Below, piece after piece: positions 1-64,000 of a stretch of 64,000 nucleotides of DNA (its first letter is position 1; each line of letters opens with the position of its first letter). Origin of the DNA: Caulobacteraceae bacterium (GTDB lineage: Bacteria; Pseudomonadota; Alphaproteobacteria; Caulobacterales; Caulobacteraceae). Location: the NCBI GenBank assembly GCA_947475875.1, contig CANJME010000004.1, positions 62,001 to 126,000 on the forward strand, in the 5' to 3' direction. The notes below the pieces were generated by a model. That model saw only the letters and a list, made by a program, of their open reading frames with translations, did not search any database and was not told the origin of the DNA. The translations under genes were made by a program, and so were the position numbers.

Positions 1-1
1 C

Positions 2-973
2 ATGAGCAAGTCCGCGCTGGTGTTGGGCGCCGGAGGCTTCATTGGAGGCCACCTGGTGGCGCGTCTGAAGCGCGAGGGCTTTTGGGTCCGCGGCGTCGAT
101 CTCAAGTTTCACGAGCACCGCGAGACGGAAGCCGACGATTACGTTGTGGGCGACTTGCGCGATCAGGACATTGTTCGCGATGTCATCGACCGGCGGTTCG
201 ACGAGGTCTATCAGCTGGCTGCCGACATGGGCGGTGCGGGCTATATCTTCACCGGCGAGCACGACGCCGACATCATGCACAATTCGGCGACCATCAATCT
301 GAACGTCGCCAACGCCGCGCTGAAGCGCAACATCAAGAACGTCTTCTATTCCTCTTCGGCCTGTATGTACCCGGCCCACAATCAGGAAGATCCCGACAAT
401 CCGAACTGCGCCGAGGACTCTGCCTATCCGGCCGCCCCCGACAGTGAATACGGCTGGGAAAAACTGTTCTCCGAGCGGCTATTCTTTGCCTACAACCGCA
501 ACTACGGCACCAAGAACCGGGTCGCCCGCTATCACAACATCTTCGGTCCCATGGGCGCCTGGACAGGCGGCAAGGAGAAGGCTCCGGCCGCGGTTTGCCG
601 CAAGGTCGCCCAGGCCCGTTCGGGAACCTCGATCGAAATCTGGGGCGACGGCCTGCAGACCCGCTCGTTCCTCTATGTCGATGAGTGCCTGGAGGGCACG
701 ACGCGGCTGCTGCGCTCGGATTGCGAAATCCCGGTGAACATTGGCTCCGAAGAGATGGTCACCATCAACCAGCTGGCCCACATGGTCAGCGACATCGCCG
801 GCAAGACCCTGGCGCTGGAGCATATTCCAGGCCCCCTGGGCGTGCGCGGCCGCAATTCCGACAACCGGCTGATCCGCGAGAAGCTGGGCTGGGCGCCGAA
901 CCAGCCTCTGGTCAAAGGTCTTGAGAAGACCTACGCCTGGATCGAACAGCAAGTTCACCGGAACGCGGCCTGA
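2..973 (+). CDS. GDP-mannose 3,5-epimerase-like NAD-dependent sugar epimerase
   Basis: Short-chain dehydrogenase/reductase of the extended type, 323 residues. The NAD-binding GAGGFIG motif lies at residues 9-15 and the catalytic Tyr-x3-Lys is YGWEK (Y150, K154); a Cys sits in SSACMYP (C121). The stretches [39 protein letters not shown] and GVRGRNSDN match my memory of plant GDP-mannose 3,5-epimerase, which makes GDP-L-galactose and GDP-L-gulose in the cytoplasm. It heads four nucleotide-sugar genes, 14 nt before gmd. The ATG is at the window edge, so an upstream start cannot be excluded, but the protein begins just before the Rossmann fold as expected. Substrate is inferred. Confidence 0.87.
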
Positions 974-987
974 GCCGGCGGGGATCG

Positions 988-2040
988 ATGGCCAAGACAG
1001 CGCTCATTACGGGGATCACGGGCCAGGACGGCGCCTATCTGACAGAGCTACTGCTGTCCAAAGGCTATGAGGTCCACGGCATCAAGCGCCGGTCTTCGTC
1101 GTTCAACACCGGCCGTATCGATCACCTCTATCACGACCCCCGCATGGAGCATGCGCGCCTGACGCTTCACTACGGTGACATGACTGACGCCACCAACCTG
1201 ATCCGCGTGGTCAAGGAAACCCAGCCGGACGAGATCTATAACCTCGCCGCCCAGTCGCACGTGATGGTCAGCTTTGAGACCGCCGACTACACCGCCAACG
1301 CCGATGCGATCGGACCGTTGCGGCTGCTGGAGGCGATCCGGCTTTTGGGCCTGTCCAAAAAGACCCGCTTCTACCAGGCCTCGACCTCGGAACTGTACGG
1401 CAAGGTGCGCGAGACGCCGCAGACTGAACTGACGCCCTTCTATCCGCGCAGTCCCTATGCGGTGGCCAAGCTATATGCCTATTGGATTACCGTGAACTAC
1501 CGCGAGGCCTACGGCATCCACGCCTCCAACGGGATCCTGTTCAATCACGAGAGCCCGATGCGGGGCGAGACGTTCGTGACCCGCAAAATCACCCGGGCGG
1601 TGGCGGCGATCGAACTGGGCAAGCAGGAAAAGCTGATCCTCGGCAATCTCGACGCCCAGCGCGACTGGGGCCATGCGCGCGACTATGTGGAGGGGATGTG
1701 GCGGATGGTTCAGGAGGATGAACCCGACGACTATGTGCTGGCCACCGGCCAGACGCGGTCAGTCCGCGATTTCGCCCAGCGCGCATTCGCCCAGGTCGGA
1801 CGAACCATTGAATGGACCGGCTCGGGCGTCGATGAGGTCGGCAAGGACGCGCGCACCGGCCAGGTGCTGGTCGAGATAGATCCCACCTATTTCCGTCCCA
1901 CCGAGGTGGACCAGCTGGTCGGCAACGCCGCCAAGGCATTCGCCAAGTTCGGCTGGAAATCCAAGGTCGCCTTTGAGGATCTGGTCGCCGAGATGGTTCA
2001 GAGCGATCTGAAAGTCATGGCCAACGAAGGCCGGGCCTAG
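988..2040 (+). CDS. gmd: GDP-mannose 4,6-dehydratase
   Basis: Converts GDP-D-mannose to GDP-4-dehydro-6-deoxy-D-mannose, the first step to GDP-L-fucose. The N-terminal GITGQDG cofactor motif (residues 9-15), the [13 protein letters not shown] segment and the active-site STSELYG plus Y157-x3-K161 are classic Gmd signatures. Its 350 residues are the normal family length. It lies between the GME-like epimerase and GDP-L-fucose synthase (2-nt gap to the next start), so product channelling to GDP-L-fucose is very likely. Confidence 0.96.
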
Positions 2041-2042
2041 GC

Positions 2043-3017
2043 GTGTTCGACCTGGCGGGAAAGAGCGTCTTCGTCGCGGGCCATACCGGCATGGTCGGCC
2101 GTGCGCTGGTGCGCAGACTGGCTAGCGAAAACGTCAGGATGGTCGGACCGGCAAGCCGCATCGACTATCGCCGGCAAGCCGATGTCGAAGCCTGGATGGA
2201 AGGCGAGCGCCCGCAGGTGCTGTTCCTGGTCGCCGCCCGGGTGGGAGGGATCTTCGCCAACGACAACGCCCCGGCCGAGTTCATCTACGACAACCTGATG
2301 ATCGGCTCGAACCTGATCGAGGCCGCGCGCCGGTGCGGCGTGGAAAAGCTGGTCTATGTGGGTTCGTCCTGCATCTATCCGCGAGAGTCCGTGCAGCCCA
2401 TCCCGGAATCGGCCCTCCTGGCGGGCCCGCTGGAGCCGACCAACCAGTGGTACGCCGTAGCCAAGATCGCCGGCATCAAGATGACCCAGGCCTACCGGCG
2501 GCAATACGGCTGCGATTTCATCTCGGTCCAGCCCACCAACCTCTATGGCCCGTTCGACAATTTTGACCTTTCGGCGAGCCACGTGATCCCGGCCCTGATG
2601 CGCAAGGCGCACGACGCCAAACTGAACCGCGAAAGGCAGCTGGTGGTCTGGGGCTCGGGACATCCGAAGCGCGAGTTCATGCACGTCGACGACATGGCCG
2701 ACGCTCTGGTTTTCCTGGCCAGGACCTACAGCAACGACGAGCTGGTCAACATCGGCAGTGGGCAGGAGGTTTCCATCGCCGAGCTGGCCCATCAGATCGG
2801 TGAGGTCGTGGGCCTCGACGCCGAGCTGGTATTCGATTCGTCGAAGCCGGATGGCACGCCTCGAAAACTGGTTGACGTTTCACGGCTGAGATCGCTCGGC
2901 TGGGATCGCGCCCGACCGCTCGATGCGGGTCTGGCGGAAACCTATGCCTGGTTCCGGGAACATCTTGGCGACGCCCGCGGCTACGGCGGTCACTCTTCCT
3001 CAAGCTCAGGCGACTGA
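2043..3017 (+). CDS. fcl: GDP-L-fucose synthase (3,5-epimerase/4-reductase)
   Basis: NADPH-dependent epimerase-reductase that turns the Gmd product into GDP-L-fucose. The nucleotide-binding GHTGMVG motif is at residues 13-19, GSSCIYP with C110 matches the family's epimerase cysteine, and Y137-x3-K141 (YAVAK) is the SDR dyad. Start is GTG, 2 nt after the gmd stop, giving 324 residues, near the usual length. The C-terminal Ser-rich tail (about 315-324) is not typical and may be dispensable. It is followed after one base by the UDP-xylose synthase gene. Confidence 0.95.
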
Positions 3018-3018
3018 C

Positions 3019-3978
3019 ATGGATCCTCGCGACAAACACAAGCGCATCCTGGTTACCGGCGGCGCCGGTTTCATCGGCTCGCATCTGTGCGAACGACTGC
3101 TGGCCGAGGGCCACGAAGTGCTGTGCATCGACAACTTCTTCACCGGCGCCCGGGCGAACGTGCTGGGTCTAATCGGCAATCCGATGTTCGAGCTGCTGCG
3201 TCACGACGTGACCTTTCCGCTCTATGTTGAGGTCGACCAGATCTACAATCTGGCCTGTCCGGCGAGCCCCGTTCACTACCAGCACGACCCGGTGCAGACG
3301 ACCAAGACCTCGGTGCACGGGGCGATCAACATGCTGGGCCTGGCCAAGCGGCTGAAGGCGACCATCCTGCAGGCTTCGACCTCCGAGGTGTATGGCGATC
3401 CGTCGGTGCATCCCCAGGTCGAGGAGTACTGGGGCAACGTCAATCCGATTGGGCCCCGGTCCTGTTACGATGAGGGCAAGCGCTGCGCCGAGACTCTGTT
3501 CTTCGATTATCACCGCCAGCACGCCCTGCCGATCAAGGTGGCGCGGATATTCAACACCTATGGTCCGCGCATGCACCCGAACGACGGCAGGGTGGTTTCG
3601 AACTTCGTGGTCCAGGCGCTGAAAGGCGAGGCGATCACCCTGTTCGGCGACGGCGCCCAGACCCGTTCGTTCTGTTATGTCGATGATCTGGTTGAAGGTC
3701 TGATCCGGCTGATGAATTCACCGACCGATGTGACCGGACCGATCAATCTGGGCAATCCAAACGAATTCACCATCCGTCAGCTGGCCGAACTGGTGATCGA
3801 GATGACGGGCTCGGGCTCGAAGATCGAACTTCGCCCGCTGCCGGTGGATGACCCGCGCCAGCGCCAGCCCAATATCGATAAAGCCGCCCGGCATCTCGAT
3901 TGGAAACCGACCACCCAGCTGCGCGAAGGCCTTGGCAAGACTATCGCTTACTTCGACTCGTTGCTTCGCGAGGGCTGA
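3019..3978 (+). CDS. UDP-glucuronate decarboxylase (UDP-xylose synthase)
   Basis: NAD-dependent decarboxylase producing UDP-D-xylose from UDP-glucuronate. GGAGFIGSH begins at residue 14, the active site is SCYDEGKR (Y150, K154), and [16 protein letters not shown] and [11 protein letters not shown] are typical of UXS/ArnA-type decarboxylases. I chose the ATG one base after the fcl stop (319 residues); the frame stays open further upstream, but those codons lie inside fcl and have no family counterpart. The 3' end overlaps the convergent O-antigen ligase gene by 38 bp. Together with the three upstream genes it suggests a polymer containing fucose, xylose and perhaps L-galactose or L-gulose; that composition is inferred. 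Confidence 0.93.
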
Positions 3979-5326
3979 CCAGCAGGCCACAGGCGAAGGC
4001 GAAGATGCTCGCCATCGCCATGGTCCGCAGCGGGAAGTCCACGGTCGAATGCAGCAGCAAGAGGCCGACGACGATGCTGCCGGCGCAGGCCAGATTGGCC
4101 GCCGGTGAAGTCGGTGCGGCCCAGGCCAAAAACGCCCTTCGGCAAATCCAGATCAGAAAGCCGATGAGCGCGGCCAGCCCGGCCAGTCCGGTCTCAAGAA
4201 AGATTTCCAGAAACTCGTTGTGCGCGTGGTTCCAGTATTTCGGGCCCATGAGATCGACGTTTTCGTGGGCGGCGAACACAGGAACGAAGGTGCCTGACCC
4301 CGAACCGAAGGGCAGGTATTCCATCGCCGCCTTGGCGGTCGTCACGGCGGCTGTGAAACGGCCGCCTTCCTCGAGGTCGTTGGCGCTGGTGAAACGATCC
4401 AGGATCGGCCCGATGCCGGCGGCCACGGCGACAATCAGCGTCACGGCGACAACGCCGCCCAGCAGGGTGGCGCCTCTGCGACCCTCACCTCTTTCATTTC
4501 TCCAGACCAGCAGCAGGCTCGCCACAATGGCCGGAACGAGCAGCAGCACGCCGGCCCGCGACTTGACCACCACCAGAGCTACGATCTCCATCAGGAAAAT
4601 GCCCATGGCGAAGGCGGCGGGCACCAGGGTCTGGCGCGTCTGATGCCTGTCGAGTTTGAGCCACAGCGCGGCCAGCGGCAGGCAGGCGATCAGCAAAGCG
4701 GCCTGATGGTTGCGGTTTACAAAGATGCCGACGGCGGAATCGGTGTTGGCGTGTTCGTAGAGATAAAGGTTGCTCTCTGATCCCTGCGCAACCTGCGCGG
4801 CGCCCAACATGACGCTGAAGACGGCGATAAGCAGAGGTATGAGCGTCAGCCAGCGCCGTTGTTCCGACTTCAGACCGCAGACGGCCAGGAAAATCGCGGT
4901 GGGCGGCAACAGCGCCAGCAGGTGGGACAAGGTTTCCGAAGGCAGCAGGCTGATGGGGGACCAGCCCGGAGTGACACCCGTCATTCGCCTCACCTCGGCC
5001 GGCCAGGCGTGGCCGGGAAGCTTTGCCCACAAGACATCCGGCATGGGGATGAGCTGAACGATCAGGATGGCGTACATGGCCCCCAAAAGAACAAGCGGCG
5101 CCTTGAGGCGGCCCGGCAGCGGCTCGTTCAACATGCGCCACAAGGCGTAGGCCAGCAGGGGCAGGCAGGCGATTTCGACGATCTGTAACGGCAGCAGGTT
5201 CGAGCGAGAGGCGCCGCCCAGCACGATCGCGATGGTCATCACCACGCCGGTGAGCGCCGCCAACAGGTTGCTCCCGCTAATAGACCGCGAAGACCGGCGC
5301 TTCTGAGGTTGCCAGCGCATGTTCAT
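3941..5326 (-). CDS. O-antigen ligase/polymerase (Wzy_C-type) membrane protein
   Basis: A 461-residue polytopic membrane protein with about ten to twelve hydrophobic helices. The NRNHQAALL segment and the loop motif [14 protein letters not shown] with a preceding GSGSGTF are typical of the O-antigen ligase/Wzy/exosortase-linked EPS polymerase superfamily. These enzymes join or polymerise lipid-linked glycans on the periplasmic face of the inner membrane. It is the last gene of the minus-strand polysaccharide operon and overlaps the upstream gene by 4 nt (ATGA). Whether it is a ligase or a polymerase cannot be decided from the sequence. Confidence 0.85.
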
Positions 5327-6570
5327 CGGGCCGCCCCCGCGGGCTGCACGTTCAGCTTGTCATACCAAACGTCGATTTCCGCTTCCTGGGCAGCGGCGGA
5401 TTTGTCCAGCACCAGCCTCTGGGCCGAGCATCCGGGTGGAACTGCAAAAGGCGTTGAAAATCTGACCCACCGTCCGGCGGTGTCCGGGACGGGGGCGAGC
5501 GCAACCGCCACGGGCGGATCCCCGACACATTGAATCTGCCAGCCCAGTCGCCCTGCACTTGATGTGGTTGCCGTCATCACCTCGCCGACCAGGGCATATT
5601 GGCCAGGGGGCAGGACCAGAAGCTGAGCTGGAAACTCTCGTTTGGCTGACCCGTTGTAGATGATGTGCAGGGCCGGATCGTCCCGCCCTGGCGGGGGTTC
5701 GATAAAGCCGGTGGCACCCTGGCTGAAATTCCATCCAAACGGGCGCGTGTCGGGCAGGCCGCTGAAATCACCGTCATAGATATTTGTCACTTTGGAGGCG
5801 ACCTGGTCGGGCAGCAGAATGAGCCAGTCCAGATAGGCTTCCTCGTATCGCCCGGCGGCGACAAGCTGCAGCAGAAGCGCGCTCAGCTCGTCGGGTGTAA
5901 TCTCGCCTCTTGCCGCCTTGATTGCAGCATAGAGTTTGAAAGTGGCGGCAGGATTGGGATGGGTTTCACTGAGGGCTTCCATGAACACCGGCCGCCATGA
6001 CGGGGCCTTTGCCAACCGCTGGCCCAAGGGCTCGTAGGCGGCTGGATCGGTCAGACTCGCCGATAGCTGCGGCAAAAGCTGGCGGGTGAAGTTTTGTTCG
6101 CGCCTCAAAAGCGCATCGGCTCGAACGAAGGCCTGATCGTAGTTCTTTTCGGCCAGCAGATGGTCGAACAGCCAAAGCTCGGCGATGTTTTCCCGATGAT
6201 TGGTTCGCACCGCCGCGCTCATCAGCGCCTGGCTATCAGCGGCCTTGCCCTGGCGCTCGCGCAGAGTGCCAATCAGGCTGATAGCCACCGAATTCAGCGG
6301 CTCGCGATGCAGCGTCACCCGCGCCTTGGTTTCAGCCGCGATCAGTTGGGTCGGCGAGGCCGACGGACTGCGCACGATGTTCCAGGCGGCGTTAAGGGAC
6401 TGGTTGGCGTTGGCCGGCCCCCGCGTAACGATGCTCGAGTCGTTCCGCAGGATGAGGACGAGGAGCAGAACGGCGCCGAGGCCCAGCGCCAGGGCGAACA
6501 TGAGCCTTGGCAGGGACCGTTCGGACGATCCGGAACCACCGCCCGAGCGCGGCTGGACCGCAATGCTCAA
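5323..6570 (-). CDS. Unknown membrane-anchored protein of the polysaccharide operon
   Basis: A 415-residue protein with one N-terminal transmembrane helix (about residues 21-41) after a short cytoplasmic segment, so most of it should be periplasmic. The middle (about 60-240) is Ala-rich and helical, resembling TPR-type repeats. The last about 170 residues look like a beta-sandwich, galactose-binding-like module (segments GWNFSQGATGF, LPPGQYALVGEV, GRWVRFSTPFAVP, EIDVWYDKLNV). It is sandwiched with 4-nt overlaps between the Wzc-like kinase and the O-antigen ligase, arguing for a role in polymer length control, handling or export. I do not recognise a named family. Confidence 0.75.
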   Translation of the reverse strand: MSIAVQPRSGGGSGSSERSLPRLMFALALGLGAVLLLVLILRNDSSIVTRGPANANQSLNAAWNIVRSPSASPTQLIAAETKARVTLHREPLNSVAISLIGTLRERQGKAADSQALMSAAVRTNHRENIAELWLFDHLLAEKNYDQAFVRADALLRREQNFTRQLLPQLSASLTDPAAYEPLGQRLAKAPSWRPVFMEALSETHPNPAATFKLYAAIKAARGEITPDELSALLLQLVAAGRYEEAYLDWLILLPDQVASKVTNIYDGDFSGLPDTRPFGWNFSQGATGFIEPPPGRDDPALHIIYNGSAKREFPAQLLVLPPGQYALVGEVMTATTSSAGRLGWQIQCVGDPPVAVALAPVPDTAGRWVRFSTPFAVPPGCSAQRLVLDKSAAAQEAEIDVWYDKLNVQPAGAAR

Positions 6571-8852
6571 TTGCCGACCTTGATTTGCGGCTTGTTTCCG
6601 TAGGCGTAGTCATAGGCGTAGCCATAGCCATACCCGTAAGACGATTTCTTGGCGTCGAACTTGGTCAGCAGAACGCCCAGGATATGCGGCGCGCCGACGT
6701 TAAGGCGGCGCAGCGCCACGCGCGCGAGGTTACGGCCCGTGCCGCCGGCTTCGATGGCGATCATGGTGCCCGAGACGGCAGAAGCCAGCAGCGGAGCATC
6801 GGCAAGACCCATGATCGGCGGGCCGTCGACCACGACGATATCAAACTCGGCGCGGGCCTCACGAAGCAGCATCTCCACGCGCGTACCGGCCAGGAGTTCG
6901 GCCGGGTTTGGCGGTAACGGACCGCAGGGGATGAACGAAAGGCAGGGCATCGAGGTCGGCTGCACGACGCGCGCCAGCGGCAGCCCGCCTGTCAGATAGT
7001 TGCTGAGGCCCGTGCTATTTTCCACTTCCAGCGTCCGGTGCAGCGACGGATTGCGCAGGTCGCCGTCGACCAGCAATACGCGCAGGCCCAGACGTGCGAA
7101 GTTCTGGGCGATCGCCACGGCGCTGGTGGACTTGCCCTCAGCAGGTCGAGCGCTAGTGACCAGAAGGCTGGAAGGCACGCCTTCGTCGGTGGAGAACTGC
7201 AGGGCCGTTCGCACGGAATAGTAGGATTCCGAGAACGGAGATCTGACGTCCACCATGGCCTCGGCGGGCGAAACACCACGATCGAGTTTGGGGACCGTGC
7301 CGAGCAGCGGCAAGCCCAGCTTGCGTTCCACATCCTCGGGAACGCGGATGGACTCATCCAGATACTCGAGCAGGAAGGCGAGCGCGACCCCCAGCGCCAG
7401 ACCGATCAGACCAGCCGTAATCAGGTTCTTCTTGGGCGCGGGGCGCGACGGGAAGTGCGGCGGCTGGGCGGAATCGATTTGGGAAATGTTGTTGGTGGTG
7501 ATGCCACCAGCCACGCTGGCTTCACGGAACTGGCCCAAAAGGCTTTCATACTGGGCCCGTGTGGTGTCGGCCGCCATTTGCTTCAGGCCATATTCAATAC
7601 CCTCGCGATTCTGGCCCAGGAACGAGCCCTGGAGAGCCTCGACAGCGGCCTGGGCTTCCTGTTCTTCTTTGAGCGCTGAATCGTAAGCGCTTTTCAGTGA
7701 GGCCTTCACCTCCTCGGTCGCCGTATCGATCGTGCGCGAGAGGTTGTCCATACGGGCCTTCAGGGCCACCATGTCGGGGAAGTTCTCCCGGAAGACCGTG
7801 GCCTTCTGCTGGTATTCGGCGTTCAGGCCGGCGAGGCTCTGCTTGTAGGTCTGGATCGTCAGGTTATCCATGACCTCGGGGATGGCGGCGTTCGGCTGCT
7901 GCGAGGCTTTCCAGCGAACTTCGGCGCGGAACCGGGCCGCCTTGGCCTGGGTCCAGGCGGCGTTAGCGGCCAGCAGGTTGGAGCCGACGATGGTGGTGCT
8001 GGCGCCCTGGGTGGCCGCGGACCCCTTTTCGCCAGCGGCGCCGCCACCGCCGCCGATATTGATGATCTTGTGACTGTCGGCATAGGCCGCGAGGTCACGG
8101 TCGGCGGTCTCGACGTTGACTTTTTCAGCTTCCATGGCAACGCGCAGGAAATCGCGCGAGTAGTCGCCGGCCTTGAACCGGCGGGCCAGGTTCCACTCGA
8201 TGAATTCGGCGGCGATCGCGTTGGCGATTTTCGCAGAAGTCTGCGGACTGGGACTGTCGAATGAGATCCGAACCAGCCGTGAACGCTGGACCTGAAACAC
8301 GTTCAGATTGGTCTGCAGCGTCGAGATCAGCTGGGTGCGGAGCACCGCGCCCGACGGGCGCCGGCCGTTCTTGTCCGGCTTGCCCAGTCCCAAGCCCTGA
8401 ATGATGCCCTGGTCATTGGCCATGTCAAATTTATCGATGGTCCGGATAGCCAGTTCCCGCGACTTCAGCAGGGCGAACTGGGTCTGGAAAAACTCGTCGT
8501 CGCTGCTGAATTCCCGTTGCTGGACCGTTTGCATCGTGCCGACCTGCGCCGGTTCGCGGTCGATCTGGATGGTCGTGGTCGCGGTGTAGATACGGGTGGT
8601 CAGCAGGGTGGTGGCGACACCTACAGCCAAGGCCACAATGACTACCGCGGCGATCCACAGCCAGTGCTTGCGAAGAATCCGCAGATATTTCTGCAGGTCG
8701 ACCGAAGTCTCATCGCGTTGCTCCTCGCCGAACCACTCATAGGCGCCGTAGCCCCTGTTGCGCTCGGCCGGAATGACCGCGCCACGGCCAGGATTGGCTG
8801 GCATGCGTTCAGGCACGCTGCGTTCCGCAACTTCTTCGTTATCACCGAGCAT
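6567..8852 (-). CDS. Polysaccharide co-polymerase/tyrosine autokinase (Wzc/ExoP-like)
   Basis: Full-length BY-kinase of 761 residues. A Wzz domain begins with a transmembrane helix near residues 65-90 and is followed by a long coiled-coil periplasmic part and a second helix before residue 500. The cytoplasmic kinase carries Walker A ARPAEGKST (about 568-576), Walker A' VDGDLRNP (about 595) and Walker B DIVVVDGPP (about 671). The C-terminus has seven alternating tyrosines (Y739-Y751), the usual autophosphorylation cluster. It controls capsule/EPS polymerisation and export with the Wza-like lipoprotein and the PHP phosphatase of the same operon. Confidence 0.94.
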   Translation of the reverse strand: MLGDNEEVAERSVPERMPANPGRGAVIPAERNRGYGAYEWFGEEQRDETSVDLQKYLRILRKHWLWIAAVVIVALAVGVATTLLTTRIYTATTTIQIDREPAQVGTMQTVQQREFSSDDEFFQTQFALLKSRELAIRTIDKFDMANDQGIIQGLGLGKPDKNGRRPSGAVLRTQLISTLQTNLNVFQVQRSRLVRISFDSPSPQTSAKIANAIAAEFIEWNLARRFKAGDYSRDFLRVAMEAEKVNVETADRDLAAYADSHKIINIGGGGGAAGEKGSAATQGASTTIVGSNLLAANAAWTQAKAARFRAEVRWKASQQPNAAIPEVMDNLTIQTYKQSLAGLNAEYQQKATVFRENFPDMVALKARMDNLSRTIDTATEEVKASLKSAYDSALKEEQEAQAAVEALQGSFLGQNREGIEYGLKQMAADTTRAQYESLLGQFREASVAGGITTNNISQIDSAQPPHFPSRPAPKKNLITAGLIGLALGVALAFLLEYLDESIRVPEDVERKLGLPLLGTVPKLDRGVSPAEAMVDVRSPFSESYYSVRTALQFSTDEGVPSSLLVTSARPAEGKSTSAVAIAQNFARLGLRVLLVDGDLRNPSLHRTLEVENSTGLSNYLTGGLPLARVVQPTSMPCLSFIPCGPLPPNPAELLAGTRVEMLLREARAEFDIVVVDGPPIMGLADAPLLASAVSGTMIAIEAGGTGRNLARVALRRLNVGAPHILGVLLTKFDAKKSSYGYGYGYAYDYAYGNKPQIKVGN

Positions 8853-8899
8853 CGACCGATCAGCCTCTTTGTCTTTGGCGAGTTACGCTTCGCACAGCG

Positions 8900-9610
8900 T
8901 CAGAACAGCGTAAACACGCCGATGAGGGGCAAGCCCTGAAGAATCGTCCGGAAGGTCGATTTGGAGTTTGACACATCGACCACGACAACGTCGCCCGGCA
9001 GGACCTCCGGATCAGCCGCAACCCCCCGGTTAATGTCTTCCAGATTGAACTTGCCCACCGTTCTGGCGCCGTTGGTGTAGCGGATGATGCCGACCGACTT
9101 CAGGTCGGCGGTTTCCATGACCGGCCCGCCCGCCATGGCGACCACCGATTGCAGGGTGGCGCGGCCGCGCAGGGAAATTACGCCCGATTGCTTGACCGCG
9201 CCGGTCACCGTGACCTGCTGGCTCACAGCTTCGCGCAGGCCGACAATGACCTCCGGATCGCGTAGGCAGCACTGCGAGAGCTTGCCCTTGATAGCGTCGG
9301 CGACCTGGGTGGTCGTCAATCCGGAGATGGCCAGGGTGCCGATGCGCGGCATGACGATCTGGCCATTGGCGTCCAGCTGCAGCTCGGGAAAGCTCATCTC
9401 TTCAAGCTGGAAGACGCGCACGCTGATCTTGTCCAGCGGGCCGAGGTGGTAATCTGCGGGCGGCGCGGCCTTGGGGGCGATATACGCTGAAACATCCGGA
9501 CCGACGGCCTGGAAGCTGCCGGTGGCGGGTTGTGACGGGGCCGTGGTGGCGCAAGCCGCCAGAACCAGCGCGGCGAATAGAACCAGCGGAACCAATCTCG
9601 TCATTTTCAT
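8900..9610 (-). CDS. Polysaccharide export lipoprotein (Wza/GumB family)
   Basis: Outer-membrane export component of 236 residues. The signal peptide ends in a lipobox (LAAC, Cys about residue 19). It has the Poly_export domain (YHLGPLDKISVRVFQL onward) and one SLBB domain (VTVTGAVKQSGVISL). It is shorter than E. coli Wza, as is common for alphaproteobacterial Wza/GumB proteins. Two in-frame ATGs (9610 and 9604) are possible starts. It lies upstream of the kinase with a 47-nt gap and directly after the phosphatase gene in the same operon. Confidence 0.92.
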   Translation of the reverse strand: MKMTRLVPLVLFAALVLAACATTAPSQPATGSFQAVGPDVSAYIAPKAAPPADYHLGPLDKISVRVFQLEEMSFPELQLDANGQIVMPRIGTLAISGLTTTQVADAIKGKLSQCCLRDPEVIVGLREAVSQQVTVTGAVKQSGVISLRGRATLQSVVAMAGGPVMETADLKSVGIIRYTNGARTVGKFNLEDINRGVAADPEVLPGDVVVVDVSNSKSTFRTILQGLPLIGVFTLF

Positions 9611-9624
9611 TCTCTGGTCCCCGT

Positions 9625-10419
9625 CTAGGCGCCCGCAAACAGGCGTCTGAAAAATCCTAAGCCGCCGGTCGGTTTGGTCACGCCGACGGCCGGCGGCAAG
9701 CTGTCAGGCGAGGCGTTCTCAAGCACGCCAATGGGTCTCGTCAACACCATATCGATCGCCGCCTGCTCACCCAGCCGTTCTGCGACCATATCACGGGCCT
9801 CGGCCATGAGAGGAGATCGATTTCTGACGTTGTGGGCGTCGGTCGCCAGAATGTGCGTTAATCCTTCGTCGACCATGCGTTCGGCCCAGTATTTCGGCCG
9901 CCGGCCGAACCGGCCGGTCAGCGAGCCGCAGGTGATCTGCATCCACACGCCCTGGTGGGCCAGATTGCGCATGGTGTCGTAGTGACTCTCGATCCAGGTC
10001 AGACGCTCCGGGTGGGTCAGCACGGGCTGATAGCCGGCCGCCATGACATCGAAGGCCGCGTCTTCCAGCCGGGGCGGGGCGGTATGGTGCGGCGGCTCAA
10101 AAAGGAAGTACCGGGAATCGTTAAGGGAAAGTAGTCCGCCTTGCTTCAGCTTTGCGCCCAGGTCGGCCTGCAGATGGATATCGGCGCCGGTCACCAGGCG
10201 CAGCGGGATTTCGGCCTCGTCCAGGGCCTTTTGCAGCCTGGCGATGTGCTGCCTCACCTGCAGTCCAGTGTTGTCGTAAACGCCGGGCATCATGTGGGGC
10301 GTGCAGGCGGTTATCCGAATGCCTTCAGCCACGGCGATGCGCGCCATGGCCAGAGAATTCTCCAGGTCCGTGGCCCCGTCGTCGATACCGGGTAGAATAT
10401 GGCAGTGCAGGTCGATCAA
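9625..10419 (-). CDS. PHP-type tyrosine-protein phosphatase (CpsB/CapC family)
   Basis: Metal-dependent phosphatase that would dephosphorylate the tyrosine cluster of the Wzc-like kinase. Metal-binding motifs of the PHP fold are visible: DLHCHILPGIDDGA at the N-terminus, CTPHMMPGVYD, LTHPERL and ATDAHN. The frame is open to 10647, but the family begins with MIDLHCH. A TTG at 10419 gives exactly LIDLHCH and has a GAGG five bases upstream, so I take TTG as the start (264 residues). It is the first gene of the five-gene polysaccharide operon. Confidence 0.88.
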   Translation of the reverse strand: MIDLHCHILPGIDDGATDLENSLAMARIAVAEGIRITACTPHMMPGVYDNTGLQVRQHIARLQKALDEAEIPLRLVTGADIHLQADLGAKLKQGGLLSLNDSRYFLFEPPHHTAPPRLEDAAFDVMAAGYQPVLTHPERLTWIESHYDTMRNLAHQGVWMQITCGSLTGRFGRRPKYWAERMVDEGLTHILATDAHNVRNRSPLMAEARDMVAERLGEQAAIDMVLTRPIGVLENASPDSLPPAVGVTKPTGGLGFFRRLFAGA

Positions 10420-10583
10420 AGCGCCCTCAAGACTATCACGCGCCTCTCCCTCAAACCCGTCGGCCTTATAGGGCTTTTGCTCGTGGGGGGAAAAGGGAGA
10501 AGCAGTCAATTCCTTCACAAGAACCTTCCCACCGCAAAGGGCCACAAAACCTATGGCCTGGGGGCAACGCAGCCGTTGACGAG

Positions 10584-11729
10584 ATGAGCCAATACCGCCG
10601 ACAGTCCCCCGGCATGTCCAAAACGCCCATCCCCAGCAAAGGTTCAACCCCGCCGCCCCGCGATCGGGCGATCGGCGCGGCGCTGATGGTGATCGCGGTG
10701 GTCGTCGCCGGGGCGGCGCTGCATTGGATGGGCGGGATTTTGTCGCCGCTGGCGCTCGCTATCTTTCTGATGGTGATGATCGAAAGTTTCACCCGCATGC
10801 TTAAGGCCCGGCTGCCGGTATTGCCCGAGTGGGCCGCTTTGGGCTCGGCCCTGTCCATCCTGGTCCTGTCATTTCTAATATCGGCGTGGATCGTTGCACA
10901 ATACGCGTCCGGGTTCGTTGATCAGATCAGCGGCTATGGCCCTCGTCTCGACGGCCTGATCGCCCGTCTCGCCCAGACCGCCGGCGTCGCGGTGCCGCCG
11001 ACGATCGGGCAGATTTTTCAAAGCCTCGACCCGATGAAATACGTCGGTGTCATCGCCCAGGGCTTTCAGAGCTTTCTCGCCAACATCTCCTATGTGCTGA
11101 TCTACCTGGGGTTCCTGATGGCCTCGCGAGCCGGCTTCCGCCGCAAGTGGGTCACCCTTTGGCCGGGACATGACGAGCGCAATCACGCCATGGCGGTCTT
11201 TGGCCGCATCAAGGTGGGAGTAGAGCGCTATCTGTGGGTGCAGACTGTCACCGGGTTGTTGATCGCTGTCGCGTCCTGGGCGGCCATGTCGATCGTCGGG
11301 CTCGACAACGCCTTCTTCTGGGCCTTCCTGATTTTCGTGGTCGGGTACATCCCGATCATCGGACCCCTGGTCGCCGGGTTGTTCCCGCCCATCTTCGCTC
11401 TGGTGCAGTTCGAGGGCTATCTGCCGGCCCTGGAGTTGCTGATGGCGCTGAACGCCATCAATATTGTGGTCGGCAACCTCATTTTGCCCAGGATGCAGGC
11501 CGACAGCCTCAACCTCGATCCCGTCGTGGTTTTGCTCTCGCTGGCTTTCTGGGGCGCCATCTGGGGGGTAGCGGGCATGTTCCTGTCGACGCCCCTGACG
11601 GTGGCGGCGATGATTGTGCTCGCCCAGTTTCGGGGTAGTCACTGGATTGCAGTCCTGCTGTCCGGCGATGGCGATCCCCTAGGCGCCAACAAGGCCGCCC
11701 AGAAAGCCGAGAAGCCGGAAAAGCAGTAA
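10584..11729 (+). CDS. AI-2E family transporter (PerM/YdiK-type permease)
   Basis: Polytopic inner-membrane protein of 381 residues with about eight helices in the AI-2E exporter pattern: an N-terminal helix pair, a soluble middle (DQISGYGPRLDGLIARL region) and a C-terminal block with GYIPIIGPLVAGLFPP, NAINIVVGNLILPRM and WGAIWGVAGMFLSTPLTV. The family is named for autoinducer-2 export, but most members have unknown substrates. Start is ATG 10584 or 10614; neither has a strong ribosome-binding site. The gene diverges from the polysaccharide operon across a roughly 165-bp region, and the frame continuing upstream overlaps the phosphatase gene and is not coding. Confidence 0.85.
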   Translation: MSQYRRQSPGMSKTPIPSKGSTPPPRDRAIGAALMVIAVVVAGAALHWMGGILSPLALAIFLMVMIESFTRMLKARLPVLPEWAALGSALSILVLSFLISAWIVAQYASGFVDQISGYGPRLDGLIARLAQTAGVAVPPTIGQIFQSLDPMKYVGVIAQGFQSFLANISYVLIYLGFLMASRAGFRRKWVTLWPGHDERNHAMAVFGRIKVGVERYLWVQTVTGLLIAVASWAAMSIVGLDNAFFWAFLIFVVGYIPIIGPLVAGLFPPIFALVQFEGYLPALELLMALNAINIVVGNLILPRMQADSLNLDPVVVLLSLAFWGAIWGVAGMFLSTPLTVAAMIVLAQFRGSHWIAVLLSGDGDPLGANKAAQKAEKPEKQ

Positions 11730-11801
11730 AACTAGACTGCCCGTAAAATTTTTTCACGCGCCCTCTGGAACCTCGGCGCTCGCTACCTATTTGAGACTCA
11801 T

Positions 11802-11827
11802 CCGGGAAATGTCCCCCCCTTTCCCGG
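11802..11827. repeat. Inverted repeat CCGGGAAA/TTTCCCGG
   Basis: A perfect 8-bp inverted repeat with a C-rich 10-nt loop. It is the first of three consecutive perfect inverted repeats filling the 208-bp gap between the convergent AI-2E permease and hydrolase genes. A role in transcription termination is inferred. Confidence 0.6.
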
Positions 11828-11835
11828 ACTTCCTC

Positions 11836-11866
11836 GGGGCGGCCGCCCTCTCAAAAAGGCCGCCCC
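11836..11866. repeat. Inverted repeat GGGGCGGCC/GGCCGCCCC
   Basis: A perfect 9-bp inverted repeat around a 13-nt loop containing five A residues, in the gap between two convergent genes. No T-run follows directly on either strand; it may act with its neighbours as a bidirectional termination region. Confidence 0.55.
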
Positions 11867-11901
11867 CTTTGGTCCCGCCCTCTCCCCCAGGGCCGGGCCA
11901 C

Positions 11902-11935
11902 GCGCCGCCGGACACCTCCCCCCGTCCGGCGGCGC
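11902..11935. terminator. Probable terminator hairpin between convergent genes
   Basis: A perfect 12-bp inverted repeat (GCGCCGCCGGAC/GTCCGGCGGCGC) with a 10-nt loop, followed on the + strand by CTTTATTT. It sits 2 bp beyond the stop codon of the minus-strand hydrolase and about 170 bp beyond the + strand permease stop. The T-rich tail favours termination of + strand transcription. Confidence 0.6.
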
Positions 11936-11937
11936 CT

Positions 11938-12702
11938 TTATTTCCGGATCTCTTCCAGCGCAGCCCCGTACCAGGCCACCGCCTGATCGCGCAGTTCCGG
12001 CCGGAAGGCTGAGCGCGGATCACTCGCGCCCTCATCGTCGAACGCGTGGGTGGCGTCGGGAAAGACCAGCCGGTTGACCGTCAGGCCGTCCCGCTCCAGC
12101 CGGTCGAGGGCGAGGGCCGGATAGCGCACGCCCACCACCTGATCCTTGCCGCCCAACAGGCCATAGACCGGCAGTCTGACTCCGTTCCAGCCGCGCTGGC
12201 GGGTCATCGAAGGGTAACTGGCATAGGGATAGACCAGCACCACGCCCGCGAGGCCATCGAGCGGTCGGGGCGGCAAGTCGGTCAGGCCGGTAAAACTGGG
12301 CCCGCGCTCACCCATCGCCAGGCCGTCCATGATGGTCCAGCCGCCATGGCTCCAGCCGCAGGCGACGATGCGGTCCCTGACCAGCCATGGCTGGCTGCGC
12401 GCCCAGTCAAAGAGCGCATAGAGATCGGCCGCCCGCTCGCATCCGTACAGCTGGATCCCGGTGCAAACGGTCAGACTGGCCGAGAGACGGCTCAGGCCCC
12501 GCGGCTTGAAGGAATCGACGATCATCACCGCATAGCCGGCCGCGAGCGCCCGCTCGGCATAGACCTCCTGGAACGGGCGCAGGCCGCCGCAACCGTGAAA
12601 CTGCATCACCAGCGGAAAGGGGCCAGGCCCGGGCGGCTTGCGGACCTGCGCGGCTGACAGCAGCCGCTGAGCCCATTCGGCGCGGGTGACGCCTCGGCTC
12701 AA
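11938..12702 (-). CDS. Dienelactone-hydrolase-like alpha/beta hydrolase
   Basis: Alpha/beta hydrolase of 254 residues. The oxyanion-hole segment HGCGG is at 36-40, the nucleophile elbow is GWSHGG (S118), followed by a candidate acid in GGKDQVVG (about 190) and the catalytic His in DATHAFDDE (about 222). Family members cleave esters or lactones; the substrate here is unknown. There is no signal peptide. The only start near the fold is TTG 12702, which overlaps the purH stop codon by 4 nt (TTGA), so it is probably translated from the purH message. The C-terminus ends just before a strong hairpin. Confidence 0.78.
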
Positions 12703-14291
12703 TGGCGAAAGACCCTGACACCGGTAAAGGCCATGGCGATGCCGGCTGCGTCGGCGGCGGCGATGACCTCGTCGTCGCGGATCGAGCCGCCCGGCTGGAT
12801 CACCGCCGTGGCGCCGGCCTCGGCCGCCTGGATCAGGCCATCGGCGAAGGGGAAGAAGGCTTCGGACGCGCAGGCGCAGCCCGAAAGATCGAGGCCGAAA
12901 TCATTGGCGCGCAGGGCCGCGATGCGAGCGGAATCCTTGCGGTTCATCTGCCCGGCGCCGACGCCCAGGGTCTGGCCGGCTTTGGCGTAGACGATGGCGT
13001 TGGATTTCACGTGCTTGGCGATGGTGAAGGCAAACAGCATGTCGCGCACTTCGGCATCGGTGGGCGAGCGCTTGGTGACCACCTTGAGGTCGGCGGGCGA
13101 GAGCCGGGCGTCATCGCGGCTTTGCAACAGGAACCCGCCTGAGACGGATTTGAAGGTCCAGCCCGGCGCCAATGGATCGGGCATGCCATCGGTCAGCAGC
13201 AGGCGGACGTTCTTCTTGGCGGCGAAGAGGGCGATGGCGTCATCATCGGCGCCGGGCGCGATCACCACTTCAGTGAGCAGCTTCAGCACTTCGGCGGTCG
13301 TTGCCGCGTCCAGCCGCTGGTTGACGGCGATGATGCCGCCGAACGCTGAGGTCGGATCGCAGGCGAGGGCCCGGAGATAGGCGTCCTTCAGGCTGGGGCC
13401 CGTGGCCACGCCACAGGGATTGGCGTGCTTGATGATCGCGCAGGCCGGGCCTGCCTTGGGATCGAACTCGGCGATCAGCTCGAAGGCGGCATCGGTGTCG
13501 TTGATGTTGTTGTACGACAGTTCCTTGCCCTGGACCTGATGGGCGGTGGCCACACCGGTCCGGGCGTTCTCGAACCTGTAGAAAGCCGCCTTCTGGTGCG
13601 GGTTCTCGCCATAGCGCATGGTCTGGACCAGGGATCCGGCGATCGCCTTGCGGGCCGGGAAATCCTCGCCCAGCTGCTCGGCGAACCAGCCTGAAATCGC
13701 GGCGTCATAGCCGGCGGTGCGGGCGTAGGCTCGGGCGGCAAGGTCCTTTCGCAACGCCAGATCCGTGCAGCCGTCTACCTGCATTTGCGCCAGCACGCGT
13801 TCCATGTCGGCGATCTCGGTGCAGACACAGACATAGCCGTGGTTCTTGGCGGCCGAACGGATCATGGCCGGCCCGCCGATGTCGATGTTCTCGACGCTTT
13901 CGTCGAACCCGGCGCCCTTCGCGACCGTCGCCTCGAAGGGGTAGAGATTGACGTAGACGAGGTCGATGCCGCCGATCTTGTGCTCAGCCATGGCGGCCGC
14001 ATGCTCGGGGGCGTCGCGGTAGGCCAGGATGCCGCCGTGGACGATGGGATTGAGGGTCTTGACCCGCCCGTCCATCATCTCGGGAAAGCCGGTCAGGTCC
14101 GCCACGTCCTTCACCGGCAGGCCGGCGTCGGCGATGGCCTTGCGCGTGCCGCCTGTGGAGACCAGTTCGACGCCGAAGCCGACCAGTGTCGTCGCCGCCT
14201 CGATCAGACCGGTCTTGTCGGAAACCGAGATCAAGGCGCGCTTGATCGGCGTGCGGTCAGGGGCGGGGGGAAAGCTGGGCGCAGCGGGCAT
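12699..14291 (-). CDS. purH: Bifunctional AICAR transformylase/IMP cyclohydrolase
   Basis: Catalyses the last two steps of IMP synthesis, 530 residues. The N-terminal MGS-like cyclohydrolase domain shows [40 protein letters not shown] and NLYPFEATV. The C-terminal transformylase domain has [30 protein letters not shown] and the C-terminal [15 protein letters not shown]. The start is ATG 14291 with AAGGAG seven bases upstream; the frame continues further but that part is not coding. A ZTP-type riboswitch lies in the leader, fitting control by the substrate ZMP/AICAR. Confidence 0.97.
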
Positions 14292-14319
14292 CTGACGTCT
14301 CCTTGACGGTTCGGAAAGC

Positions 14320-14392
14320 TCGCCCAGGCGCACGGCGTAAAGGCCCCGCGCTCCCCGGTGGTCAGCCACCCAAGCGCCAGTCACGTGAGGCA
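14320..14392 (-). ncRNA. ZTP (pfl) riboswitch in the purH leader
   Basis: Reading the minus strand toward purH, the conserved pfl-motif pieces occur in order: CGTGACTGGCG (14385-14375), a short helix TGGGTGGCTGACCACC closing into CCACCGGGGAGCG (14361-14349), a variable linker, and CGCCTGGGC (14330-14322). From memory these are the invariant parts of the ZTP/ZMP-sensing riboswitch, known from purine and one-carbon genes including purH. Its 3' end is about 30 nt from the purH ATG, between it and the AAGGAG ribosome-binding site, so translational control is plausible. A covariance-model search was not possible here. Confidence 0.85.
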
Positions 14393-14517
14393 AGCCGGTG
14401 AATAAGGCGCGCCGAAAGTCTGAGTCAACGGCGCCTGCACTTTGCCTGGGGATGATTATGCCGTTAGGGAACAAATCCCGGAAATTGTCTGCTTTCGCGC
14501 CCGAAGCGAGGTCCCGC

Positions 14518-15201
14518 ATGAGCATCGTTGTTCGAAATCCGCCGCGCGCTGATGCGGCTGTGATCGACGGCCTGGCCGCCCTGGGCGTGGCTACGGTGCA
14601 CGAGGCGCAAGGGCGCATCGGCATGCTGGCGGCCAATATGCGGCCGATCTTCCCCGCCCACATCGCCGGCTCGGCGGTGACTTGCCAGGTGGCTCCCGGC
14701 GATAACTGGATGATCCACGTGGCCGTCGAGCAGTGCGGGCCAGGCGACATTCTGGTGGTGGCGCCCACCTCGCCCTGCGAGGACGGGTTCTTCGGCGATC
14801 TTCTGGGCACCTCGGTGCAGTCACGCGGCGTGCGCGGGCTGGTGATCGACGCGGGCGTGCGCGATGTCGCCGAGCTGACGGCGATGAACTTTCCGGTCTG
14901 GTCAAAGGCCGTCTGGGCGCAAGGCACGATCAAGGAGACGCTGGGCCATGTGAACACTCCGATCGTCTGCGCCGGGGCGCTCGTCGAGCCGGGCGATGTG
15001 ATCGTCGCCGATCAGGACGGGGTCGTCGTCGTCCGGCGGCGGGACGCCGCGTCAGTGCTCGAAAAATCCCGGGCCCGCGAAGCCGACGAGATCGAAAAGC
15101 GCGCCAGGTTCAAGGCGGGCGAGTTGACCCTGGACGTTTTCAACATGCGCGAGAAGCTGGCGGCGAAGGGGCTGAAATACATAGACTATGAGGGCAATTA
15201 A
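14518..15201 (+). CDS. 4-carboxy-4-hydroxy-2-oxoadipate/HMG aldolase (LigK/RraA-like)
   Basis: Class II pyruvate aldolase of 227 residues with the RraA-like fold. [11 protein letters not shown] (about 23-33), [20 protein letters not shown] (93-97) and DAGVRDV with the metal-binding R115-D116 closely match my memory of LigK/GalC, the last enzyme of protocatechuate 4,5-cleavage and gallate pathways. Start is ATG 14518 with GAGG seven bases before it; the frame open from 14398 overlaps the divergent purH leader. No other aromatic-degradation gene is visible here, so it may act in a dispersed pathway or as an oxaloacetate decarboxylase. It lies between purH and the heparinase-like gene on the opposite strand. 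Confidence 0.88.
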
Positions 15202-15204
15202 TCC

Positions 15205-16920
15205 CTAATCCCCGCGCGTCATCGCCGCCAGTTTCCAGCGGATCTTGCCACCTTCCGACGTGGAGACGTGGCTGCGCAGCACCACCTGGGTGGAACGCCG
15301 CGCCTGGCCACCTTCGTAGTGCACCGAATGCTCGATCGAGACGTCCTGGGCGTCGTTGCGCAGCCACCAGCCCGGCGTGGTCGGTCCCTGGATCAGCACG
15401 CTCTTGCGATCGCGCGCCAGCGAGGCCTTGACGCTGGGGTGCAGGTGAAAGCGCACGGCGACGGGCGCCATGCGCGCGGACGATGACGGGTGGGCTGGAG
15501 CCAGCCGGTCTTCTCCCCGAAGTTCATCGGCTGCCCGGTCCAGATAGAGCAGGCGCTCGTGGACCAGCCCCCAGTCTGGCTCCCAGCCGTCATGGGAGAT
15601 TTCCAGCCAGACCCCTTGCGGGTTCTCCTGCCGGCGGGCGGACACCCGTGTAGGGCCGCCCTTCAGCCGGGCGTTGAACTGCTTGCCGATCCGGCCCCGG
15701 GCCAGGAACCCCGCCGAGCCCTCGCCCACGCAGACTGTTGAACCGGCAGTGGTCAGGCGCATGGCTTCCGGGCCTGACGCGATTGGCGACCAGCCGCAGT
15801 TGGTGATCAGCCGGTCGCGCCCGCAATAGATTTCGATCGCGGCCGGTTGGGCGCATGCCGCCTCGCTCCATGCGCCTGCGGCGGGCGCCTGCGCATCGAC
15901 CATGACAGTGAGGGACGGGCCGGTCAGCTTTTCGTACCCCGTTTGCGGCAGGCTGCCGCCGGCGGGTCCGTCGGTCAGAGGACTACCGCGCCGGGCGGCT
16001 TCCAGATGGGCCGCTTCGCCCGCCTCACCACCCTGGAAGCACGGGAGCCGGCCGTCGGGCATGGCCAGCACGCGCAAAGAGGTGGCCAGCCGATCAAGCG
16101 CGCGGCCCATTTCCTCCGGCGCCGGGCAGCCGCGCTGGGCCAGGCCGTCCTCGAGGGTCAGAAGATCGAGCAACAGGTTGACCCCGGCCTGCGGCGAGCG
16201 CGAGGCATGGCCCCCGTCGCTGAGAACCGTCAGGGCTAGGGCCTCGTTCAGCCGCTCGAGCGCTGTTTCCAGCAGCCGCCCGCCCGCTGCCCCGGCCAGG
16301 ACCGATCCCGCACAGGCCGCCGCGCAGGCGTGTTCGGCCGCGTGCGATGGACCGTCCTTGATCTTGAGCAGATGACGGGCCTGGCGGGCCAAAACATCCA
16401 TCAGGCGGGTGCGCTCAAGGTCCGAGGCATGAACCCACAGCCGCCGCATGGCGCAGGAGAGGTTGAGCACCCGGCGCTCAAGGATCGAGGTGTTCCAGGA
16501 AAAGCTGTTCCAGCCGCCGAAAACCCGCGCCCAACTGAGCACATGCCGCAGCGCTTCACGCTCACCGCGCTCGCCGGCGGCCATCAGATCACCGAGCCAG
16601 TTCATCCGGTGCAGGGCTTCGGCAAAAGCCCGGCTCGGGTTGGGCCGGTCGAAGGGCTCGCCGTCAGGCCCAACCGCCAGGGTTTGATCGGCGAGGGTGA
16701 ACACGCCTGAGGCCAGGGTCTCGCCGCGCCGTTGGTCGGTCGGACGAGGATCGCGCGGCGCCGCGGCGATCCCTTCGGGTTTTCGTCCCCTCAGGCGCAG
16801 AAGGTGAAAGGGCGAGCCGAACCACTCGGCCTGGGCATAGCGGCGAAGCACCCGCAACACGTCTTCCAACCGGGCTCGAATGCCCTCGGCCATGGGACGA
16901 GGGGTCCCCGGCGGGGCCAT
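15205..16920 (-). CDS. Heparinase II/III family protein
   Basis: A 571-residue protein with an N-terminal alpha-helical toroid (W-rich region GGWNSFSWNTSILERRVL, about 140-160) and a C-terminal beta-sandwich ending in a heparinase II/III-like domain (about 330-560, with SVHYEGG and RFHLHPSV). No obvious signal peptide is present. In many alphaproteobacteria this gene sits between rpe and purH, as here, but its substrate is not known; polysaccharide lyase activity is inferred from fold. Its ATG shares one base with the rpe stop codon (TGATG). Confidence 0.87.
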   Translation of the reverse strand: MAPPGTPRPMAEGIRARLEDVLRVLRRYAQAEWFGSPFHLLRLRGRKPEGIAAAPRDPRPTDQRRGETLASGVFTLADQTLAVGPDGEPFDRPNPSRAFAEALHRMNWLGDLMAAGERGEREALRHVLSWARVFGGWNSFSWNTSILERRVLNLSCAMRRLWVHASDLERTRLMDVLARQARHLLKIKDGPSHAAEHACAAACAGSVLAGAAGGRLLETALERLNEALALTVLSDGGHASRSPQAGVNLLLDLLTLEDGLAQRGCPAPEEMGRALDRLATSLRVLAMPDGRLPCFQGGEAGEAAHLEAARRGSPLTDGPAGGSLPQTGYEKLTGPSLTVMVDAQAPAAGAWSEAACAQPAAIEIYCGRDRLITNCGWSPIASGPEAMRLTTAGSTVCVGEGSAGFLARGRIGKQFNARLKGGPTRVSARRQENPQGVWLEISHDGWEPDWGLVHERLLYLDRAADELRGEDRLAPAHPSSSARMAPVAVRFHLHPSVKASLARDRKSVLIQGPTTPGWWLRNDAQDVSIEHSVHYEGGQARRSTQVVLRSHVSTSEGGKIRWKLAAMTRGD

Positions 16921-17582
16921 CAGCCCCCTCGCAGGGCGCGGATGTTGTCCTTGTAGGCGGCCTCACCGCCGCGAAACACGGCGGTGCCGGCCACCAGGGC
17001 GGTGGCGCCGGCGGCGAGACACTGGGCGGCGTTTTGCGGGCCGACGCCGCCGTCGACCTCGAGGACGATATCGCGGCCAGATGCGTCGATGCGCCTGCGC
17101 AGAGCTTCGATCTTTTTGAGCTGCGAGGCGATGAAGCTCTGGCCGCCGAAACCCGGATTGACTGTCATCACCAGGATCAAGTCGACGTCATCGATGACGT
17201 GATCGACCACATCGGCCGGCGTCGCCGGGTTGAGCACCACGCCGGGATGGGCGCCCAGGTCGCGGATGCGCGAGAGGGTGCGATGCAGGTGCGGGCCGGC
17301 TTCCGGGTGAACGCTGATCCAGTCCGCGCCCGCCGCCCGGAAAGCGTCCAGGTGCGGGTCGACCGGCGAGATCATCAGGTGGACGTCGAAGGGAAGGGCG
17401 GTGTGCGGCCGAAGCGCTTTGACCACCTCCGGACCGATCGTGATGTTGGGCACGAAATGGCCGTCCATGACGTCGATGTGCACCCAGTCGGCCCCCGCAG
17501 CCTCGATCGCCCGCACTTCCTCGCCGAGGCGCGAAAAATCGGACGCCAGGATGGAGGGAGCGATGATCGGCGGATGAGTCAT
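16920..17582 (-). CDS. rpe: Ribulose-phosphate 3-epimerase
   Basis: TIM-barrel enzyme of the pentose phosphate pathway interconverting ribulose 5-phosphate and xylulose 5-phosphate. The family blocks are clear: IAPSILASDFSRL at the N-terminus, HIDVMDGHFVPNITIG (metal ligands), DVHLMI, VMTVNPGFGGQSF and the phosphate-binding EVDGGVGPQN plus GTAVF. The 220-residue length is normal. It is 48 bp downstream of rsmB and overlaps the heparinase-like gene by one base. Confidence 0.97.
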   Translation of the reverse strand: MTHPPIIAPSILASDFSRLGEEVRAIEAAGADWVHIDVMDGHFVPNITIGPEVVKALRPHTALPFDVHLMISPVDPHLDAFRAAGADWISVHPEAGPHLHRTLSRIRDLGAHPGVVLNPATPADVVDHVIDDVDLILVMTVNPGFGGQSFIASQLKKIEALRRRIDASGRDIVLEVDGGVGPQNAAQCLAAGATALVAGTAVFRGGEAAYKDNIRALRGG

Positions 17583-17630
17583 CAGACGCTGGCTTTACGC
17601 GCTTGACTCAGGCCCACGCAAGGCAAACCC

Positions 17631-18908
17631 CTATTCGGTACGTTCGAAACGCACGATGTAAAAGCCGTCCGCGCCGCCTTCGACGTGATGCGGCAGGATA
17701 CGCAGGGCGCCGTCGGGGGTCAAACTGCGGCCGGCCGGGCTGGCCTCGGCCGGTGCTATGGGGGATCGGCGGAAGTCGAGGCGTCGAGACAGGAAGCCCG
17801 CCGCCTGGGCTTCGCCTTCCTCCGGCTCAAGGGAGCAGACGCAGTAGACCAGCCGCCCGCCGGGCTTCACCCGCCGCGCTGCAGCGTCCAGCAGGCGCGC
17901 CTGCACGCCCGCCAGCTTGGCGATTTCGGCGGGCCTGGCGAGCCACAGCACCTCAGGCTGACGACGGAAGGTGCCCGTGGCCGAGCAAGGCGCATCGAGC
18001 AGAACCGCGTCGAACACCCGCCCGTCCGGCCAGGTCTCGGCGGGTTCGGCGATCACCTCAGCGGCCAGGTTGGTGCGCGCCAGGTTGTCTCTCAGCCGCT
18101 TCAGCCGCGAGCCTGATCGATCGAGCGCAGTGACGATGGCGCCGCTCGCCGCCAGTTGCAGAGTCTTGCCGCCGGGCGCGGCGCAAAGATCGAGCGCGGT
18201 CTGCCCGGGCCCGGTCGCGAGTAGCCGCGCGGGGATCGCCGCGGCCGCATCCTGCACCCACCAGCGCCCCGCCTCGAAGCCCGGCCAAGCCGCCAGATCG
18301 CCGCGAAGCCCCGCCCTCACGGTTCCGCCAGGCAGAATTTCGGCCTCCAGCGCGACTGCCAAAGCCTCCGCCTCGGCCGCGTCCAGCAGGCTGAGATCGG
18401 TCGCCGGCTCCTGGGCGATCACGGCCGCCATCGCCAGGGCCTCGGGATCACCATAGGCCGCCTTCCAACGGGTGAGCAGCCAGTCGGGCGCCAGATCGGC
18501 CTCGCGCGGCACCGGCGGCGTGCGAACGATCCCCCGCAGAACGGCGTTGATCAGTCCCTTGAACGGACGCGCCGCAGGCCGGGACTGGGCCATGTCGAGG
18601 ATGGTCGATACCGCCGCGTGATCCGGGACATCCGTGAACAGGATCTGGGCCACGCCGAGCTTCAGGAGAGCCAACACCGCTTCGGGCGGCGGCGAAGTCA
18701 GCCGCTCGGACAGCATCCGTTGAATTTGACCCCAGCGGCGAAGTGTCGCCATGGCCAGGTTGCGGGCGAAGGCGCGATCACGCCCTTCCAGGCCTACAAG
18801 CGTCGTATCGAGGGCTTCGTCCAGGCCGCCACGGCGCGCAAAGGCCCCCTCTATCAGGGCGAATGCGGCTTCGCGGGCCTTCAGTCCGTCGCTGGCGGGT
18901 TCAATCAT
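17631..18908 (-). CDS. rsmB: 16S rRNA m5C967 methyltransferase RsmB (Fmu/Sun)
   Basis: AdoMet-dependent RNA cytosine C5-methyltransferase of 425 residues. The N-terminal third is an NusB-like RNA-binding domain (AFALIEGAF and LLKLGVAQILF helices). The methyltransferase domain shows motif I LCAAPGGKT (about 241-249), the motif IV DAPCSATG Cys (C308) and the motif VI catalytic CVCSLEPEEGE (C358). It heads the rsmB-rpe-heparinase gene set. Its start is about 110 bp from the divergent hybrid kinase gene. Confidence 0.94.
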   Translation of the reverse strand: MIEPASDGLKAREAAFALIEGAFARRGGLDEALDTTLVGLEGRDRAFARNLAMATLRRWGQIQRMLSERLTSPPPEAVLALLKLGVAQILFTDVPDHAAVSTILDMAQSRPAARPFKGLINAVLRGIVRTPPVPREADLAPDWLLTRWKAAYGDPEALAMAAVIAQEPATDLSLLDAAEAEALAVALEAEILPGGTVRAGLRGDLAAWPGFEAGRWWVQDAAAAIPARLLATGPGQTALDLCAAPGGKTLQLAASGAIVTALDRSGSRLKRLRDNLARTNLAAEVIAEPAETWPDGRVFDAVLLDAPCSATGTFRRQPEVLWLARPAEIAKLAGVQARLLDAAARRVKPGGRLVYCVCSLEPEEGEAQAAGFLSRRLDFRRSPIAPAEASPAGRSLTPDGALRILPHHVEGGADGFYIVRFERTE

Positions 18909-19018
18909 CGCCCTCGCCGTTGCCCGCCCCGGGCCTGATTGGCAAGGGCTGTGGCGCGCCGCCGCCGCTGGACAGCGAAGGCCGGCCCTCTAAGGTGGCG
19001 GCCAGAGTAGGGAGTTTC

Positions 19019-21556
19019 ATGGTCCGCGCGGCCCTATCCAGACGAGCGATGTTCGCACCCTTGGCCCTTCTGGCCTTGCTCGCGATGGTCACGGGCTCGC
19101 TCGCCTTCTACCAGATCACCGCCTCGCGCCAGAGCCGTGAATGGGTGGTGCACAGCCATCAGGTCATGGAAGCGACCCAGGCCATGTTTTCATATGTTCA
19201 GGATGTGGAATCCGGCACGCGCGGGTTCATGGTCAACGGCAATCCCCTGCCTCTCGACGACTACGAAGATGGGCTGAAAGTGTTTCCGATCGCCGCGGCG
19301 CGCCTCGACGCCCTGGTGAAGGACAATCCGGCGCAGGCGGCGCGCGTTCGGCAGCTCCATGACCTGCTGACCGAACGAGTGGGGATCGCCCAAAACCGGG
19401 TCGAACTGGGTCGCGCCGGAAAACTGGAAGAGGCTCGTTCGGTAGGTCTGGGCCCCGGGAAGGCCGTTATGGATCAAGCCCGGGCTCTGATGGCCGAGGT
19501 CAAGGCGGCCGAACAGGAGATTCTGGCGGATCGCACAGCTCGGTCCGATCGTATTGAGATGACAGGGGTGCTGCTGGCGCTGGTCGCCGGCGCCCTGGCG
19601 ATCCTGGGCCTGGTTTATCTGTTCGTCACCATGGTTAGGGTGAATCGTGGCCTTACTGATGAAATCACGGCGCGTGAGGCGGCAGAAACGGCCCGCGACA
19701 CCGCCGACAAGCTTTACACCGCCGTCTTCGAGAACGCCGGCGACTATCTGTTCGTGGTCGCGCGATCGGAGACCGGCGAGTTCATACTGCTGGACGGCAA
19801 CAGGGCGTTTGCGGACGCCACCGGCCATCCCATAGAGAGGCTGCGCGGGCGCAGCGTGCGGGTCCTGCAGCCCGGTCCCGTGGGTGAGACGCTTGAGGCC
19901 CGTTACGCCGAAGTGATCTCCTCGGGTGAGGCGCTGACGACACGCATGGAAATGCAGCCGCCGTCGGGGCCCAGGGTCTGGGAATCCACCATGGTGCCGG
20001 TGGCCAATGAGCATGGCGTGGTCGACCGTATCGTCGAGGTGGCCCGCGACATTACCGAGCGCGAGCGCCTGGAAGCGCTGCGCGTGAGCGCCCAGAAGAT
20101 GGAGGCGGTAGGCCATCTAACCGGCGGCGTGGCGCACGACTTCAACAACCTGCTGCAGGTTATCCATGGCAATCTTCAGCTCATTGAGCCGCTGCTAAAG
20201 GACAATGAAGGCGGGGCCCAGCGGCTCAAAAACGCCCTGCGCGGCGCCGATCGCGCGGCTTCACTGACGCGCCAGCTGCTCGCTTTCGCCCGCCGCCAGC
20301 CGCTTGAGCCGCGCGTCATCAACCTCGGGCGTCTGGTCAGCGAGATGGGCGACATGCTGGCCCGTACACTCGGTGAAGGGGTGATGGTGGAAACCAGGGT
20401 CGTGGAAAATCTGTGGAACACGCTCGCCGATCCGGCCCAGGTCGAAAGCGCGGTCCTGAACCTGGCGCTCAATGCGCGCGACGCCATGAACGGGCGTGGA
20501 AAACTGACCATCGAACTGGCCAATGCGGTCATCGACGAGGGTATGACCGCGCATGACGGCGCGGATGTCGAGCCCGGGCAGTATGTGCTGCTGGCGATTT
20601 CCGACACCGGCCATGGCATGAGCCGCGAGGTGCTGGCTCGGGTGTTCGAGCCCTTCTTCACCACCAAGTCGGTCGACAAGGGGACGGGGCTGGGCCTGTC
20701 CATGGTCTATGGTTTCGTCAAACAGTCCCGCGGTCACGTTCACGTCTACAGCGAGGTTGACGAAGGCACGACGCTGAAGATCTATCTGCCGCGCTCTAGA
20801 GAGGCCGAGGAAATTCAGCAGCCGGCGCGATCTGTTTCCCGCGTGGGTCGCAATGAAATCATCCTGGTCGTCGAAGACGAGGAGATGGTGCGCACCGCGG
20901 CGGTCGGGACGCTGCGCGAGATGGGCTATATCTGCCTGCACGCCAGCGACGGCGCCGAGGCCCTGCAGATGCTGGAATCCGGGGCGCACGTCGACCTGTT
21001 GTTCACCGATGTGGTCATGCCGGGTCCCGTGAAGGCGAGAGATCTGGCCGCCCGCGCCAAGGAACTGGTTCCCGGACTGCCCGTGCTGTTCACCTCCGGC
21101 TACTCGGAAAACGCCATCATTCATCACGGACGGCTGGATGAGGGCGTCAGCCTGATTTCCAAGCCCTATCAGAAGGACGATCTGGCGCGCCGGTTACGGC
21201 TGTTGCTCGAAGCCTCACGGCCCACGGTGCTGGTGGTCGAGGACGAGCCCCTGGTGCGCATGGCGGCGGTCGACATGATCCGCGACATCGGCTTTTCGGT
21301 CATCGAGGCCGGCGACGGCGAGGCCGCCGTCAAGATTCTCGAAAGCTCCGGCAAGATCGATATTCTCTTCACCGACGTCGGCCTGCCAGGCATGCGCGGG
21401 CCGGAACTGGCCAAACGGGCTCTTGAGCTTCGCCCCTCGATCAAGGTTGTCTACGCCTCCGGCTACGGCGACGTGGAGCAGGGGGTTCCAAAGGGACAGG
21501 TCCGCCTGTCGAAACCCTATGACCAGGGCGATCTCGAAAGGGTCATGAAGCTCTAG
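19019..21556 (+). CDS. Hybrid sensor histidine kinase with CHASE3, PAS and two receiver domains
   Basis: An 845-residue inner-membrane kinase. Two transmembrane helices (about 10-32 and 182-205) flank a periplasmic CHASE3-like domain with ESGTRGFMVNGN near residue 64. A PAS domain follows (about 233-345), then the HisKA box GGVAHDFNNLLQ (H373) and an HATPase domain (NLALNARDAM, DTGHGM, GTGLGLSMVYG). Two receiver domains close the protein, each with its Asp: LLFTDVVMPG and ILFTDVGLPG. The start ATG 19019 has GGGAG five bases upstream. No partner regulator is adjacent, so output likely goes through its own receivers or a distant phosphotransferase. The stop codon overlaps that of the convergent GNAT gene. 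Confidence 0.92.
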   Translation: MVRAALSRRAMFAPLALLALLAMVTGSLAFYQITASRQSREWVVHSHQVMEATQAMFSYVQDVESGTRGFMVNGNPLPLDDYEDGLKVFPIAAARLDALVKDNPAQAARVRQLHDLLTERVGIAQNRVELGRAGKLEEARSVGLGPGKAVMDQARALMAEVKAAEQEILADRTARSDRIEMTGVLLALVAGALAILGLVYLFVTMVRVNRGLTDEITAREAAETARDTADKLYTAVFENAGDYLFVVARSETGEFILLDGNRAFADATGHPIERLRGRSVRVLQPGPVGETLEARYAEVISSGEALTTRMEMQPPSGPRVWESTMVPVANEHGVVDRIVEVARDITERERLEALRVSAQKMEAVGHLTGGVAHDFNNLLQVIHGNLQLIEPLLKDNEGGAQRLKNALRGADRAASLTRQLLAFARRQPLEPRVINLGRLVSEMGDMLARTLGEGVMVETRVVENLWNTLADPAQVESAVLNLALNARDAMNGRGKLTIELANAVIDEGMTAHDGADVEPGQYVLLAISDTGHGMSREVLARVFEPFFTTKSVDKGTGLGLSMVYGFVKQSRGHVHVYSEVDEGTTLKIYLPRSREAEEIQQPARSVSRVGRNEIILVVEDEEMVRTAAVGTLREMGYICLHASDGAEALQMLESGAHVDLLFTDVVMPGPVKARDLAARAKELVPGLPVLFTSGYSENAIIHHGRLDEGVSLISKPYQKDDLARRLRLLLEASRPTVLVVEDEPLVRMAAVDMIRDIGFSVIEAGDGEAAVKILESSGKIDILFTDVGLPGMRGPELAKRALELRPSIKVVYASGYGDVEQGVPKGQVRLSKPYDQGDLERVMKL

Positions 21557-22089
21557 AGCGCCAGGCCGTCCGCATCGGGTTTACCCGCGGTTCCGCCGTT
21601 CAGCGCTTTTTGCATGAAGACAACATCGAGAAACCGGCCCTGCTTGAACCCCAGGCCCGGCGAGGCGCCGATCATCTCAAAGCCCAGGGTCCGATGCACG
21701 CCAATGGAGGCGGCGTTGGCTGAATCGCCAATCACCGCCAGTAGCTGACGAAGGCCGAGGACCTCGCAGGCCGCAACCACCTCAGTCAGAGCTGCCCGGC
21801 CGACGCCGCGCCCTTGCGCGCCCGGCGCCACATAGACAGAATCCTCGGCCGTATAGCGATAGGCCGAGCGCAGGCGAAACGGCGAGGCGTAGGCGTAGCC
21901 GAGCACCTTGCCGCCCTCTTCGGCGACCACCCAGGGCAACCCCCGGCCGGTGACGTCTGCCATCCGCTGGGTCATCTGTTCGACGCTGGGCGGGGTTTCC
22001 TCGAAGGTGCCGGTCCCGTGCAGGACGTGATGAGCGTAGATCGTTTGTATGGCGGCGGCATCGGTGGCGAGGGCTGGCCGAACGATCAT
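21553..22089 (-). CDS. GNAT N-acetyltransferase (phosphinothricin acetyltransferase-like)
   Basis: Acetyl-CoA-dependent acetyltransferase of 178 residues. The order of blocks fits the Pat/bar/MddA group: IVRPALATDAAAIQTIYAHHVLHGTGTFEE at the N-terminus, SVYVAPGAQGRGVGRAAL with the acetyl-CoA loop (Q/R-x2-G-x-G/A), and GFEMIGASPGLGFKQGRF near the end. Known substrates in the family include L-methionine sulfone/sulfoximine and phosphinothricin; the substrate here is not determined. The ATG 22089 has GGAG upstream and overlaps the stop of the oligopeptidase gene (ATGA). Confidence 0.88.
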   Translation of the reverse strand: MIVRPALATDAAAIQTIYAHHVLHGTGTFEETPPSVEQMTQRMADVTGRGLPWVVAEEGGKVLGYAYASPFRLRSAYRYTAEDSVYVAPGAQGRGVGRAALTEVVAACEVLGLRQLLAVIGDSANAASIGVHRTLGFEMIGASPGLGFKQGRFLDVVFMQKALNGGTAGKPDADGLAL

Positions 22090-24179
22090 GCTTGCTTCTC
22101 CCACCCCTTTTCCACCGCCCAGATTGCGAAGGCGTAATCCAGCGCGATTTCCTTGAGGAAATCAAATCGTCCCGATGCGCCGCCGTGGCCGGCTTCCATG
22201 TTGATCTTGAGCAGGATGGGCGCTGAGCCGGTGGTGTATTCGCGCAGTTTGGCCACCCATTTCTCGGGCTCCCAGTAGGTGACGCGGGGATCGGAGAGGC
22301 CGCCGGTGGCCAGGATCGCCGGATAGGGCTGGGCGGTGATATTATCGTAGGGGCTGTAGGCGGCGATCAGGTCGTAGGCCGCCTCGTCTTCCAGCGGATT
22401 GCCCCATTCGGGCCACTCGGGCGGGGTCAGCGGCAGGCTCGCATCACTCATGGTGTTGAGCACATCGACGAACGGCACGGCGCCGATGATCCCGGCCCAC
22501 AGGTCAGGTCGCATGTTGGCCGCCGCGCCCATCAACATGCCGCCGGCAGACCCGCCATAAGCGACGGTGCGCTCTGGCGCGCCATAACCGTTTGCGTGCA
22601 GGCGTTCGGCGCAGGCGATGAAGTCGGTGAAGGTGTTGGTCTTCTTGTCCTTGCGCCCGTCCAGGAACCAGCCCCAGCCCTTTTCCGAACCGCCGCGCAC
22701 ATGCGCCGTCGCCCAGATCCAGCCGCGGTCGACGAGGCTGAGGTTGCGGATCGAGAAACTCGCATCGATTGAAATGCCGTAAGAGCCGTAGCCGTAGAGC
22801 AGGAGAGGGGCGGCGCCATCGAGCGTCGCGTCCCGTTTCATCACCAGAGTGATCGGAACCTCGGCGCCGTCCGGGGCGGTGGCAAACATGCGGCGGGTGA
22901 CGTAAGCCGCCGGGTCGTGTCCCGATGGGATTTCCTGGGTCTTGCGCAAGACCCGCTCGCGCCGGTCCATATCGTAGTCGAGCCACTGTTTCGGGGTGGT
23001 CGGGCTCTCATAGATGAAGCGGATCACCGGCGGGTCGAACTCGAAGCCGCCCGACAGGGACAGCGCGAAGGCCTCCTCGTCGAAGGCGATCTCGTGTTCG
23101 GTCCCGTTCAGCGCTGTGATGAGCAGGCGGTTGGCGGCGTTTTCCCGCACCAGCTGGATGAAATAATCGCGCCGCGCAGCGGCGGCGACGACGTAGCGGC
23201 CCGGCGTATAGGGCGCCCAGTCCTTCCATCCGGCCCGCGATGGGTCGCTCTCCGGCGCCTCGACGATCTTGAAGTCGATCGCCCCGTCCGCATTGGTGCG
23301 GATCATGAACCGGCCATTCCAGTGTTCGAGTGAATACTGGACGCCGGGATCACGGGCGGCGGCGAGTTTCGGCGCCGCGGTCGGCTCGCCGGCTGGGATG
23401 AACCAGGCCTCGCTCGTTTCGTGATTGCCTGCGCCGATGACCAGGAAGGCGCGCGACTGGGTCGCATGGACCGACAGGAAGAACGCCTCGTCAGTCTCTT
23501 CATAGACCAGCACGTCATCGCCGGCGCCGCCCCGCGCCGGACGACGATAGATCTTGTCTGGCCGGCCGTTTTCATCGCGATGAGTCCAGAACAACCAACG
23601 GGAATCCGGCGACCAGCAGAAGTCGCCGGTGCTGCTTTCCACGGGGCCCGGCAAGATCTCTCCGGTTGCGAGGTCCTTCACATAGATGAGGAAAACCTCC
23701 GAGCCCTGCTCGTCCGCGGCATAGGCGTAGAGCTCATGATCGGGGCTGTGTTCGGCCGCTCCCACCAGGAAATAGGCCTGACCCTTGGCCAGGGCGTCGG
23801 CGTCGATCAACACGACTTCCGGCCCGCCGTCACGGGGACGGCGACAGTGGCGCGGGTGCTGCGCGCCGGTCTGATAGTGGGTGTAGTAAGCCCACGGACC
23901 ATCCGGCGCGGGAACGGACGCGTCGTCTTGCTTGATGCGCCCCTTCATCTCTTCGAACATCTGCTTCTGCAGAGACTCGGTCGGGGCCAGTATGGCCTTC
24001 GTGTAGGCATTCTCTTCCGTCAGATGCGCCTTGACGTCGGCCTTGATCAAACCGGGGTCCCGCAAAACTTTTTGCCAGTTTTCGTCCTTCATCCACGCGT
24101 AATCATCCCGGCGGGTCCGACCCAGCTGTGTAATTGTTTGAGTAAGCTTGGCCGTAACGGGAGGTAAAGGTCGGGTCAT
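22086..24179 (-). CDS. Oligopeptidase B-like S9 prolyl oligopeptidase family protease
   Basis: Serine peptidase of 697 residues with an N-terminal beta-propeller (about 1-400) and a C-terminal alpha/beta-hydrolase domain. The triad is visible: nucleophile in AYGGSAGGML (S544), Asp in GGLSDPRVTYWEP (about D630) and His in EAGHGGASGRF (about H665). The YYTHYQTG, SPDSRW and GYGSYG segments match oligopeptidase B (protease II), which trims short peptides after basic residues in the cytoplasm. No signal peptide. The start is ATG 24179; the TTG just before it is less likely. It diverges from the trypsin-like protease gene. Confidence 0.92.
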   Translation of the reverse strand: MTRPLPPVTAKLTQTITQLGRTRRDDYAWMKDENWQKVLRDPGLIKADVKAHLTEENAYTKAILAPTESLQKQMFEEMKGRIKQDDASVPAPDGPWAYYTHYQTGAQHPRHCRRPRDGGPEVVLIDADALAKGQAYFLVGAAEHSPDHELYAYAADEQGSEVFLIYVKDLATGEILPGPVESSTGDFCWSPDSRWLFWTHRDENGRPDKIYRRPARGGAGDDVLVYEETDEAFFLSVHATQSRAFLVIGAGNHETSEAWFIPAGEPTAAPKLAAARDPGVQYSLEHWNGRFMIRTNADGAIDFKIVEAPESDPSRAGWKDWAPYTPGRYVVAAAARRDYFIQLVRENAANRLLITALNGTEHEIAFDEEAFALSLSGGFEFDPPVIRFIYESPTTPKQWLDYDMDRRERVLRKTQEIPSGHDPAAYVTRRMFATAPDGAEVPITLVMKRDATLDGAAPLLLYGYGSYGISIDASFSIRNLSLVDRGWIWATAHVRGGSEKGWGWFLDGRKDKKTNTFTDFIACAERLHANGYGAPERTVAYGGSAGGMLMGAAANMRPDLWAGIIGAVPFVDVLNTMSDASLPLTPPEWPEWGNPLEDEAAYDLIAAYSPYDNITAQPYPAILATGGLSDPRVTYWEPEKWVAKLREYTTGSAPILLKINMEAGHGGASGRFDFLKEIALDYAFAIWAVEKGWEKQA

Positions 24180-24282
24180 CAAATATGCCTGTGGCGCTAA
24201 GCCGCGCCTTGCGACGGCTGAATATTTGGGGCGATATCGATTATATAAGAAAAAAGTTGATCATCGAGAGTTAAGCGTAGAC

Positions 24283-25107
24283 ATGGCAATAGATCTGGCG
24301 GTGGAGCTGATCCAGGCGACGGTTCAGCTCGAGGCCTCATACGGCGACGGAACGCGCAACGTCGGCACGGGCTTCCTTGTGGAAGCGCCCGGACCGAATG
24401 GCCGCCCGCGCGTGGTTCTGATCACCGCCGAACACGTTCTTTCCCGCATGCCGGGTCAGGTGATGACCATCGGCTATCGCGCGACCAATACCGACGGGAC
24501 CTGGAAATACCAGCCGCAGACCGTGGAAATCCGCAAGGGCTCGACTTCGCTCTGGGTAACCTCGGCCGGGCACGACGTCGCAGCGATCGAAGTCGTTCCT
24601 ACCGAGGCCAGCGGCCGGGAGGCCGTTCCCGCCGCCTGGCTGGCGGACGATGCGGCCTTCTCAGCCAACGGCATCGGTCCGGGCGATGAAATGATGGCGC
24701 TGGGCTATCCCCTGGGCATGGCCGCCAACCCGGCCGGGTTCGCCATCCTGCGCTCGGGCAAGGTCGCCTCCTATCCGATCGCGCCGTCCAGGCAATTTCC
24801 GACATTCCTGCTCGATTTCTCAGTCTTCCCCGGCAACTCGGGCGGCCCGGTGTTCGTCAAGACCGGGCAGGGCGATGCCAGCCACCTCCTGATCACCGGA
24901 GTGATGACCCAGCAGCTGGAGACCGGCGATCAGTCGCTGGGCATTGGCGTGGTGACCCAGGCCGATTTCATCCGCCAGGCTATCGGCGAGCTCGACAAGC
25001 CCGGGTCGGTGCGGCACGTGGCCCAGACGCTCGAAGGCCCAGGTCGTTACCCTAGCCAATCACCAGTCTTCTCGGCCGCGTCGGCCGCGGCCCAGGTGTC
25101 GAAGTAG
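24283..25107 (+). CDS. Trypsin-like serine protease without signal peptide
   Basis: A 274-residue chymotrypsin-fold protease. The triad is intact: His in ITAEHVLS (H51), Asp in GHDVAAIEV (D98) and Ser in FPGNSGGPVF (S186). There is no signal peptide, transmembrane helix or PDZ domain, so it is probably cytoplasmic, unlike DegP. Start is ATG 24283, with GAGAG about nine bases upstream; the longer frame from 24148 overlaps the divergent oligopeptidase gene. The 100 bp upstream are unusually AT-rich for this window (TTATATAAGAAAAAAGTTG), pointing to the promoter. The substrate is unknown. Confidence 0.85.
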   Translation: MAIDLAVELIQATVQLEASYGDGTRNVGTGFLVEAPGPNGRPRVVLITAEHVLSRMPGQVMTIGYRATNTDGTWKYQPQTVEIRKGSTSLWVTSAGHDVAAIEVVPTEASGREAVPAAWLADDAAFSANGIGPGDEMMALGYPLGMAANPAGFAILRSGKVASYPIAPSRQFPTFLLDFSVFPGNSGGPVFVKTGQGDASHLLITGVMTQQLETGDQSLGIGVVTQADFIRQAIGELDKPGSVRHVAQTLEGPGRYPSQSPVFSAASAAAQVSK

Positions 25108-25114
25108 CTCTTCT

Positions 25115-25567
25115 CTAGGCCCCGAACACCAGGCTCAGGGTTTCAGCGATGCAGGCCGGCTTGTCCGACCCTTCCAGCTCGATGGTGATCTCGTTGCGCA
25201 GCTGCCAGCCGCCGGACTTCGGCTCGGCCGCCAGCAGTTTCTGGCGCAGGCGCACGCGCTTGCCGACATGCACCATGGTGATGAACCGCACACGGTCGCA
25301 CCCGTAGTTGATGCCGTGGGTGACGCCGTTGACCTTCAACATGCCGGCCGAAAGGAACGGGATCAGCGACAGGGTCAGGTAGCCGTGCGCGATGGTGCCG
25401 CCCAGAAAGGGCGTGGCCTTGGCCCGCTCGACGTCGACGTGGATCCACTGATGGTCGCCGGTCGCATCAGCGAACATATTGACCCGGTCCTGGTCGATCA
25501 GCAGCCAATCCGAGACGCCGATCTCCTGACCCGCGTAGTTCGGCAGGTCCTTGAAGTTCACTTCCAT
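25115..25567 (-). CDS. MaoC-like (R)-specific enoyl-CoA hydratase
   Basis: Hot-dog-fold hydratase of 150 residues. The hydratase-2 motif with catalytic Asp-x4-His is in FADATGDHQWIHVD (D38, H43), followed by GTIAHGYLTLSLIP and a C-terminal strand region. Such proteins hydrate trans-2-enoyl-CoA to (R)-3-hydroxyacyl-CoA in fatty acid or polyhydroxyalkanoate metabolism. I chose ATG 25567, with GGGAG eight bases upstream, over a GTG 15 nt earlier. The stop lies 7 bp from that of the convergent protease gene. Confidence 0.9.
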   Translation of the reverse strand: MEVNFKDLPNYAGQEIGVSDWLLIDQDRVNMFADATGDHQWIHVDVERAKATPFLGGTIAHGYLTLSLIPFLSAGMLKVNGVTHGINYGCDRVRFITMVHVGKRVRLRQKLLAAEPKSGGWQLRNEITIELEGSDKPACIAETLSLVFGA

Positions 25568-25640
25568 AGTCACTCTCCCCAATGGCCAAGCTCTGCCATA
25601 GACGGCCGGTTAACCCCGCGCCCACGATAATCCACCGGCC

Positions 25641-26855
25641 ATGAGCAAGCCTGCGCCCAATTTGACGCCTAGCCCGGCCGCGCCGCCTTCGCGGGCGCGC
25701 CAGACCCTGCTCCGGCGGCTGGCGGACGTTGTCAGTCTGCCGTCGAGCCGAGTCAACGCCTTTGAGCGGGCGATGACCGGCGACCTTCTGGTCGACATGC
25801 TGCGCGAGGCCGCTCCGGACGAGCGCCTGCGGGTCGCCCGCCGTCTGGCGCCCTTGAGCGAAATCCCCACCACCCTGACCCGGCTGCTGCTCCGTGACCT
25901 GATTGAGGTAGCCAAACCCCTGCTGGTAGACTGTGCCAGCCTCAGCGACTGCGACCTGATAGACTGCATCCGCTACGCCACGGTCGAGCACCGCCATTTG
26001 GTCGCCCGCCGGCGCGACCTCAAGGAAACCGTCACCGAGGCCCTGGCCGAGGGGCGCGAACCCATCGTCATCGACGCCCTGCTGCGAAACGACCTGGCGG
26101 TGCTCTCGGCCGCCGCCATCGAGACCATCGTGGCCGCCACGCGCGAGAACCCGAAATTCGTTCCCGGCCTGTTGCGCCGGGCGGAACTTCGCCCCAGCCA
26201 TGCCTATGCGATGTTCTGGTGGGCCGACGCCGATGCGCGGCGGATCATACTTCAGCGCTTCGCGGTCAGCCGCGAAATCCTTCAGGACGCGGCCGGTGAC
26301 GTGTTCGCCCTGGCCATGGAAGAGGGCTGGCAGGATCCGATGAGCCGCAAGGCGTTGCAGTTCATTGAACGGCGGCAGCGCAACCGCGCGGCTCTGGATC
26401 GCAGCCGTTTTGAATCGCTGGACGCAGCCGTTGAGGAGGCAGGTGGGGGCCTTACCCGCGAATTGGCGGAAGAAATCTCATACCTGTCCGGCCTCAAACC
26501 GATGACCGGCGCCAAGATATTCACCGACCCGGGCGGCGAGCCGCTGGCCATTCTCTGCAAAGCCACCGGCTTGCCCAAAAAGAACATCAACCTGCTCTGG
26601 CGGGGCTTGCGTCGGCCTGAGCGAGGCGACGGGGGTGAGATCGCCCCGACGCTGGAGCGCGTTCTTACCATCTACGACATGATCGCCGTCGACCGCGCCC
26701 AGACCGTTTTGCGCTACTGGAACTGGTCATTGTCCTCGGCGCTGACGCCGGCGCTGATGAAAGCGATCCGTGAAGGCGACGAACGCGCCCTCGATGAATT
26801 CTCGGTGCCTGAACGCACCGCGATGCTGACCCTGTCCAAGGAATTCGGCCGCTAG
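25641..26855 (+). CDS. DUF2336 domain-containing protein
   Basis: A 404-residue, almost entirely helical soluble protein. The pattern of repeated Leu/Ala helices with VVSLPSSRVNAFER, RLAPLSEIPTTLTRLL, LLRNDLAVLSAAAIETIV and LLRRAELRPSHAYAMFWW resembles the alphaproteobacterial DUF2336 family (HEAT-like repeats, unknown function). It is unrelated in detail to the DUF2336 protein at 37640-38734. It precedes mucR but is separated from it by a regulatory-looking 259-bp gap. No catalytic motif is seen. Confidence 0.75.
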   Translation: MSKPAPNLTPSPAAPPSRARQTLLRRLADVVSLPSSRVNAFERAMTGDLLVDMLREAAPDERLRVARRLAPLSEIPTTLTRLLLRDLIEVAKPLLVDCASLSDCDLIDCIRYATVEHRHLVARRRDLKETVTEALAEGREPIVIDALLRNDLAVLSAAAIETIVAATRENPKFVPGLLRRAELRPSHAYAMFWWADADARRIILQRFAVSREILQDAAGDVFALAMEEGWQDPMSRKALQFIERRQRNRAALDRSRFESLDAAVEEAGGGLTRELAEEISYLSGLKPMTGAKIFTDPGGEPLAILCKATGLPKKNINLLWRGLRRPERGDGGEIAPTLERVLTIYDMIAVDRAQTVLRYWNWSLSSALTPALMKAIREGDERALDEFSVPERTAMLTLSKEFGR

Positions 26856-27018
26856 AGCGTGGATTCTGAGTTCTCCGCCGCCCAATCCGGATTGTCGCGT
26901 GGTGACTGCTCAACCTCGGAGGGCGAAGCGAGTATCTCTACGATGAACAATATGGACCGTTGAACAGCTCAAGCTGCGCCACGGTAATTCATCGCGAAAA
27001 CAGCCTCAAATAGCGAGG

Positions 27019-27035
27019 GCGCTATTGTATAGCGC
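27019..27035. promoter_or_regulatory. Inverted repeat upstream of mucR
   Basis: GCGCTA-TTGTA-TAGCGC is a perfect 6-bp inverted repeat about 80 bp before the mucR ATG, within an AT-richer stretch. MucR-type regulators are known to bind AT-rich sites with TA steps and to control their own genes, so this is a candidate operator. Confidence 0.4.
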
Positions 27036-27040
27036 AAGAA

Positions 27041-27072
27041 ATCTATTTATTCCCTCTCGCCTCTCAATAGAT
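27041..27072. promoter_or_regulatory. Second inverted repeat upstream of mucR (ATCTATT/AATAGAT)
   Basis: ATCTATT at 27041-27047 and AATAGAT at 27066-27072 form a perfect 7-bp inverted repeat with an 18-nt pyrimidine-rich spacer, 43 bp before the mucR ATG. It is AT-rich with TA steps, as expected for a MucR target; it could also fold in the 5' leader. Confidence 0.35.
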
Positions 27073-27114
27073 GTCGCCTCGACTTTTCGAGTGTGGCTTA
27101 AAAACGGTGGAACA

Positions 27115-27534
27115 ATGGACGACAAAACCGAAATCACGGGTATGACCGCCGATATCGTTTCGGCCTACGTCAGCAACAATTCGATCGCCACGGCGGACAT
27201 CCCCAACCTGATCCAAAGCGTCTACCGGGCGCTTTCCAGCGTGACAACCAGCGCCGAAGCGGTCGAAGCCGCCCCGCGCGAGCCCGCGGTTCCCGTGCGC
27301 CGCTCGATCACTCCGGATTTCCTGATCTGTCTGGAAGACGGCCGCAAGTTCAAATCGCTGAAGCGCCACCTGCGCACCAAGTACAACATGAGCCCGGACG
27401 AATACCGGGCGAAATGGGGCCTGGCGAAGGACTATCCGATGGTTGCGCCGAACTACGCCAAGGCGCGCTCGGATCTGGCCAAGCAGATGGGCCTGGGCCA
27501 GGGCGGCCGCAAGCCCGCCCGCAAGCGCCGCTAA
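27115..27534 (+). CDS. MucR/Ros-family transcriptional regulator lacking full zinc ligands
   Basis: A 139-residue DNA-binding protein of the Ros/MucR family; the core CLEDGRKFKSLKRHL, SPDEYRAKWGL and DYPMVAPNYAKARSDLAKQMGLG is diagnostic. The basic C-terminus (RKPARKRR) follows. In Ros the zinc site is C-x2-C-x9-H-x3-H; here the residues are C72, D75, H85 and K89, so two of four ligands are missing. Zinc-free homologues that still bind DNA are known in rhizobia. MucR proteins repress EPS, motility and cell-cycle genes in alphaproteobacteria. ATG 27115 follows GGTGGA; the frame open from 27025 is leader sequence. A terminator follows 27 bp after the stop. Confidence 0.93.
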   Translation: MDDKTEITGMTADIVSAYVSNNSIATADIPNLIQSVYRALSSVTTSAEAVEAAPREPAVPVRRSITPDFLICLEDGRKFKSLKRHLRTKYNMSPDEYRAKWGLAKDYPMVAPNYAKARSDLAKQMGLGQGGRKPARKRR

Positions 27535-27560
27535 GGACAAGGATTCGTCATTCGAGAATG

Positions 27561-27589
27561 AGGCCGCTCCACCTTGGGGCGGCCTTTTT
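27561..27589 (+). terminator. Rho-independent terminator after mucR
   Basis: AGGCCGCTCC pairs with GGGGCGGCCT (one G-T pair) around a 5-nt loop and is followed by a T-run (TTTTTC). It lies 27 bp after the mucR stop and is one of only two clear intrinsic terminators in the window. Confidence 0.9.
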
Positions 27590-27720
27590 CGTGTGCGCCA
27601 ACTCGGACGTGCAATCTCGTCTCAGGCGAATTTTTCGCTTGCCACTGATTCGCGACGCACTGTTAATTGAATCATCGGGATTCCAAAGGGTTGTTCGGGA
27701 ATCTGGACAGGGCGACGAAT

Positions 27721-28209
27721 ATGGGGGCTCCCGCGACAGCGGTCCGTGCGCATGAGGAACTGTTCGCGTACTGGGCCTCCAGACGCAGCGGCGGAAAGTT
27801 GCCTGGACGCCTGCAGATTCACCCCGACGATTTCAAACGTCACCTGCCCACCGTTAGCTTGATCGACGTCATCCGCGATGCGGAAACCGGCGAGTGCGAA
27901 TTCCGCCAGCGCCTCGCCGGCACGGGCCTCTACAGCGTCTACGGCTGCGAGATCACGGGCCGGACCCTTGACGAGGTCTATAACGCCGAAGCCGCTGACT
28001 ATTGGCGGCGCGAGCTGGGTAAGGTGGTCGAAACCGGCCGGCCAGGCGTCGGGTTTCACAGCCTGGCCTGGCGCGGCGCGGCGCACATGTCGATCCTGTG
28101 GCTACGCCTGCCGCTGGCCTCGAACGGGGCCGAGGTGGATATGATCCTGGGCTATGACGCCCTGGTCGGCGGCCAGATTGAGCGCTTTAGCGGCATTCGC
28201 GCCGCCTGA
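27721..28209 (+). CDS. PAS_5-type PAS domain protein
   Basis: A 162-residue single-domain protein. The layout (LFAYWASRRSGGKLPGR, HLPTVSLIDVIRDAETGECEFRQRLAGTGLYSVYGCEITGRTLDEVY, then LPLASNGAEVDMILGYDAL) is that of the PAS_5 family common in alphaproteobacteria; the ligand and partner are unknown. ATG 27721 is preferred; TTG 27667 would add 18 residues. The leader holds small inverted repeats (GCGAA/TTCGC at 27626-27638 and GATTCC/GGAATC at 27679-27703). The stop is 3 bp from the stop of the convergent sufE-like gene. Confidence 0.85.
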   Translation: MGAPATAVRAHEELFAYWASRRSGGKLPGRLQIHPDDFKRHLPTVSLIDVIRDAETGECEFRQRLAGTGLYSVYGCEITGRTLDEVYNAEAADYWRRELGKVVETGRPGVGFHSLAWRGAAHMSILWLRLPLASNGAEVDMILGYDALVGGQIERFSGIRAA

Positions 28210-28212
28210 GCC

Positions 28213-28632
28213 TTAGGACTTCGCCGCATCCTTTCGGATTCGTTCGATCATCGCGAACAAGCCATTTGACCTTTGTGTTGAGAGGGCGGCGGCCAGGCCT
28301 AGGCGGTCGAACGCGGCCCGTGCATCGAAGCCAGTGATTTCGACGGGCGTCCGGCCCGAATAGAGGCGAAGCAACAGGGCGATCAGGCCCCGGACAATGT
28401 GGGCGTCGGAATCACCGCGAAAGGTAAGGCGCCCATCGCCGGCCCCGTCCATCACCAGCCACACCTGGCTGGCGCAGCCTCTGACCCTGTTCGCGTCAGA
28501 GCGTTCGGACTCGCTTAGCGGGGCGAGATATCGGCCCAGATCAATGACGTGGCGATAGCGCTCCTCCCAGTCGCCCAGCAGGTCGAATTCGGCGGCCAGA
28601 TCGTCCAGTGCCTCTGCCATGGATTGCGTCAT
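28213..28632 (-). CDS. SufE-family cysteine desulfurase activator
   Basis: A 139-residue SufE/CsdE-like protein that accepts persulfide sulfur from a cysteine desulfurase for Fe-S cluster assembly. The acceptor cysteine lies in NRVRGCASQVWLV (C53), the most conserved SufE segment, with GDSDAHIVRGLIALLLRLYSGRTP following. Length matches the family. It starts about 130 bp from the divergent kinase gene. No other suf gene is nearby. Confidence 0.92.
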   Translation of the reverse strand: MTQSMAEALDDLAAEFDLLGDWEERYRHVIDLGRYLAPLSESERSDANRVRGCASQVWLVMDGAGDGRLTFRGDSDAHIVRGLIALLLRLYSGRTPVEITGFDARAAFDRLGLAAALSTQRSNGLFAMIERIRKDAAKS

Positions 28633-28764
28633 CGGCGCGGGTTTAGGCGCCGAACATCCATCCGTCCACAGGTCATCCAGAACAACCGGTCGCCTGTGGG
28701 GTGAGACGTCTCGTATCGGCCCAATTTAAAGGCTAGGCTTGGACCACAAAGGAATTGCCCACCA

Positions 28765-30432
28765 TTGACCGCGCCACCCGATAATCATGCCGCCGCAGAG
28801 CGCCCGCCCACGGCGCGGCTGGGGGTCTGGCATCTGGTCTGGACCCTGGTCGTGCTCGCCGGATTCGCCGGGGTCAATGCGGTGGCGGGCGGCCTGACCG
28901 TATCCCAGCTTGTGGTCCTGGGCGCAGGCCTGGCGCCCAGCTTGGCGGTGCTGATCATCCGCCGGTTCGACTCAGGCTTCGCCCGGTTCTGTCTGCTGGC
29001 GCTATGGGCGGTCTGCGGCGCCGTGGCGGCGATCCTCACCGGTGGCATGGGCGGGCCGATGGCGCTCTGGTGCCTGGCGCCGCTGGCGGTCTCTGCGGTC
29101 CTGCCAGGCCGAAGTTATGCTCTGGCGGGGGGATTGAGTGTTCTGGCGGTGGTCAATGTCGTCCTTGCCCAGGTAACCGGCAACGCGCCGGCCGCCCCAA
29201 CCGGAATGGCGGCCTTTGTGCTGGGGCTGACGGCCATGGCCGCCATGGCGCTGGGGTTGGTTCAAAGTCTCGTCGCAGCGGCGAGCCGTTCCGGCAGGAG
29301 CGCGGCGCCCGCGCCGGTCGCCTCGCCGGCGACGGCGCCGGATCTGGACGCCATGCCCGGCAAACTGCTGATCATCAACGCCGACGATATCATCGCCTCG
29401 GCCGCCGGCGGGCTGACGGTGCCCGGGTCGCAAGCGGGCGCGCCGATCGTGCTGATGGCCCGGGCCGAAGAACGCGCTGGCATCGCCGAGGCTCTTGCCA
29501 CCGCGCGCAGCGGGGCGGCCGCGACGCTGGAATTTACCCCCGAAGGTGACGCCACGCGTCACATGAGCCTCGACCTGGCGCCCGCCAAAGACGGCCGGGT
29601 GCTCGCGCTGGTGCGCGACGCCTCGGTGGCGAGGGCTCGGGAGGAGGCGCTTGAGCTGGCGCGTTCCGACGCGGAAAACCTGGCGGCGGGCCGGGCCCGC
29701 TTTCTGGCCGGGATGAGCCATGAGTTGCGCACGCCGCTGAACGCGATCATGGGCTTTTCCGACATCATGAAGAACAAGATGTTCGGCGACCTGCCCCCGA
29801 AATACGCCGAGTACGCGGACCTCATTCACGAGTCGGGCGCGCATCTTCTGGACCTGATCAACGATGTTCTCGACATGTCGAAGATCGAGGCGCACCGCTA
29901 TGAACTGCATAAGGAATTCATGGACGCACGCGAGCCGGTTTCCGCCGCCTTGCGGATCCTGCGCGTCCAGGCCGACACTGCGGGCGTCAAGCTGCGCGCC
30001 ACCCTGCCACCCGAGCAGATCGAGGTCGACGCCGACCGCCGGGCGATCAAGCAGATCGTCATCAACCTGGTCTCCAACGCCCTAAAGTTCACCCCGCGCG
30101 ATGGGTCCGTGATCGTCGGGATGATCCGTCGCGGGCGGGACCTCGATCTGACCGTGGCAGACACCGGTATCGGCATTGCACCGGACGATCTGCAGCGCAT
30201 CGGCAAACCCTACGAGCAGGCGGGCGATGCTTCGCGCAAGGTGTCCGGGACCGGCCTCGGCCTGTCACTGGTGCGGGCATTTGCCGAGTTACACGGTGGC
30301 CAGATGGTAATCGAAAGCCGGCTGGGCGAGGGCACCGCGGTCACGGTCACCATGCCGGTTGTCGTGGTCGATGAGGCCGGCGCCGAGTCGGCTAATCCGG
30401 ACAACGTGGTGGCTTTCAAACCTCAGCGCTGA
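28765..30432 (+). CDS. DivJ/PdhS-like sensor histidine kinase
   Basis: A 555-residue kinase with about six N-terminal transmembrane helices (21-172), a short linker domain (about 195-290) and a cytoplasmic kinase. The H-box is FLAGMSHELRTPLNAIMGFSD (H319), followed by MFGDLPPKYAEYADLIHESG, a pattern seen in DivJ/PdhS kinases, then VINLVSNALKF, DTGIGI and GTGLGLSLV. In Caulobacter, DivJ phosphorylates DivK at the stalked pole; orthology here is inferred. The start is TTG 28765, with AAAGGA about 11 nt upstream. The 3' end overlaps the convergent gene by 10 bp in the palindrome TCAGCGCTGA. Confidence 0.85.
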   Translation: MTAPPDNHAAAERPPTARLGVWHLVWTLVVLAGFAGVNAVAGGLTVSQLVVLGAGLAPSLAVLIIRRFDSGFARFCLLALWAVCGAVAAILTGGMGGPMALWCLAPLAVSAVLPGRSYALAGGLSVLAVVNVVLAQVTGNAPAAPTGMAAFVLGLTAMAAMALGLVQSLVAAASRSGRSAAPAPVASPATAPDLDAMPGKLLIINADDIIASAAGGLTVPGSQAGAPIVLMARAEERAGIAEALATARSGAAATLEFTPEGDATRHMSLDLAPAKDGRVLALVRDASVARAREEALELARSDAENLAAGRARFLAGMSHELRTPLNAIMGFSDIMKNKMFGDLPPKYAEYADLIHESGAHLLDLINDVLDMSKIEAHRYELHKEFMDAREPVSAALRILRVQADTAGVKLRATLPPEQIEVDADRRAIKQIVINLVSNALKFTPRDGSVIVGMIRRGRDLDLTVADTGIGIAPDDLQRIGKPYEQAGDASRKVSGTGLGLSLVRAFAELHGGQMVIESRLGEGTAVTVTMPVVVVDEAGAESANPDNVVAFKPQR

Positions 30433-31328
30433 GCGACCATGAGGAACGCGCGTCCGGCCGCGAAGTCTCCGACCTCGATGTAGGCGGTGCGAACCACCCC
30501 GTTCGAAAACAGGAACTCGATCTGGATGGCTTCCCGGGGATCGAGCTCGGCCAAGGCTGCGGCTGCCGCAGGCGGAAAGCGATAGGCGAGAGCAGGTGTC
30601 TTGCCGGCAGGCTTCAGCAACTGCCCCGGCGCAAACTCGGTGTCGGCCAGAAACGACTTCGTCGCCGATCGCGGCGTGACGCGCCCATTCAACGGAATCT
30701 TGCCACCGGAGGCCAGGCGGGCGTCCAGATAGGCTCTGCGCGACAGCGACCGGTCGCGCATGACGATCCGCGCCGCGTAGGGATCGGCGCCGTCGGCGAA
30801 CTGGGCGACAGCGATGAGTTCCTTGACGCCCTTGTACTGGGTCAGACCGAAGGTCAGGTTGTCGCTGCCAAAGGTCGCGCTTTGCGAGAGGTTCCACACC
30901 CGCCCCGTGGTCGAATCCTGGCGCACTGCCGCCCAGGTTTTCAGATCACCCGGATAGTCCAGCCGCGTAAGGCGCGTAAAGCCGGTGAAGCCCGCCTTCA
31001 CCCGCTCGGCGACGAGAGCCAGATCGCGCGAATCGCAAGGCTGTCCGCCGGCCTTGGCGCGCGCGCGCTCCGCCACCTGGTCCAGCTGATCCTCATCGAT
31101 GCCGGCGCGCAGGGCAGCGCCCCGCGCCTGGGCCTCGGTCATGGCCAGGGCGGCGGCCAGATTCGGCTCGAACAGATGGCAGCGCGCATTGGCCGCGCTC
31201 ATCAGGGCGCGTTCGTAATAGCTGTCGGTGGCCGCGGCCCGGGCGGAGAACGGCGAAAGCGCGAAGACAGCGCAGGCGCCCAACCCCATTAGCCTGGCCG
31301 CCGAACGGGTGCGGCTCGCCATGTCCAT
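30423..31328 (-). CDS. Secreted protein of unknown function
   Basis: A 301-residue protein with a signal peptide (about 1-33, ending ALSPFSARA). The mature part begins YYERALMSAANARCHLFEPNLAAALAMT and carries a second Cys in GGQPCDSRD, a possible disulfide. The C-terminal half appears beta-rich (ARIVMRDRSLSRRAYLDARL, EIQIEFLF-like strands). I recognise no family. ATG 31328 is preferred over ATG 31322 because GAG lies seven bases before it. It is divergent from the DUF1491 gene. Confidence 0.75.
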   Translation of the reverse strand: MDMASRTRSAARLMGLGACAVFALSPFSARAAATDSYYERALMSAANARCHLFEPNLAAALAMTEAQARGAALRAGIDEDQLDQVAERARAKAGGQPCDSRDLALVAERVKAGFTGFTRLTRLDYPGDLKTWAAVRQDSTTGRVWNLSQSATFGSDNLTFGLTQYKGVKELIAVAQFADGADPYAARIVMRDRSLSRRAYLDARLASGGKIPLNGRVTPRSATKSFLADTEFAPGQLLKPAGKTPALAYRFPPAAAAALAELDPREAIQIEFLFSNGVVRTAYIEVGDFAAGRAFLMVAQR

Positions 31329-31412
31329 CACATTTCTCGTATGGTTCGAGATTGCGGCCAGACTAACGGCCAAAGCCTTTCCCGTCCGTTATCGCCAAAG
31401 GACCAAAGCCAG

Positions 31413-31745
31413 TTGGAGATTTCCACCGACGTCTGGGTCGGCGCCCTGATCCGCCGAGCGCAACTTGGCGGCGCCTTCGCGACCGTGGTGCGCAAGGGCG
31501 ATCCCAAGGCCGGCGCCGTGCTCGTCAAGCTCTTCAACCCGCGCAGCCGGGCCGCCACGCTTTACGCCAGCGCCTGGCGCGGCGAGGGGACGCGCATCTG
31601 GATGGAACCCATCGCCTCGGAAGTCGAGGCCGACCTCGACGCCTATGTCGAAAAGGCGCGCGGCCGGGATCCTGACCTCTGGGTCGTGGAAATCGAGGAC
31701 GGCGAAGGCCGCCACTTTCTGACCGAGGCGGTCGAAGAGCGTTAA
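31413..31745 (+). CDS. DUF1491 family protein
   Basis: A 110-residue small cytoplasmic protein. STDVWVGALIRRAQLGGAFATVVRKGDPKAG, KLFNPRSRAATLYA, EGTRIWME and RDPDLWVVEIED are the features I associate with DUF1491, found in Caulobacterales and related groups, function unknown. The start is TTG 31413 with AAAGGA nine bases upstream; no ATG or GTG is available close to the conserved region. It is followed after 48 bp by another small gene on the same strand. Confidence 0.82.
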   Translation: MEISTDVWVGALIRRAQLGGAFATVVRKGDPKAGAVLVKLFNPRSRAATLYASAWRGEGTRIWMEPIASEVEADLDAYVEKARGRDPDLWVVEIEDGEGRHFLTEAVEER

Positions 31746-31793
31746 CCGCGTTCCTAAACCACGTTGAAAGCGTGACCGTCTAACTTCGGGACC

Positions 31794-32174
31794 ATGCTGT
31801 TTCTGCTCAATGACGTTGTGCTCAAGTTCAAGCCCGAGGAGCTGAAGCCTCCGGTCGGCGAGGCGGCCCTGTCGGCCATGAGCCTGGAAACCATCACCCA
31901 GCTGGGCGCCGAGCTCTTCGCGGCCAATCCAACCCTGCATCGGACCGACCCTGACCGGGCCATCAAGCTCGTCTGCCTGATCAACGCCCGTTGGCCCGCG
32001 ATCAATGCGGCGCTGTTCATCGCTCGTATTCCCGGCTGTCACCACTCCCAGGTCATCTCGCGCTACGCGGATGTGGCCCTGGACGTGATCAGCGGCCTTA
32101 ACCGGCAACAGGAACAGGGTTCGCTCTCGACCGCCGCGGTCGACGAGGCGGTCTGGCGAAGACTGGCCGCCTAG
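31794..32174 (+). CDS. Conserved-looking hypothetical protein
   Basis: A 126-residue, mainly helical protein (SAMSLETITQLGAELFAANPTLHR, LVCLINARWPAINAALFIARI). It has two close Cys/His residues (IPGCHHSQ) but no recognised motif and no signal peptide. Good coding character and tight placement behind the DUF1491 gene suggest it is real and co-transcribed. Its stop codon shares CTAG with that of the convergent gene. Confidence 0.65.
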   Translation: MLFLLNDVVLKFKPEELKPPVGEAALSAMSLETITQLGAELFAANPTLHRTDPDRAIKLVCLINARWPAINAALFIARIPGCHHSQVISRYADVALDVISGLNRQQEQGSLSTAAVDEAVWRRLAA

Positions 32175-33250
32175 CTGCCCGGGGTCGCTCCGGCGATATT
32201 ATCCAGAAGTGTCGTGATCATGGCTCGCGCGCTGGCTTCGTCGGCAGGCTGATAGGACACGCGCAGGGTCAACAGCCAGGTTCCGCTTTTTACCGCGACG
32301 ATACCTTGCACGTTGCCCGCGTTGTCGGTCCAGTAGGCCTGTTGAACATTGGGCCTGGCCGGAACCGGCGCCGTGGCGGCACGTGAGCCGGGCGAGAAAC
32401 TCTGCGCGGCCGCCACCGACTGGCGCACATAGTCTTCCAGGCTCGCCGCCGGGGCGGGGTCAAAGAAGAATGAGATCCACGCCGAGGTGTTGGGTTTTCC
32501 CCACACGCAACTCGCTGAATTGGGGCCCGAGCCGTTGAGGCCCATGCCTTCGATCGTCCGCCCCGCCAGTTGCGCCGGACAGACGACCCCGCTGGCCTTA
32601 TGGCGCACAGCTCCATTTTCGGCGGCCGCGAACACCTGGCCGTCCGCCTCGCGCAGCGTGCGGGGCGCGCGGCTGCCAACGCGCAGGACCACCTGCCGGC
32701 TCGAAGGCTCGAAAACCGCCAGCGCGCCGTTCAGCTGATTGCCTTCGGTAATGGTCAGCGCGCGCTGGAAATCGCGCTGAAGATCCTCGTCCTTGAGGAT
32801 GTTCAGATAGACCCGCAACGCCACCTCAAGACCCGAGGCCTTGCGGACGATCAGCACATAGGGCCGGTTCTCCGGATTGCCGGTCGGCATGGGCGACAGA
32901 TAGGCCATCGAGGCGCCCGTCTGGCCGCCGGCGGGCGTGGCGGTGCGGGGAATCCGATCCTGGTTCTCCCCGCCGAAGACATAGGTGGTCGAACCCACCT
33001 GGAATTCTCCCCGCGAACAGGTCGGCGGCGCCATCGCGGCCGTCGCCAAGGCAGGGTCCATGCCCTGAACCATCAGGGCCGCCATCCGGTCGTCGTCGGC
33101 GGGCGTGGCGGTTCCGAAGTCGACAATGGCGGTGCGCCCCACACCGCCAGGGGTCTTGCACGCTTCGGCGGCAGTAGCCGGTCGGGCCGCCAACAAACCG
33201 GACAGGGCGACGACCAGGGCGAGGGCGCCGATGAGACTGGATCGTGACAT
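32171..33250 (-). CDS. Secreted protein of unknown function
   Basis: A 359-residue exported protein with a clear signal peptide (MSRSSLIGALALVVALSG to about PATAA, residue 27). Four or more cysteines are in the mature part (EACKTPGG, PTCSRG, VVCPAQL, SASCVWGK). The segments CVWGKPNTSAWISFFFDPAPA and SGTWLLTLRVSYQPADEASARAM suggest a beta-rich periplasmic domain. Two ATGs compete (33259 and 33250); neither has ideal spacing from GGAGG. No family is recognised. It diverges from prfC. Confidence 0.75.
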   Translation of the reverse strand: MSRSSLIGALALVVALSGLLAARPATAAEACKTPGGVGRTAIVDFGTATPADDDRMAALMVQGMDPALATAAMAPPTCSRGEFQVGSTTYVFGGENQDRIPRTATPAGGQTGASMAYLSPMPTGNPENRPYVLIVRKASGLEVALRVYLNILKDEDLQRDFQRALTITEGNQLNGALAVFEPSSRQVVLRVGSRAPRTLREADGQVFAAAENGAVRHKASGVVCPAQLAGRTIEGMGLNGSGPNSASCVWGKPNTSAWISFFFDPAPAASLEDYVRQSVAAAQSFSPGSRAATAPVPARPNVQQAYWTDNAGNVQGIVAVKSGTWLLTLRVSYQPADEASARAMITTLLDNIAGATPGS

Positions 33251-33386
33251 GTTCCGCATTACCTCCAACAGGCGCCCGCTCGCGCATGTGTTAAGCGCCA
33301 AGCGAACCAACAATGCCACCGTGTAATCCCAAGCTCACCTGACGCGTCGCGACAAGCCCACCCCCGACCGCGCATTGCCCTTGGCG

Positions 33387-33410
33387 CCTCCCCGCGCTAC
33401 CTCCCCGCGC
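33387..33410. repeat. Tandem CCTCCCCGCGC repeat directly before prfC
   Basis: Two exact copies of an 11-mer (33387-33397 and 33400-33410, period 13) end one base before the prfC ATG. They occupy the place of the ribosome-binding site, and the CCTCC core equals the anti-Shine-Dalgarno sequence itself rather than its complement. Confidence 0.7.
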
Positions 33411-33411
33411 C

Positions 33412-35010
33412 ATGAGCACCTCTCCCGCCGCCGAGGCCGCCCGACGGCGGACCTTTGCCATCATCTCTCACCCGGACGCCGGCAAGACCACCTTGACGGA
33501 AAACCTGCTGCTGGCCGGCGGGGCGATCCGGGCCGCCGGCGCCGTGCGCGCCCGGGGCGAGAACCGCCGCACCCGGTCGGACTGGATGAAGATCGAGCGC
33601 GAGCGCGGGATTTCGGTCTCGGCCTCGGCCATGACCTTCGACCACGACGGGCTGATGTTCAATCTGCTCGACACGCCCGGTCACGAGGACTTCTCGGAAG
33701 ACACCTATCGTACCCTGACCGCGGCCGACGCGGCGATCATGGTGCTGGATGCGGCCAAGGGCATCGAGACCCAGACCCTGAAACTGTTCGAGGTCTGCCG
33801 CCTGCGCGACATTCCGATCATCACGTTCATCAACAAGATGGACCGCGAGGCTCAGGACCCGTTCGAACTGCTCGACGAAATCGCCTCGAAACTGGCCCTT
33901 GATCCGGCCCCGCTTTTTTGGCCCGCGGGCTCGGGCGGGCGATTTAAGGGCATGCTCGATCTGCGTCGCCAGCAGTTCCTGCCCTTTCACAAGAAAGGCC
34001 CCAACGATGAGGAAGGCCATCCGGCCCCGGTCGGTGTGCAGTCCAATGCAATTTCACGGTTCCTGACACCCGATGAGCGGGAAGAGGTCACCGAGGGGGC
34101 CCAGCTGGTCTCCGAAGCGGCCAAACCCTTCGATGTGGACTCCTTCCTCGAAGGTCACATGACCCCGATCTTCTTTGGTTCGGCCTTGCGCCACTTTGGC
34201 GTTGACGAACTCCTGGCCGGCATCGGCGCTTATGCGCCCGCTCCGGGGCCAGCCGCGGCGACACGAAACGTCGAGCCGGTACAGATTTCACCCGGCGATC
34301 CCGAGGTTTCCGGCTTTGTCTTCAAGGTCCAGGCCAATATGGACCCCAACCACCGCGACCGGGTCGCCTTCGTGCGCCTGGCGTCCGGGAAATTCAGCCG
34401 CGGCATGAAGCTGAAGGTCGCGAGCACCGGCAAACAGCTTTCGGTCAACGCCCCGGTGATGTTCTTCGCCTCCGACCGCGAACTGGCTGAGGACGCCTAT
34501 GCGGGCGATGTCATCGGCATCCCCAACCACGGGGTCTTGCGGGTTGGAGACAGCCTCTCGGAGACCGGGCAGGTGCGCTATTCCGGCCTGCCCAACTTCG
34601 CCCCCGAAATCCTGCGCCGCGTGCGGGTCAAGGATCCGCTCAAGGCCAAACACCTGAAACGGGCGCTCGAGAGCCTGGCCGAAGAGGGCGTCACCCAGCT
34701 GTTTCGGCCCGAGCTCGGCTCGGACTTCATCGTCGGCGCCGTCGGCCAGTTGCAATTCGAGGTCATGGCCGACCGGCTGGCGGGAGAATTCGCCCTGGAT
34801 TGCGTCTTTGAGCCGAGCCCCTTCGCCGAAGCCCGCTGGCTCTCAGGCGCTCAGGCTGACCAGACCGACTTTGAGGGCAAGCACCGCTCTGCCATGGCCA
34901 GGGATATTGACGGCGCGCCGGTGTTTCTGGCCAAATCCGCCTGGGAGGTCGGCTACGTTTCAGAGCGCTTCCCGAAAGTCGAGCTGCTCCGGGCGCGGGA
35001 GCGGGGCTAA
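33412..35010 (+). CDS. prfC: Peptide chain release factor 3
   Basis: Translational GTPase of 532 residues that recycles RF1/RF2 after peptide release. G1 is ISHPDAGKTT, switch I RTRSDWMKIERERGISV, G3 DTPGHEDF and G4 INKMDR; the C-terminal domains show LKVASTGKQL and VGAVGQLQFEVMADRL. Length is normal for RF3. The start matches the family, but no Shine-Dalgarno sequence precedes the ATG; instead a CCTCC-containing direct repeat abuts it. It diverges from the secreted protein gene. Confidence 0.96.
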   Translation: MSTSPAAEAARRRTFAIISHPDAGKTTLTENLLLAGGAIRAAGAVRARGENRRTRSDWMKIERERGISVSASAMTFDHDGLMFNLLDTPGHEDFSEDTYRTLTAADAAIMVLDAAKGIETQTLKLFEVCRLRDIPIITFINKMDREAQDPFELLDEIASKLALDPAPLFWPAGSGGRFKGMLDLRRQQFLPFHKKGPNDEEGHPAPVGVQSNAISRFLTPDEREEVTEGAQLVSEAAKPFDVDSFLEGHMTPIFFGSALRHFGVDELLAGIGAYAPAPGPAAATRNVEPVQISPGDPEVSGFVFKVQANMDPNHRDRVAFVRLASGKFSRGMKLKVASTGKQLSVNAPVMFFASDRELAEDAYAGDVIGIPNHGVLRVGDSLSETGQVRYSGLPNFAPEILRRVRVKDPLKAKHLKRALESLAEEGVTQLFRPELGSDFIVGAVGQLQFEVMADRLAGEFALDCVFEPSPFAEARWLSGAQADQTDFEGKHRSAMARDIDGAPVFLAKSAWEVGYVSERFPKVELLRARERG

Positions 35011-35060
35011 AATCCCGCGTTCATGCGGTTAGTCTGTAAGAGCGCCGCTGAACGTGTTAT

Positions 35061-36236
35061 ATGGACGGCTTCAGACCTTTCACCCAGGGAGCGTCTTCCA
35101 TCTATCAAGTTGTCGGTGTGCTGGCTCTTTTCCTGTTCGGAAGTTTGGGAGGCATGGAAGGGAACGCCGGTCCCAATCTGATGCCCGGACCATCGGGGGT
35201 CGGCACGGGCGCGGCCAACGTCAACGGCAACCAGGGCCCGATGGGCAGCGTCCAGTTCGAGCCGTCCGGCGAAAGGAACTACGATTTCGCGCCCCGCTGG
35301 ATACGCACTCCGACCGCCCGGTCTCTAGGCTCGGTCTATCCGACCCAGGCCCTCCAGCAGGGCAGGAGCGGCACGGCGGTAATCAAATGCACCCTGACCA
35401 CCGAGAGCGTGCTGAGCGCCTGCCAGGTCATCAGCGAGACGCCGCGCAATCAGGGATTCGGTGACGCCGCCCTCACCCTTGCGCCGGATCTGAACATCCG
35501 TCCCGCCGTAAAGGCTGGTCATGCCGTCCGCACCGACATCAACCTGACCGCACACTTTATCGCGCCGCCGCCGGCTGTGGGCTCATATATCGCCGGGGTC
35601 GACACCCGGTATCTGCAGAAATACCTGACCAATCCCCTGTGGGAACACACGCCGACCTATTCCCAGGTCGTAGCGGCCTATCCCGCCCGGGCCCGGTCGG
35701 CGGGCCAGAGCGGCAGGGTGTCACTCGACTGCACCCTTGGCGCCGACGGTTTCTTCAGTTCGTGTCTGGTGATGAACGAAGAGCCGGTCGGTTACGGATT
35801 CGGCGCCGCCGCGGCTGAGCTGGCCAAATCGTTCAAGACCTCGCCGACGCTCCCCGAAGGCCGTTCGGTGCTCGGCGGCGTCGTAAAGGTGCCTTTCGCT
35901 TTCACCTCGCGAATGCTGAACCCAAGCACTACGCCTTTGGCCGAGCCGGTTCTGACCGCGGTTCCCAGCAACCGTGACATCGCCGCCGCCTTCCCCAGGG
36001 CCGCCCGCACGGCCGGTATCGGACAAACCCGTGCGGCGCTCGACTGTGTGGTGGGCCAAACCGGCGCCCTGTCGAACTGCAAGGCGGTGGTCGAAGCCCC
36101 CGCCGGTTACAACGTCGCTGTCGGCGCCATGCAGCTGGCGTCGAAATACCGGGTCTCGCCCTGGTCACCCGAAGGGCTTCCGGTCGCGGGGTCTCGCGTG
36201 CGCGTGCCGATCAGCTACAATCTCGCCGTTCGCTAG
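35061..36236 (+). CDS. Protein with three TonB C-terminal-like repeats
   Basis: A 391-residue protein with an N-terminal hydrophobic segment (about 15-31), then a Gly/Asn-rich linker and three repeats (about 80-165, 195-282, 300-390). Each repeat follows the TonB_C pattern, with YP-x2-A, a strand ending in Cys, a turn, a second Cys exactly 11 residues on (C110/C121, C224/C235, C329/C340), and in most cases G-F-G-A-A. No proline-rich spanning segment of a true TonB is present, so energy transduction is doubtful. It likely works in the periplasm. No strong ribosome-binding site precedes ATG 35061. Confidence 0.75.
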   Translation: MDGFRPFTQGASSIYQVVGVLALFLFGSLGGMEGNAGPNLMPGPSGVGTGAANVNGNQGPMGSVQFEPSGERNYDFAPRWIRTPTARSLGSVYPTQALQQGRSGTAVIKCTLTTESVLSACQVISETPRNQGFGDAALTLAPDLNIRPAVKAGHAVRTDINLTAHFIAPPPAVGSYIAGVDTRYLQKYLTNPLWEHTPTYSQVVAAYPARARSAGQSGRVSLDCTLGADGFFSSCLVMNEEPVGYGFGAAAAELAKSFKTSPTLPEGRSVLGGVVKVPFAFTSRMLNPSTTPLAEPVLTAVPSNRDIAAAFPRAARTAGIGQTRAALDCVVGQTGALSNCKAVVEAPAGYNVAVGAMQLASKYRVSPWSPEGLPVAGSRVRVPISYNLAVR

Positions 36237-36332
36237 TTGCGGGCGCGGAACCCTGGCGCTGGTATTGCTTTTGAGCACTAAGGGTTCGCCCGACCGTCCC
36301 GGTTTGGCGCCGCCTTTGCTGAGGTTGTCTTG

Positions 36333-37643
36333 ATGTTCGAGTTCAGGCGGCTGTTTCGGCCCGGCCTTTCGCGGCAGCGGCGCGGCCTGACCGGCGAGGA
36401 CTCGACCCTGCTCGAGCTGCTGGACGTGCGTCTCCTGGCGGCCGAGGCGCAATCGGCCGACATTACCGCAAACCGAACAGTTGAAGCCGGACGCGCGGGC
36501 GCCCAACTTCGTCAGGCCGCGGCCTGGCGCGAGCTTTCCTGGCGCACCGGCGATGGCCTGGCCTTGCGCAAGGCCGCTACGGCGGCCGAACGGGCCTTGC
36601 AGTCGGCCCCGGCGCACCCGCACGCCGCCAAACTGGAACAGGCTCTGTGCGCCCTTCAGGGCGTGGCGATGTTCGGCGATGAGGGCCTCACCGCCGCCGC
36701 TGATCTGGCCCTGACAGAGGCTGCCGCAGGCCCGGCAAGGGTGCGAGCCGTGGCGCTGGGCAAACGCTGCGCCATCGCCGCGCGCCAGGCGCTCTCGCGG
36801 GGCGACGCCATGGGAGCTCTGGCGGCGCTGACCGGCTTTGATGCGGCGACTAATATCCTCAAGACTCAGGCAAATGCGCCGGCCTCGCGCCTGGCGCTAG
36901 CTGAAGCCCGATGCGATCGCGCCGTGCTTACCGTCGCCTGCGGCCAGGCGCTCAAGTCCGACTCGCTGGTCGCCCGGGGCGCGGCCGATCTCGCCGAGGT
37001 CATTTCAATGATCGATCCGGCCTACCATCCGCTCAGCTGGAGCCGGGCGACCATCGAACGCGGCCTGGCGCTCATGCGGCTGGGCGAGCTGAAGCGCGAC
37101 GTCGCCGTGCTGGGCGAGGCGGTCGATGGCCTGTCGCGCGTGTTTGACATTCTGCTCAAGGATCACAGCCCTGTCGATTGGGCGATGGCTCAGGCCGCTC
37201 ATGGAGCGGTGCTCTGGGCGCTGGCCAGGGCCAGCAGCGTGCGCGACGCCTACGTCAAGGCCGCGGGGGCCTACGACCGCGCCTGGATTGTCGTGCGCGA
37301 GCATCCGGCGCTGAAAGCGCGCACCTCGATCTGTGAACGGCGAGGGGCGCTGGCGGTCTGGACCGCCGTGACTCACGGCGATCCCCTGGAGCTCGCGGCC
37401 GTCGAGGCCGGTTTCCGCTGCGATCTGGCGGCCGCCGATCCGCATCGCGACCCGGTCGGCTGGGCGCTCAGCCAGCTGAACCTCGGTCGGGTATATCTGG
37501 CCAGGAGCGAGATCGGACCTGCCAATCCAGCCGACCGCAAACGCGCCGCCATGGCCATTCTTGAGGCCCAGACCGTGTTCAGTGATTTCCAGCTGGAAGC
37601 CGTCGCCGAGACGGCGGGGAGAATGCTGCGGGCGGAGCCCTAG
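36333..37643 (+). CDS. Helical-repeat (TPR-like) protein of unknown function
   Basis: A 436-residue Ala/Leu-rich soluble protein without signal peptide. Repeats of about 40 residues such as DPAYHPLSWSRATIERGLALMRLGELKRD, HSPVDWAMAQAAHGAVLWAL and DPVGWALSQLNLGRVYLARSE give a TPR-like solenoid. No enzymatic motif. ATG 36333 has GAGG eight bases upstream and is preferred to the TTG one codon before. Its stop codon overlaps that of the convergent DUF2336 gene at CTAG. Confidence 0.72.
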   Translation: MFEFRRLFRPGLSRQRRGLTGEDSTLLELLDVRLLAAEAQSADITANRTVEAGRAGAQLRQAAAWRELSWRTGDGLALRKAATAAERALQSAPAHPHAAKLEQALCALQGVAMFGDEGLTAAADLALTEAAAGPARVRAVALGKRCAIAARQALSRGDAMGALAALTGFDAATNILKTQANAPASRLALAEARCDRAVLTVACGQALKSDSLVARGAADLAEVISMIDPAYHPLSWSRATIERGLALMRLGELKRDVAVLGEAVDGLSRVFDILLKDHSPVDWAMAQAAHGAVLWALARASSVRDAYVKAAGAYDRAWIVVREHPALKARTSICERRGALAVWTAVTHGDPLELAAVEAGFRCDLAAADPHRDPVGWALSQLNLGRVYLARSEIGPANPADRKRAAMAILEAQTVFSDFQLEAVAETAGRMLRAEP

Positions 37644-38734
37644 GCGGCCACGTCACCCGACTGCCGGCGCATGCGCCAGAAGCGCAAGGTTCGGGTCGCC
37701 GCGTCCTTGGGCAACTCGGAATAGAGGTCGCCATACTGCCTGGCTCTGGCCATGGCGTTCTCATCTACATCCAGGATCAGGATCGCGAAGGTCAGGAAAA
37801 GCGCCCGGTCAAAGTCGGCCGCCTTGCAGATGATCGCCAGCGCGTCGAGTTCCTTGCGTTCCAAAATCCGGCGGGCGGTGTGGAAATCGACATCCGCCAG
37901 TTCCGCGAGCGCCACCAGAAAGCGGGTGGTCTTGCCTGACCGCAGCATGCCGGCCAGCACCTGCGGCGTGATCTGACCGCGCCGCTTCATGGCCCTGACC
38001 GCCGCTTCTTCCTCGGCGAAGTCGAAGGGTAGGGCGCCGTCGCGTGTCGCCAGCTTCTTGCGGCCGACGCTCAACGCCGCGTCGAGATCGGCGGGATTGA
38101 GGGCGTTGTTCTTTTCCAGGATTTTGTCGCGCAGCTGCGCCTCGACCATGAAGTACATTTCGTTCAACAGGTCGGGCGGCAGATTGTGGCGGTCGACCAC
38201 CGCCTCGTGCAGGTCCGGGTTGGCCTGGGCCCGGTCGACAATGGTTTCCTGGGCCTCGCGTGACAGGGTCGCCGACTGGTTTCGCAGAAGGACGCCAAGG
38301 GTCGCATCGTTGGCCCGTCGGACGATCACGTCGGTCACGGCCGAGGAAACACCCTCGCGGCGGGAGAGCGCGGTCAGGTGCGCCTCGCTCTGGTTTTGCG
38401 CGACGCGCATCTGGTCTTCGACGGTCAGGGCGCGCGAGCGGGTCAGCACCGGTCCTGCGACTGTGATGCTGTCGGTGGCGAGGTCGGCGATCAGCTGGCG
38501 CGGCGGGCGCAGGGCGTCGGCCATGCGCTCGGAAAGTTCGGCGCGCACGGCCTCCTCCATCTCGACGGTCAGCCGGCCCAGGACGTCGTCGAACAGCTCC
38601 ATTTCAGCGCCGCTGTGCGCTTCATCGCCGCCGGTGAAGAACAGGTTGGTCACTTCGCGCAACAGCTCGCGCCGCCGCTCGCTGGAGGGCTCGGAGGCCA
38701 GTTCGATCAGTTGAAGGAGCTTGCTTTGGGGCAT
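37640..38734 (-). CDS. DUF2336 domain-containing protein
   Basis: A 364-residue helical protein of the DUF2336 family. The run LLQLIELASEPSSERRRELLREVTNLFF, AELSERMADALRPPRQLIADLATD, SITVAGPVLTRSRALT and RRANDATLGVLLRNQSATLSREAQETIVDRA is characteristic of the group in Caulobacterales and Rhodospirillales. Function is unknown; HEAT-like protein interaction is inferred. Its ATG shares one base with the stop of the upstream proline-rich protein (TGATG), so the two are translationally coupled. Confidence 0.85.
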   Translation of the reverse strand: MPQSKLLQLIELASEPSSERRRELLREVTNLFFTGGDEAHSGAEMELFDDVLGRLTVEMEEAVRAELSERMADALRPPRQLIADLATDSITVAGPVLTRSRALTVEDQMRVAQNQSEAHLTALSRREGVSSAVTDVIVRRANDATLGVLLRNQSATLSREAQETIVDRAQANPDLHEAVVDRHNLPPDLLNEMYFMVEAQLRDKILEKNNALNPADLDAALSVGRKKLATRDGALPFDFAEEEAAVRAMKRRGQITPQVLAGMLRSGKTTRFLVALAELADVDFHTARRILERKELDALAIICKAADFDRALFLTFAILILDVDENAMARARQYGDLYSELPKDAATRTLRFWRMRRQSGDVAA

Positions 38735-39411
38735 CAGGGGCGTGGTTGAGTGGATTGTTCGGGGATGGCGCGCTGCTGGGCCTGGCGGTCGGCGTCATCC
38801 TGCTTGATCGGCGTTTGAGTGATCGGGACTTCATCGAGGATCATCGGCGCCCCGGCCGGTCGCGCGGCAGGCTGGGGTGTGGGCCCGGTCTGCGTCGTGC
38901 GGGCGACAAAGCCCGGATAGGCCGCCAGTTGCGGGACCTTGTAGCCGGGGTAGGCGCGGGGTGCGTCGGCGGCGGCCTGGGCTACGGGTTGAGCAGGCGG
39001 GACTGCGGCGGCAACGGGCTGGACCGGCGGGGTGGACGCGGGCGGGGCCTGGCGGAGCAGGGGTGCAGGCGCTGGCGCGGACGCCGGAGTAGTTGCGGGC
39101 GGAGCAGTCGGGCTACCGGCGATGGGCCGGGGGGTCGAAGGGGAGGGCGGCAGCGAAGCCAGAGTGGCTGCTCCGGGCGCGGGCTGGCTATACTGAGCCT
39201 GCCGCTGGGCCCACGACGACCAGGGCTCGGGCCGGGTGTCAGCCGCCGGCTCGACGGCGACCTTTCCAGGCCAGCTCAACGGCGTGGCGTAAGTGGCCGC
39301 GGGCGCCGGCGAGGGAATGGGAGACTCCGGCCCATAGCGGCTCTGGGCCAGGGCCTGCGTGGACAGGGCGGCCGGCACGAGTGCGAGGATAAGGGCAAGA
39401 TGCGGGCGCAT
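38734..39411 (-). CDS. Secreted Pro/Ala-rich low-complexity protein
   Basis: A 225-residue protein with a signal peptide (about 1-22, ending TQALA) and a mature chain dominated by Pro and Ala; no folded domain is evident. It could be a cell-envelope spacer or a cell-wall-associated protein; function unknown. It is translationally coupled to the DUF2336 gene. A sequence close to the CtrA consensus (TTAA-N7-CTAA, 39457-39471) lies about 46 bp upstream. Confidence 0.6.
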   Translation of the reverse strand: MRPHLALILALVPAALSTQALAQSRYGPESPIPSPAPAATYATPLSWPGKVAVEPAADTRPEPWSSWAQRQAQYSQPAPGAATLASLPPSPSTPRPIAGSPTAPPATTPASAPAPAPLLRQAPPASTPPVQPVAAAVPPAQPVAQAAADAPRAYPGYKVPQLAAYPGFVARTTQTGPTPQPAARPAGAPMILDEVPITQTPIKQDDADRQAQQRAIPEQSTQPRP

Positions 39412-39467
39412 GGGTAATCCGGCGGCGTATACCCCCGGGATTTACCCTATGCCCGCTTAACCACGAC

Positions 39468-40235
39468 CTAACGTCCGCGCCACCATCTGAGCGCCACCGC
39501 TTCGAGGCCCTGCAGCACTGCAAACAGCAGCCCGCCCATGACCGCCAGAGTGAACAGGGCGGCGAAGAGGCGCGGTGTTTCGAGGTTGTGGCTGGCTTCC
39601 AGTATCCGCCAGGCCAGCCCCTGGCTCTGCCCCGTGCGGGCCACGAATTCAGCCACCACCCCGCCGATGAGGGCCTGGCCGGCGGCAACCTTGTGTCCCT
39701 CGAGGATATAAGGGACCGCAGCTGGAACCCGCAGCCGGAACAGTCGCTGCCAGCGCCGCGCGCCATAGAGATCAAACAGGCGCTCCAGATCCGGATCGGC
39801 GGATTTCAACCCGGTCAGGGTTCCCGAAAATACCGGAAAAAAGGCGACGATGGCGGCAAGGCCCACGATCGCCCGTTCGGAGTGCTCAAGACCGGCCCAG
39901 ATCACAGCCAGGGGCGCAATGGCGACGATGGGGGTCACTTGAAAGCCGATGGCGATGGGTTTGACCGCGCGCTCGAGCAGTGGGCTCGCGCCCAGCGCCA
40001 GGGCCAGGCTGGTGGCGAGCGCGCTGGCGATGACCAGGGCGCTGAGCGCCATGATCAGCGTGTTTCCCGCCGACATCGCCAGCACCGGCAGGTCGGCGGC
40101 GGCGGCCCGGATGATCTGGCTGGGGCCGGGCAGCAGATAGACCGGCACACGCATCGCTCGGCAGGCGACCTCCCACACCCCAAGCAGAAGCAGGATCGTG
40201 GCGGCCGGCGCCAGGAATTCTAGCGCACGCCTCAT
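39468..40235 (-). CDS. ABC transporter permease (SsuC/TauC type)
   Basis: A 255-residue inner-membrane permease with about six helices. The binding-protein-dependent permease motif is seen in AGQALIGGVVAEFVARTGQSQGLAW, and the helices FQVTPIVAIAPLAVIWAG and VAFFPVFSGTLTGL are typical of nitrate/taurine/sulfonate-type systems. Its ATG overlaps the ATPase gene stop by 4 nt (ATGA). It completes a three-gene importer with the genes upstream. Confidence 0.92.
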   Translation of the reverse strand: MRRALEFLAPAATILLLLGVWEVACRAMRVPVYLLPGPSQIIRAAAADLPVLAMSAGNTLIMALSALVIASALATSLALALGASPLLERAVKPIAIGFQVTPIVAIAPLAVIWAGLEHSERAIVGLAAIVAFFPVFSGTLTGLKSADPDLERLFDLYGARRWQRLFRLRVPAAVPYILEGHKVAAGQALIGGVVAEFVARTGQSQGLAWRILEASHNLETPRLFAALFTLAVMGGLLFAVLQGLEAVALRWWRGR

Positions 40236-40990
40236 GCCGCAGCGTCCTGGCCGGCGTCCAGCAGCCGCGATACCGCCTCTACCGACCGGCGGAAAACCTC
40301 GCTGGTCCGAAAGTCCGCGGGCCTTGGAATGGGAGCGTCAACTGTTACCGAACCGCTGAGCCGCCCTGGCGCGGGGGTCATCACCAGCACGCGGCCGGCC
40401 ATATAGACCGCCTCTTCGACATTATGGGTGACGAACACGATGCTGGGACCGGAAGCCGTCCAGAGCGTCAGGACATCGTCGGCCAGCGCCCGGCGAGTGA
40501 TCTCGTCGAGCGCGGCGAACGGCTCATCCATCAGGAAGAGCTTGGGGTTCGACACCAGGGCCCGGGCCAGCGCCACCCTCATGGCCATGCCGCCTGAAAG
40601 CTGCGCGGGTTTGTAATGCCCCTTGTCCGGAAGCTTGACCCGGCTCAGGGCCTCGTTGGCGCGCCCCCGAGCTACTTCCTTGACCACGCCAGAAAGTTCG
40701 AGCGGCAGGGCCACATTGGCCGCGGCGCTCGCCCAGGGCATCAGAGTGGGGGCCTGGAAGACCACCGACGTCTCGCCTGGTCCGGCGCCCAGAATGATCT
40801 CGCCGCCCGTCGGCGCTTCGAGGCCCGCGATGAGCCGCAGGATCGTCGATTTGCCGCAACCAGATGGCCCGACCAGGGCGACAATCTCGTTGCGCGCCAG
40901 CTCCAGACTGACCGGGCCCACGGCGCGGCGGCCGCGATAGTCGACGCTAACCTCCCTCAGTTGGGCGATGACGGGCGGTTCCGACCCCAT
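40232..40990 (-). CDS. ABC transporter ATPase (SsuB/TauB type)
   Basis: A 252-residue ATP-binding subunit. Walker A is VGPSGCGKST (about 40-49), Q-loop VVFQAPTLMPW, signature LSGGMAMRVALARAL, Walker B LFLMDEPFAALDE and the switch His in VTHNVEEAV. I place the start at ATG 40990, which shares a base with the stop of the binding-protein gene (TGATG); the frame open from 41089 runs inside that gene. It energises the permease encoded next. Confidence 0.94.
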   Translation of the reverse strand: MGSEPPVIAQLREVSVDYRGRRAVGPVSLELARNEIVALVGPSGCGKSTILRLIAGLEAPTGGEIILGAGPGETSVVFQAPTLMPWASAAANVALPLELSGVVKEVARGRANEALSRVKLPDKGHYKPAQLSGGMAMRVALARALVSNPKLFLMDEPFAALDEITRRALADDVLTLWTASGPSIVFVTHNVEEAVYMAGRVLVMTPAPGRLSGSVTVDAPIPRPADFRTSEVFRRSVEAVSRLLDAGQDAAA

Positions 40991-41973
40991 CACTTGTCGC
41001 CCAGAAACTCCAACGTATAGGCCTTGTGATAGTCGAGGTTGACCGGATAGACGCCTGCGCCGGAGGCCATCTTGAAAAATCCTTCCCATCGCGCGTCGGT
41101 CATGGCGCCGATCCCCAGGGTCTGGGCGTCACCGGATTCGACGATGCCATAGGACTTCATACGCGCGCGCGCCTCGGTCAACTGGGCAGGGGTCTTTTCC
41201 GGATTGTCCTTGCGGATCAAGGTATCGCCCGGCGACGGATCACCGTTCAGATAGGATCGCCAGCCCGCGGCAGTCGCCGCGATAAAGGCCCGCACAGCCT
41301 CCGGATGGTCCTTGATCAGACTGTCGGTCGACAGGATCATCGCCGCGTAGCCGGGGTATCCCTCGTCGGCGAGCAGGAACACCTTCGGCGCCTCGCCGCT
41401 GGTCTGGGCGACGATGAAGGGCTCGCTGGTCACATAGCCTTGCATGATCGCGCGCTTGTCCTGGATGAACACGGCCGGCGAGGGGTTGGCGCGCACCTGG
41501 CTGTCGACGAACCCGTATCTGGCCTTCAACCATAGCCAGAAGCCGGTGACGGAGGCATCCGACAACATGATCGGCCGGCCCTTCATGTCGGCGAGGCTGT
41601 TCACCCCCTGGCCGGGGTGGGCCATCAGCACCTGGGGGTCCTTTTGCATGGTCGCGGCCACGGCCCTTACCGGCGCACCCTCGCGAGCCAGATTGAGGGC
41701 GATGAAACTGTTCGACCCCATACCCATCTCGACCGCCCCTGCAGCCAGAAGTTGGGGCACATTCACAGACGGCCCGCCCTGAATGATCTCCACGTCCAGC
41801 CCGCGCTTGGCGTACTCCCCCGTCGCCAGGGCCTGATAGAAACCGCCGTGCTCGGCCTGGGCCCGCCAGTCGGTGGCAAAGCGGATGTGGACCTTCCCGG
41901 ACGGCGAGGCTTGCTGATGCTGCCCACAGGCCGCCAGGATCAGACAGGCGACCGCAACGATGAGTTTTTTCAT
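40990..41973 (-). CDS. NMT1/THI5-like ABC substrate-binding lipoprotein
   Basis: A 327-residue periplasmic binding protein anchored as a lipoprotein (lipobox LAAC, Cys16). The mature start IRFATDWRAQAEHGGFYQALATGEYAKRGLDVEI, followed by GGPSVNVPQLLAAGAVEMGMGS, is the classic NMT1-like layout for thiamine precursors, nitrate, sulfonates and related ligands. The ligand cannot be assigned from sequence alone. It is first in the three-gene operon. Confidence 0.92.
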   Translation of the reverse strand: MKKLIVAVACLILAACGQHQQASPSGKVHIRFATDWRAQAEHGGFYQALATGEYAKRGLDVEIIQGGPSVNVPQLLAAGAVEMGMGSNSFIALNLAREGAPVRAVAATMQKDPQVLMAHPGQGVNSLADMKGRPIMLSDASVTGFWLWLKARYGFVDSQVRANPSPAVFIQDKRAIMQGYVTSEPFIVAQTSGEAPKVFLLADEGYPGYAAMILSTDSLIKDHPEAVRAFIAATAAGWRSYLNGDPSPGDTLIRKDNPEKTPAQLTEARARMKSYGIVESGDAQTLGIGAMTDARWEGFFKMASGAGVYPVNLDYHKAYTLEFLGDK

Positions 41974-42052
41974 GGGCGCGCCCTCTGACCCAGATGTCGA
42001 TCAAAAGGGTTTAGGCCGATGACGGCCCGGGTCCAAGCCCTTGAGGCTCAGC

Positions 42053-44140
42053 CTAGGCCGCGTCGTTCTGAGCGGTCCATTCGCGGCCGGTGGAGTCGCG
42101 GCCGATCCAGCGGGACAGGGCGTCGTACAGCCGCTCGACATCGATGGGCTTGGGGACGCTGTCGACCATGCCCGCCAGTTTGCAGCGTCGCACCTGGTCG
42201 GGCAGCACGTCGGCGCTCATCGCGATGATCGGTACTTTCGCCGCCTCGCCTTCCAGCATGCGGATGGCGCGCGTGGCCGTCAGTCCGTCCATCCCGGGCA
42301 TGTGCACGTCCATCAGGATGGCGTCATAGCCGCCGCGGCTGGCCGCTTCGATGGCCTCGTTGCCATCTGAAACTACTTCGACGCTGCAGCCCAGAAGCTT
42401 GAGGATGGTCTTGCCAAGTTCCCGGTTGGCCGGGTGGTCGTCGACCAGCAGAATGTGGGCCGAAAGCCCTCCGCCCGCTTCCTGACTCGTCTGAGGGCTG
42501 GCGCCTTCCACCTGTTCGAGCGTCAGCTCCAACCAGAAGGTGGAACCCGACCCCAGGAGACTGTTTACGCCGACGCGCCCGCCCATACGCTCGATCAGAC
42601 CCCGGCAGATCGCCAGGCCGAGACCGCTGCCGCCGTAGGCGCGGGTGACAGAGGCGTCGGCTTGCGAAAACCGACGGAACAGTTTCGAGACCACATCCGG
42701 GGCGATGCCGATGCCGGTGTCGCTGACCGCGATCTTGATCTTGTCGCCGCCCTTCCCGGGCTGAATGGACAGCAGCACACGGATCTCACCGCGGCTGGTG
42801 AACTTGATGGCGTTGTTGAGATAGTTCAGCAGCACCTGCCGCAGCCGGTGGTCGTCCACCAGGTGCGAGGAGCGCACGTCACCGTCGAGATCCAGCGCAA
42901 TCAGCAGGTCTTTCTCGAGGGCGCTGTCCGAAACCACGGCGATCACGTCCTCGACCACGGTTTTCAGCCGGGTTGGCCTCGGGTCCAGATCCAACTGGCC
43001 GGCTTCCACTTTTGAAAAATCGAGGATGTCATTGACGACGGTGAGCAGGGACTTACCGCCCCGCTCGATCAGGCCGATCTGCTTCTGGGCGTCGGCCGGC
43101 AAGTCGCGGCGCCGCTCAAGCAGCTGCGAGAAACCGATGATGCTGTTCAGGGGCGTGCGGATTTCATGGCTCATGGTGGCCAGGAACTCGGTCTTGGCCT
43201 TGCTGGCGGCCTCGGCGTCGGCTCTCGCGCGGCTGGCCATCCGCGAGCGGTGTTCCAAAAGGGCTCGCAGCCGCCTCTGGTCGGCCACCGCCAGCGAGGT
43301 GATGAGGCCGGTGAAGAACAAGGCGCCCATATAGAGCTGGATCATCGTGACCCGGAAATCGACGCCCCAGGCGGGGTTGATCGACTGGCCGCGGGCGAGC
43401 ACCGCGTAGACCATGGACACACAAATGACGAGACTGGCGACCGAGGTGGCCTTCGGCCCGCGCCGGAACGCCAGCGCCGTCATCAGCCCCCACGACAGGA
43501 AGAGGGCCAGGATACGGATGCCGTCCTGGGGCGCGAAGGCGCCGAGGGCAAAGAACATCAGGAACATCACTGTTTCCTGCCAGCCGTCCTGAAGGGGCTG
43601 AATCTTCGGGGATTTCGAGGTCAGCAACAGGATGCCCGGAAGGAAGGTAGCCATCCCCAAAAGGTCGCCCGAGATCCAATGGCGAAGCACTGCGATCGGG
43701 TCTTTGCCGAAGGCCGTGGAGAAGACCCCGGCGGCTACAATAGCGGTGACCCCCACCACCGGCACAACCGCGCCGCTGAGCAGTCTGGCCAGGCTCGCAT
43801 AGGAAATAGCGGGCATGCCCGGACAAAGCCGGCGGGCGAGCCAGGCAACGGCGGCGGCCTCTGTGAGATTGAGCCCGGAAAGGGTCAGAGCCAGGAGGGG
43901 CGTATCGCCGACGGCCACATTGAAGCCGATGTTGGCGGCAACGCACCCGGCCGCACAGGCCAGCGCCCAGTTACGCCGCAGCAGCAGGAAGGCGGCTGCC
44001 AGGAAGGCGTTGGCGGGCCAGATCGCGGCGATGCCATCGGCCATTCGGGTCTCGGCCACCGCGAATCCGACGCTGACTGCGAACAGAGCGGTGAAGACGG
44101 CGGCGGCGAGAGCCTGTTGACGCGGACCAGCGAAACGCAT
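42053..44140 (-). CDS. MASE1-type hybrid sensor histidine kinase
   Basis: A 695-residue kinase with an N-terminal MASE1-like membrane sensor of about eight helices (segments GIAAIWPANAFLAAAFLL, NIGFNVAVGDTPLL, ISGDLLGMATFLPGILLL), a HisKA box FLATMSHEIRTPLNSIIGFS, an HATPase domain (LLNYLNNAIKF, DTGIGI, GSGLGLAICR) and a C-terminal receiver (ILLVDDHPANRELG, phospho-Asp in ILMDVHMPGMDG, K in VPKPID). The start is uncertain: ATGs at 44209, 44173 and 44140 are all in frame; 44140 has CAGG seven bases upstream. No response-regulator gene is adjacent. Confidence 0.9.
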   Translation of the reverse strand: MRFAGPRQQALAAAVFTALFAVSVGFAVAETRMADGIAAIWPANAFLAAAFLLLRRNWALACAAGCVAANIGFNVAVGDTPLLALTLSGLNLTEAAAVAWLARRLCPGMPAISYASLARLLSGAVVPVVGVTAIVAAGVFSTAFGKDPIAVLRHWISGDLLGMATFLPGILLLTSKSPKIQPLQDGWQETVMFLMFFALGAFAPQDGIRILALFLSWGLMTALAFRRGPKATSVASLVICVSMVYAVLARGQSINPAWGVDFRVTMIQLYMGALFFTGLITSLAVADQRRLRALLEHRSRMASRARADAEAASKAKTEFLATMSHEIRTPLNSIIGFSQLLERRRDLPADAQKQIGLIERGGKSLLTVVNDILDFSKVEAGQLDLDPRPTRLKTVVEDVIAVVSDSALEKDLLIALDLDGDVRSSHLVDDHRLRQVLLNYLNNAIKFTSRGEIRVLLSIQPGKGGDKIKIAVSDTGIGIAPDVVSKLFRRFSQADASVTRAYGGSGLGLAICRGLIERMGGRVGVNSLLGSGSTFWLELTLEQVEGASPQTSQEAGGGLSAHILLVDDHPANRELGKTILKLLGCSVEVVSDGNEAIEAASRGGYDAILMDVHMPGMDGLTATRAIRMLEGEAAKVPIIAMSADVLPDQVRRCKLAGMVDSVPKPIDVERLYDALSRWIGRDSTGREWTAQNDAA

Positions 44141-44233
44141 GGGAAGGCCTGAAACGGGAACTGGCCGTACCATCGCCTTGCAGTGGAAAGGAAACCTTAA
44201 CTTGGCCATGCGGCGGCCGCGAGATTATGTCGC

Positions 44234-46030
44234 TCAACCCAGGTTGGTCTTCAGCTCCTCCAGCGCCAGCCATTCGTCCTCGGCTGACGAAAGGGATTGT
44301 CGGACGGCCGCCAGTTTTTCCGTCAGCCGCTGGAAGCGCTGCGGATCGCGTCCATAGAGCGCCGGATCATGCAGCGCTTCCTCAAGAGTCGCGATCTCGC
44401 TCGTCAGCTTCGGCATCAGCCCGTCCAGTTCCTCAATCCTCCGCTGATCCTTGTAGGAAAGCTTGGCGGTCCTGACCGGTGTCTCCTTTGCCACAGCAGG
44501 CTTTGAGGTCGGTTTTGTGGGAGATTGCTGCGTGTCGAAGAAGCCGGGATTCTGGCTCATCAGTTCGGCCCAGCCGCCAGGCGTTTCGACAATGTTTCCG
44601 CGCCCGTCGAGCGCGATGGTTGAGGTCGCCAGCCGATCGATGAAATCCCGGTCGTGGCTGACCAGGATCAGGGTGCCCTCATACTCGGCCAGCATGTCTT
44701 CCAGGAGGTCGAGGGTATCCATGTCGAGGTCGTTGGTCGGCTCGTCCAGGACCAGCACATTGGCCGGTTTGGCCAGCGCCAGCGCCAGCAACAGCCGGTT
44801 GCGCTCGCCGCCCGACAGGCTGGAAATCGGCTGCCGCAGCTGTTTTTCGTCGAACAGGAAATCCCGCGCATAGGCCGAGACGTGTTTCGGCTGGCCGCGT
44901 ACGATGATCTGATCGCCGCCGTCCGGCGTCAGGGCTTCCCACAGCGTTGCGCCCGCCGGCAAGCGGTCCCGCGCCTGATCGGCGTAGGCGATGGCAAGCC
45001 CGGTTCCCAGGCGGACCGTTCCGGCGTCGGGCGCGGTCTCGCCCAGCAGAATCTTGACCAGGGTCGTCTTGCCCGCGCCGTTGGGACCGACCACCGCTAG
45101 CCGGTCGCCGCGCAAAATCCGGGTGGAAAAGCCCTTCAGCAGCACCCGTTCGCCGAAGGTCTTGGTGACACCCTTGACCTCCGCCACCAATTTCCCCGAC
45201 GCCTCGCCCGCGTCGATCGCCATGACCATCGTCCGGTTCATGTCGGCGGCCAGCGTCGCCTTCTGCTGGCGCATGGCGGCCAGCGCCCGCGCGCGGCCTT
45301 CATTGCGTGTGCGCTGGGCGGTGATCGATCGGTAGAAAGTGTATGTCTCGCGCTCGATCGCCTTGGTCAGGCGGCGATAAACCTCGGCGTCCTCCTCGGC
45401 CTGTTTGCGGGACCAATCGTCGAACTTGCCGAAGCTCTGGTCCAGGCGGCGCACCCGCCGCCCTTCCAGCCAGAAACAGGTCTTGGTGATCCGGCCCAGG
45501 AACGCCCGGTCGTGGCTGATCGCCAGGATCGCCGCGCGGCTGCGGGAAAGCCGCTCTTCCAGCGCCGCGATGGTGGTAATGTCGAGGTGATTGGTCGGCT
45601 CGTCCAGCAGGAGGATTTCCGGGTCTTCGGCAAAGGCCCGCGCCAGGGCGGCGCGGCGGATCTCGCCGCCGGAGAGCCCGGTCGTTGGCCGCGCCGGGTC
45701 GAGACCGAATGATTCCAGCGCCGCCTCAGCCTCGTGCCGCTCGGCCCCGCCGGCCATGGCGTAGTCGGCCAGGGAGGCGCCGGTGATGTCGGGCTCTTGC
45801 GGCACCAGAGAGATGCGCAAGCCTGGCTGGATGAAGCGTGATCCGTCATCCGGCTCGACCATGCCGGCCAGGATGCGAAGCAAGGTGGACTTGCCCGCGC
45901 CGTTGCGTCCCACCAGGCAGGCGCGGGCCCGCTGTTCCAGCGCCAGATCGACGCCCGCGAACAACTGCACGGCGCCGTCGGCGAGGCGCACGTCCTTAAG
46001 GGCCAGAATGGGTGGAGCTGCTCGACTCAT
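44234..46030 (-). CDS. uup: ABC-F family ATPase Uup
   Basis: A 598-residue soluble tandem-ATPase protein. Both halves have Walker A (GRNGAGKSTLL and GPNGAGKTTLV), ABC signatures (LSGGEIRRAAL and LSGGERNRLLL) and Walker B with Glu (ILLLDEPTNHLD and VLVLDEPTNDLD). The linker between them is typical of ABC-F proteins, and a C-terminal coiled coil (about 525-595) fits Uup, which acts on ribosomes and in DNA metabolism. It starts 9 bp after the pbp1A-like gene stop. Confidence 0.94.
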   Translation of the reverse strand: MSRAAPPILALKDVRLADGAVQLFAGVDLALEQRARACLVGRNGAGKSTLLRILAGMVEPDDGSRFIQPGLRISLVPQEPDITGASLADYAMAGGAERHEAEAALESFGLDPARPTTGLSGGEIRRAALARAFAEDPEILLLDEPTNHLDITTIAALEERLSRSRAAILAISHDRAFLGRITKTCFWLEGRRVRRLDQSFGKFDDWSRKQAEEDAEVYRRLTKAIERETYTFYRSITAQRTRNEGRARALAAMRQQKATLAADMNRTMVMAIDAGEASGKLVAEVKGVTKTFGERVLLKGFSTRILRGDRLAVVGPNGAGKTTLVKILLGETAPDAGTVRLGTGLAIAYADQARDRLPAGATLWEALTPDGGDQIIVRGQPKHVSAYARDFLFDEKQLRQPISSLSGGERNRLLLALALAKPANVLVLDEPTNDLDMDTLDLLEDMLAEYEGTLILVSHDRDFIDRLATSTIALDGRGNIVETPGGWAELMSQNPGFFDTQQSPTKPTSKPAVAKETPVRTAKLSYKDQRRIEELDGLMPKLTSEIATLEEALHDPALYGRDPQRFQRLTEKLAAVRQSLSSAEDEWLALEELKTNLG

Positions 46031-46039
46031 GGCCGCTGT

Positions 46040-48097
46040 CTAGCGGCCCTCACGCGCGAAGTCGTCAGCCAGGGAGTCATAAAACGCGGCTCTGGCTTCA
46101 GGCGAGGGCGTGTCCTCTTCGGTCAGGGGCTTTTGCTCGTCGTGGGCATCGGTTTCCTCCATGGGTTCCGCCGCAACTGGAAGCGCTTCGGCGGCCTGGA
46201 TGAAGTCGAAGTCGTGAACCGCCACGCCCTTGTGCGCCTCGATCATGAATCGCCGCCAGATGTCGGCGGGCAGGGTCCCGCCTGTCACTCCGGCCATCAG
46301 GTCGCCGTCATCGTTGCCGACCCAGACGCCCGCCGCCCAGTCGGGGGTGAAGCCGACGAACCAGGCGTCGCGCCAGTCCTGGCTGGTGCCGGTCTTGCCG
46401 GCCGCCGGGCGGCCGAAGTCGGCCCTGTGGCCGGTGCCGCCGTAGACGACGCCCTCCATCATCCGCACCATTTGGCCGGCCAGTCGCTGATCGTAGACGG
46501 GCGCCGCTGCGGTCGGGGTATGTTGCCAGATCGTCTCGCCGCTGGAGGTGGTGATCGAGGTGATCAGGTATGACGCGCGCCGCTCGCCGCCGTTCTGGAA
46601 AACCTGGAAGGCGTTGGTCAGCTCGCGAAGGGTGACTTCATAGGAGCCCAGCGCCACGGTCAAATTGGGCTGGGCGGGAATACCCGACAATCCGAACCGG
46701 CGCGAGATTTCGCCCAGCTTGTCGCGGCCCACCTGTTGGGCAAGCTGGGCGGCAATGGTGTTGACCGATCTGGCCAATGCCTGGTCCACCCGCATGACGC
46801 CGGAGTAACCCCCTCCATAGTTGGAGGGCCGCCAGCCGCCGATATTGACTGGCTTGTCGGTTTTCAGGTCCTCGGGCCGCACGCCCTTTTCCAGCGCCGC
46901 GGCGTAGACTAGCGGCTTGAAGGCCGAGCCGGGCTGGCGGCGGGCCTGGGTCGCCCGGTTGAACGGGCTTTCATCATGGTCGACGCCGCCGACCACAGCG
47001 CGGATGGCGCCGTCCGGCGTCATGGCGATCATTGCCGCCTGGCTGGCGTTGACGCTACGGCCATCGCGCGCGATGGCCTCGGCGACGATGGTCTGGGCTT
47101 TGAGCTGCAGGACCGGATCGATGGTCAGCCGAACAACCAGATCGGGCGCGTTCTCGCCGGCGATGGCGGTGGCTTCCGCCGCGGCCAGGTCCAGCACATA
47201 ACCAAAATCCCGGTCACCCGAAGGCGGCGGCGAAAGCGTCGGGGGCGCCTCGATCGCGGCCGCTTCCTGGGCGGGTGTGATCCAGCGTTCCTCGCGCATC
47301 ACCGTCAGCACGGTCTGCGAGCGCTTCACGGCGTCGGGCATGTTGCGGGTGGGTGAAAGCCTTGAAGGCGCCTTGGGCAGCGAGGCCAGAAGCGCGGCCT
47401 CACCAACCGTCAGGGTTTGGGCGGAATGGCCGAAATACTGTACGCTGGCGGCATCCAGCCCGTACGAGCGCTCACCGAAATAGATGCGGTTGAGATAGAG
47501 TTCCAGCACCTCGTCCTTGGTCAGCCGGCCTTCCAGCCGCCAGGCGATGAAGGCCTCCTGGATCTTTCGCTTCAGGGTCCGGTCCGGCTTCAGGAACAGA
47601 GTCTTGGCGATCTGCTGGGTCAGGGTCGAGGCGCCCTGGTCGGGGCCGTCGGACCGTACATTGCGGAATGCGGCGCGCACGATCGAACGCACTTCAACCG
47701 GTCCATGCTGATAGAAACGCCGGTCCTCGGCAGCGAGGAAGGCCCTAGGCACATAGATCGGCAATTGGCTGATCGACACCTTGTGACCGTTACGGGCGCC
47801 GCGGGTGGCCAGCACCTGGCCGTTGACGTCCTCAAAGGTGATGCCGGGCTCGCGGGCCACGGACCACAGATGCTGGTCATCGGGCAGTTTCGGCAGGTCG
47901 TAAAACAGCCAGGCCGCCGTCCCGCCGATCGCCGCCAGCAGGCCCACGAAGACAAAGGCTATCACCGCATTCAGCCGCTTGCCGCGCCGCCGGACGGGCT
48001 TGGGCGCAGGTTTGGGCGAGGCGCCTCGCGGCGGACCGCTGGCGCGCCGTCCGAACCCTCTCTGAGGGCCGCCCGAATCAGTGGTGTCGTTGCTCAT
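46040..48097 (-). CDS. Penicillin-binding protein 1A-type bifunctional peptidoglycan synthase
   Basis: A 685-residue class A PBP. A basic, Pro-rich cytoplasmic tail precedes one transmembrane helix (about 43-66). The GT51 glycosyltransferase domain shows AAEDRRFYQH (E124), GASTLTQQIAKTLFL and KRKIQEAF. The transpeptidase domain has the SxxK motif GSAFKP (S391, K394), SVN in ARSVNTIA and KTG in AAGKTGTSQDW. It polymerises and cross-links peptidoglycan in the periplasm. An acidic C-terminal extension (EETDAHDEQKPLTEED) follows. The gene diverges from the Cys-cluster protein gene. Confidence 0.94.
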   Translation of the reverse strand: MSNDTTDSGGPQRGFGRRASGPPRGASPKPAPKPVRRRGKRLNAVIAFVFVGLLAAIGGTAAWLFYDLPKLPDDQHLWSVAREPGITFEDVNGQVLATRGARNGHKVSISQLPIYVPRAFLAAEDRRFYQHGPVEVRSIVRAAFRNVRSDGPDQGASTLTQQIAKTLFLKPDRTLKRKIQEAFIAWRLEGRLTKDEVLELYLNRIYFGERSYGLDAASVQYFGHSAQTLTVGEAALLASLPKAPSRLSPTRNMPDAVKRSQTVLTVMREERWITPAQEAAAIEAPPTLSPPPSGDRDFGYVLDLAAAEATAIAGENAPDLVVRLTIDPVLQLKAQTIVAEAIARDGRSVNASQAAMIAMTPDGAIRAVVGGVDHDESPFNRATQARRQPGSAFKPLVYAAALEKGVRPEDLKTDKPVNIGGWRPSNYGGGYSGVMRVDQALARSVNTIAAQLAQQVGRDKLGEISRRFGLSGIPAQPNLTVALGSYEVTLRELTNAFQVFQNGGERRASYLITSITTSSGETIWQHTPTAAAPVYDQRLAGQMVRMMEGVVYGGTGHRADFGRPAAGKTGTSQDWRDAWFVGFTPDWAAGVWVGNDDGDLMAGVTGGTLPADIWRRFMIEAHKGVAVHDFDFIQAAEALPVAAEPMEETDAHDEQKPLTEEDTPSPEARAAFYDSLADDFAREGR

Positions 48098-48114
48098 GTC
48101 CTGATTGGATAGCG

Positions 48115-48127
48115 TTCAGCGCCTGAA
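48115..48127. promoter_or_regulatory. Inverted repeat between divergent PBP1A and Cys-cluster genes
   Basis: TTCAG-CGC-CTGAA is a perfect 5-bp inverted repeat centred in the 51-bp gap between two divergent genes. Its half-site TTCAG resembles the TTCAGG repeats before the PepSY-FeuPQ genes, possibly by chance. Confidence 0.25.
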
Positions 48128-48148
48128 AAGGGTTAGGAGGCAAGGACC

Positions 48149-48616
48149 ATGCCGCCGGAAAAGCCATTCTGGGAAACAAAATCCCTGCAGGAGATGACGC
48201 CGCGTGAGTGGGAATCCCTGTGCGACGGCTGCGGGCTCTGCTGTCTGGTGCGGTTCGAAGACGAAGACACCGGTGAGGTCATTCCCACGCGCGTGCACTG
48301 CACGCTGTTCGATCCGCAGGTCTGCCGCTGCACCGACTATGCGAACCGCAAGGCCCGCGTGCCCGACTGTATCCAGCTCGAGCCCGGCAATATCGAGACG
48401 CTGGCATGGATGCCGAAATCCTGCGCCTACCGCCGGCTGCACGAGGGCCGGGGCCTGGCGGCCTGGCATCCACTGGTCTCTGGCGATCCCGAAAGCGTGC
48501 ATGCCGCCGGGGTGTCGATCCGTGGCCAGACCATATCCGAAGACGCCCTCGTCGAAGCCGAGGACGCCCTGGATTTCGAAGCGCCGGATCTGAACGCCGA
48601 GCGCGGGTTAGACTAG
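48149..48616 (+). CDS. YcgN-type cysteine-cluster protein (UPF0260)
   Basis: A 155-residue soluble protein with a conserved cysteine set: C25, C28, C31 and C32 (CDGCGLCC), then C51, C59, C61 ([15 protein letters not shown]) and C74. The order matches the YcgN/UPF0260 family, thought to bind zinc or an Fe-S cluster; function unknown. ATG 48149 has a strong GGAGG nine bases upstream. A 252-bp gap follows with no gene that I can see. Confidence 0.92.
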
Positions 48617-48868
48617 AGCGACAGGATCAGGCCGAGGCCTAAGGGTCTTCGCCGTAGGTGTTGGGACCGGCCGTTCCGGGTGTCGCGCACCGCCCGCGCG
48701 ACTTGCATCGCAAGGAATTTATTCAGGGAAACAGCGTTCTGCCTAGGTCGATTATGTTGGCCTGCTTCTGGGGGTGTGACCATCAATCAGGCAAAACCCT
48801 TGCGTCTGACCGCTGCTAGCCTAACTGAAAGGCGAACATTGCGATCCGTCATTGGATAATCCTCGACC

Positions 48869-49807
48869 TTGGCCAACGATCCCTATTCAGAACTCGGCGT
48901 CTCGAAGGCGGCCAACGCCGACGAGATCCGCAAGGCGTTTCGCAAGCTTGCCAAACAGTATCACCCGGACGCCAATCCCGGGAACAAGGCGGCCGAGGAA
49001 CGGTTCAAAAGGGTTTCCGGCGCCTTCGACATCGTCGGCGATCCCGACAAGCGCAAGAAATTCGATGCCGGCCAGATTGACGCCGACGGGCGTGAAACCA
49101 TGCGCGGGTTTACTGGCGGGCAGGGACCCTCGGGTCAGGGCCCGTTCGGCGCCCGCGGATCGCAATTCCACCCGGGCGGGCGCAGCGCCCAGTTTGAAGG
49201 CGTCGATATCGAAGACATCCTGGGGGAAATGTTCGGCCGTGGTGGCCGGCAGCCAGGCGGCCGAGGCTTCAGGCCGCCGCCGCCCGCAAAAGGCGCCGAT
49301 GTCCGCGGCAAGGTCGACATCAGCCTGGAAGAGGCCATTGCCGGCGCCAAGAAGCGGCTGGCGTTCTCGGACGGGCGCACCATGGAGGTCACCATTCCCA
49401 AAGGCGCCGGCGATGGCCAGGTGCTGCGCATGAAAGGCCAGGGACAGGGCGGCCCGGGAGGGCCGGGCGATGCGCTTATCGAAGTCGCCATCCGGCCGCA
49501 TCCGGTATACCGCATCGAAGGCGAAAACCTCACCATGGATGTGCCTGTCTCGGTTCCAGACGCGGTGCTGGGAGGCAAGGTTACCGCGCCAACGCCCGAG
49601 GGTAATGTATCCCTGACCGTACCCCCAGGCGCCAATTCCGGTCAGATCCTGAGACTCAAGGGCCGCGGTCTGCCCAAGGGCGGCAAGCGTGGCGACCTGC
49701 TCGCCCGGCTGGTGGTCACGCTGCCGGATGCGCCGGACGCTGAATTGCAGAAATTCGCGCAGGTCTGGCGCGACGAGCGGTCGTACACGCCGAAGCGGAA
49801 GAGTTAG
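48869..49807 (+). CDS. DnaJ/CbpA-type J-domain co-chaperone
   Basis: A 312-residue class B J-protein. The J domain occupies residues 5-70 with the HPD motif in KQYHPDANPG (32-34). A Gly/Phe-rich linker (about 80-140) and the two-part C-terminal substrate-binding domain (VDISLEEAIAGAKKRL, IRPHPVYRIEGENLTMDVPVSVPDAVLGGKV, GRGLPKGGKRGD) follow; there is no zinc-finger region. The start is TTG 48869, as no ATG precedes the J domain closely. It would stimulate a DnaK-type chaperone. Its stop overlaps the stop of the small convergent gene. Confidence 0.93.
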   Translation: MANDPYSELGVSKAANADEIRKAFRKLAKQYHPDANPGNKAAEERFKRVSGAFDIVGDPDKRKKFDAGQIDADGRETMRGFTGGQGPSGQGPFGARGSQFHPGGRSAQFEGVDIEDILGEMFGRGGRQPGGRGFRPPPPAKGADVRGKVDISLEEAIAGAKKRLAFSDGRTMEVTIPKGAGDGQVLRMKGQGQGGPGGPGDALIEVAIRPHPVYRIEGENLTMDVPVSVPDAVLGGKVTAPTPEGNVSLTVPPGANSGQILRLKGRGLPKGGKRGDLLARLVVTLPDAPDAELQKFAQVWRDERSYTPKRKS

Positions 49808-50022
49808 TCTTCGCCGAACTCCAGCGCCGCGGCCGCGCCGCCACTCCAGCCGCCTTTGGGGCAGGTCGCCGGAACCGGCAGCGCCGCGGGAGGACCGCCG
49901 CGGCGCCGGCGAGTCTTGTTGTATTCCACCGCGTTGCTGAACCACGCCATTCGCCGCATATTTTCCTCATCGTCAGGAGGCATGAACCGGGCCAGGAATT
50001 CAGGCGATTTACGCTTGCTCAT
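49804..50022 (-). CDS. Small hypothetical protein
   Basis: A 72-residue basic protein starting at ATG 50022, with an Arg-rich middle (NKTRRRRGGPP) and the segment PPDDEENMRRMAWFSNAVEY. It has no recognised domain. It is supported only by a plausible start, sensible composition and its fit between a convergent chaperone gene (stop codons overlapping at TTAG) and the divergent aroD-like gene. It might be spurious. Confidence 0.5.
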   Translation of the reverse strand: MSKRKSPEFLARFMPPDDEENMRRMAWFSNAVEYNKTRRRRGGPPAALPVPATCPKGGWSGGAAAALEFGED

Positions 50023-50093
50023 GGCCGCAGCGTAGCGCCGTTCGCGGGTGGGTGAAAGTTGACGCAGGGCCCTGTGGCGCCTAGCACCACATC

Positions 50094-50816
50094 ATGCGCA
50101 AGCTTGGCGATCTCAGTCTGACCAGCGGCCGGCCTCTCGTGGCGGTCAGCTTCACCGACGCCGACGCGCGGGACGACCTTGTCGAGGCCCGCCACGCGGG
50201 TGTCGCCATTGCTGAATTGCGCATCGATCTGTTTGCGCGCCTGACGCCGGATTATGTGGCCCGTCAGGCCGAGCGCCTGTCGGGCCTCCCCAGCCTCGCC
50301 ACCATTCGCCTGGCGAGCGAGGGCGGCGCGTGGACGGGCGACGAGGCCGCGCGCATCGCCCTGTTCAGCGCCGTTCTGCCACTGGTCGACGGTCTCGACA
50401 TTGAACTGCGGACACCGGCGACCATCGCCGCGCTGCAGCCGGCGCTGCGCGAGGCCGGCAAGCTGCTGGTGGTATCGCACCACGATGTTGAGGGAACGCC
50501 GCCGTACGAAACGCTCGCCGAGATTTGCCGGCGCGCGGCCGACGCTGGCGCCGATGTAGTCAAGATCGCAACCCTGGTGCGCGGCGATGACGATATCGCC
50601 AACCTGGCCCGGCTGCTGGTCGAGCTTCCTGCGCGCAATCTGGTGGTGATCGGCATGGGCGAGAAGGGGGTGGCGACGCGCATTGCCTTTCCCGGCAAGG
50701 GCTCGCTGTTCACCTTCGCCGCCAAGGGTGACCGGGCCAGCGCGCCTGGCCAGATTCCCTATCCGGAGATGCTGCGCCGCCTTTCGGGAACGCAAGCGTC
50801 CGTCAAGTCTTCCTAA
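50094..50816 (+). CDS. aroD: Type I 3-dehydroquinate dehydratase
   Basis: Shikimate pathway enzyme of 240 residues forming 3-dehydroshikimate through a Schiff base. Active-site residues of the type I family are present: His in LLVVSHHDVEGTP (H130), the Schiff-base Lys in ADVVKIAT (K157), Arg in GVATRI (R196) and the substrate loop RASAPGQ (S216, Q220); the ELRID block is at 41-45. The usual enzyme in many alphaproteobacteria is type II (AroQ), so a second form may exist elsewhere. It precedes the PepSY-FeuPQ genes. Confidence 0.9.
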   Translation: MRKLGDLSLTSGRPLVAVSFTDADARDDLVEARHAGVAIAELRIDLFARLTPDYVARQAERLSGLPSLATIRLASEGGAWTGDEAARIALFSAVLPLVDGLDIELRTPATIAALQPALREAGKLLVVSHHDVEGTPPYETLAEICRRAADAGADVVKIATLVRGDDDIANLARLLVELPARNLVVIGMGEKGVATRIAFPGKGSLFTFAAKGDRASAPGQIPYPEMLRRLSGTQASVKSS

Positions 50817-50824
50817 CACCCGCG

Positions 50825-50860
50825 TTCAGGGGCTATTCAGGCCAATGGAGCTAGTTCAGG
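50825..50860 (+). promoter_or_regulatory. TTCAGG-N5-TTCAGG direct repeat upstream of the PepSY-FeuPQ genes
   Basis: Two TTCAGG hexamers (50825-50830 and 50836-50841) are separated by 5 bp, an 11-bp period, and a third copy is at 50855-50860, just before the ATG at 50865. Hexamer direct repeats with 5-bp spacers are the usual binding pattern of PhoP/OmpR-type regulators, and such a regulator is encoded in this operon, so autoregulation is plausible. The third copy overlaps the ribosome-binding region. Confidence 0.45.
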
Positions 50861-50864
50861 CACA

Positions 50865-51188
50865 ATGAAGCGTTCTGTCATCATCGCCATGGTGCTCGCC
50901 GCCGGTCTCTCGGCGGCCGATGGTGCGTGGGCGCAAAAGCCGACAGAGCCGCCCGCACGCGATGAAAAACCGCCCCCCAAGGAACAGCCGAAGGTCAGCC
51001 TGAAGCCCATCGGCGAGGTCATCGCCCAGATCGCCCGCCAGACTCCTGGCCGTTCCTTGGACAGCCAGACCGTGACCCAGCCTGGCGGCGCGGTTGTCTA
51101 TCAGATCCAGTGGATGACCGCCGACAACCGGCGCATCACCATTGTGGTCGACGCCCAGTCGGGCCGCATTCTCAGTCAGGGCCGCTAG
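50865..51188 (+). CDS. PepSY domain periplasmic protein
   Basis: A 107-residue exported protein: signal peptide about 1-23 (ending DGAWA), a Pro/Lys-rich linker, then a single PepSY domain (EVIAQIARQTPGRSLDSQ, VYQIQWMTADNRRITIVVDAQSGRIL). It starts 3 bp before the response-regulator gene. Small PepSY proteins next to two-component genes often modulate the sensor in the periplasm; that role is inferred. Confidence 0.88.
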   Translation: MKRSVIIAMVLAAGLSAADGAWAQKPTEPPARDEKPPPKEQPKVSLKPIGEVIAQIARQTPGRSLDSQTVTQPGGAVVYQIQWMTADNRRITIVVDAQSGRILSQGR

Positions 51189-51191
51189 CCG

Positions 51192-51866
51192 ATGCGCGTA
51201 TTGATCGTCGAGGATGAACCGGATCTGGCCCGTCAGTTGAGGACGGCGCTGGGCGACGCCGGCTACGCGGTCGACCACGCCCCCGATGGCGAGGAAGCCG
51301 CATTCCTGGGCGACACTGAGCCCTACGACGCCATTGTGCTCGATCTCGGCCTGCCCAAGATCGATGGGGTGTCGGTGCTGGAGCAATGGCGGCGGGACGG
51401 GATCGCCACGCCCGTGTTGATCCTCACCGCCCGGGGGGCCTGGAGCGAGAAGGTCGCCGGGTTCGACGCCGGGGCCGACGACTATCTGACCAAGCCGTTT
51501 CACACCGAGGAACTGCTGGCCCGTTTGCGTGCGCTGCTGCGGCGCTCGGCCGGCCATGCGTCGGCCAATCTGGCCTGCGGGGAACTAAGGCTCGATCCGA
51601 AGGCGGCGCGCGCCAGCGTCGATGGCGAGCCGTTGCGCCTGACCAGCCTGGAATACCGGCTGTTGCACTATCTGATGATGCACCAGGACCGGGTGATCAG
51701 CCGCACCGAGCTGGTCGAGCACCTCTACGATCAGGATTTCGACCGCGATTCCAACACCATCGAGGTGTTCATCGGCAGGCTTCGCAAGAAGATCGGGGCC
51801 GACCGGATCGAAACCGTGCGCGGCCTCGGCTACCGGCTGATTTGCCTTCCCGGCGAGCCCAATTGA
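51192..51866 (+). CDS. OmpR/PhoP-family response regulator (FeuP-like)
   Basis: A 224-residue regulator. The receiver domain (1-115) has the acidic pocket VEDEP, phospho-Asp in AIVLDLGLPKIDG (D51) and K in YLTKPFHTEEL. The C-terminal winged helix (about 128-220) has LTSLEYRLLHYLMMH, RTELVEHLYDQDFDRDSNTIEVFIGRLRKKI and the GLGYRL turn. From memory the neighbourhood of cycHJKL(ccmIEFH)-degP-feuPQ in rhizobia supports a FeuP assignment. The stop overlaps the kinase start (TTGA). Confidence 0.93.
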   Translation: MRVLIVEDEPDLARQLRTALGDAGYAVDHAPDGEEAAFLGDTEPYDAIVLDLGLPKIDGVSVLEQWRRDGIATPVLILTARGAWSEKVAGFDAGADDYLTKPFHTEELLARLRALLRRSAGHASANLACGELRLDPKAARASVDGEPLRLTSLEYRLLHYLMMHQDRVISRTELVEHLYDQDFDRDSNTIEVFIGRLRKKIGADRIETVRGLGYRLICLPGEPN

Positions 51867-53260
51867 AACTGCGTCTTCCCGGCAAACCATCGCTGGTTCG
51901 CCGACTGATCCTGCTCGCCACCGGCTGGTCGCTGATCGTTCTGCTGGTCGCAGGCATCGTGCTTTCCGCCCAGTTCGAGCGCGCGGCGACGGACCGGCTC
52001 GACACCGATCTCGGCAGCCTGGCCGACGGTCTTTCCGCCGGGATCGATGTCGAAGGCGGCGTGGTTGTCATCCCCGAGGTGAACGACGAACGGTTCACCC
52101 GCACCTTCGCCGGCCGCTACTGGCAGATCGCCGAGGTTCGGGCTGACAACGTCCTGGTTTCCGTCGCCCGCTCGCGGTCGCTGGGCGATACGCAACTGGT
52201 GCTGCCGCCGTCGGGCATGGCCGGTCTGCAGGCGACCAACAAGCCCGTCCCCTACGATGCGCCGGGCCCCGTCCGCCCGAACGGCCTCGGTCACCAGAAA
52301 CTGCGGGCCAGCGCGCTGCTTATTCGCATCGACGACAATCCGCCTCTGATCATCATGGTGGCCGAGGACCGCACGGCGGTGGATCGCGAGATCCGCACTT
52401 TCGCTACAACCACCGCCATTGCGTTGATATTGTTAGGACTTTTCATTATTGCCGGGGTCTGGATTCAGGTTCGCGTGGGACTCCAGCCTCTGTTTGATCT
52501 CAGCCGCGAGGTCTCCGACGTGCGAAACGGGCGCGCCGATCGGCTGGCGGAGTCCTACCCCGCCGAACTCGCGCCCCTGGCCCAGGAACTGAACGCGCTC
52601 GTTGCCCACAATCACGAGGTGGTCGAGCGCCAGCGCACCCACGTCGGCAATCTCGCCCACGCGCTGAAGACGCCGATCTCGGTGATGATGGCCGAAGCCG
52701 GCTCGCACCCCGGCGCCCTGGCCGATGTGGTCAGCCGCCAGTCCAAGGCCATGCACGATCATGTCGAGCACCACCTTCAGCGGGCCAGAGCCGCCGCCCG
52801 CGCCCAGGGCAATCGTGAGGTGACCCCGGTCGAGCCGGTCATTGAGGAACTGGCCCGTACGCTGGAGCGAATATTCCGCGACCGCGGCGTTTCTATCGAT
52901 TGGCGCTGCCCGCCGGATCTCGGCTTTCGCGGCGAGCGGCAGGACCTGCTCGAGATCGTCGGCAATGTGCTGGAGAACGCCTGCAAATGGAGCGCCGGCA
53001 AGGTTTCGGTCACGGTCGGGACGCCCGAAACGGAGAGCTTCACCCTGATCATCGAGGACGATGGTTCGGGCCTGCCGGCTGATCGCCGGGCTGAGGTGTT
53101 GAAACGCGGCGCACGGCTCGATGAAAAGACGCCCGGCACCGGTCTTGGCCTTTCGATCGTCGACGAACTCGCCCGGGCCTATGGGGGCAGCGTTTCACTC
53201 GGCGATTCAAAGCTCGGCGGACTACACGTGGAGCTGAAGCTGCCGCGCGCCGAACACTAA
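51863..53260 (+). CDS. PhoQ/FeuQ-like sensor histidine kinase
   Basis: A 465-residue membrane kinase starting at TTG 51863, within the stop codon of the regulator gene. Two helices (about 13-35 and 181-203) flank a periplasmic sensor domain; a HAMP-like segment follows (about 205-250). The H-box is NLAHALKTPISVM (H266), then N-box VLENACKWS, DDGSGLP and GTGLGLSIVDELA. It is expected to phosphorylate the adjacent regulator. In Sinorhizobium FeuQ responds to envelope state through a small periplasmic protein, which the PepSY protein here may parallel (inference). Confidence 0.9.
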   Translation: MKLRLPGKPSLVRRLILLATGWSLIVLLVAGIVLSAQFERAATDRLDTDLGSLADGLSAGIDVEGGVVVIPEVNDERFTRTFAGRYWQIAEVRADNVLVSVARSRSLGDTQLVLPPSGMAGLQATNKPVPYDAPGPVRPNGLGHQKLRASALLIRIDDNPPLIIMVAEDRTAVDREIRTFATTTAIALILLGLFIIAGVWIQVRVGLQPLFDLSREVSDVRNGRADRLAESYPAELAPLAQELNALVAHNHEVVERQRTHVGNLAHALKTPISVMMAEAGSHPGALADVVSRQSKAMHDHVEHHLQRARAAARAQGNREVTPVEPVIEELARTLERIFRDRGVSIDWRCPPDLGFRGERQDLLEIVGNVLENACKWSAGKVSVTVGTPETESFTLIIEDDGSGLPADRRAEVLKRGARLDEKTPGTGLGLSIVDELARAYGGSVSLGDSKLGGLHVELKLPRAEH

Positions 53261-53369
53261 GGCGCTTCAGCCATTCGTCCTTTGCAAAGCCTTAACTCGG
53301 CGCGTCCAAGGTAAGCGTCGGGAATCCTTCAAGGAAGGGCGCCCCGGTCCTTGCAAGGGAATACGGCGT

Positions 53370-54707
53370 ATGGCGGTGCTTTCCGCGAGTCAGCTGCAGG
53401 TCATCACGACGCTGATTGATTCGGCGCCGGATTCGGCGATCCGCAGCCTCGATATGGCCCTGGCCTCGGAGGCGGGGACCGAAGGGCCGATGGCCCTGAT
53501 CCGCGATATGGTCTCAAGCGAAGCTGGAGAACGCCGCGCCCGCCGCATGACCTTCGCGCCGCTGGCCGGGCTTTGTGGCTCGTCGGGTTCTGACGGATCA
53601 AGCAAGGCCCTTCCCGGTCAAACCCTCGCCTTGCTCTGGCGAGCCCTGAAGACTGATCTTCCAGACCAGGTGTCTCTGGCTGTCGCCACCTCCCTGCATG
53701 CTGACGAAGAGGAAGGCGCCGAGGTCTATGACGCCCTGTGCGCCGCCGCCGCGACGGGACTGCGCAAGCCTGAGGGCACCTCCTATGCCGGGGCCGCCAC
53801 TGCGCTCGAAAAATCCGCGCCCGGTGCAGCCGCCGAGGTGGCGAACTTCCTCGACCTGGCGCCGCTCAGCCGCGAGGCGATGAGCAAGCTGACCGACTGG
53901 GTCAGCCGCATGACCGACGAGCGCGCCGCCGCCATCCGTCTGGCCTATCGCGACGCCTCGGCGATCTCACCGGACGCGGGGCCCCGTTTGCTGGAAGTTC
54001 TCGCCTCGCGCCTGGACGAGCCCTGGCTGGTGCTGCGCCTGATCGGCGCCATCCACGAAAAGCCTACAGACCGCTTCCTCCACGGCTCCGAGTTGCGTGA
54101 GGTCTGCGAGCGCATCCTCGATGACATCGATCGCCGTGTCGACGAATTCACCGCCTTCGACCCACAGGGGGGCGTCAGCGCCGGCAATACCGCCGCGACC
54201 AACCTCATTCGTGCGGTTGCGGAAATCGCCGAGCTTGAGGAGACAGTCGATCTGCGCAAGGACGGTCCCTGGGGTGGACGGATCATCAAGCAGAAGGGGC
54301 TGTTCACCAAAAAAGCCGAGGCGCTGCTCAAGCGGATTGAAGACGTCGTCAACGCGGCCTTGCCAGTCAAACCCTCGAAATACGGCAAGGGTTTGCGGGG
54401 CGCGCCGACCTTCGAGCGCGCGCCCGATCCGGTCGCCGTCGCCCGCGCCGAGGCCATGCTGACGTTTCTGGAAAAATCCCGTGGTCCCGCCCAGACCGGG
54501 GGCTTTGCTTCGCTTCGCGCCAAAGTCATCGAGCGGCTGGACGACCGGATGGACCACTACGTCAACGATGTGCTCGACAATCTGCGCGGCGACGAGCCGG
54601 ACGAGCCGCAACGCGCCTCTGAATTCCTGGAGATCGCCGCGGGTCTGATCGGTCTCTATCGCGACGAAATGGCGGCCCAGATCGTGCGCCGGAGAGCCGC
54701 AGCCTAG
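53370..54707 (+). CDS. Unknown helical protein between FeuPQ-like and ccm genes
   Basis: A 445-residue soluble protein without signal peptide or transmembrane helix. It is almost entirely helical and resembles HEAT/DUF2336-like alpha-solenoids (LSASQLQVITTLIDSAPDSAIRSL, PGPRLLEVL-type helices, EFLEIAAGLIGLYRDEMAAQIVRRRA at the C-terminus). A basic segment (KKAEALLKRIEDVVNA, KPSKYGKGLRG) lies near residues 310-350. The start ATG 53370 has AAGGGA nine bases upstream. I recognise no named family. It is separated by about 60 bp from ccmI. Confidence 0.75.
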   Translation: MAVLSASQLQVITTLIDSAPDSAIRSLDMALASEAGTEGPMALIRDMVSSEAGERRARRMTFAPLAGLCGSSGSDGSSKALPGQTLALLWRALKTDLPDQVSLAVATSLHADEEEGAEVYDALCAAAATGLRKPEGTSYAGAATALEKSAPGAAAEVANFLDLAPLSREAMSKLTDWVSRMTDERAAAIRLAYRDASAISPDAGPRLLEVLASRLDEPWLVLRLIGAIHEKPTDRFLHGSELREVCERILDDIDRRVDEFTAFDPQGGVSAGNTAATNLIRAVAEIAELEETVDLRKDGPWGGRIIKQKGLFTKKAEALLKRIEDVVNAALPVKPSKYGKGLRGAPTFERAPDPVAVARAEAMLTFLEKSRGPAQTGGFASLRAKVIERLDDRMDHYVNDVLDNLRGDEPDEPQRASEFLEIAAGLIGLYRDEMAAQIVRRRAAA

Positions 54708-54768
54708 CTCTGCCCTTATCCGGCTTATTCTCCTCGCGAAAGCGCGCGCGATAGGCTAGCAAGCGCCC

Positions 54769-55872
54769 ATGATCGTCTTCTGGATCGCCGCTGTTCTGGC
54801 GAGCGGCCTCGCCTTGGGTTTGATGGCGTGGCTGGCCGCCCGCCCCGTGGCGGTGGCGACCGATCCTTCGCGCACAGTCTATCGCCGTCAGCTCTCGGAA
54901 ATCGATGATCTGGCCGAGCGCGGTTTGCTTGGCGAGGAAGAGCGCGCATCGGCCCACGCCGAAGCCGCACGGCGGCTCCTGAGCGAAACCGACACCGTCG
55001 CCGAGGCCCCCTCACCCCCGGGAGCGCGCACCTTTGTCTGGGGCATGGCCTTGCTGACCGGCGTCTTTGCTGTTGTCATCTACTTGCTGGTGGGTAGTCC
55101 GGGCGCGCCCGATCAGCCGATGTCCCGGCGGCTGGCTGAGTGGCAGGCGAAGGCCGATAGCGGGTCGGCCGATCTGGACATACGCCAGGTCCTGGCGCTC
55201 TTTGAACAGCACTTGAAGCTGGATCTGCGCCAGTCGCCTGAAAAACGCGAAGTCGCCGGCAATCCTGGGTTTTACGCAGCCATGGCTGATCTGCAGATGA
55301 AGACGGGCGATGCCCTGTCGGCTGAACGCAATCTCGAGCGCGCAGTGTCGATGGGACCGGACAACGTTGACGCCTGGGTGCAGCTGGGCATCGCCCAGAT
55401 GGATCTTGCGGAAGGCCAGGTGACACCCAAGGTCCGGGCCTCATTCGAAAAGGCCCTGGCGCTCGATCCGAAGCGGGCCGAGCCGCGCTTCTTCCTGGCC
55501 AATGACGCCATTGAAAAAGGCCACAAGGCCGAGGGGCTTGCCGCCCTGAAGGCGCTCTTGCCCGAACTTCCCCCTGAGCCGCAGCGCCAGGTCGCCGAAC
55601 GCATCGCCGAGGTCGAAAAAGGACCGGCCGCAGCGCCCAGTGTGGCGACGAGCCCGGCGGTCATGGCCATGGTTGAGGGGCTGGCTGAGCGCCTCCGCAC
55701 CGACCCCAACGATCCGGCCGGCTGGGCAAGGCTGGTGCATGCCTATGCGGTCCAGAACGACACGGCCAAGCTGAACGCAGCCCTGACCGAAGCCCGGCGT
55801 TACTTCAAGAACCGGCCGGCCGATCTGGCCGGTATCGAGGCGGCGGCGAGCGCCAACGCGCCGCCACAATGA
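54769..55872 (+). CDS. ccmI: Cytochrome c biogenesis protein CcmI/CycH
   Basis: Apocytochrome c chaperone of 367 residues. Two N-terminal transmembrane helices (1-23 and about 88-107) enclose a cytoplasmic loop with a leucine-rich segment (YRRQLSEIDDLAERGLLGEEE). The periplasmic C-terminal half carries TPR repeats (NPGFYAAMADLQMKTGD, VDAWVQLGIAQMDLAEG, DPNDPAGWARLVHAYAVQND). The Ccm heme lyase subunit presents apocytochrome to CcmF/H, encoded just downstream in the same operon. Confidence 0.94.
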   Translation: MIVFWIAAVLASGLALGLMAWLAARPVAVATDPSRTVYRRQLSEIDDLAERGLLGEEERASAHAEAARRLLSETDTVAEAPSPPGARTFVWGMALLTGVFAVVIYLLVGSPGAPDQPMSRRLAEWQAKADSGSADLDIRQVLALFEQHLKLDLRQSPEKREVAGNPGFYAAMADLQMKTGDALSAERNLERAVSMGPDNVDAWVQLGIAQMDLAEGQVTPKVRASFEKALALDPKRAEPRFFLANDAIEKGHKAEGLAALKALLPELPPEPQRQVAERIAEVEKGPAAAPSVATSPAVMAMVEGLAERLRTDPNDPAGWARLVHAYAVQNDTAKLNAALTEARRYFKNRPADLAGIEAAASANAPPQ

Positions 55873-55889
55873 TGAGGAATTAGAAGATC

Positions 55890-56402
55890 GTGGCCTGGTT
55901 GCCAAAATCGAAGAAGGCGCAACGCCGTCTGACGGTCGTGCTGATCGCCGGGGTCTTTCTGGCTGCGGCGGGCGGTCTGGTGCTCTACGGCCTGAGCGGC
56001 TCCATAGACATGTTCTACTCTACCTCGGAGGTCGCCAAGGCCAAGCCGCCTGTGGGCCGCAGGATTCAACTGGGCGGTTTGGTCGAAAATGGCAGCCTTC
56101 ACACCTATCAGGACGGCACCATCGATTTCGTCGTAACTGACGGCCTGGCCAGCACCAAGGTGATCTACAAGGGCGAAATCCCGCCCCTGTTCCGCGAAGG
56201 TCAGGGCACGGTTGTCAAGGGTGCGTTTGAGCAGGGCGGCGTCTTCCGTGCCACCTGGGTTCTGGCCAAACACGACGAAAACTACATGCCGCGAGAGCTG
56301 AGCAAGGCGCTCCAGGACGCCAAGGACGCCGGCGAACGAACGGGCGCACCGCCCACGACCGAGGCCCCCGCCAAGCTCAATCCCTTCAAGGTTCCCTCAT
56401 GA
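55890..56402 (+). CDS. ccmE: Heme chaperone CcmE/CycJ
   Basis: A 170-residue heme carrier anchored by one N-terminal helix (about 13-34). The OB-fold domain ends with the heme-binding His in VLAKHDENYMP (H128, Y132 nearby), the family's signature; VVTDGLASTKVIYKGEIPPLFREGQG is also typical. The start is GTG 55890. It takes heme from CcmC and passes it to CcmF. The stop overlaps the ccmF ATG by 4 nt. Confidence 0.95.
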   Translation: MAWLPKSKKAQRRLTVVLIAGVFLAAAGGLVLYGLSGSIDMFYSTSEVAKAKPPVGRRIQLGGLVENGSLHTYQDGTIDFVVTDGLASTKVIYKGEIPPLFREGQGTVVKGAFEQGGVFRATWVLAKHDENYMPRELSKALQDAKDAGERTGAPPTTEAPAKLNPFKVPS

Positions 56403-58420
56403 TCGCTGAGTTGGGCGCCTTCGCCTTTGCCCTGGCCTTTGCCCTGTCGATCGCCCAGGTGGGGCTGTCGGTCACCGCGCGCATCCGCGGCTCGGCCATG
56501 CTGCGCGGAGCGGGCGAAGGGGCGGCTGGCGCGGCGTTCCTTTCCGTTCTGCTGGCCTTCGGCTGCCTGATGATCTCGTTCCTGCGCTCGGATTTTTCCC
56601 TGCTCAACGTCGCGGAAAACTCAAATTCCGAGCAGCCCTTGCTCTACCGGTTCGCCGCCAGCTGGGGCAGCCACGAGGGCTCGATGATCCTCTGGTGCCT
56701 GGCGCTGACCGCGTTCGGCGCGGTCGTGGCCCTGACCGGACGCAACCTGCCCTGGAAGCTCAAGACCTCGACGGTGGCCACGCAAGGCTGGCTGGGCGCG
56801 CTCTTCATGGGCTACACCCTCTTTGCCTCCAACCCTTTTGTCCGCCTGCTGGAGGTCCCGGTCGAAGGCGCCCAGCTCAAGCCCCTGCTGCAAGACCCGG
56901 CGATGGCCTTCCATCCGCCCATGCTCTACCTGGGTTATGTCGGCTTTTCGGTGGTGTTTTCCTTCGCCATCGCCGCCCTGATTGAGGGCAAGGCGGACGC
57001 GGCCTGGGCGCGCTGGGTCAGGCCCTGGACCCTGGCCGCGTGGAGCCTGCTCACCACCGGCATCACCCTGGGCTCCTTCTGGGCCTATTACGAACTCGGC
57101 TGGGGCGGCTGGTGGGCCTGGGATCCGGTCGAGAACGCCAGCTTCATGCCCTGGCTTATCGGTACGGCCTTGCTGCACTCGGCGATCGTCACTGAAAAGC
57201 GCGGCGCCATGCAGGGCTGGACCATTTTTCTGGCGCTCTGCACCTTCAGCTTTTCCATGCTGGGCACGTTCACCGTGCGCTCGGGGACGATCATGAGCGT
57301 CCACGCCTTCGCCACCGATCCGAAGCGGGGAATCATCCTTCTGGCCATCATGGCGCTGGCCTCCGGCGTCGGCTTCACGCTCTTTGCCTGGCGCGCGCCG
57401 AAGTTCGCGCCTGGCGGGCTCTATGCGCCGGTCAGTCGCGAGACGACCTTGCTGCTCAACAACCTGTTCCTAGCCGCCGCTACCTTGCTGGTGCTGAGCG
57501 GCACGCTATTTCCCACCGTCTACGAGGCCGTCACCGGAAAGGCGATGTCTGTGGGCGCACCGTTCTTCAACGTTACTTTCGGACCGATCATGGCGCTGGC
57601 TCTAGTCATCCTGCCGGCCGGGCCGTTAATCGCGTGGAAGCGTGGCGATATTCAGGGCGCGTTCCAACGTCTGGCTCTGGCCGGCGGCTTTGCTCTGGCG
57701 GCGGCGGTCGCGGGCTATGCCCTGGTCAGCCCCAAACGTGCGCTGGCCGCGGTCGGGTGCGGTCTCGGCATGTGGGTGATCGCCGGCACCCTGACCGAAC
57801 TGGCCGAGCGGGCCCAACTGGGCAGGGCCGCCCTATCCGAAGTATTCCGCCGCCTGCGCGGACTGCCACGCGGCGCCTGGGGCATGACGCTGGCCCACCT
57901 TGGGATGGGCGTGTTCGTCCTGGGCGCCTGCATAGAGATCGGCGGCAAGGTCGAGGTGGTCAAGGTCATGGCGGCCGGTGACACCATGGACTTCGGCGCC
58001 TATCAGCTTCGGCTGGATTCGGTGGGTCCGTTCGACGGGCCCAACTACATCGCTGAGCGCGGCCATGTGACCGTGACCAAGCATGGCAGCCCGGTGTGCC
58101 AAGGCGCGCCCGAGCAGCGCACATTCCCCCAGCCGCAGGGCCGCACCGACACAGCCGAGGTCGCCCTTTGCTATCGCGGCGCCACCCACCTCTACGTCCG
58201 CCTCGGCGACCGGCGTCCGGGCCCGGACGGCGTCGACCGCTGGATGATCACGTCTTACGTGAATCCGTGGGCCACCCTGATCTTCCTTGGACCGTTCCTG
58301 ATGGCCCTAGGCGGGGTGACGTCGCTCTCCGATCGCCGTCTTCGCCTTGGTGTGGCGCGCAAGTCGAAAGCCGCGGCCCCGGTCAAGCCCGTCAAGCGCC
58401 GCAAGCCGGTGACGGCATGA
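56399..58420 (+). CDS. ccmF: Heme lyase subunit CcmF/CycK
   Basis: A 673-residue polytopic protein with about 15 hydrophobic helices. The tryptophan-rich WWD heme-handling motif GWGGWWAWDPVENASFMPW is near residue 230, with SWGSHEGSMILWCL and FTVRSGTIMSVHAFA as further conserved blocks. A C-terminal periplasmic domain (YQLRLDSVGPFDGPNY) is followed by a final helix. It ligates heme to apocytochrome c with CcmI and CcmH. The stop overlaps the ccmH ATG by 4 nt. Confidence 0.96.
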   Translation: MIAELGAFAFALAFALSIAQVGLSVTARIRGSAMLRGAGEGAAGAAFLSVLLAFGCLMISFLRSDFSLLNVAENSNSEQPLLYRFAASWGSHEGSMILWCLALTAFGAVVALTGRNLPWKLKTSTVATQGWLGALFMGYTLFASNPFVRLLEVPVEGAQLKPLLQDPAMAFHPPMLYLGYVGFSVVFSFAIAALIEGKADAAWARWVRPWTLAAWSLLTTGITLGSFWAYYELGWGGWWAWDPVENASFMPWLIGTALLHSAIVTEKRGAMQGWTIFLALCTFSFSMLGTFTVRSGTIMSVHAFATDPKRGIILLAIMALASGVGFTLFAWRAPKFAPGGLYAPVSRETTLLLNNLFLAAATLLVLSGTLFPTVYEAVTGKAMSVGAPFFNVTFGPIMALALVILPAGPLIAWKRGDIQGAFQRLALAGGFALAAAVAGYALVSPKRALAAVGCGLGMWVIAGTLTELAERAQLGRAALSEVFRRLRGLPRGAWGMTLAHLGMGVFVLGACIEIGGKVEVVKVMAAGDTMDFGAYQLRLDSVGPFDGPNYIAERGHVTVTKHGSPVCQGAPEQRTFPQPQGRTDTAEVALCYRGATHLYVRLGDRRPGPDGVDRWMITSYVNPWATLIFLGPFLMALGGVTSLSDRRLRLGVARKSKAAAPVKPVKRRKPVTA

Positions 58421-58893
58421 GGCGTCTGACCGCTCTCGTCACCGCCGCCGCCCTGATGGTGATGCTGGGTGCGGCCTCCGACGATCCGGCCGAGCATCTG
58501 AAGAATCCCAAACAGGAAGCCCGCGCCGAGGCTCTTTTCGACCAGATCCGTTGCATGGTCTGTCAGACCGAGAGCATCGCCGCCTCCGAAGCCGATCTGG
58601 CCCATGATATGCGCACACTGGTGCGGGGTCAGGTCGCCGAGGGCAAGTCCGACCGGGATGTCCTGGACTACATGTATGCACGCTATGGGCCTGCGATCCT
58701 CTTACGTCCGCGTCTCACCCCCGGAACAGCATTGCTTTGGGGGCTGCCGTTCGCGGTCATCGTTGGCGGATTGCTGGCGCTTTTTCTCCGGCGGCGAAAG
58801 GGCGCAGTCACCCTGGAACCGGTTCTCAGCAAGGCTGAGATTGCAGCGCTCAAGGCCTTGGAAACAAAGACGAAAGAAGACGGGGCATCCTGA
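58417..58893 (+). CDS. ccmH: Cytochrome c biogenesis protein CcmH/CycL
   Basis: A 158-residue thiol oxidoreductase with an N-terminal signal peptide (about 1-20), the redox motif in IRCMVCQ (C46, C49) and one C-terminal helix (about 107-126). It reduces apocytochrome c cysteines for heme attachment. The start ATG 58417 overlaps the ccmF stop; the frame open from 58096 is inside ccmF. ccmABCD and ccmG are not here; in many alphaproteobacteria they form a separate cluster. Confidence 0.95.
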   Translation: MRRLTALVTAAALMVMLGAASDDPAEHLKNPKQEARAEALFDQIRCMVCQTESIAASEADLAHDMRTLVRGQVAEGKSDRDVLDYMYARYGPAILLRPRLTPGTALLWGLPFAVIVGGLLALFLRRRKGAVTLEPVLSKAEIAALKALETKTKEDGAS

Positions 58894-59058
58894 CACCATT
58901 GCGCCCAACTTCGGCCTCACCAAGTACAAGAGGCGCCTCTAGACCGATGCTATCGGCCGGGTATGCGCGCAAGCCCTTGGCGGCGTCGCACATTCTGCCC
59001 TATTAGGTGAAACAACGTCCCGGCTTCCATGGCTAGGGTTATGGTTTTGAAGGAAAAA

Positions 59059-60801
59059 ATGACCGCGAAAAGGAACGGCTCGCCGACCACGACGGGCACC
59101 ATCATTGGCATCGTCGCCGCTATTTGCGTGACCGGCGCGGCCTTGGCCGGCTCGGAGGGTCTTATTCAGATCCCGGGCATCGGCCCGCGCATGCAACTGA
59201 ACCAGGCTTCGAGCGCGCCGATCTTCCAGCCACCTCCGGGCGCGCCGCTGTCATTCGCCGACATTTTCGAGCGTGTGTCGCCGGCGGTGGTCTCGATCAT
59301 CGTCAAGGCCGACATCCCCGTCACTCGCCAGCAGGTTCCGAACATCCCCGGCCTGCCGCCGGGCTTCCAACTGTTCCCCGGCCAGCCGGATGACAGCGGC
59401 CCCGACACCCGCGAGGCCCAGGCCGAGGGTTCGGGCTTTTTCATCTCCGCGGACGGCTACATCGTCACCAACAACCACGTGGTGGCGAATTCCAAGGAAA
59501 TCACGGTCACCATGACCGACAAGCATGAGCTCAAGGCCACGGTGGTCGGTCGCGACCAGTCCACGGACCTGGCGGTCATCAAGGTCGAGAAGGTCGGCGG
59601 GCGCAACTTCCCGTTCGTGAACTTCGAAAACTCGGCCGTGCCCCGGGTGGGCGACTGGGTTATCTCAATCGGTAACCCGTTCGGCCTCGGCGGCACGGCC
59701 ACCGCCGGCATTGTCTCGGCTTACAACCGCAACCTGCCGAACGACGACGAGCCGGCTTCGCGCTTCGTCGACTATCTGCAGATTGATAGCGCCATCAACC
59801 GCGGCAATTCCGGCGGTCCTACTTTCGACGTCTATGGTCGCGTGATCGGCGTCAATTCAGCGATCTACTCCCCGGGACAAAGCGGCGGTTCGGTCGGCAT
59901 CGGTTTCGCCATTCCGGCCAGTGTCGCTGAAAATGTCGCCAAGCAGCTGATCGAACGCGGCAGCATCACGCGCGGCTATCTCGGCGCGGGCGTTCGCCCC
60001 TATGACAAGGATCTGGCCGAATCCATCGGCCGTGACTTCCCGGAAGGGGCCGGCGGCGCCTTCGTTTCCGAAATTGTTGAAAACGGTCCGGCTGAACGAG
60101 GCGGTTTGCAGGTTGGCGATATCATCCTGCAGCTCAACGGTCAGAAGATTGCTGACGCCACGGCGCTGACGCGTGCGGCGGCGGCCAGCAAGCCGGGCGA
60201 CACTCTTCGCATTGAAGTCCTGCGTGAAGGCAAGACCGTCAATCTGACCGTGCGCTCCGGCACCCGTCCGGGCGAAGACGATCTCGACAACCCCAACGCC
60301 GATCGCAGCGGCACCGGCGGCGGCGCCCCCAAGGGCGGCAATCGTGGCGGACGCGGCGGCAGAGGCGGGGCCGTTCCCGAAGAGCGGCAACCCGGCCCCA
60401 CCGTGATGGGCGTCGAAATGGGAACCGTAGATGCCGCCGCCCGGCGTCAGTATGTTATCCCCGACGAAATCAATGGGGTGCTGGTGATCGGTATCGATCA
60501 GGCCTCGTCCTTCGCGTCGAACCTGCAGCCCGGCGACGTGATCGTGCGCGCCGGTGACAAGGCGGTGTCCAAGCCCTCAGAGGTCCAGGCGGTGATCGCC
60601 GCTCAAAAGGCGACCGGCCGCAAGACCGTGCTGCTGTTCATCAGCCGCAGGGGCGATGACGGCGCCAGAACCACGATCTCCGGCATCCTCTCACTCGAAG
60701 AGGACGCGACCCCGCCGGCGCGCGGCGGGCGTGGCGGTCGTGGTGGCGGCGGCCGCGGCGGCGCTCCAGGCGGCGGGCGAGGTGGCGGCGGCGCGCAGTA
60801 G
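59059..60801 (+). CDS. degP: DegP/Do-family periplasmic serine protease with Gly/Arg-rich segments
   Basis: A 580-residue HtrA-family protease-chaperone. An N-terminal signal/anchor (about 12-32) precedes the trypsin-like domain with H140 (VTNNHVV), D170 (STDLAVIKV) and S251 (NRGNSGGPTF). PDZ1 spans about 305-400 (SEIVENGPAERGGLQVGDIILQLNG) and PDZ2 about 445-545 (NLQPGDVIVRAG). Odd features are a Gly/Arg-rich linker at 418-440 and a Gly/Arg tail at 553-580. I chose ATG 59059, with AAGGA five bases upstream, over ATG 59029. A strong terminator follows. Placement after the ccm genes matches rhizobial cycHJKL-degP. Confidence 0.93.
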   Translation: MTAKRNGSPTTTGTIIGIVAAICVTGAALAGSEGLIQIPGIGPRMQLNQASSAPIFQPPPGAPLSFADIFERVSPAVVSIIVKADIPVTRQQVPNIPGLPPGFQLFPGQPDDSGPDTREAQAEGSGFFISADGYIVTNNHVVANSKEITVTMTDKHELKATVVGRDQSTDLAVIKVEKVGGRNFPFVNFENSAVPRVGDWVISIGNPFGLGGTATAGIVSAYNRNLPNDDEPASRFVDYLQIDSAINRGNSGGPTFDVYGRVIGVNSAIYSPGQSGGSVGIGFAIPASVAENVAKQLIERGSITRGYLGAGVRPYDKDLAESIGRDFPEGAGGAFVSEIVENGPAERGGLQVGDIILQLNGQKIADATALTRAAAASKPGDTLRIEVLREGKTVNLTVRSGTRPGEDDLDNPNADRSGTGGGAPKGGNRGGRGGRGGAVPEERQPGPTVMGVEMGTVDAAARRQYVIPDEINGVLVIGIDQASSFASNLQPGDVIVRAGDKAVSKPSEVQAVIAAQKATGRKTVLLFISRRGDDGARTTISGILSLEEDATPPARGGRGGRGGGGRGGAPGGGRGGGGAQ

Positions 60802-60825
60802 CCTCTACCGTCTGACAGAAACAGG

Positions 60826-60858
60826 AACCCCGCTCCGGTCATCCGGGGCGGGGTTTTT
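60826..60858 (+). terminator. Rho-independent terminator after degP
   Basis: AACCCCGCTCCGG pairs with CCGGGGCGGGGTT (one G-T pair) around a TCAT loop, ending in a run of T. It sits 24 bp after the degP stop and 9 bp before the stop of the convergent AtuA-family gene, whose transcripts it may also stop. Confidence 0.92.
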
Positions 60859-60866
60859 GCTAACCT

Positions 60867-62660
60867 TCACTTCAGGAGTGAGACCGGAACCCAAACGGGT
60901 TGATCCAGCAGTTGCTGGGCCTTGCCCTTGGCCAACATGTCGACCCGCAGGGACGATCCCCCGCCGCCGCCAAGCGCCTCGTGCAGCAGGAAGTTCAGAC
61001 CATGGATACCCGGCAGGTAGAAGCGTTCGACCTTGCGTTCGCCTTCGCCTTCGAACTCATGGGCGAATACCTGTGCCACCCGCTCGGGTGTCAGGGCGGC
61101 GCGAAGGTGGGGCAGATATTCGGGCCGGCGCGCGATCACCCCGACGTTGAAGTTGTCGCCCTTGTCGCCTGATCGGGCCCAGGCGAGCCGGATCAGCGGA
61201 ACCTCGACGGTTTCGCCTTCATCTTGCGGCGCGGCGGGCGGGTCCGGGCGCTTGACGTCGGAGCTGGCGAAGACGCCAGGCTGTGCCGCGAACCAGGTTT
61301 GTCGTTGCCCTTCCAGATCGATGACCACCGGAACCTCGTTCTTGGAGATCAGGAACGAGAACAGCCGCATCACCTTCAGTTTCTTCGCGTCCAGCGCCAT
61401 CCAGGTGGTGGTGCCCACCGACATGGAGGTGATCGGCGAGGACCATTCCCTGAGGAACACCTTGATGGCTTTCTCATCGTCGTGTTCGACCGAAAGCTTG
61501 AGCATCACCTCGCGCGCGGCGCTGGCCGCCGGGTCCTCACCGTAAGTCGCGCCCGAGCCGATCACGTCGATCCGGCTGGCGCGGAAGGGCGCGAGGTTGC
61601 GATCGCGCAGCATCTCACTGACCCTCGTCAGCACGGCCTCAGCCTGTCTCTGCGCCTTGGCCGGCGCATCGATGCCGAGGATCGGCGTCAGCGAAGTGGC
61701 CCGAAACCCGTCGAACCAGGTGGCGCACACCTTATAGGTCGCGGTCGGCGCATAGCCCTTGGCGCCGGCCACCTCGACCCGGTTCTCGCCCGCCTGGGTC
61801 ATGGTGACGCCCGAAAAGTCGCAGACCACGTCGGGGACGATATAGGCTTGCGGATCGCCGACCTCGTAGAGCATCTGCTCGCCCACGGTGGCGGGGGTAA
61901 CGAGGCCGCCGCTGCCCTCCGGCTTGGTCAGGGTGAAGCTGCCGTCGGCCCGGCATTCGGCGATCGGATAGCCGATGTGGGCCCAGTCGGGCACGTCCTT
62001 CCAGTCAGTGAAGAGCCCGCCCGTCGACTGGGCGCCGCATTCCAGCACATGCCCGACCAGCGTGCCGGCCGCCAGCCGGTCATAGTCGGCAGGGGTCCAG
62101 CCGAACTCGTGGATCAGCGGCGCCAGGCCCAGGGCCGAATCCACCACCCGCCCGGTGATCACATGGTCAGCGCCGCGCGCGAGGGCCTCGGCGATCGGAA
62201 AGGCGCCCAGGTAGGCGTTAATCCCGGCCAACTTCGCGGGGTTCGGGAACGACGCGCCAGAAAACATCTCGGTGACGCCGGCGGCCGCGAATTCGGCGGC
62301 CTGGCCGGTAAGGTCATCGCCTTCGACAATGGCGATCTTCGGGTTGAGGCCCTGTTCGCGGGCGATAGTCAGCATGCGCTCGCGGCAGGCGATGGGATTT
62401 ACGCCGCCGGCGTTGGTGACGATCTTCACGCCCCGCCGGGTGATTTCGGCCAGGTTGTCCTTCCACACCCATTCGGTGAAATCGCGGGCGTAGCCGGCGG
62501 TCGGGTCAGCGCGCTTGATGACCGCCATGTAGGACATCGTCACCTCGGCCAGATAGTCGAGCATCAGATAGTCGACACCCGCCGCGATCAGCTGCGGCGC
62601 GGCCGTTGAGGAATCGCCGATCGAGGCGCTTGCCCCGCCGATGCGGATGGTCTTGCTCAT
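60867..62660 (-). CDS. AtuA-family (DUF1446) protein, acyclic terpene utilisation type
   Basis: A 597-residue protein. The N-terminal DUF1446 region shows IRIGGASASIGDSSTAAPQLI, LMLDYLAEVTMSYM, TNAGGVNPIACRERM and HVITGRVVDSALGLAPLIHEFGW, as in Pseudomonas AtuA. The C-terminal part has the AtuA-like domain LIRLAWARSGDKGDNFNVGVIARRPEYLPHL and HGLNFLLHEALGGGGGSSLR. AtuA is needed for citronellol/geraniol catabolism, but its reaction is not established. No atuB-H genes are visible here. It diverges from the nitrile hydratase genes over 74 bp. Confidence 0.9.
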   Translation of the reverse strand: MSKTIRIGGASASIGDSSTAAPQLIAAGVDYLMLDYLAEVTMSYMAVIKRADPTAGYARDFTEWVWKDNLAEITRRGVKIVTNAGGVNPIACRERMLTIAREQGLNPKIAIVEGDDLTGQAAEFAAAGVTEMFSGASFPNPAKLAGINAYLGAFPIAEALARGADHVITGRVVDSALGLAPLIHEFGWTPADYDRLAAGTLVGHVLECGAQSTGGLFTDWKDVPDWAHIGYPIAECRADGSFTLTKPEGSGGLVTPATVGEQMLYEVGDPQAYIVPDVVCDFSGVTMTQAGENRVEVAGAKGYAPTATYKVCATWFDGFRATSLTPILGIDAPAKAQRQAEAVLTRVSEMLRDRNLAPFRASRIDVIGSGATYGEDPAASAAREVMLKLSVEHDDEKAIKVFLREWSSPITSMSVGTTTWMALDAKKLKVMRLFSFLISKNEVPVVIDLEGQRQTWFAAQPGVFASSDVKRPDPPAAPQDEGETVEVPLIRLAWARSGDKGDNFNVGVIARRPEYLPHLRAALTPERVAQVFAHEFEGEGERKVERFYLPGIHGLNFLLHEALGGGGGSSLRVDMLAKGKAQQLLDQPVWVPVSLLK

Positions 62661-62699
62661 GGTTCCCAGTATGGCGCGCTGGACCCGCGCGTTCCACCC

Positions 62700-62724
62700 T
62701 TCACAAAGCGTAGCTTTTTGTGAA
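62700..62724. promoter_or_regulatory. Inverted repeat before nitrile hydratase alpha
   Basis: TTCACAAA and TTTGTGAA form a perfect 8-bp inverted repeat (spacer 9 bp) in the divergent AtuA-nitrile hydratase promoter region, ending just before the AAGGTG ribosome-binding site. It could be an operator for a dimeric regulator or a hairpin at the translation start. Confidence 0.45.
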
Positions 62725-62734
62725 AGGTGAACGC

Positions 62735-63340
62735 ATGGCCCACGACGACCCAGAACCAGACCTTACAGCGCTTCACCTGGGGCAAAGGGTCGATCAGCTT
62801 GAGACCCTGCTGGTCGACAAGGGCCTGGTGGACCGCGCCGCGCTCGACGCCATTGTCGACGTCTATGAGAACGAGGTCGGCCCCAGGAATGGAGCGAAGG
62901 TTGTCGCCCGCGCCTGGACCGATCCGGCCTATAAACAGCGCCTGTTGGCCGACGGTCCTGCTGCGATTGCGGAACTGGGTTTCGCCGGCCGGCAGAGCGA
63001 ACACCTGGTCGTCGTCGAAAATGGACCCAAGGTGCACAACCTCATCGTCTGCACCCTTTGCTCCTGTTACCCGTGGGCGCTGCTTGGTCTGCCGCCGGTC
63101 TGGTACAAGTCCGCGCCCTACCGCTCGCGCGCCGTGATCGATCCGCGCGGCGTGCTGGCCGATTTCGGCACCGTACTGGATGAGGATGTTGAGATCCGCG
63201 TCTGGGACTCTTCCGCCGAGATCCGCTATCTGGTTCTGCCTGAGCGCCCGGCCGAAACAGCTGGCTTAAGCGAGGACCAACTCGCTGACCTCGTCAGCCG
63301 CGACGCCATGATCGGCGTCGCCAAGGCCTCCAATCCATGA
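62735..63340 (+). CDS. nthA: Nitrile hydratase alpha subunit, cobalt type
   Basis: A 201-residue subunit carrying the metal site. The claw motif [10 protein letters not shown] (C106-T-L-C109-S-C111) has Thr after the first Cys, which from known enzymes indicates the cobalt rather than the iron form; the second and third Cys become sulfinic and sulfenic acids. [17 protein letters not shown] and [17 protein letters not shown] are family blocks. It hydrates nitriles to amides with the beta subunit. ATG 62735 has AAGGTG six bases upstream. It overlaps nthB by 4 nt (ATGA). Confidence 0.95.
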
Positions 63341-63999
63341 GCGAGGAACGTCCCCACGATATGGGGGGGATGAGTGGCTTCGGACCGGTTATTGCCGAGG
63401 CCAACGAGCCTGTTTTTCATGATCGCTGGGAGCAGCGCGTCTTCGCCATGGTTCTGGCCATGGCCGCCTGGCGCAAATGGACCCTCGACGCCTCGCGCTT
63501 CAATCGGGAGTCCCTACCCGCCGACATGTACAAGGCGCTGAGCTACTATCAGATCTGGCTGGCGGCGCTGGTCACCCAGATGCTCGACGCCAAGCTGATC
63601 AATCCGCAAGAGCTGGAAACGGGTCAGGCTGATGGCCCGCCCGCCACGCCGCCGCTCACCGCCGACCGGGTGCGCGGCGCGCTGAGCCGGGGCGGGCCAT
63701 CATCGCGCGACACCGGTCGCAAGCCGGCTTTCGCGATCGGCCAGAAAGTTTGCGCCCGCAGGTTCGGCGAAACCCTGGAAATGCGTCTGCCGGAGTATGC
63801 CCGCGGACGCACAGGCGTCATCGAACAGTTTCACGGCAATCACGTCTATCCCGACACCAACGCCTTCGATCTGGGCGAAAATCCCCAGCCGCTCTATGGC
63901 GTGCGGTTCGCGGCCACTGATCTGTGGTGGGGCAAACAGGCCGACCCGCGCCATTCGGTGCGGCTGGATCTTTGGGAAGACTATCTCGAGCCGGCTTAG
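63337..63999 (+). CDS. nthB: Nitrile hydratase beta subunit
   Basis: A 220-residue partner subunit. The N-terminus [32 protein letters not shown] is diagnostic, and the C-terminal SH3-like barrel shows [33 protein letters not shown] and LYGVRF. Length is normal and the stop is at the window edge. A cobalt-insertion activator gene is expected directly downstream, beyond the window, as in other cobalt-type operons. Confidence 0.95.
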
Positions 64000-64000
64000 G

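Follow-up and report, generated by a model that had tools for sequence, protein, structure and literature searches.

The gene purH lies on the minus strand of a 64-kb window (64,000 nucleotides, the whole stretch of Caulobacteraceae DNA that was analysed), and the gap between its start codon and a divergently oriented neighbour raises the question of which regulatory element is located there and by what mode this element acts on purH. The first-pass annotation, made from the sequence, assigned positions 14292-14517 to a riboswitch of the ZTP (pfl) class with purH as its target and proposed running the Rfam covariance model of this class. When the window was compared with 4227 Rfam families by cmscan, the ZMP-ZTP model (RF01750) matched 14394-14315 on the minus strand with 58.9 bits and an E-value of 5.2e-7, over its full length (model positions 1-86 of 86) and above the curated gathering score of 39. 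This was the sole gathering-level Rfam match within the window, and it was also the sole RF01750 match when the whole genome (2.85 Mb, 49 contigs) was searched (E-value of 5.5e-9). The aptamer lies inside the range first assigned, which spans the entire gap between purH and the divergent gene. The three ordered conserved pieces named earlier were found on the minus strand (Table 1), as was the GGCG/CGCC pairing of the J1/2-L3 pseudoknot expected of RF01750 members. The conserved core stops 30 nt short of the ATG at 14291, in agreement with the earlier estimate of approximately 30 nt, and the model match ends 23 nt before the start of purH. Thus, by sequence and by structure model, the purH leader in this window is a ZTP-class riboswitch. 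By analogy with the family, its ligand would be ZMP/ZTP.

The open reading frame downstream of the aptamer on the same strand was identified as the purine gene purH by two equivalog models, TIGR00355 (655 bits, cut-off of 528) and NF002049 (732 bits, cut-off of 402), and the Pfam domains AICARFT_IMPCHas (PF01808) and MGS (PF02142) were found in its product. The covariance model and the protein models agree on the class and the target that had been proposed. Among the 80 named loci listed, the nearest relatives of this PurH are from Caulobacter (76-77% identical), as would be expected of a Caulobacteraceae genome. The divergent gene (14518-15201, plus strand) was assigned to 4-carboxy-4-hydroxy-2-oxoadipate aldolase of the LigK/PcmE type (TIGR02798, 343.9 bits, cut-off of 304.5). 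At a locus from the same genus (L075), the long frame ending upstream of the aptamer differs from that of the window and is on the purH strand.

Table 1. Positions of the features of the purH locus within the window.
Feature	Position	Strand	Basis
Candidate promoter (TTGACT 14428-14423, 17-nt spacer, TTATTC 14405-14400)	14400..14428	-	comparison of leaders
ZMP/ZTP riboswitch aptamer (RF01750)	14315..14394	-	cmscan, model 1-86/86
Conserved piece CGTGACTGGCG	14385-14375	-	sequence
Pseudoknot, J1/2 strand GGCG	14375..14378	-	sequence; complementarity across loci
Conserved piece CCACCGGGGAGCG	14361-14349	-	sequence
P3 hairpin (CGCC 14337-14334 / GGCG 14324-14321)	14321..14337	-	cmscan structure line, hand count
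Pseudoknot, L3 strand CGCC	14327..14330	-	sequence; complementarity across loci
Conserved piece CGCCTGGGC	14330-14322	-	sequence
Candidate masking hairpin over the Shine-Dalgarno core (UUUCC 14317-14313 / GGAGA 14302-14298)	14298..14317	-	RNAfold
Shine-Dalgarno AAGGAG, 7 nt ahead of ATG	14299..14304	-	sequence
purH, bifunctional AICAR formyltransferase / IMP cyclohydrolase	12702..14291	-	TIGR00355, NF002049, PF01808, PF02142

The distribution of the aptamer among related genomes was also studied. Within the family, 76 of 149 genomes gave RF01750 matches with an E-value of at most 0.001, and 72 exceeded the cut-off; for the order the numbers were 40 of 200, with 37 exceeding it, and for the class 21 of 385, with 21 exceeding it. 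The 123 listed family, order and class matches were then examined as loci. According to tblastn, the aptamer precedes purH in 75 of them. The other downstream genes, assigned by short motifs, were of the DJ-1/PfpI type (19 of 123), glyA (12), LysE (9) and folD (2); the remainder comprised one purH at a contig edge and five other or unreadable cases. Because the loci were selected by the presence of the aptamer, these counts do not show how often such regulation occurs in nature. A Pfam check of ten representatives confirmed DJ-1/PfpI in four, LysE in three, SHMT in one and folD in one, and the tenth proved to be a phosphatase-like protein.

In all 123 loci, J1/2 was complementary to L3, with GGCG/CGCC in 118 loci and GACG/CGUC in 5. 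Since the search pattern fixed the outer two letters of the pseudoknot and left the middle two free, this complementarity bears on the middle two letters, and the loci are mutually related. The GACG/CGUC pairs represent a compensatory change in the pseudoknot. A chance resemblance, or a structured RNA of a different kind, would have to produce an E-value of this size against all the Rfam families compared, the position of the aptamer in front of purH in most of the loci, and compensatory changes in the wider set. No point in support of such a resemblance was found; sequence and structure already refute it, and we regard its probability as negligible.

Several observations were made on the aptamers with other targets. 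DJ-1/PfpI genes follow the aptamer at L003, L004, L007, L012, L020, L021, L023, L024, L026, L027, L029, L030 and L121-L123, all from genus g13, and at L055, L058, L064 and L070. In genus g13, which belongs to the same order, such a gene is downstream in 15 of 16 aptamer loci and purH in none. LysE-type exporter genes are the targets at L016, L019, L025, L060, L066, L067, L095, L098 and L099; in six genomes of genus g4, the LysE-linked aptamer is a copy apart from the purH-linked one. As a speculation, the LysE-linked aptamers could belong to an export valve tied to folate stress. Among the papers listed in a literature search on DJ-1/LysE targets, none dealt with riboswitches, as judged by title; a further search on the associated genes listed one riboswitch review. 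Some purH leaders of g4 (L112, L113, L114, L118 and L119) contain an apparent extra insert between the aptamer halves, which would account for their poor covariance fit (35-40 bits), although the 3' half with CGCCTGGGC occurs further down.

Within the aptamer, the 3' strand of P3 can exchange partners. A U in the P3 loop has been reported to contact ZMP (PMC7337938, available part of the text), and the U at 14326, next after the L3 strand, is its putative equivalent. The folding energy of the leader as a whole was uninformative: its stability was not unusual (z of -0.31). The predicted minimum-energy fold differs from the aptamer, and the program used cannot predict pseudoknots.

A strict E. 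coli-type promoter scan of the leader region returned no site; the TTGAC element emerged only from comparison of the leaders. In 61 of 74 purH leaders, TTGAC was found 29-34 nt upstream of the first base of the aptamer; one of the 75 purH loci had been removed by the length/duplicate filter. In 500 mononucleotide shuffles, the mean count at this spacing was 0.46 and the highest was 4; the leaders are related, and their count does not represent independent events. The candidate promoter of the window predicts a transcription start near 14394-14392, where the aptamer begins. Because a start approximately 7 nt past TTATTC falls on the first bases of the aptamer, the purH mRNA probably starts with the aptamer or close to it. 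From the position of the promoter, the mRNA leader likely extends over approximately 14394-14292, that is, about 100 nt.

The mode of control was considered next to the architecture of this leader. No terminator-like site (a stem followed by a T run) was found in 14200-14620, where 0.3 would be expected, and an intrinsic-terminator platform was rejected on this ground. The distance from CTGGGC to the start codon was 29-45 nt in 74 of the 77 leaders listed; L116, whose start codon had been mis-picked, did not enter the leader tests. Many relatives allow GGAG...GCC just before the start codon to pair with the stretch that begins at the 3' strand of P3, and in L011 an eleven-pair masking helix was predicted. 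The GCC that forms part of this helix in the relatives was also present in purH leaders lacking the aptamer, for example L133-L135, and for this reason it was dropped as a riboswitch-specific signature.

Pairing between the P3 side and the ribosome-binding region was assessed across the leaders after removal of duplicates, which left 69 leaders for the swap tests and 72 for the linker-shuffle test. The leaders' own duplexes were more stable than swapped ones (means of -11.4 and -10.3 kcal/mol, respectively; 0 of 5000 permutations, 69 unique leaders), and in 51 of 69 leaders the own duplex was better than the mean over the other genera. When one leader per genus was used, the swap test gave no signal (mean z of -0.55; 31% of the permutations equalled or exceeded it in stability). 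The slid controls also deviated, with z of -5.1 at -14 nt, -2.0 at +14 nt and -3.2 at +28 nt. It follows from the result with one leader per genus and from these controls that relatedness or overlap accounts for part of the swap signal. As proof of covariation, the swap test thus looked decisive at first but failed under these two controls, and it is weak. Compared with shuffled linkers, the native ones had a stronger tendency to fold on the Shine-Dalgarno region, with a mean z of -1.38, 58 of 72 unique leaders below 0, and, when averaged by genus, a mean z of -1.01 (t-test p of 0.007, 14 genera). When the locked and unlocked states were compared, the Shine-Dalgarno sequence was mostly paired in both (mean unpaired 0.10 free and 0.21 locked), and locking increased its exposure by more than 0.2 in only 17 of 72 leaders. 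Taken at its moderate strength, this comparative folding suggests that a masking helix over the ribosome-binding site exists in the family. Since the lack of a terminator-like site, the short gap to the start codon and the folding of the linker all favour translational control, as the first-pass annotation had supposed, we infer from anatomy and comparative folding that this mode is the best reading, on comparative evidence that is moderate.

The window's own leader behaved differently in these predictions. RNAfold predicted its candidate masking hairpin when at most 12 coding bases were included, whereas with at least 18 coding bases a competing fold displaced it. In the competing fold, CUGGGCGAGC pairs with codons 3-6 in a hairpin of -20.9 kcal/mol, predicted to be stronger than the masking hairpin. 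With at least 18 coding bases, the Shine-Dalgarno sequence was 0.72 unpaired in the ligand-free state and 0.13-0.42 unpaired in the locked state, which is opposite to the masking model. The duplex of this leader was -7.8 as against -10.6 for the swaps, with 91% of the partners doing better, and its z in the linker-shuffle test was 0.09. Given the competing coding-sequence fold, the predictions argue weakly for masking in the window leader. Because the fold between CUGGGCGAGC and the coding sequence also uses the P3 strand, the ligand would still compete with it, but the prediction does not tell how this fold would affect translation.

The same predicted hairpin bears on a transcriptional riboswitch, in which, with no ligand bound, a site for Rho loading or for pausing/termination would be exposed in the leader or at the beginning of the coding region, and the ligand would prevent this. 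Such a hairpin would be an alternative to P3, like the terminators of other members. However, no stem with a T run is present in the region scanned, and the short spacing together with the trend of the linker to fold on the Shine-Dalgarno sequence is as expected for a translational platform. A transcriptional mode is therefore considered unlikely, and translational control remains the preferred reading.

One genome of the same genus has apparently lost the leader. In this genome (G222), no aptamer was detected, including in a rescan of the purH locus at a permissive Rfam threshold, whereas another genome of the genus (G211; locus L075) retains the aptamer with 59.9 bits. In the permissive rescan, which covered the purH loci of 13 of the 30 genomes without a family hit (G222 and 12 others) and that of G211, only L075 matched. 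The distance from TTGACT to the start codon is 36 nt in G222; the corresponding values are 137 nt for the window and 134 nt for G211. This spacing suggests that G222 lost the leader and has a near-leaderless purH message; the suggestion concerns a single genome that is 93% complete, with its purH match (locus L154, G222:C136:28500-31500) in two pieces. If the leader can be lost in this way, and given the weak masking hairpin of the window leader, the aptamer of the window might be a relic that has lost its control over purH, or might bind its ligand to no effect. Against this, the window has a full-length match with core and pseudoknot intact, and the same-genus G211 keeps the aptamer at a similar score, so that a relic is very improbable.

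The reading that we hold to be probable is that the ZTP riboswitch in the purH leader acts as an ON switch, in which P3 and the pseudoknot, once locked by the ligand, raise translation. Upon a shortage of 10-formyl-THF, ZMP (AICAR ribotide, the substrate of PurH) and ZTP would build up and bind to the aptamer, which would lock P3 and the J1/2-L3 pseudoknot. In the ligand-free state, the 3' strand of P3 and the bases following it would pair with downstream sequence close to the ribosome-binding site, lowering translation; in the ligand-bound state, the strand would be retained in P3, and translation of purH would increase. For the ON direction, we follow the family. The more specific form of this proposal for Caulobacteraceae, namely, a compact leader of about 100 nt with the aptamer at or near its start, a P3 3' strand that masks the purH ribosome-binding site, and dispensability over evolution as in G222, is put forward tentatively, with the chances standing slightly against it as a whole. 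If the reading is right, purH of a Caulobacteraceae-like genome would be under direct feedback from the substrate of its product, and these well-conserved short leaders would form a test set for the wiring of one aptamer class to translation rather than termination.

As a single finding, the aptamer of the window is ordinary and expected, and its surprise is low. The available part of the source on the pfl motif counts purH as one of the five genes found most often with it (PMC2864571), so the association of purH with this aptamer is already published there. A review sums up how the class was validated as ZTP riboswitches (PMC7266159, as far as its available text goes), and a study of the Clostridium beijerinckii switch mentions ZTP riboswitches regulating purH (PMC10085676, available part). 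A reporter study in P. aeruginosa used a translational lacZ fusion of the ZTP riboswitch of Pectobacterium (PMC10117056, available part); such a fusion alone is not a demonstration of translational control. In a search of open-licence literature for ZTP riboswitch together with purH, Caulobacter, Shine-Dalgarno and Alphaproteobacteria, no study of the window leader was found, as judged by titles and the starts of abstracts.

Compared with RF01750 and the pfl motif as described in the available parts of the sources, the window leader is the same in its full-length covariance match, its J1/2-L3 pseudoknot and its purH target. The members described there have an intrinsic terminator, whereas no terminator-like site was found in the window leader; its short spacer, together with the likely 5'-terminal position of the aptamer, suggests translational control. 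In the studied members, according to the available text, the RNA without ligand gives up P3 and the pseudoknot to form the terminator, and ZMP blocks this (PMC7337938, PMC10687018, PMC7484762). Competition between a P3 strand and a downstream pairing would thus be shared with the riboswitches of Thermosinus carboxydivorans, Fusobacterium ulcerans and Clostridium beijerinckii as these sources present them; in those three, the downstream partner is a terminator arm, whereas in the window leader the candidate partner is the ribosome-binding region.
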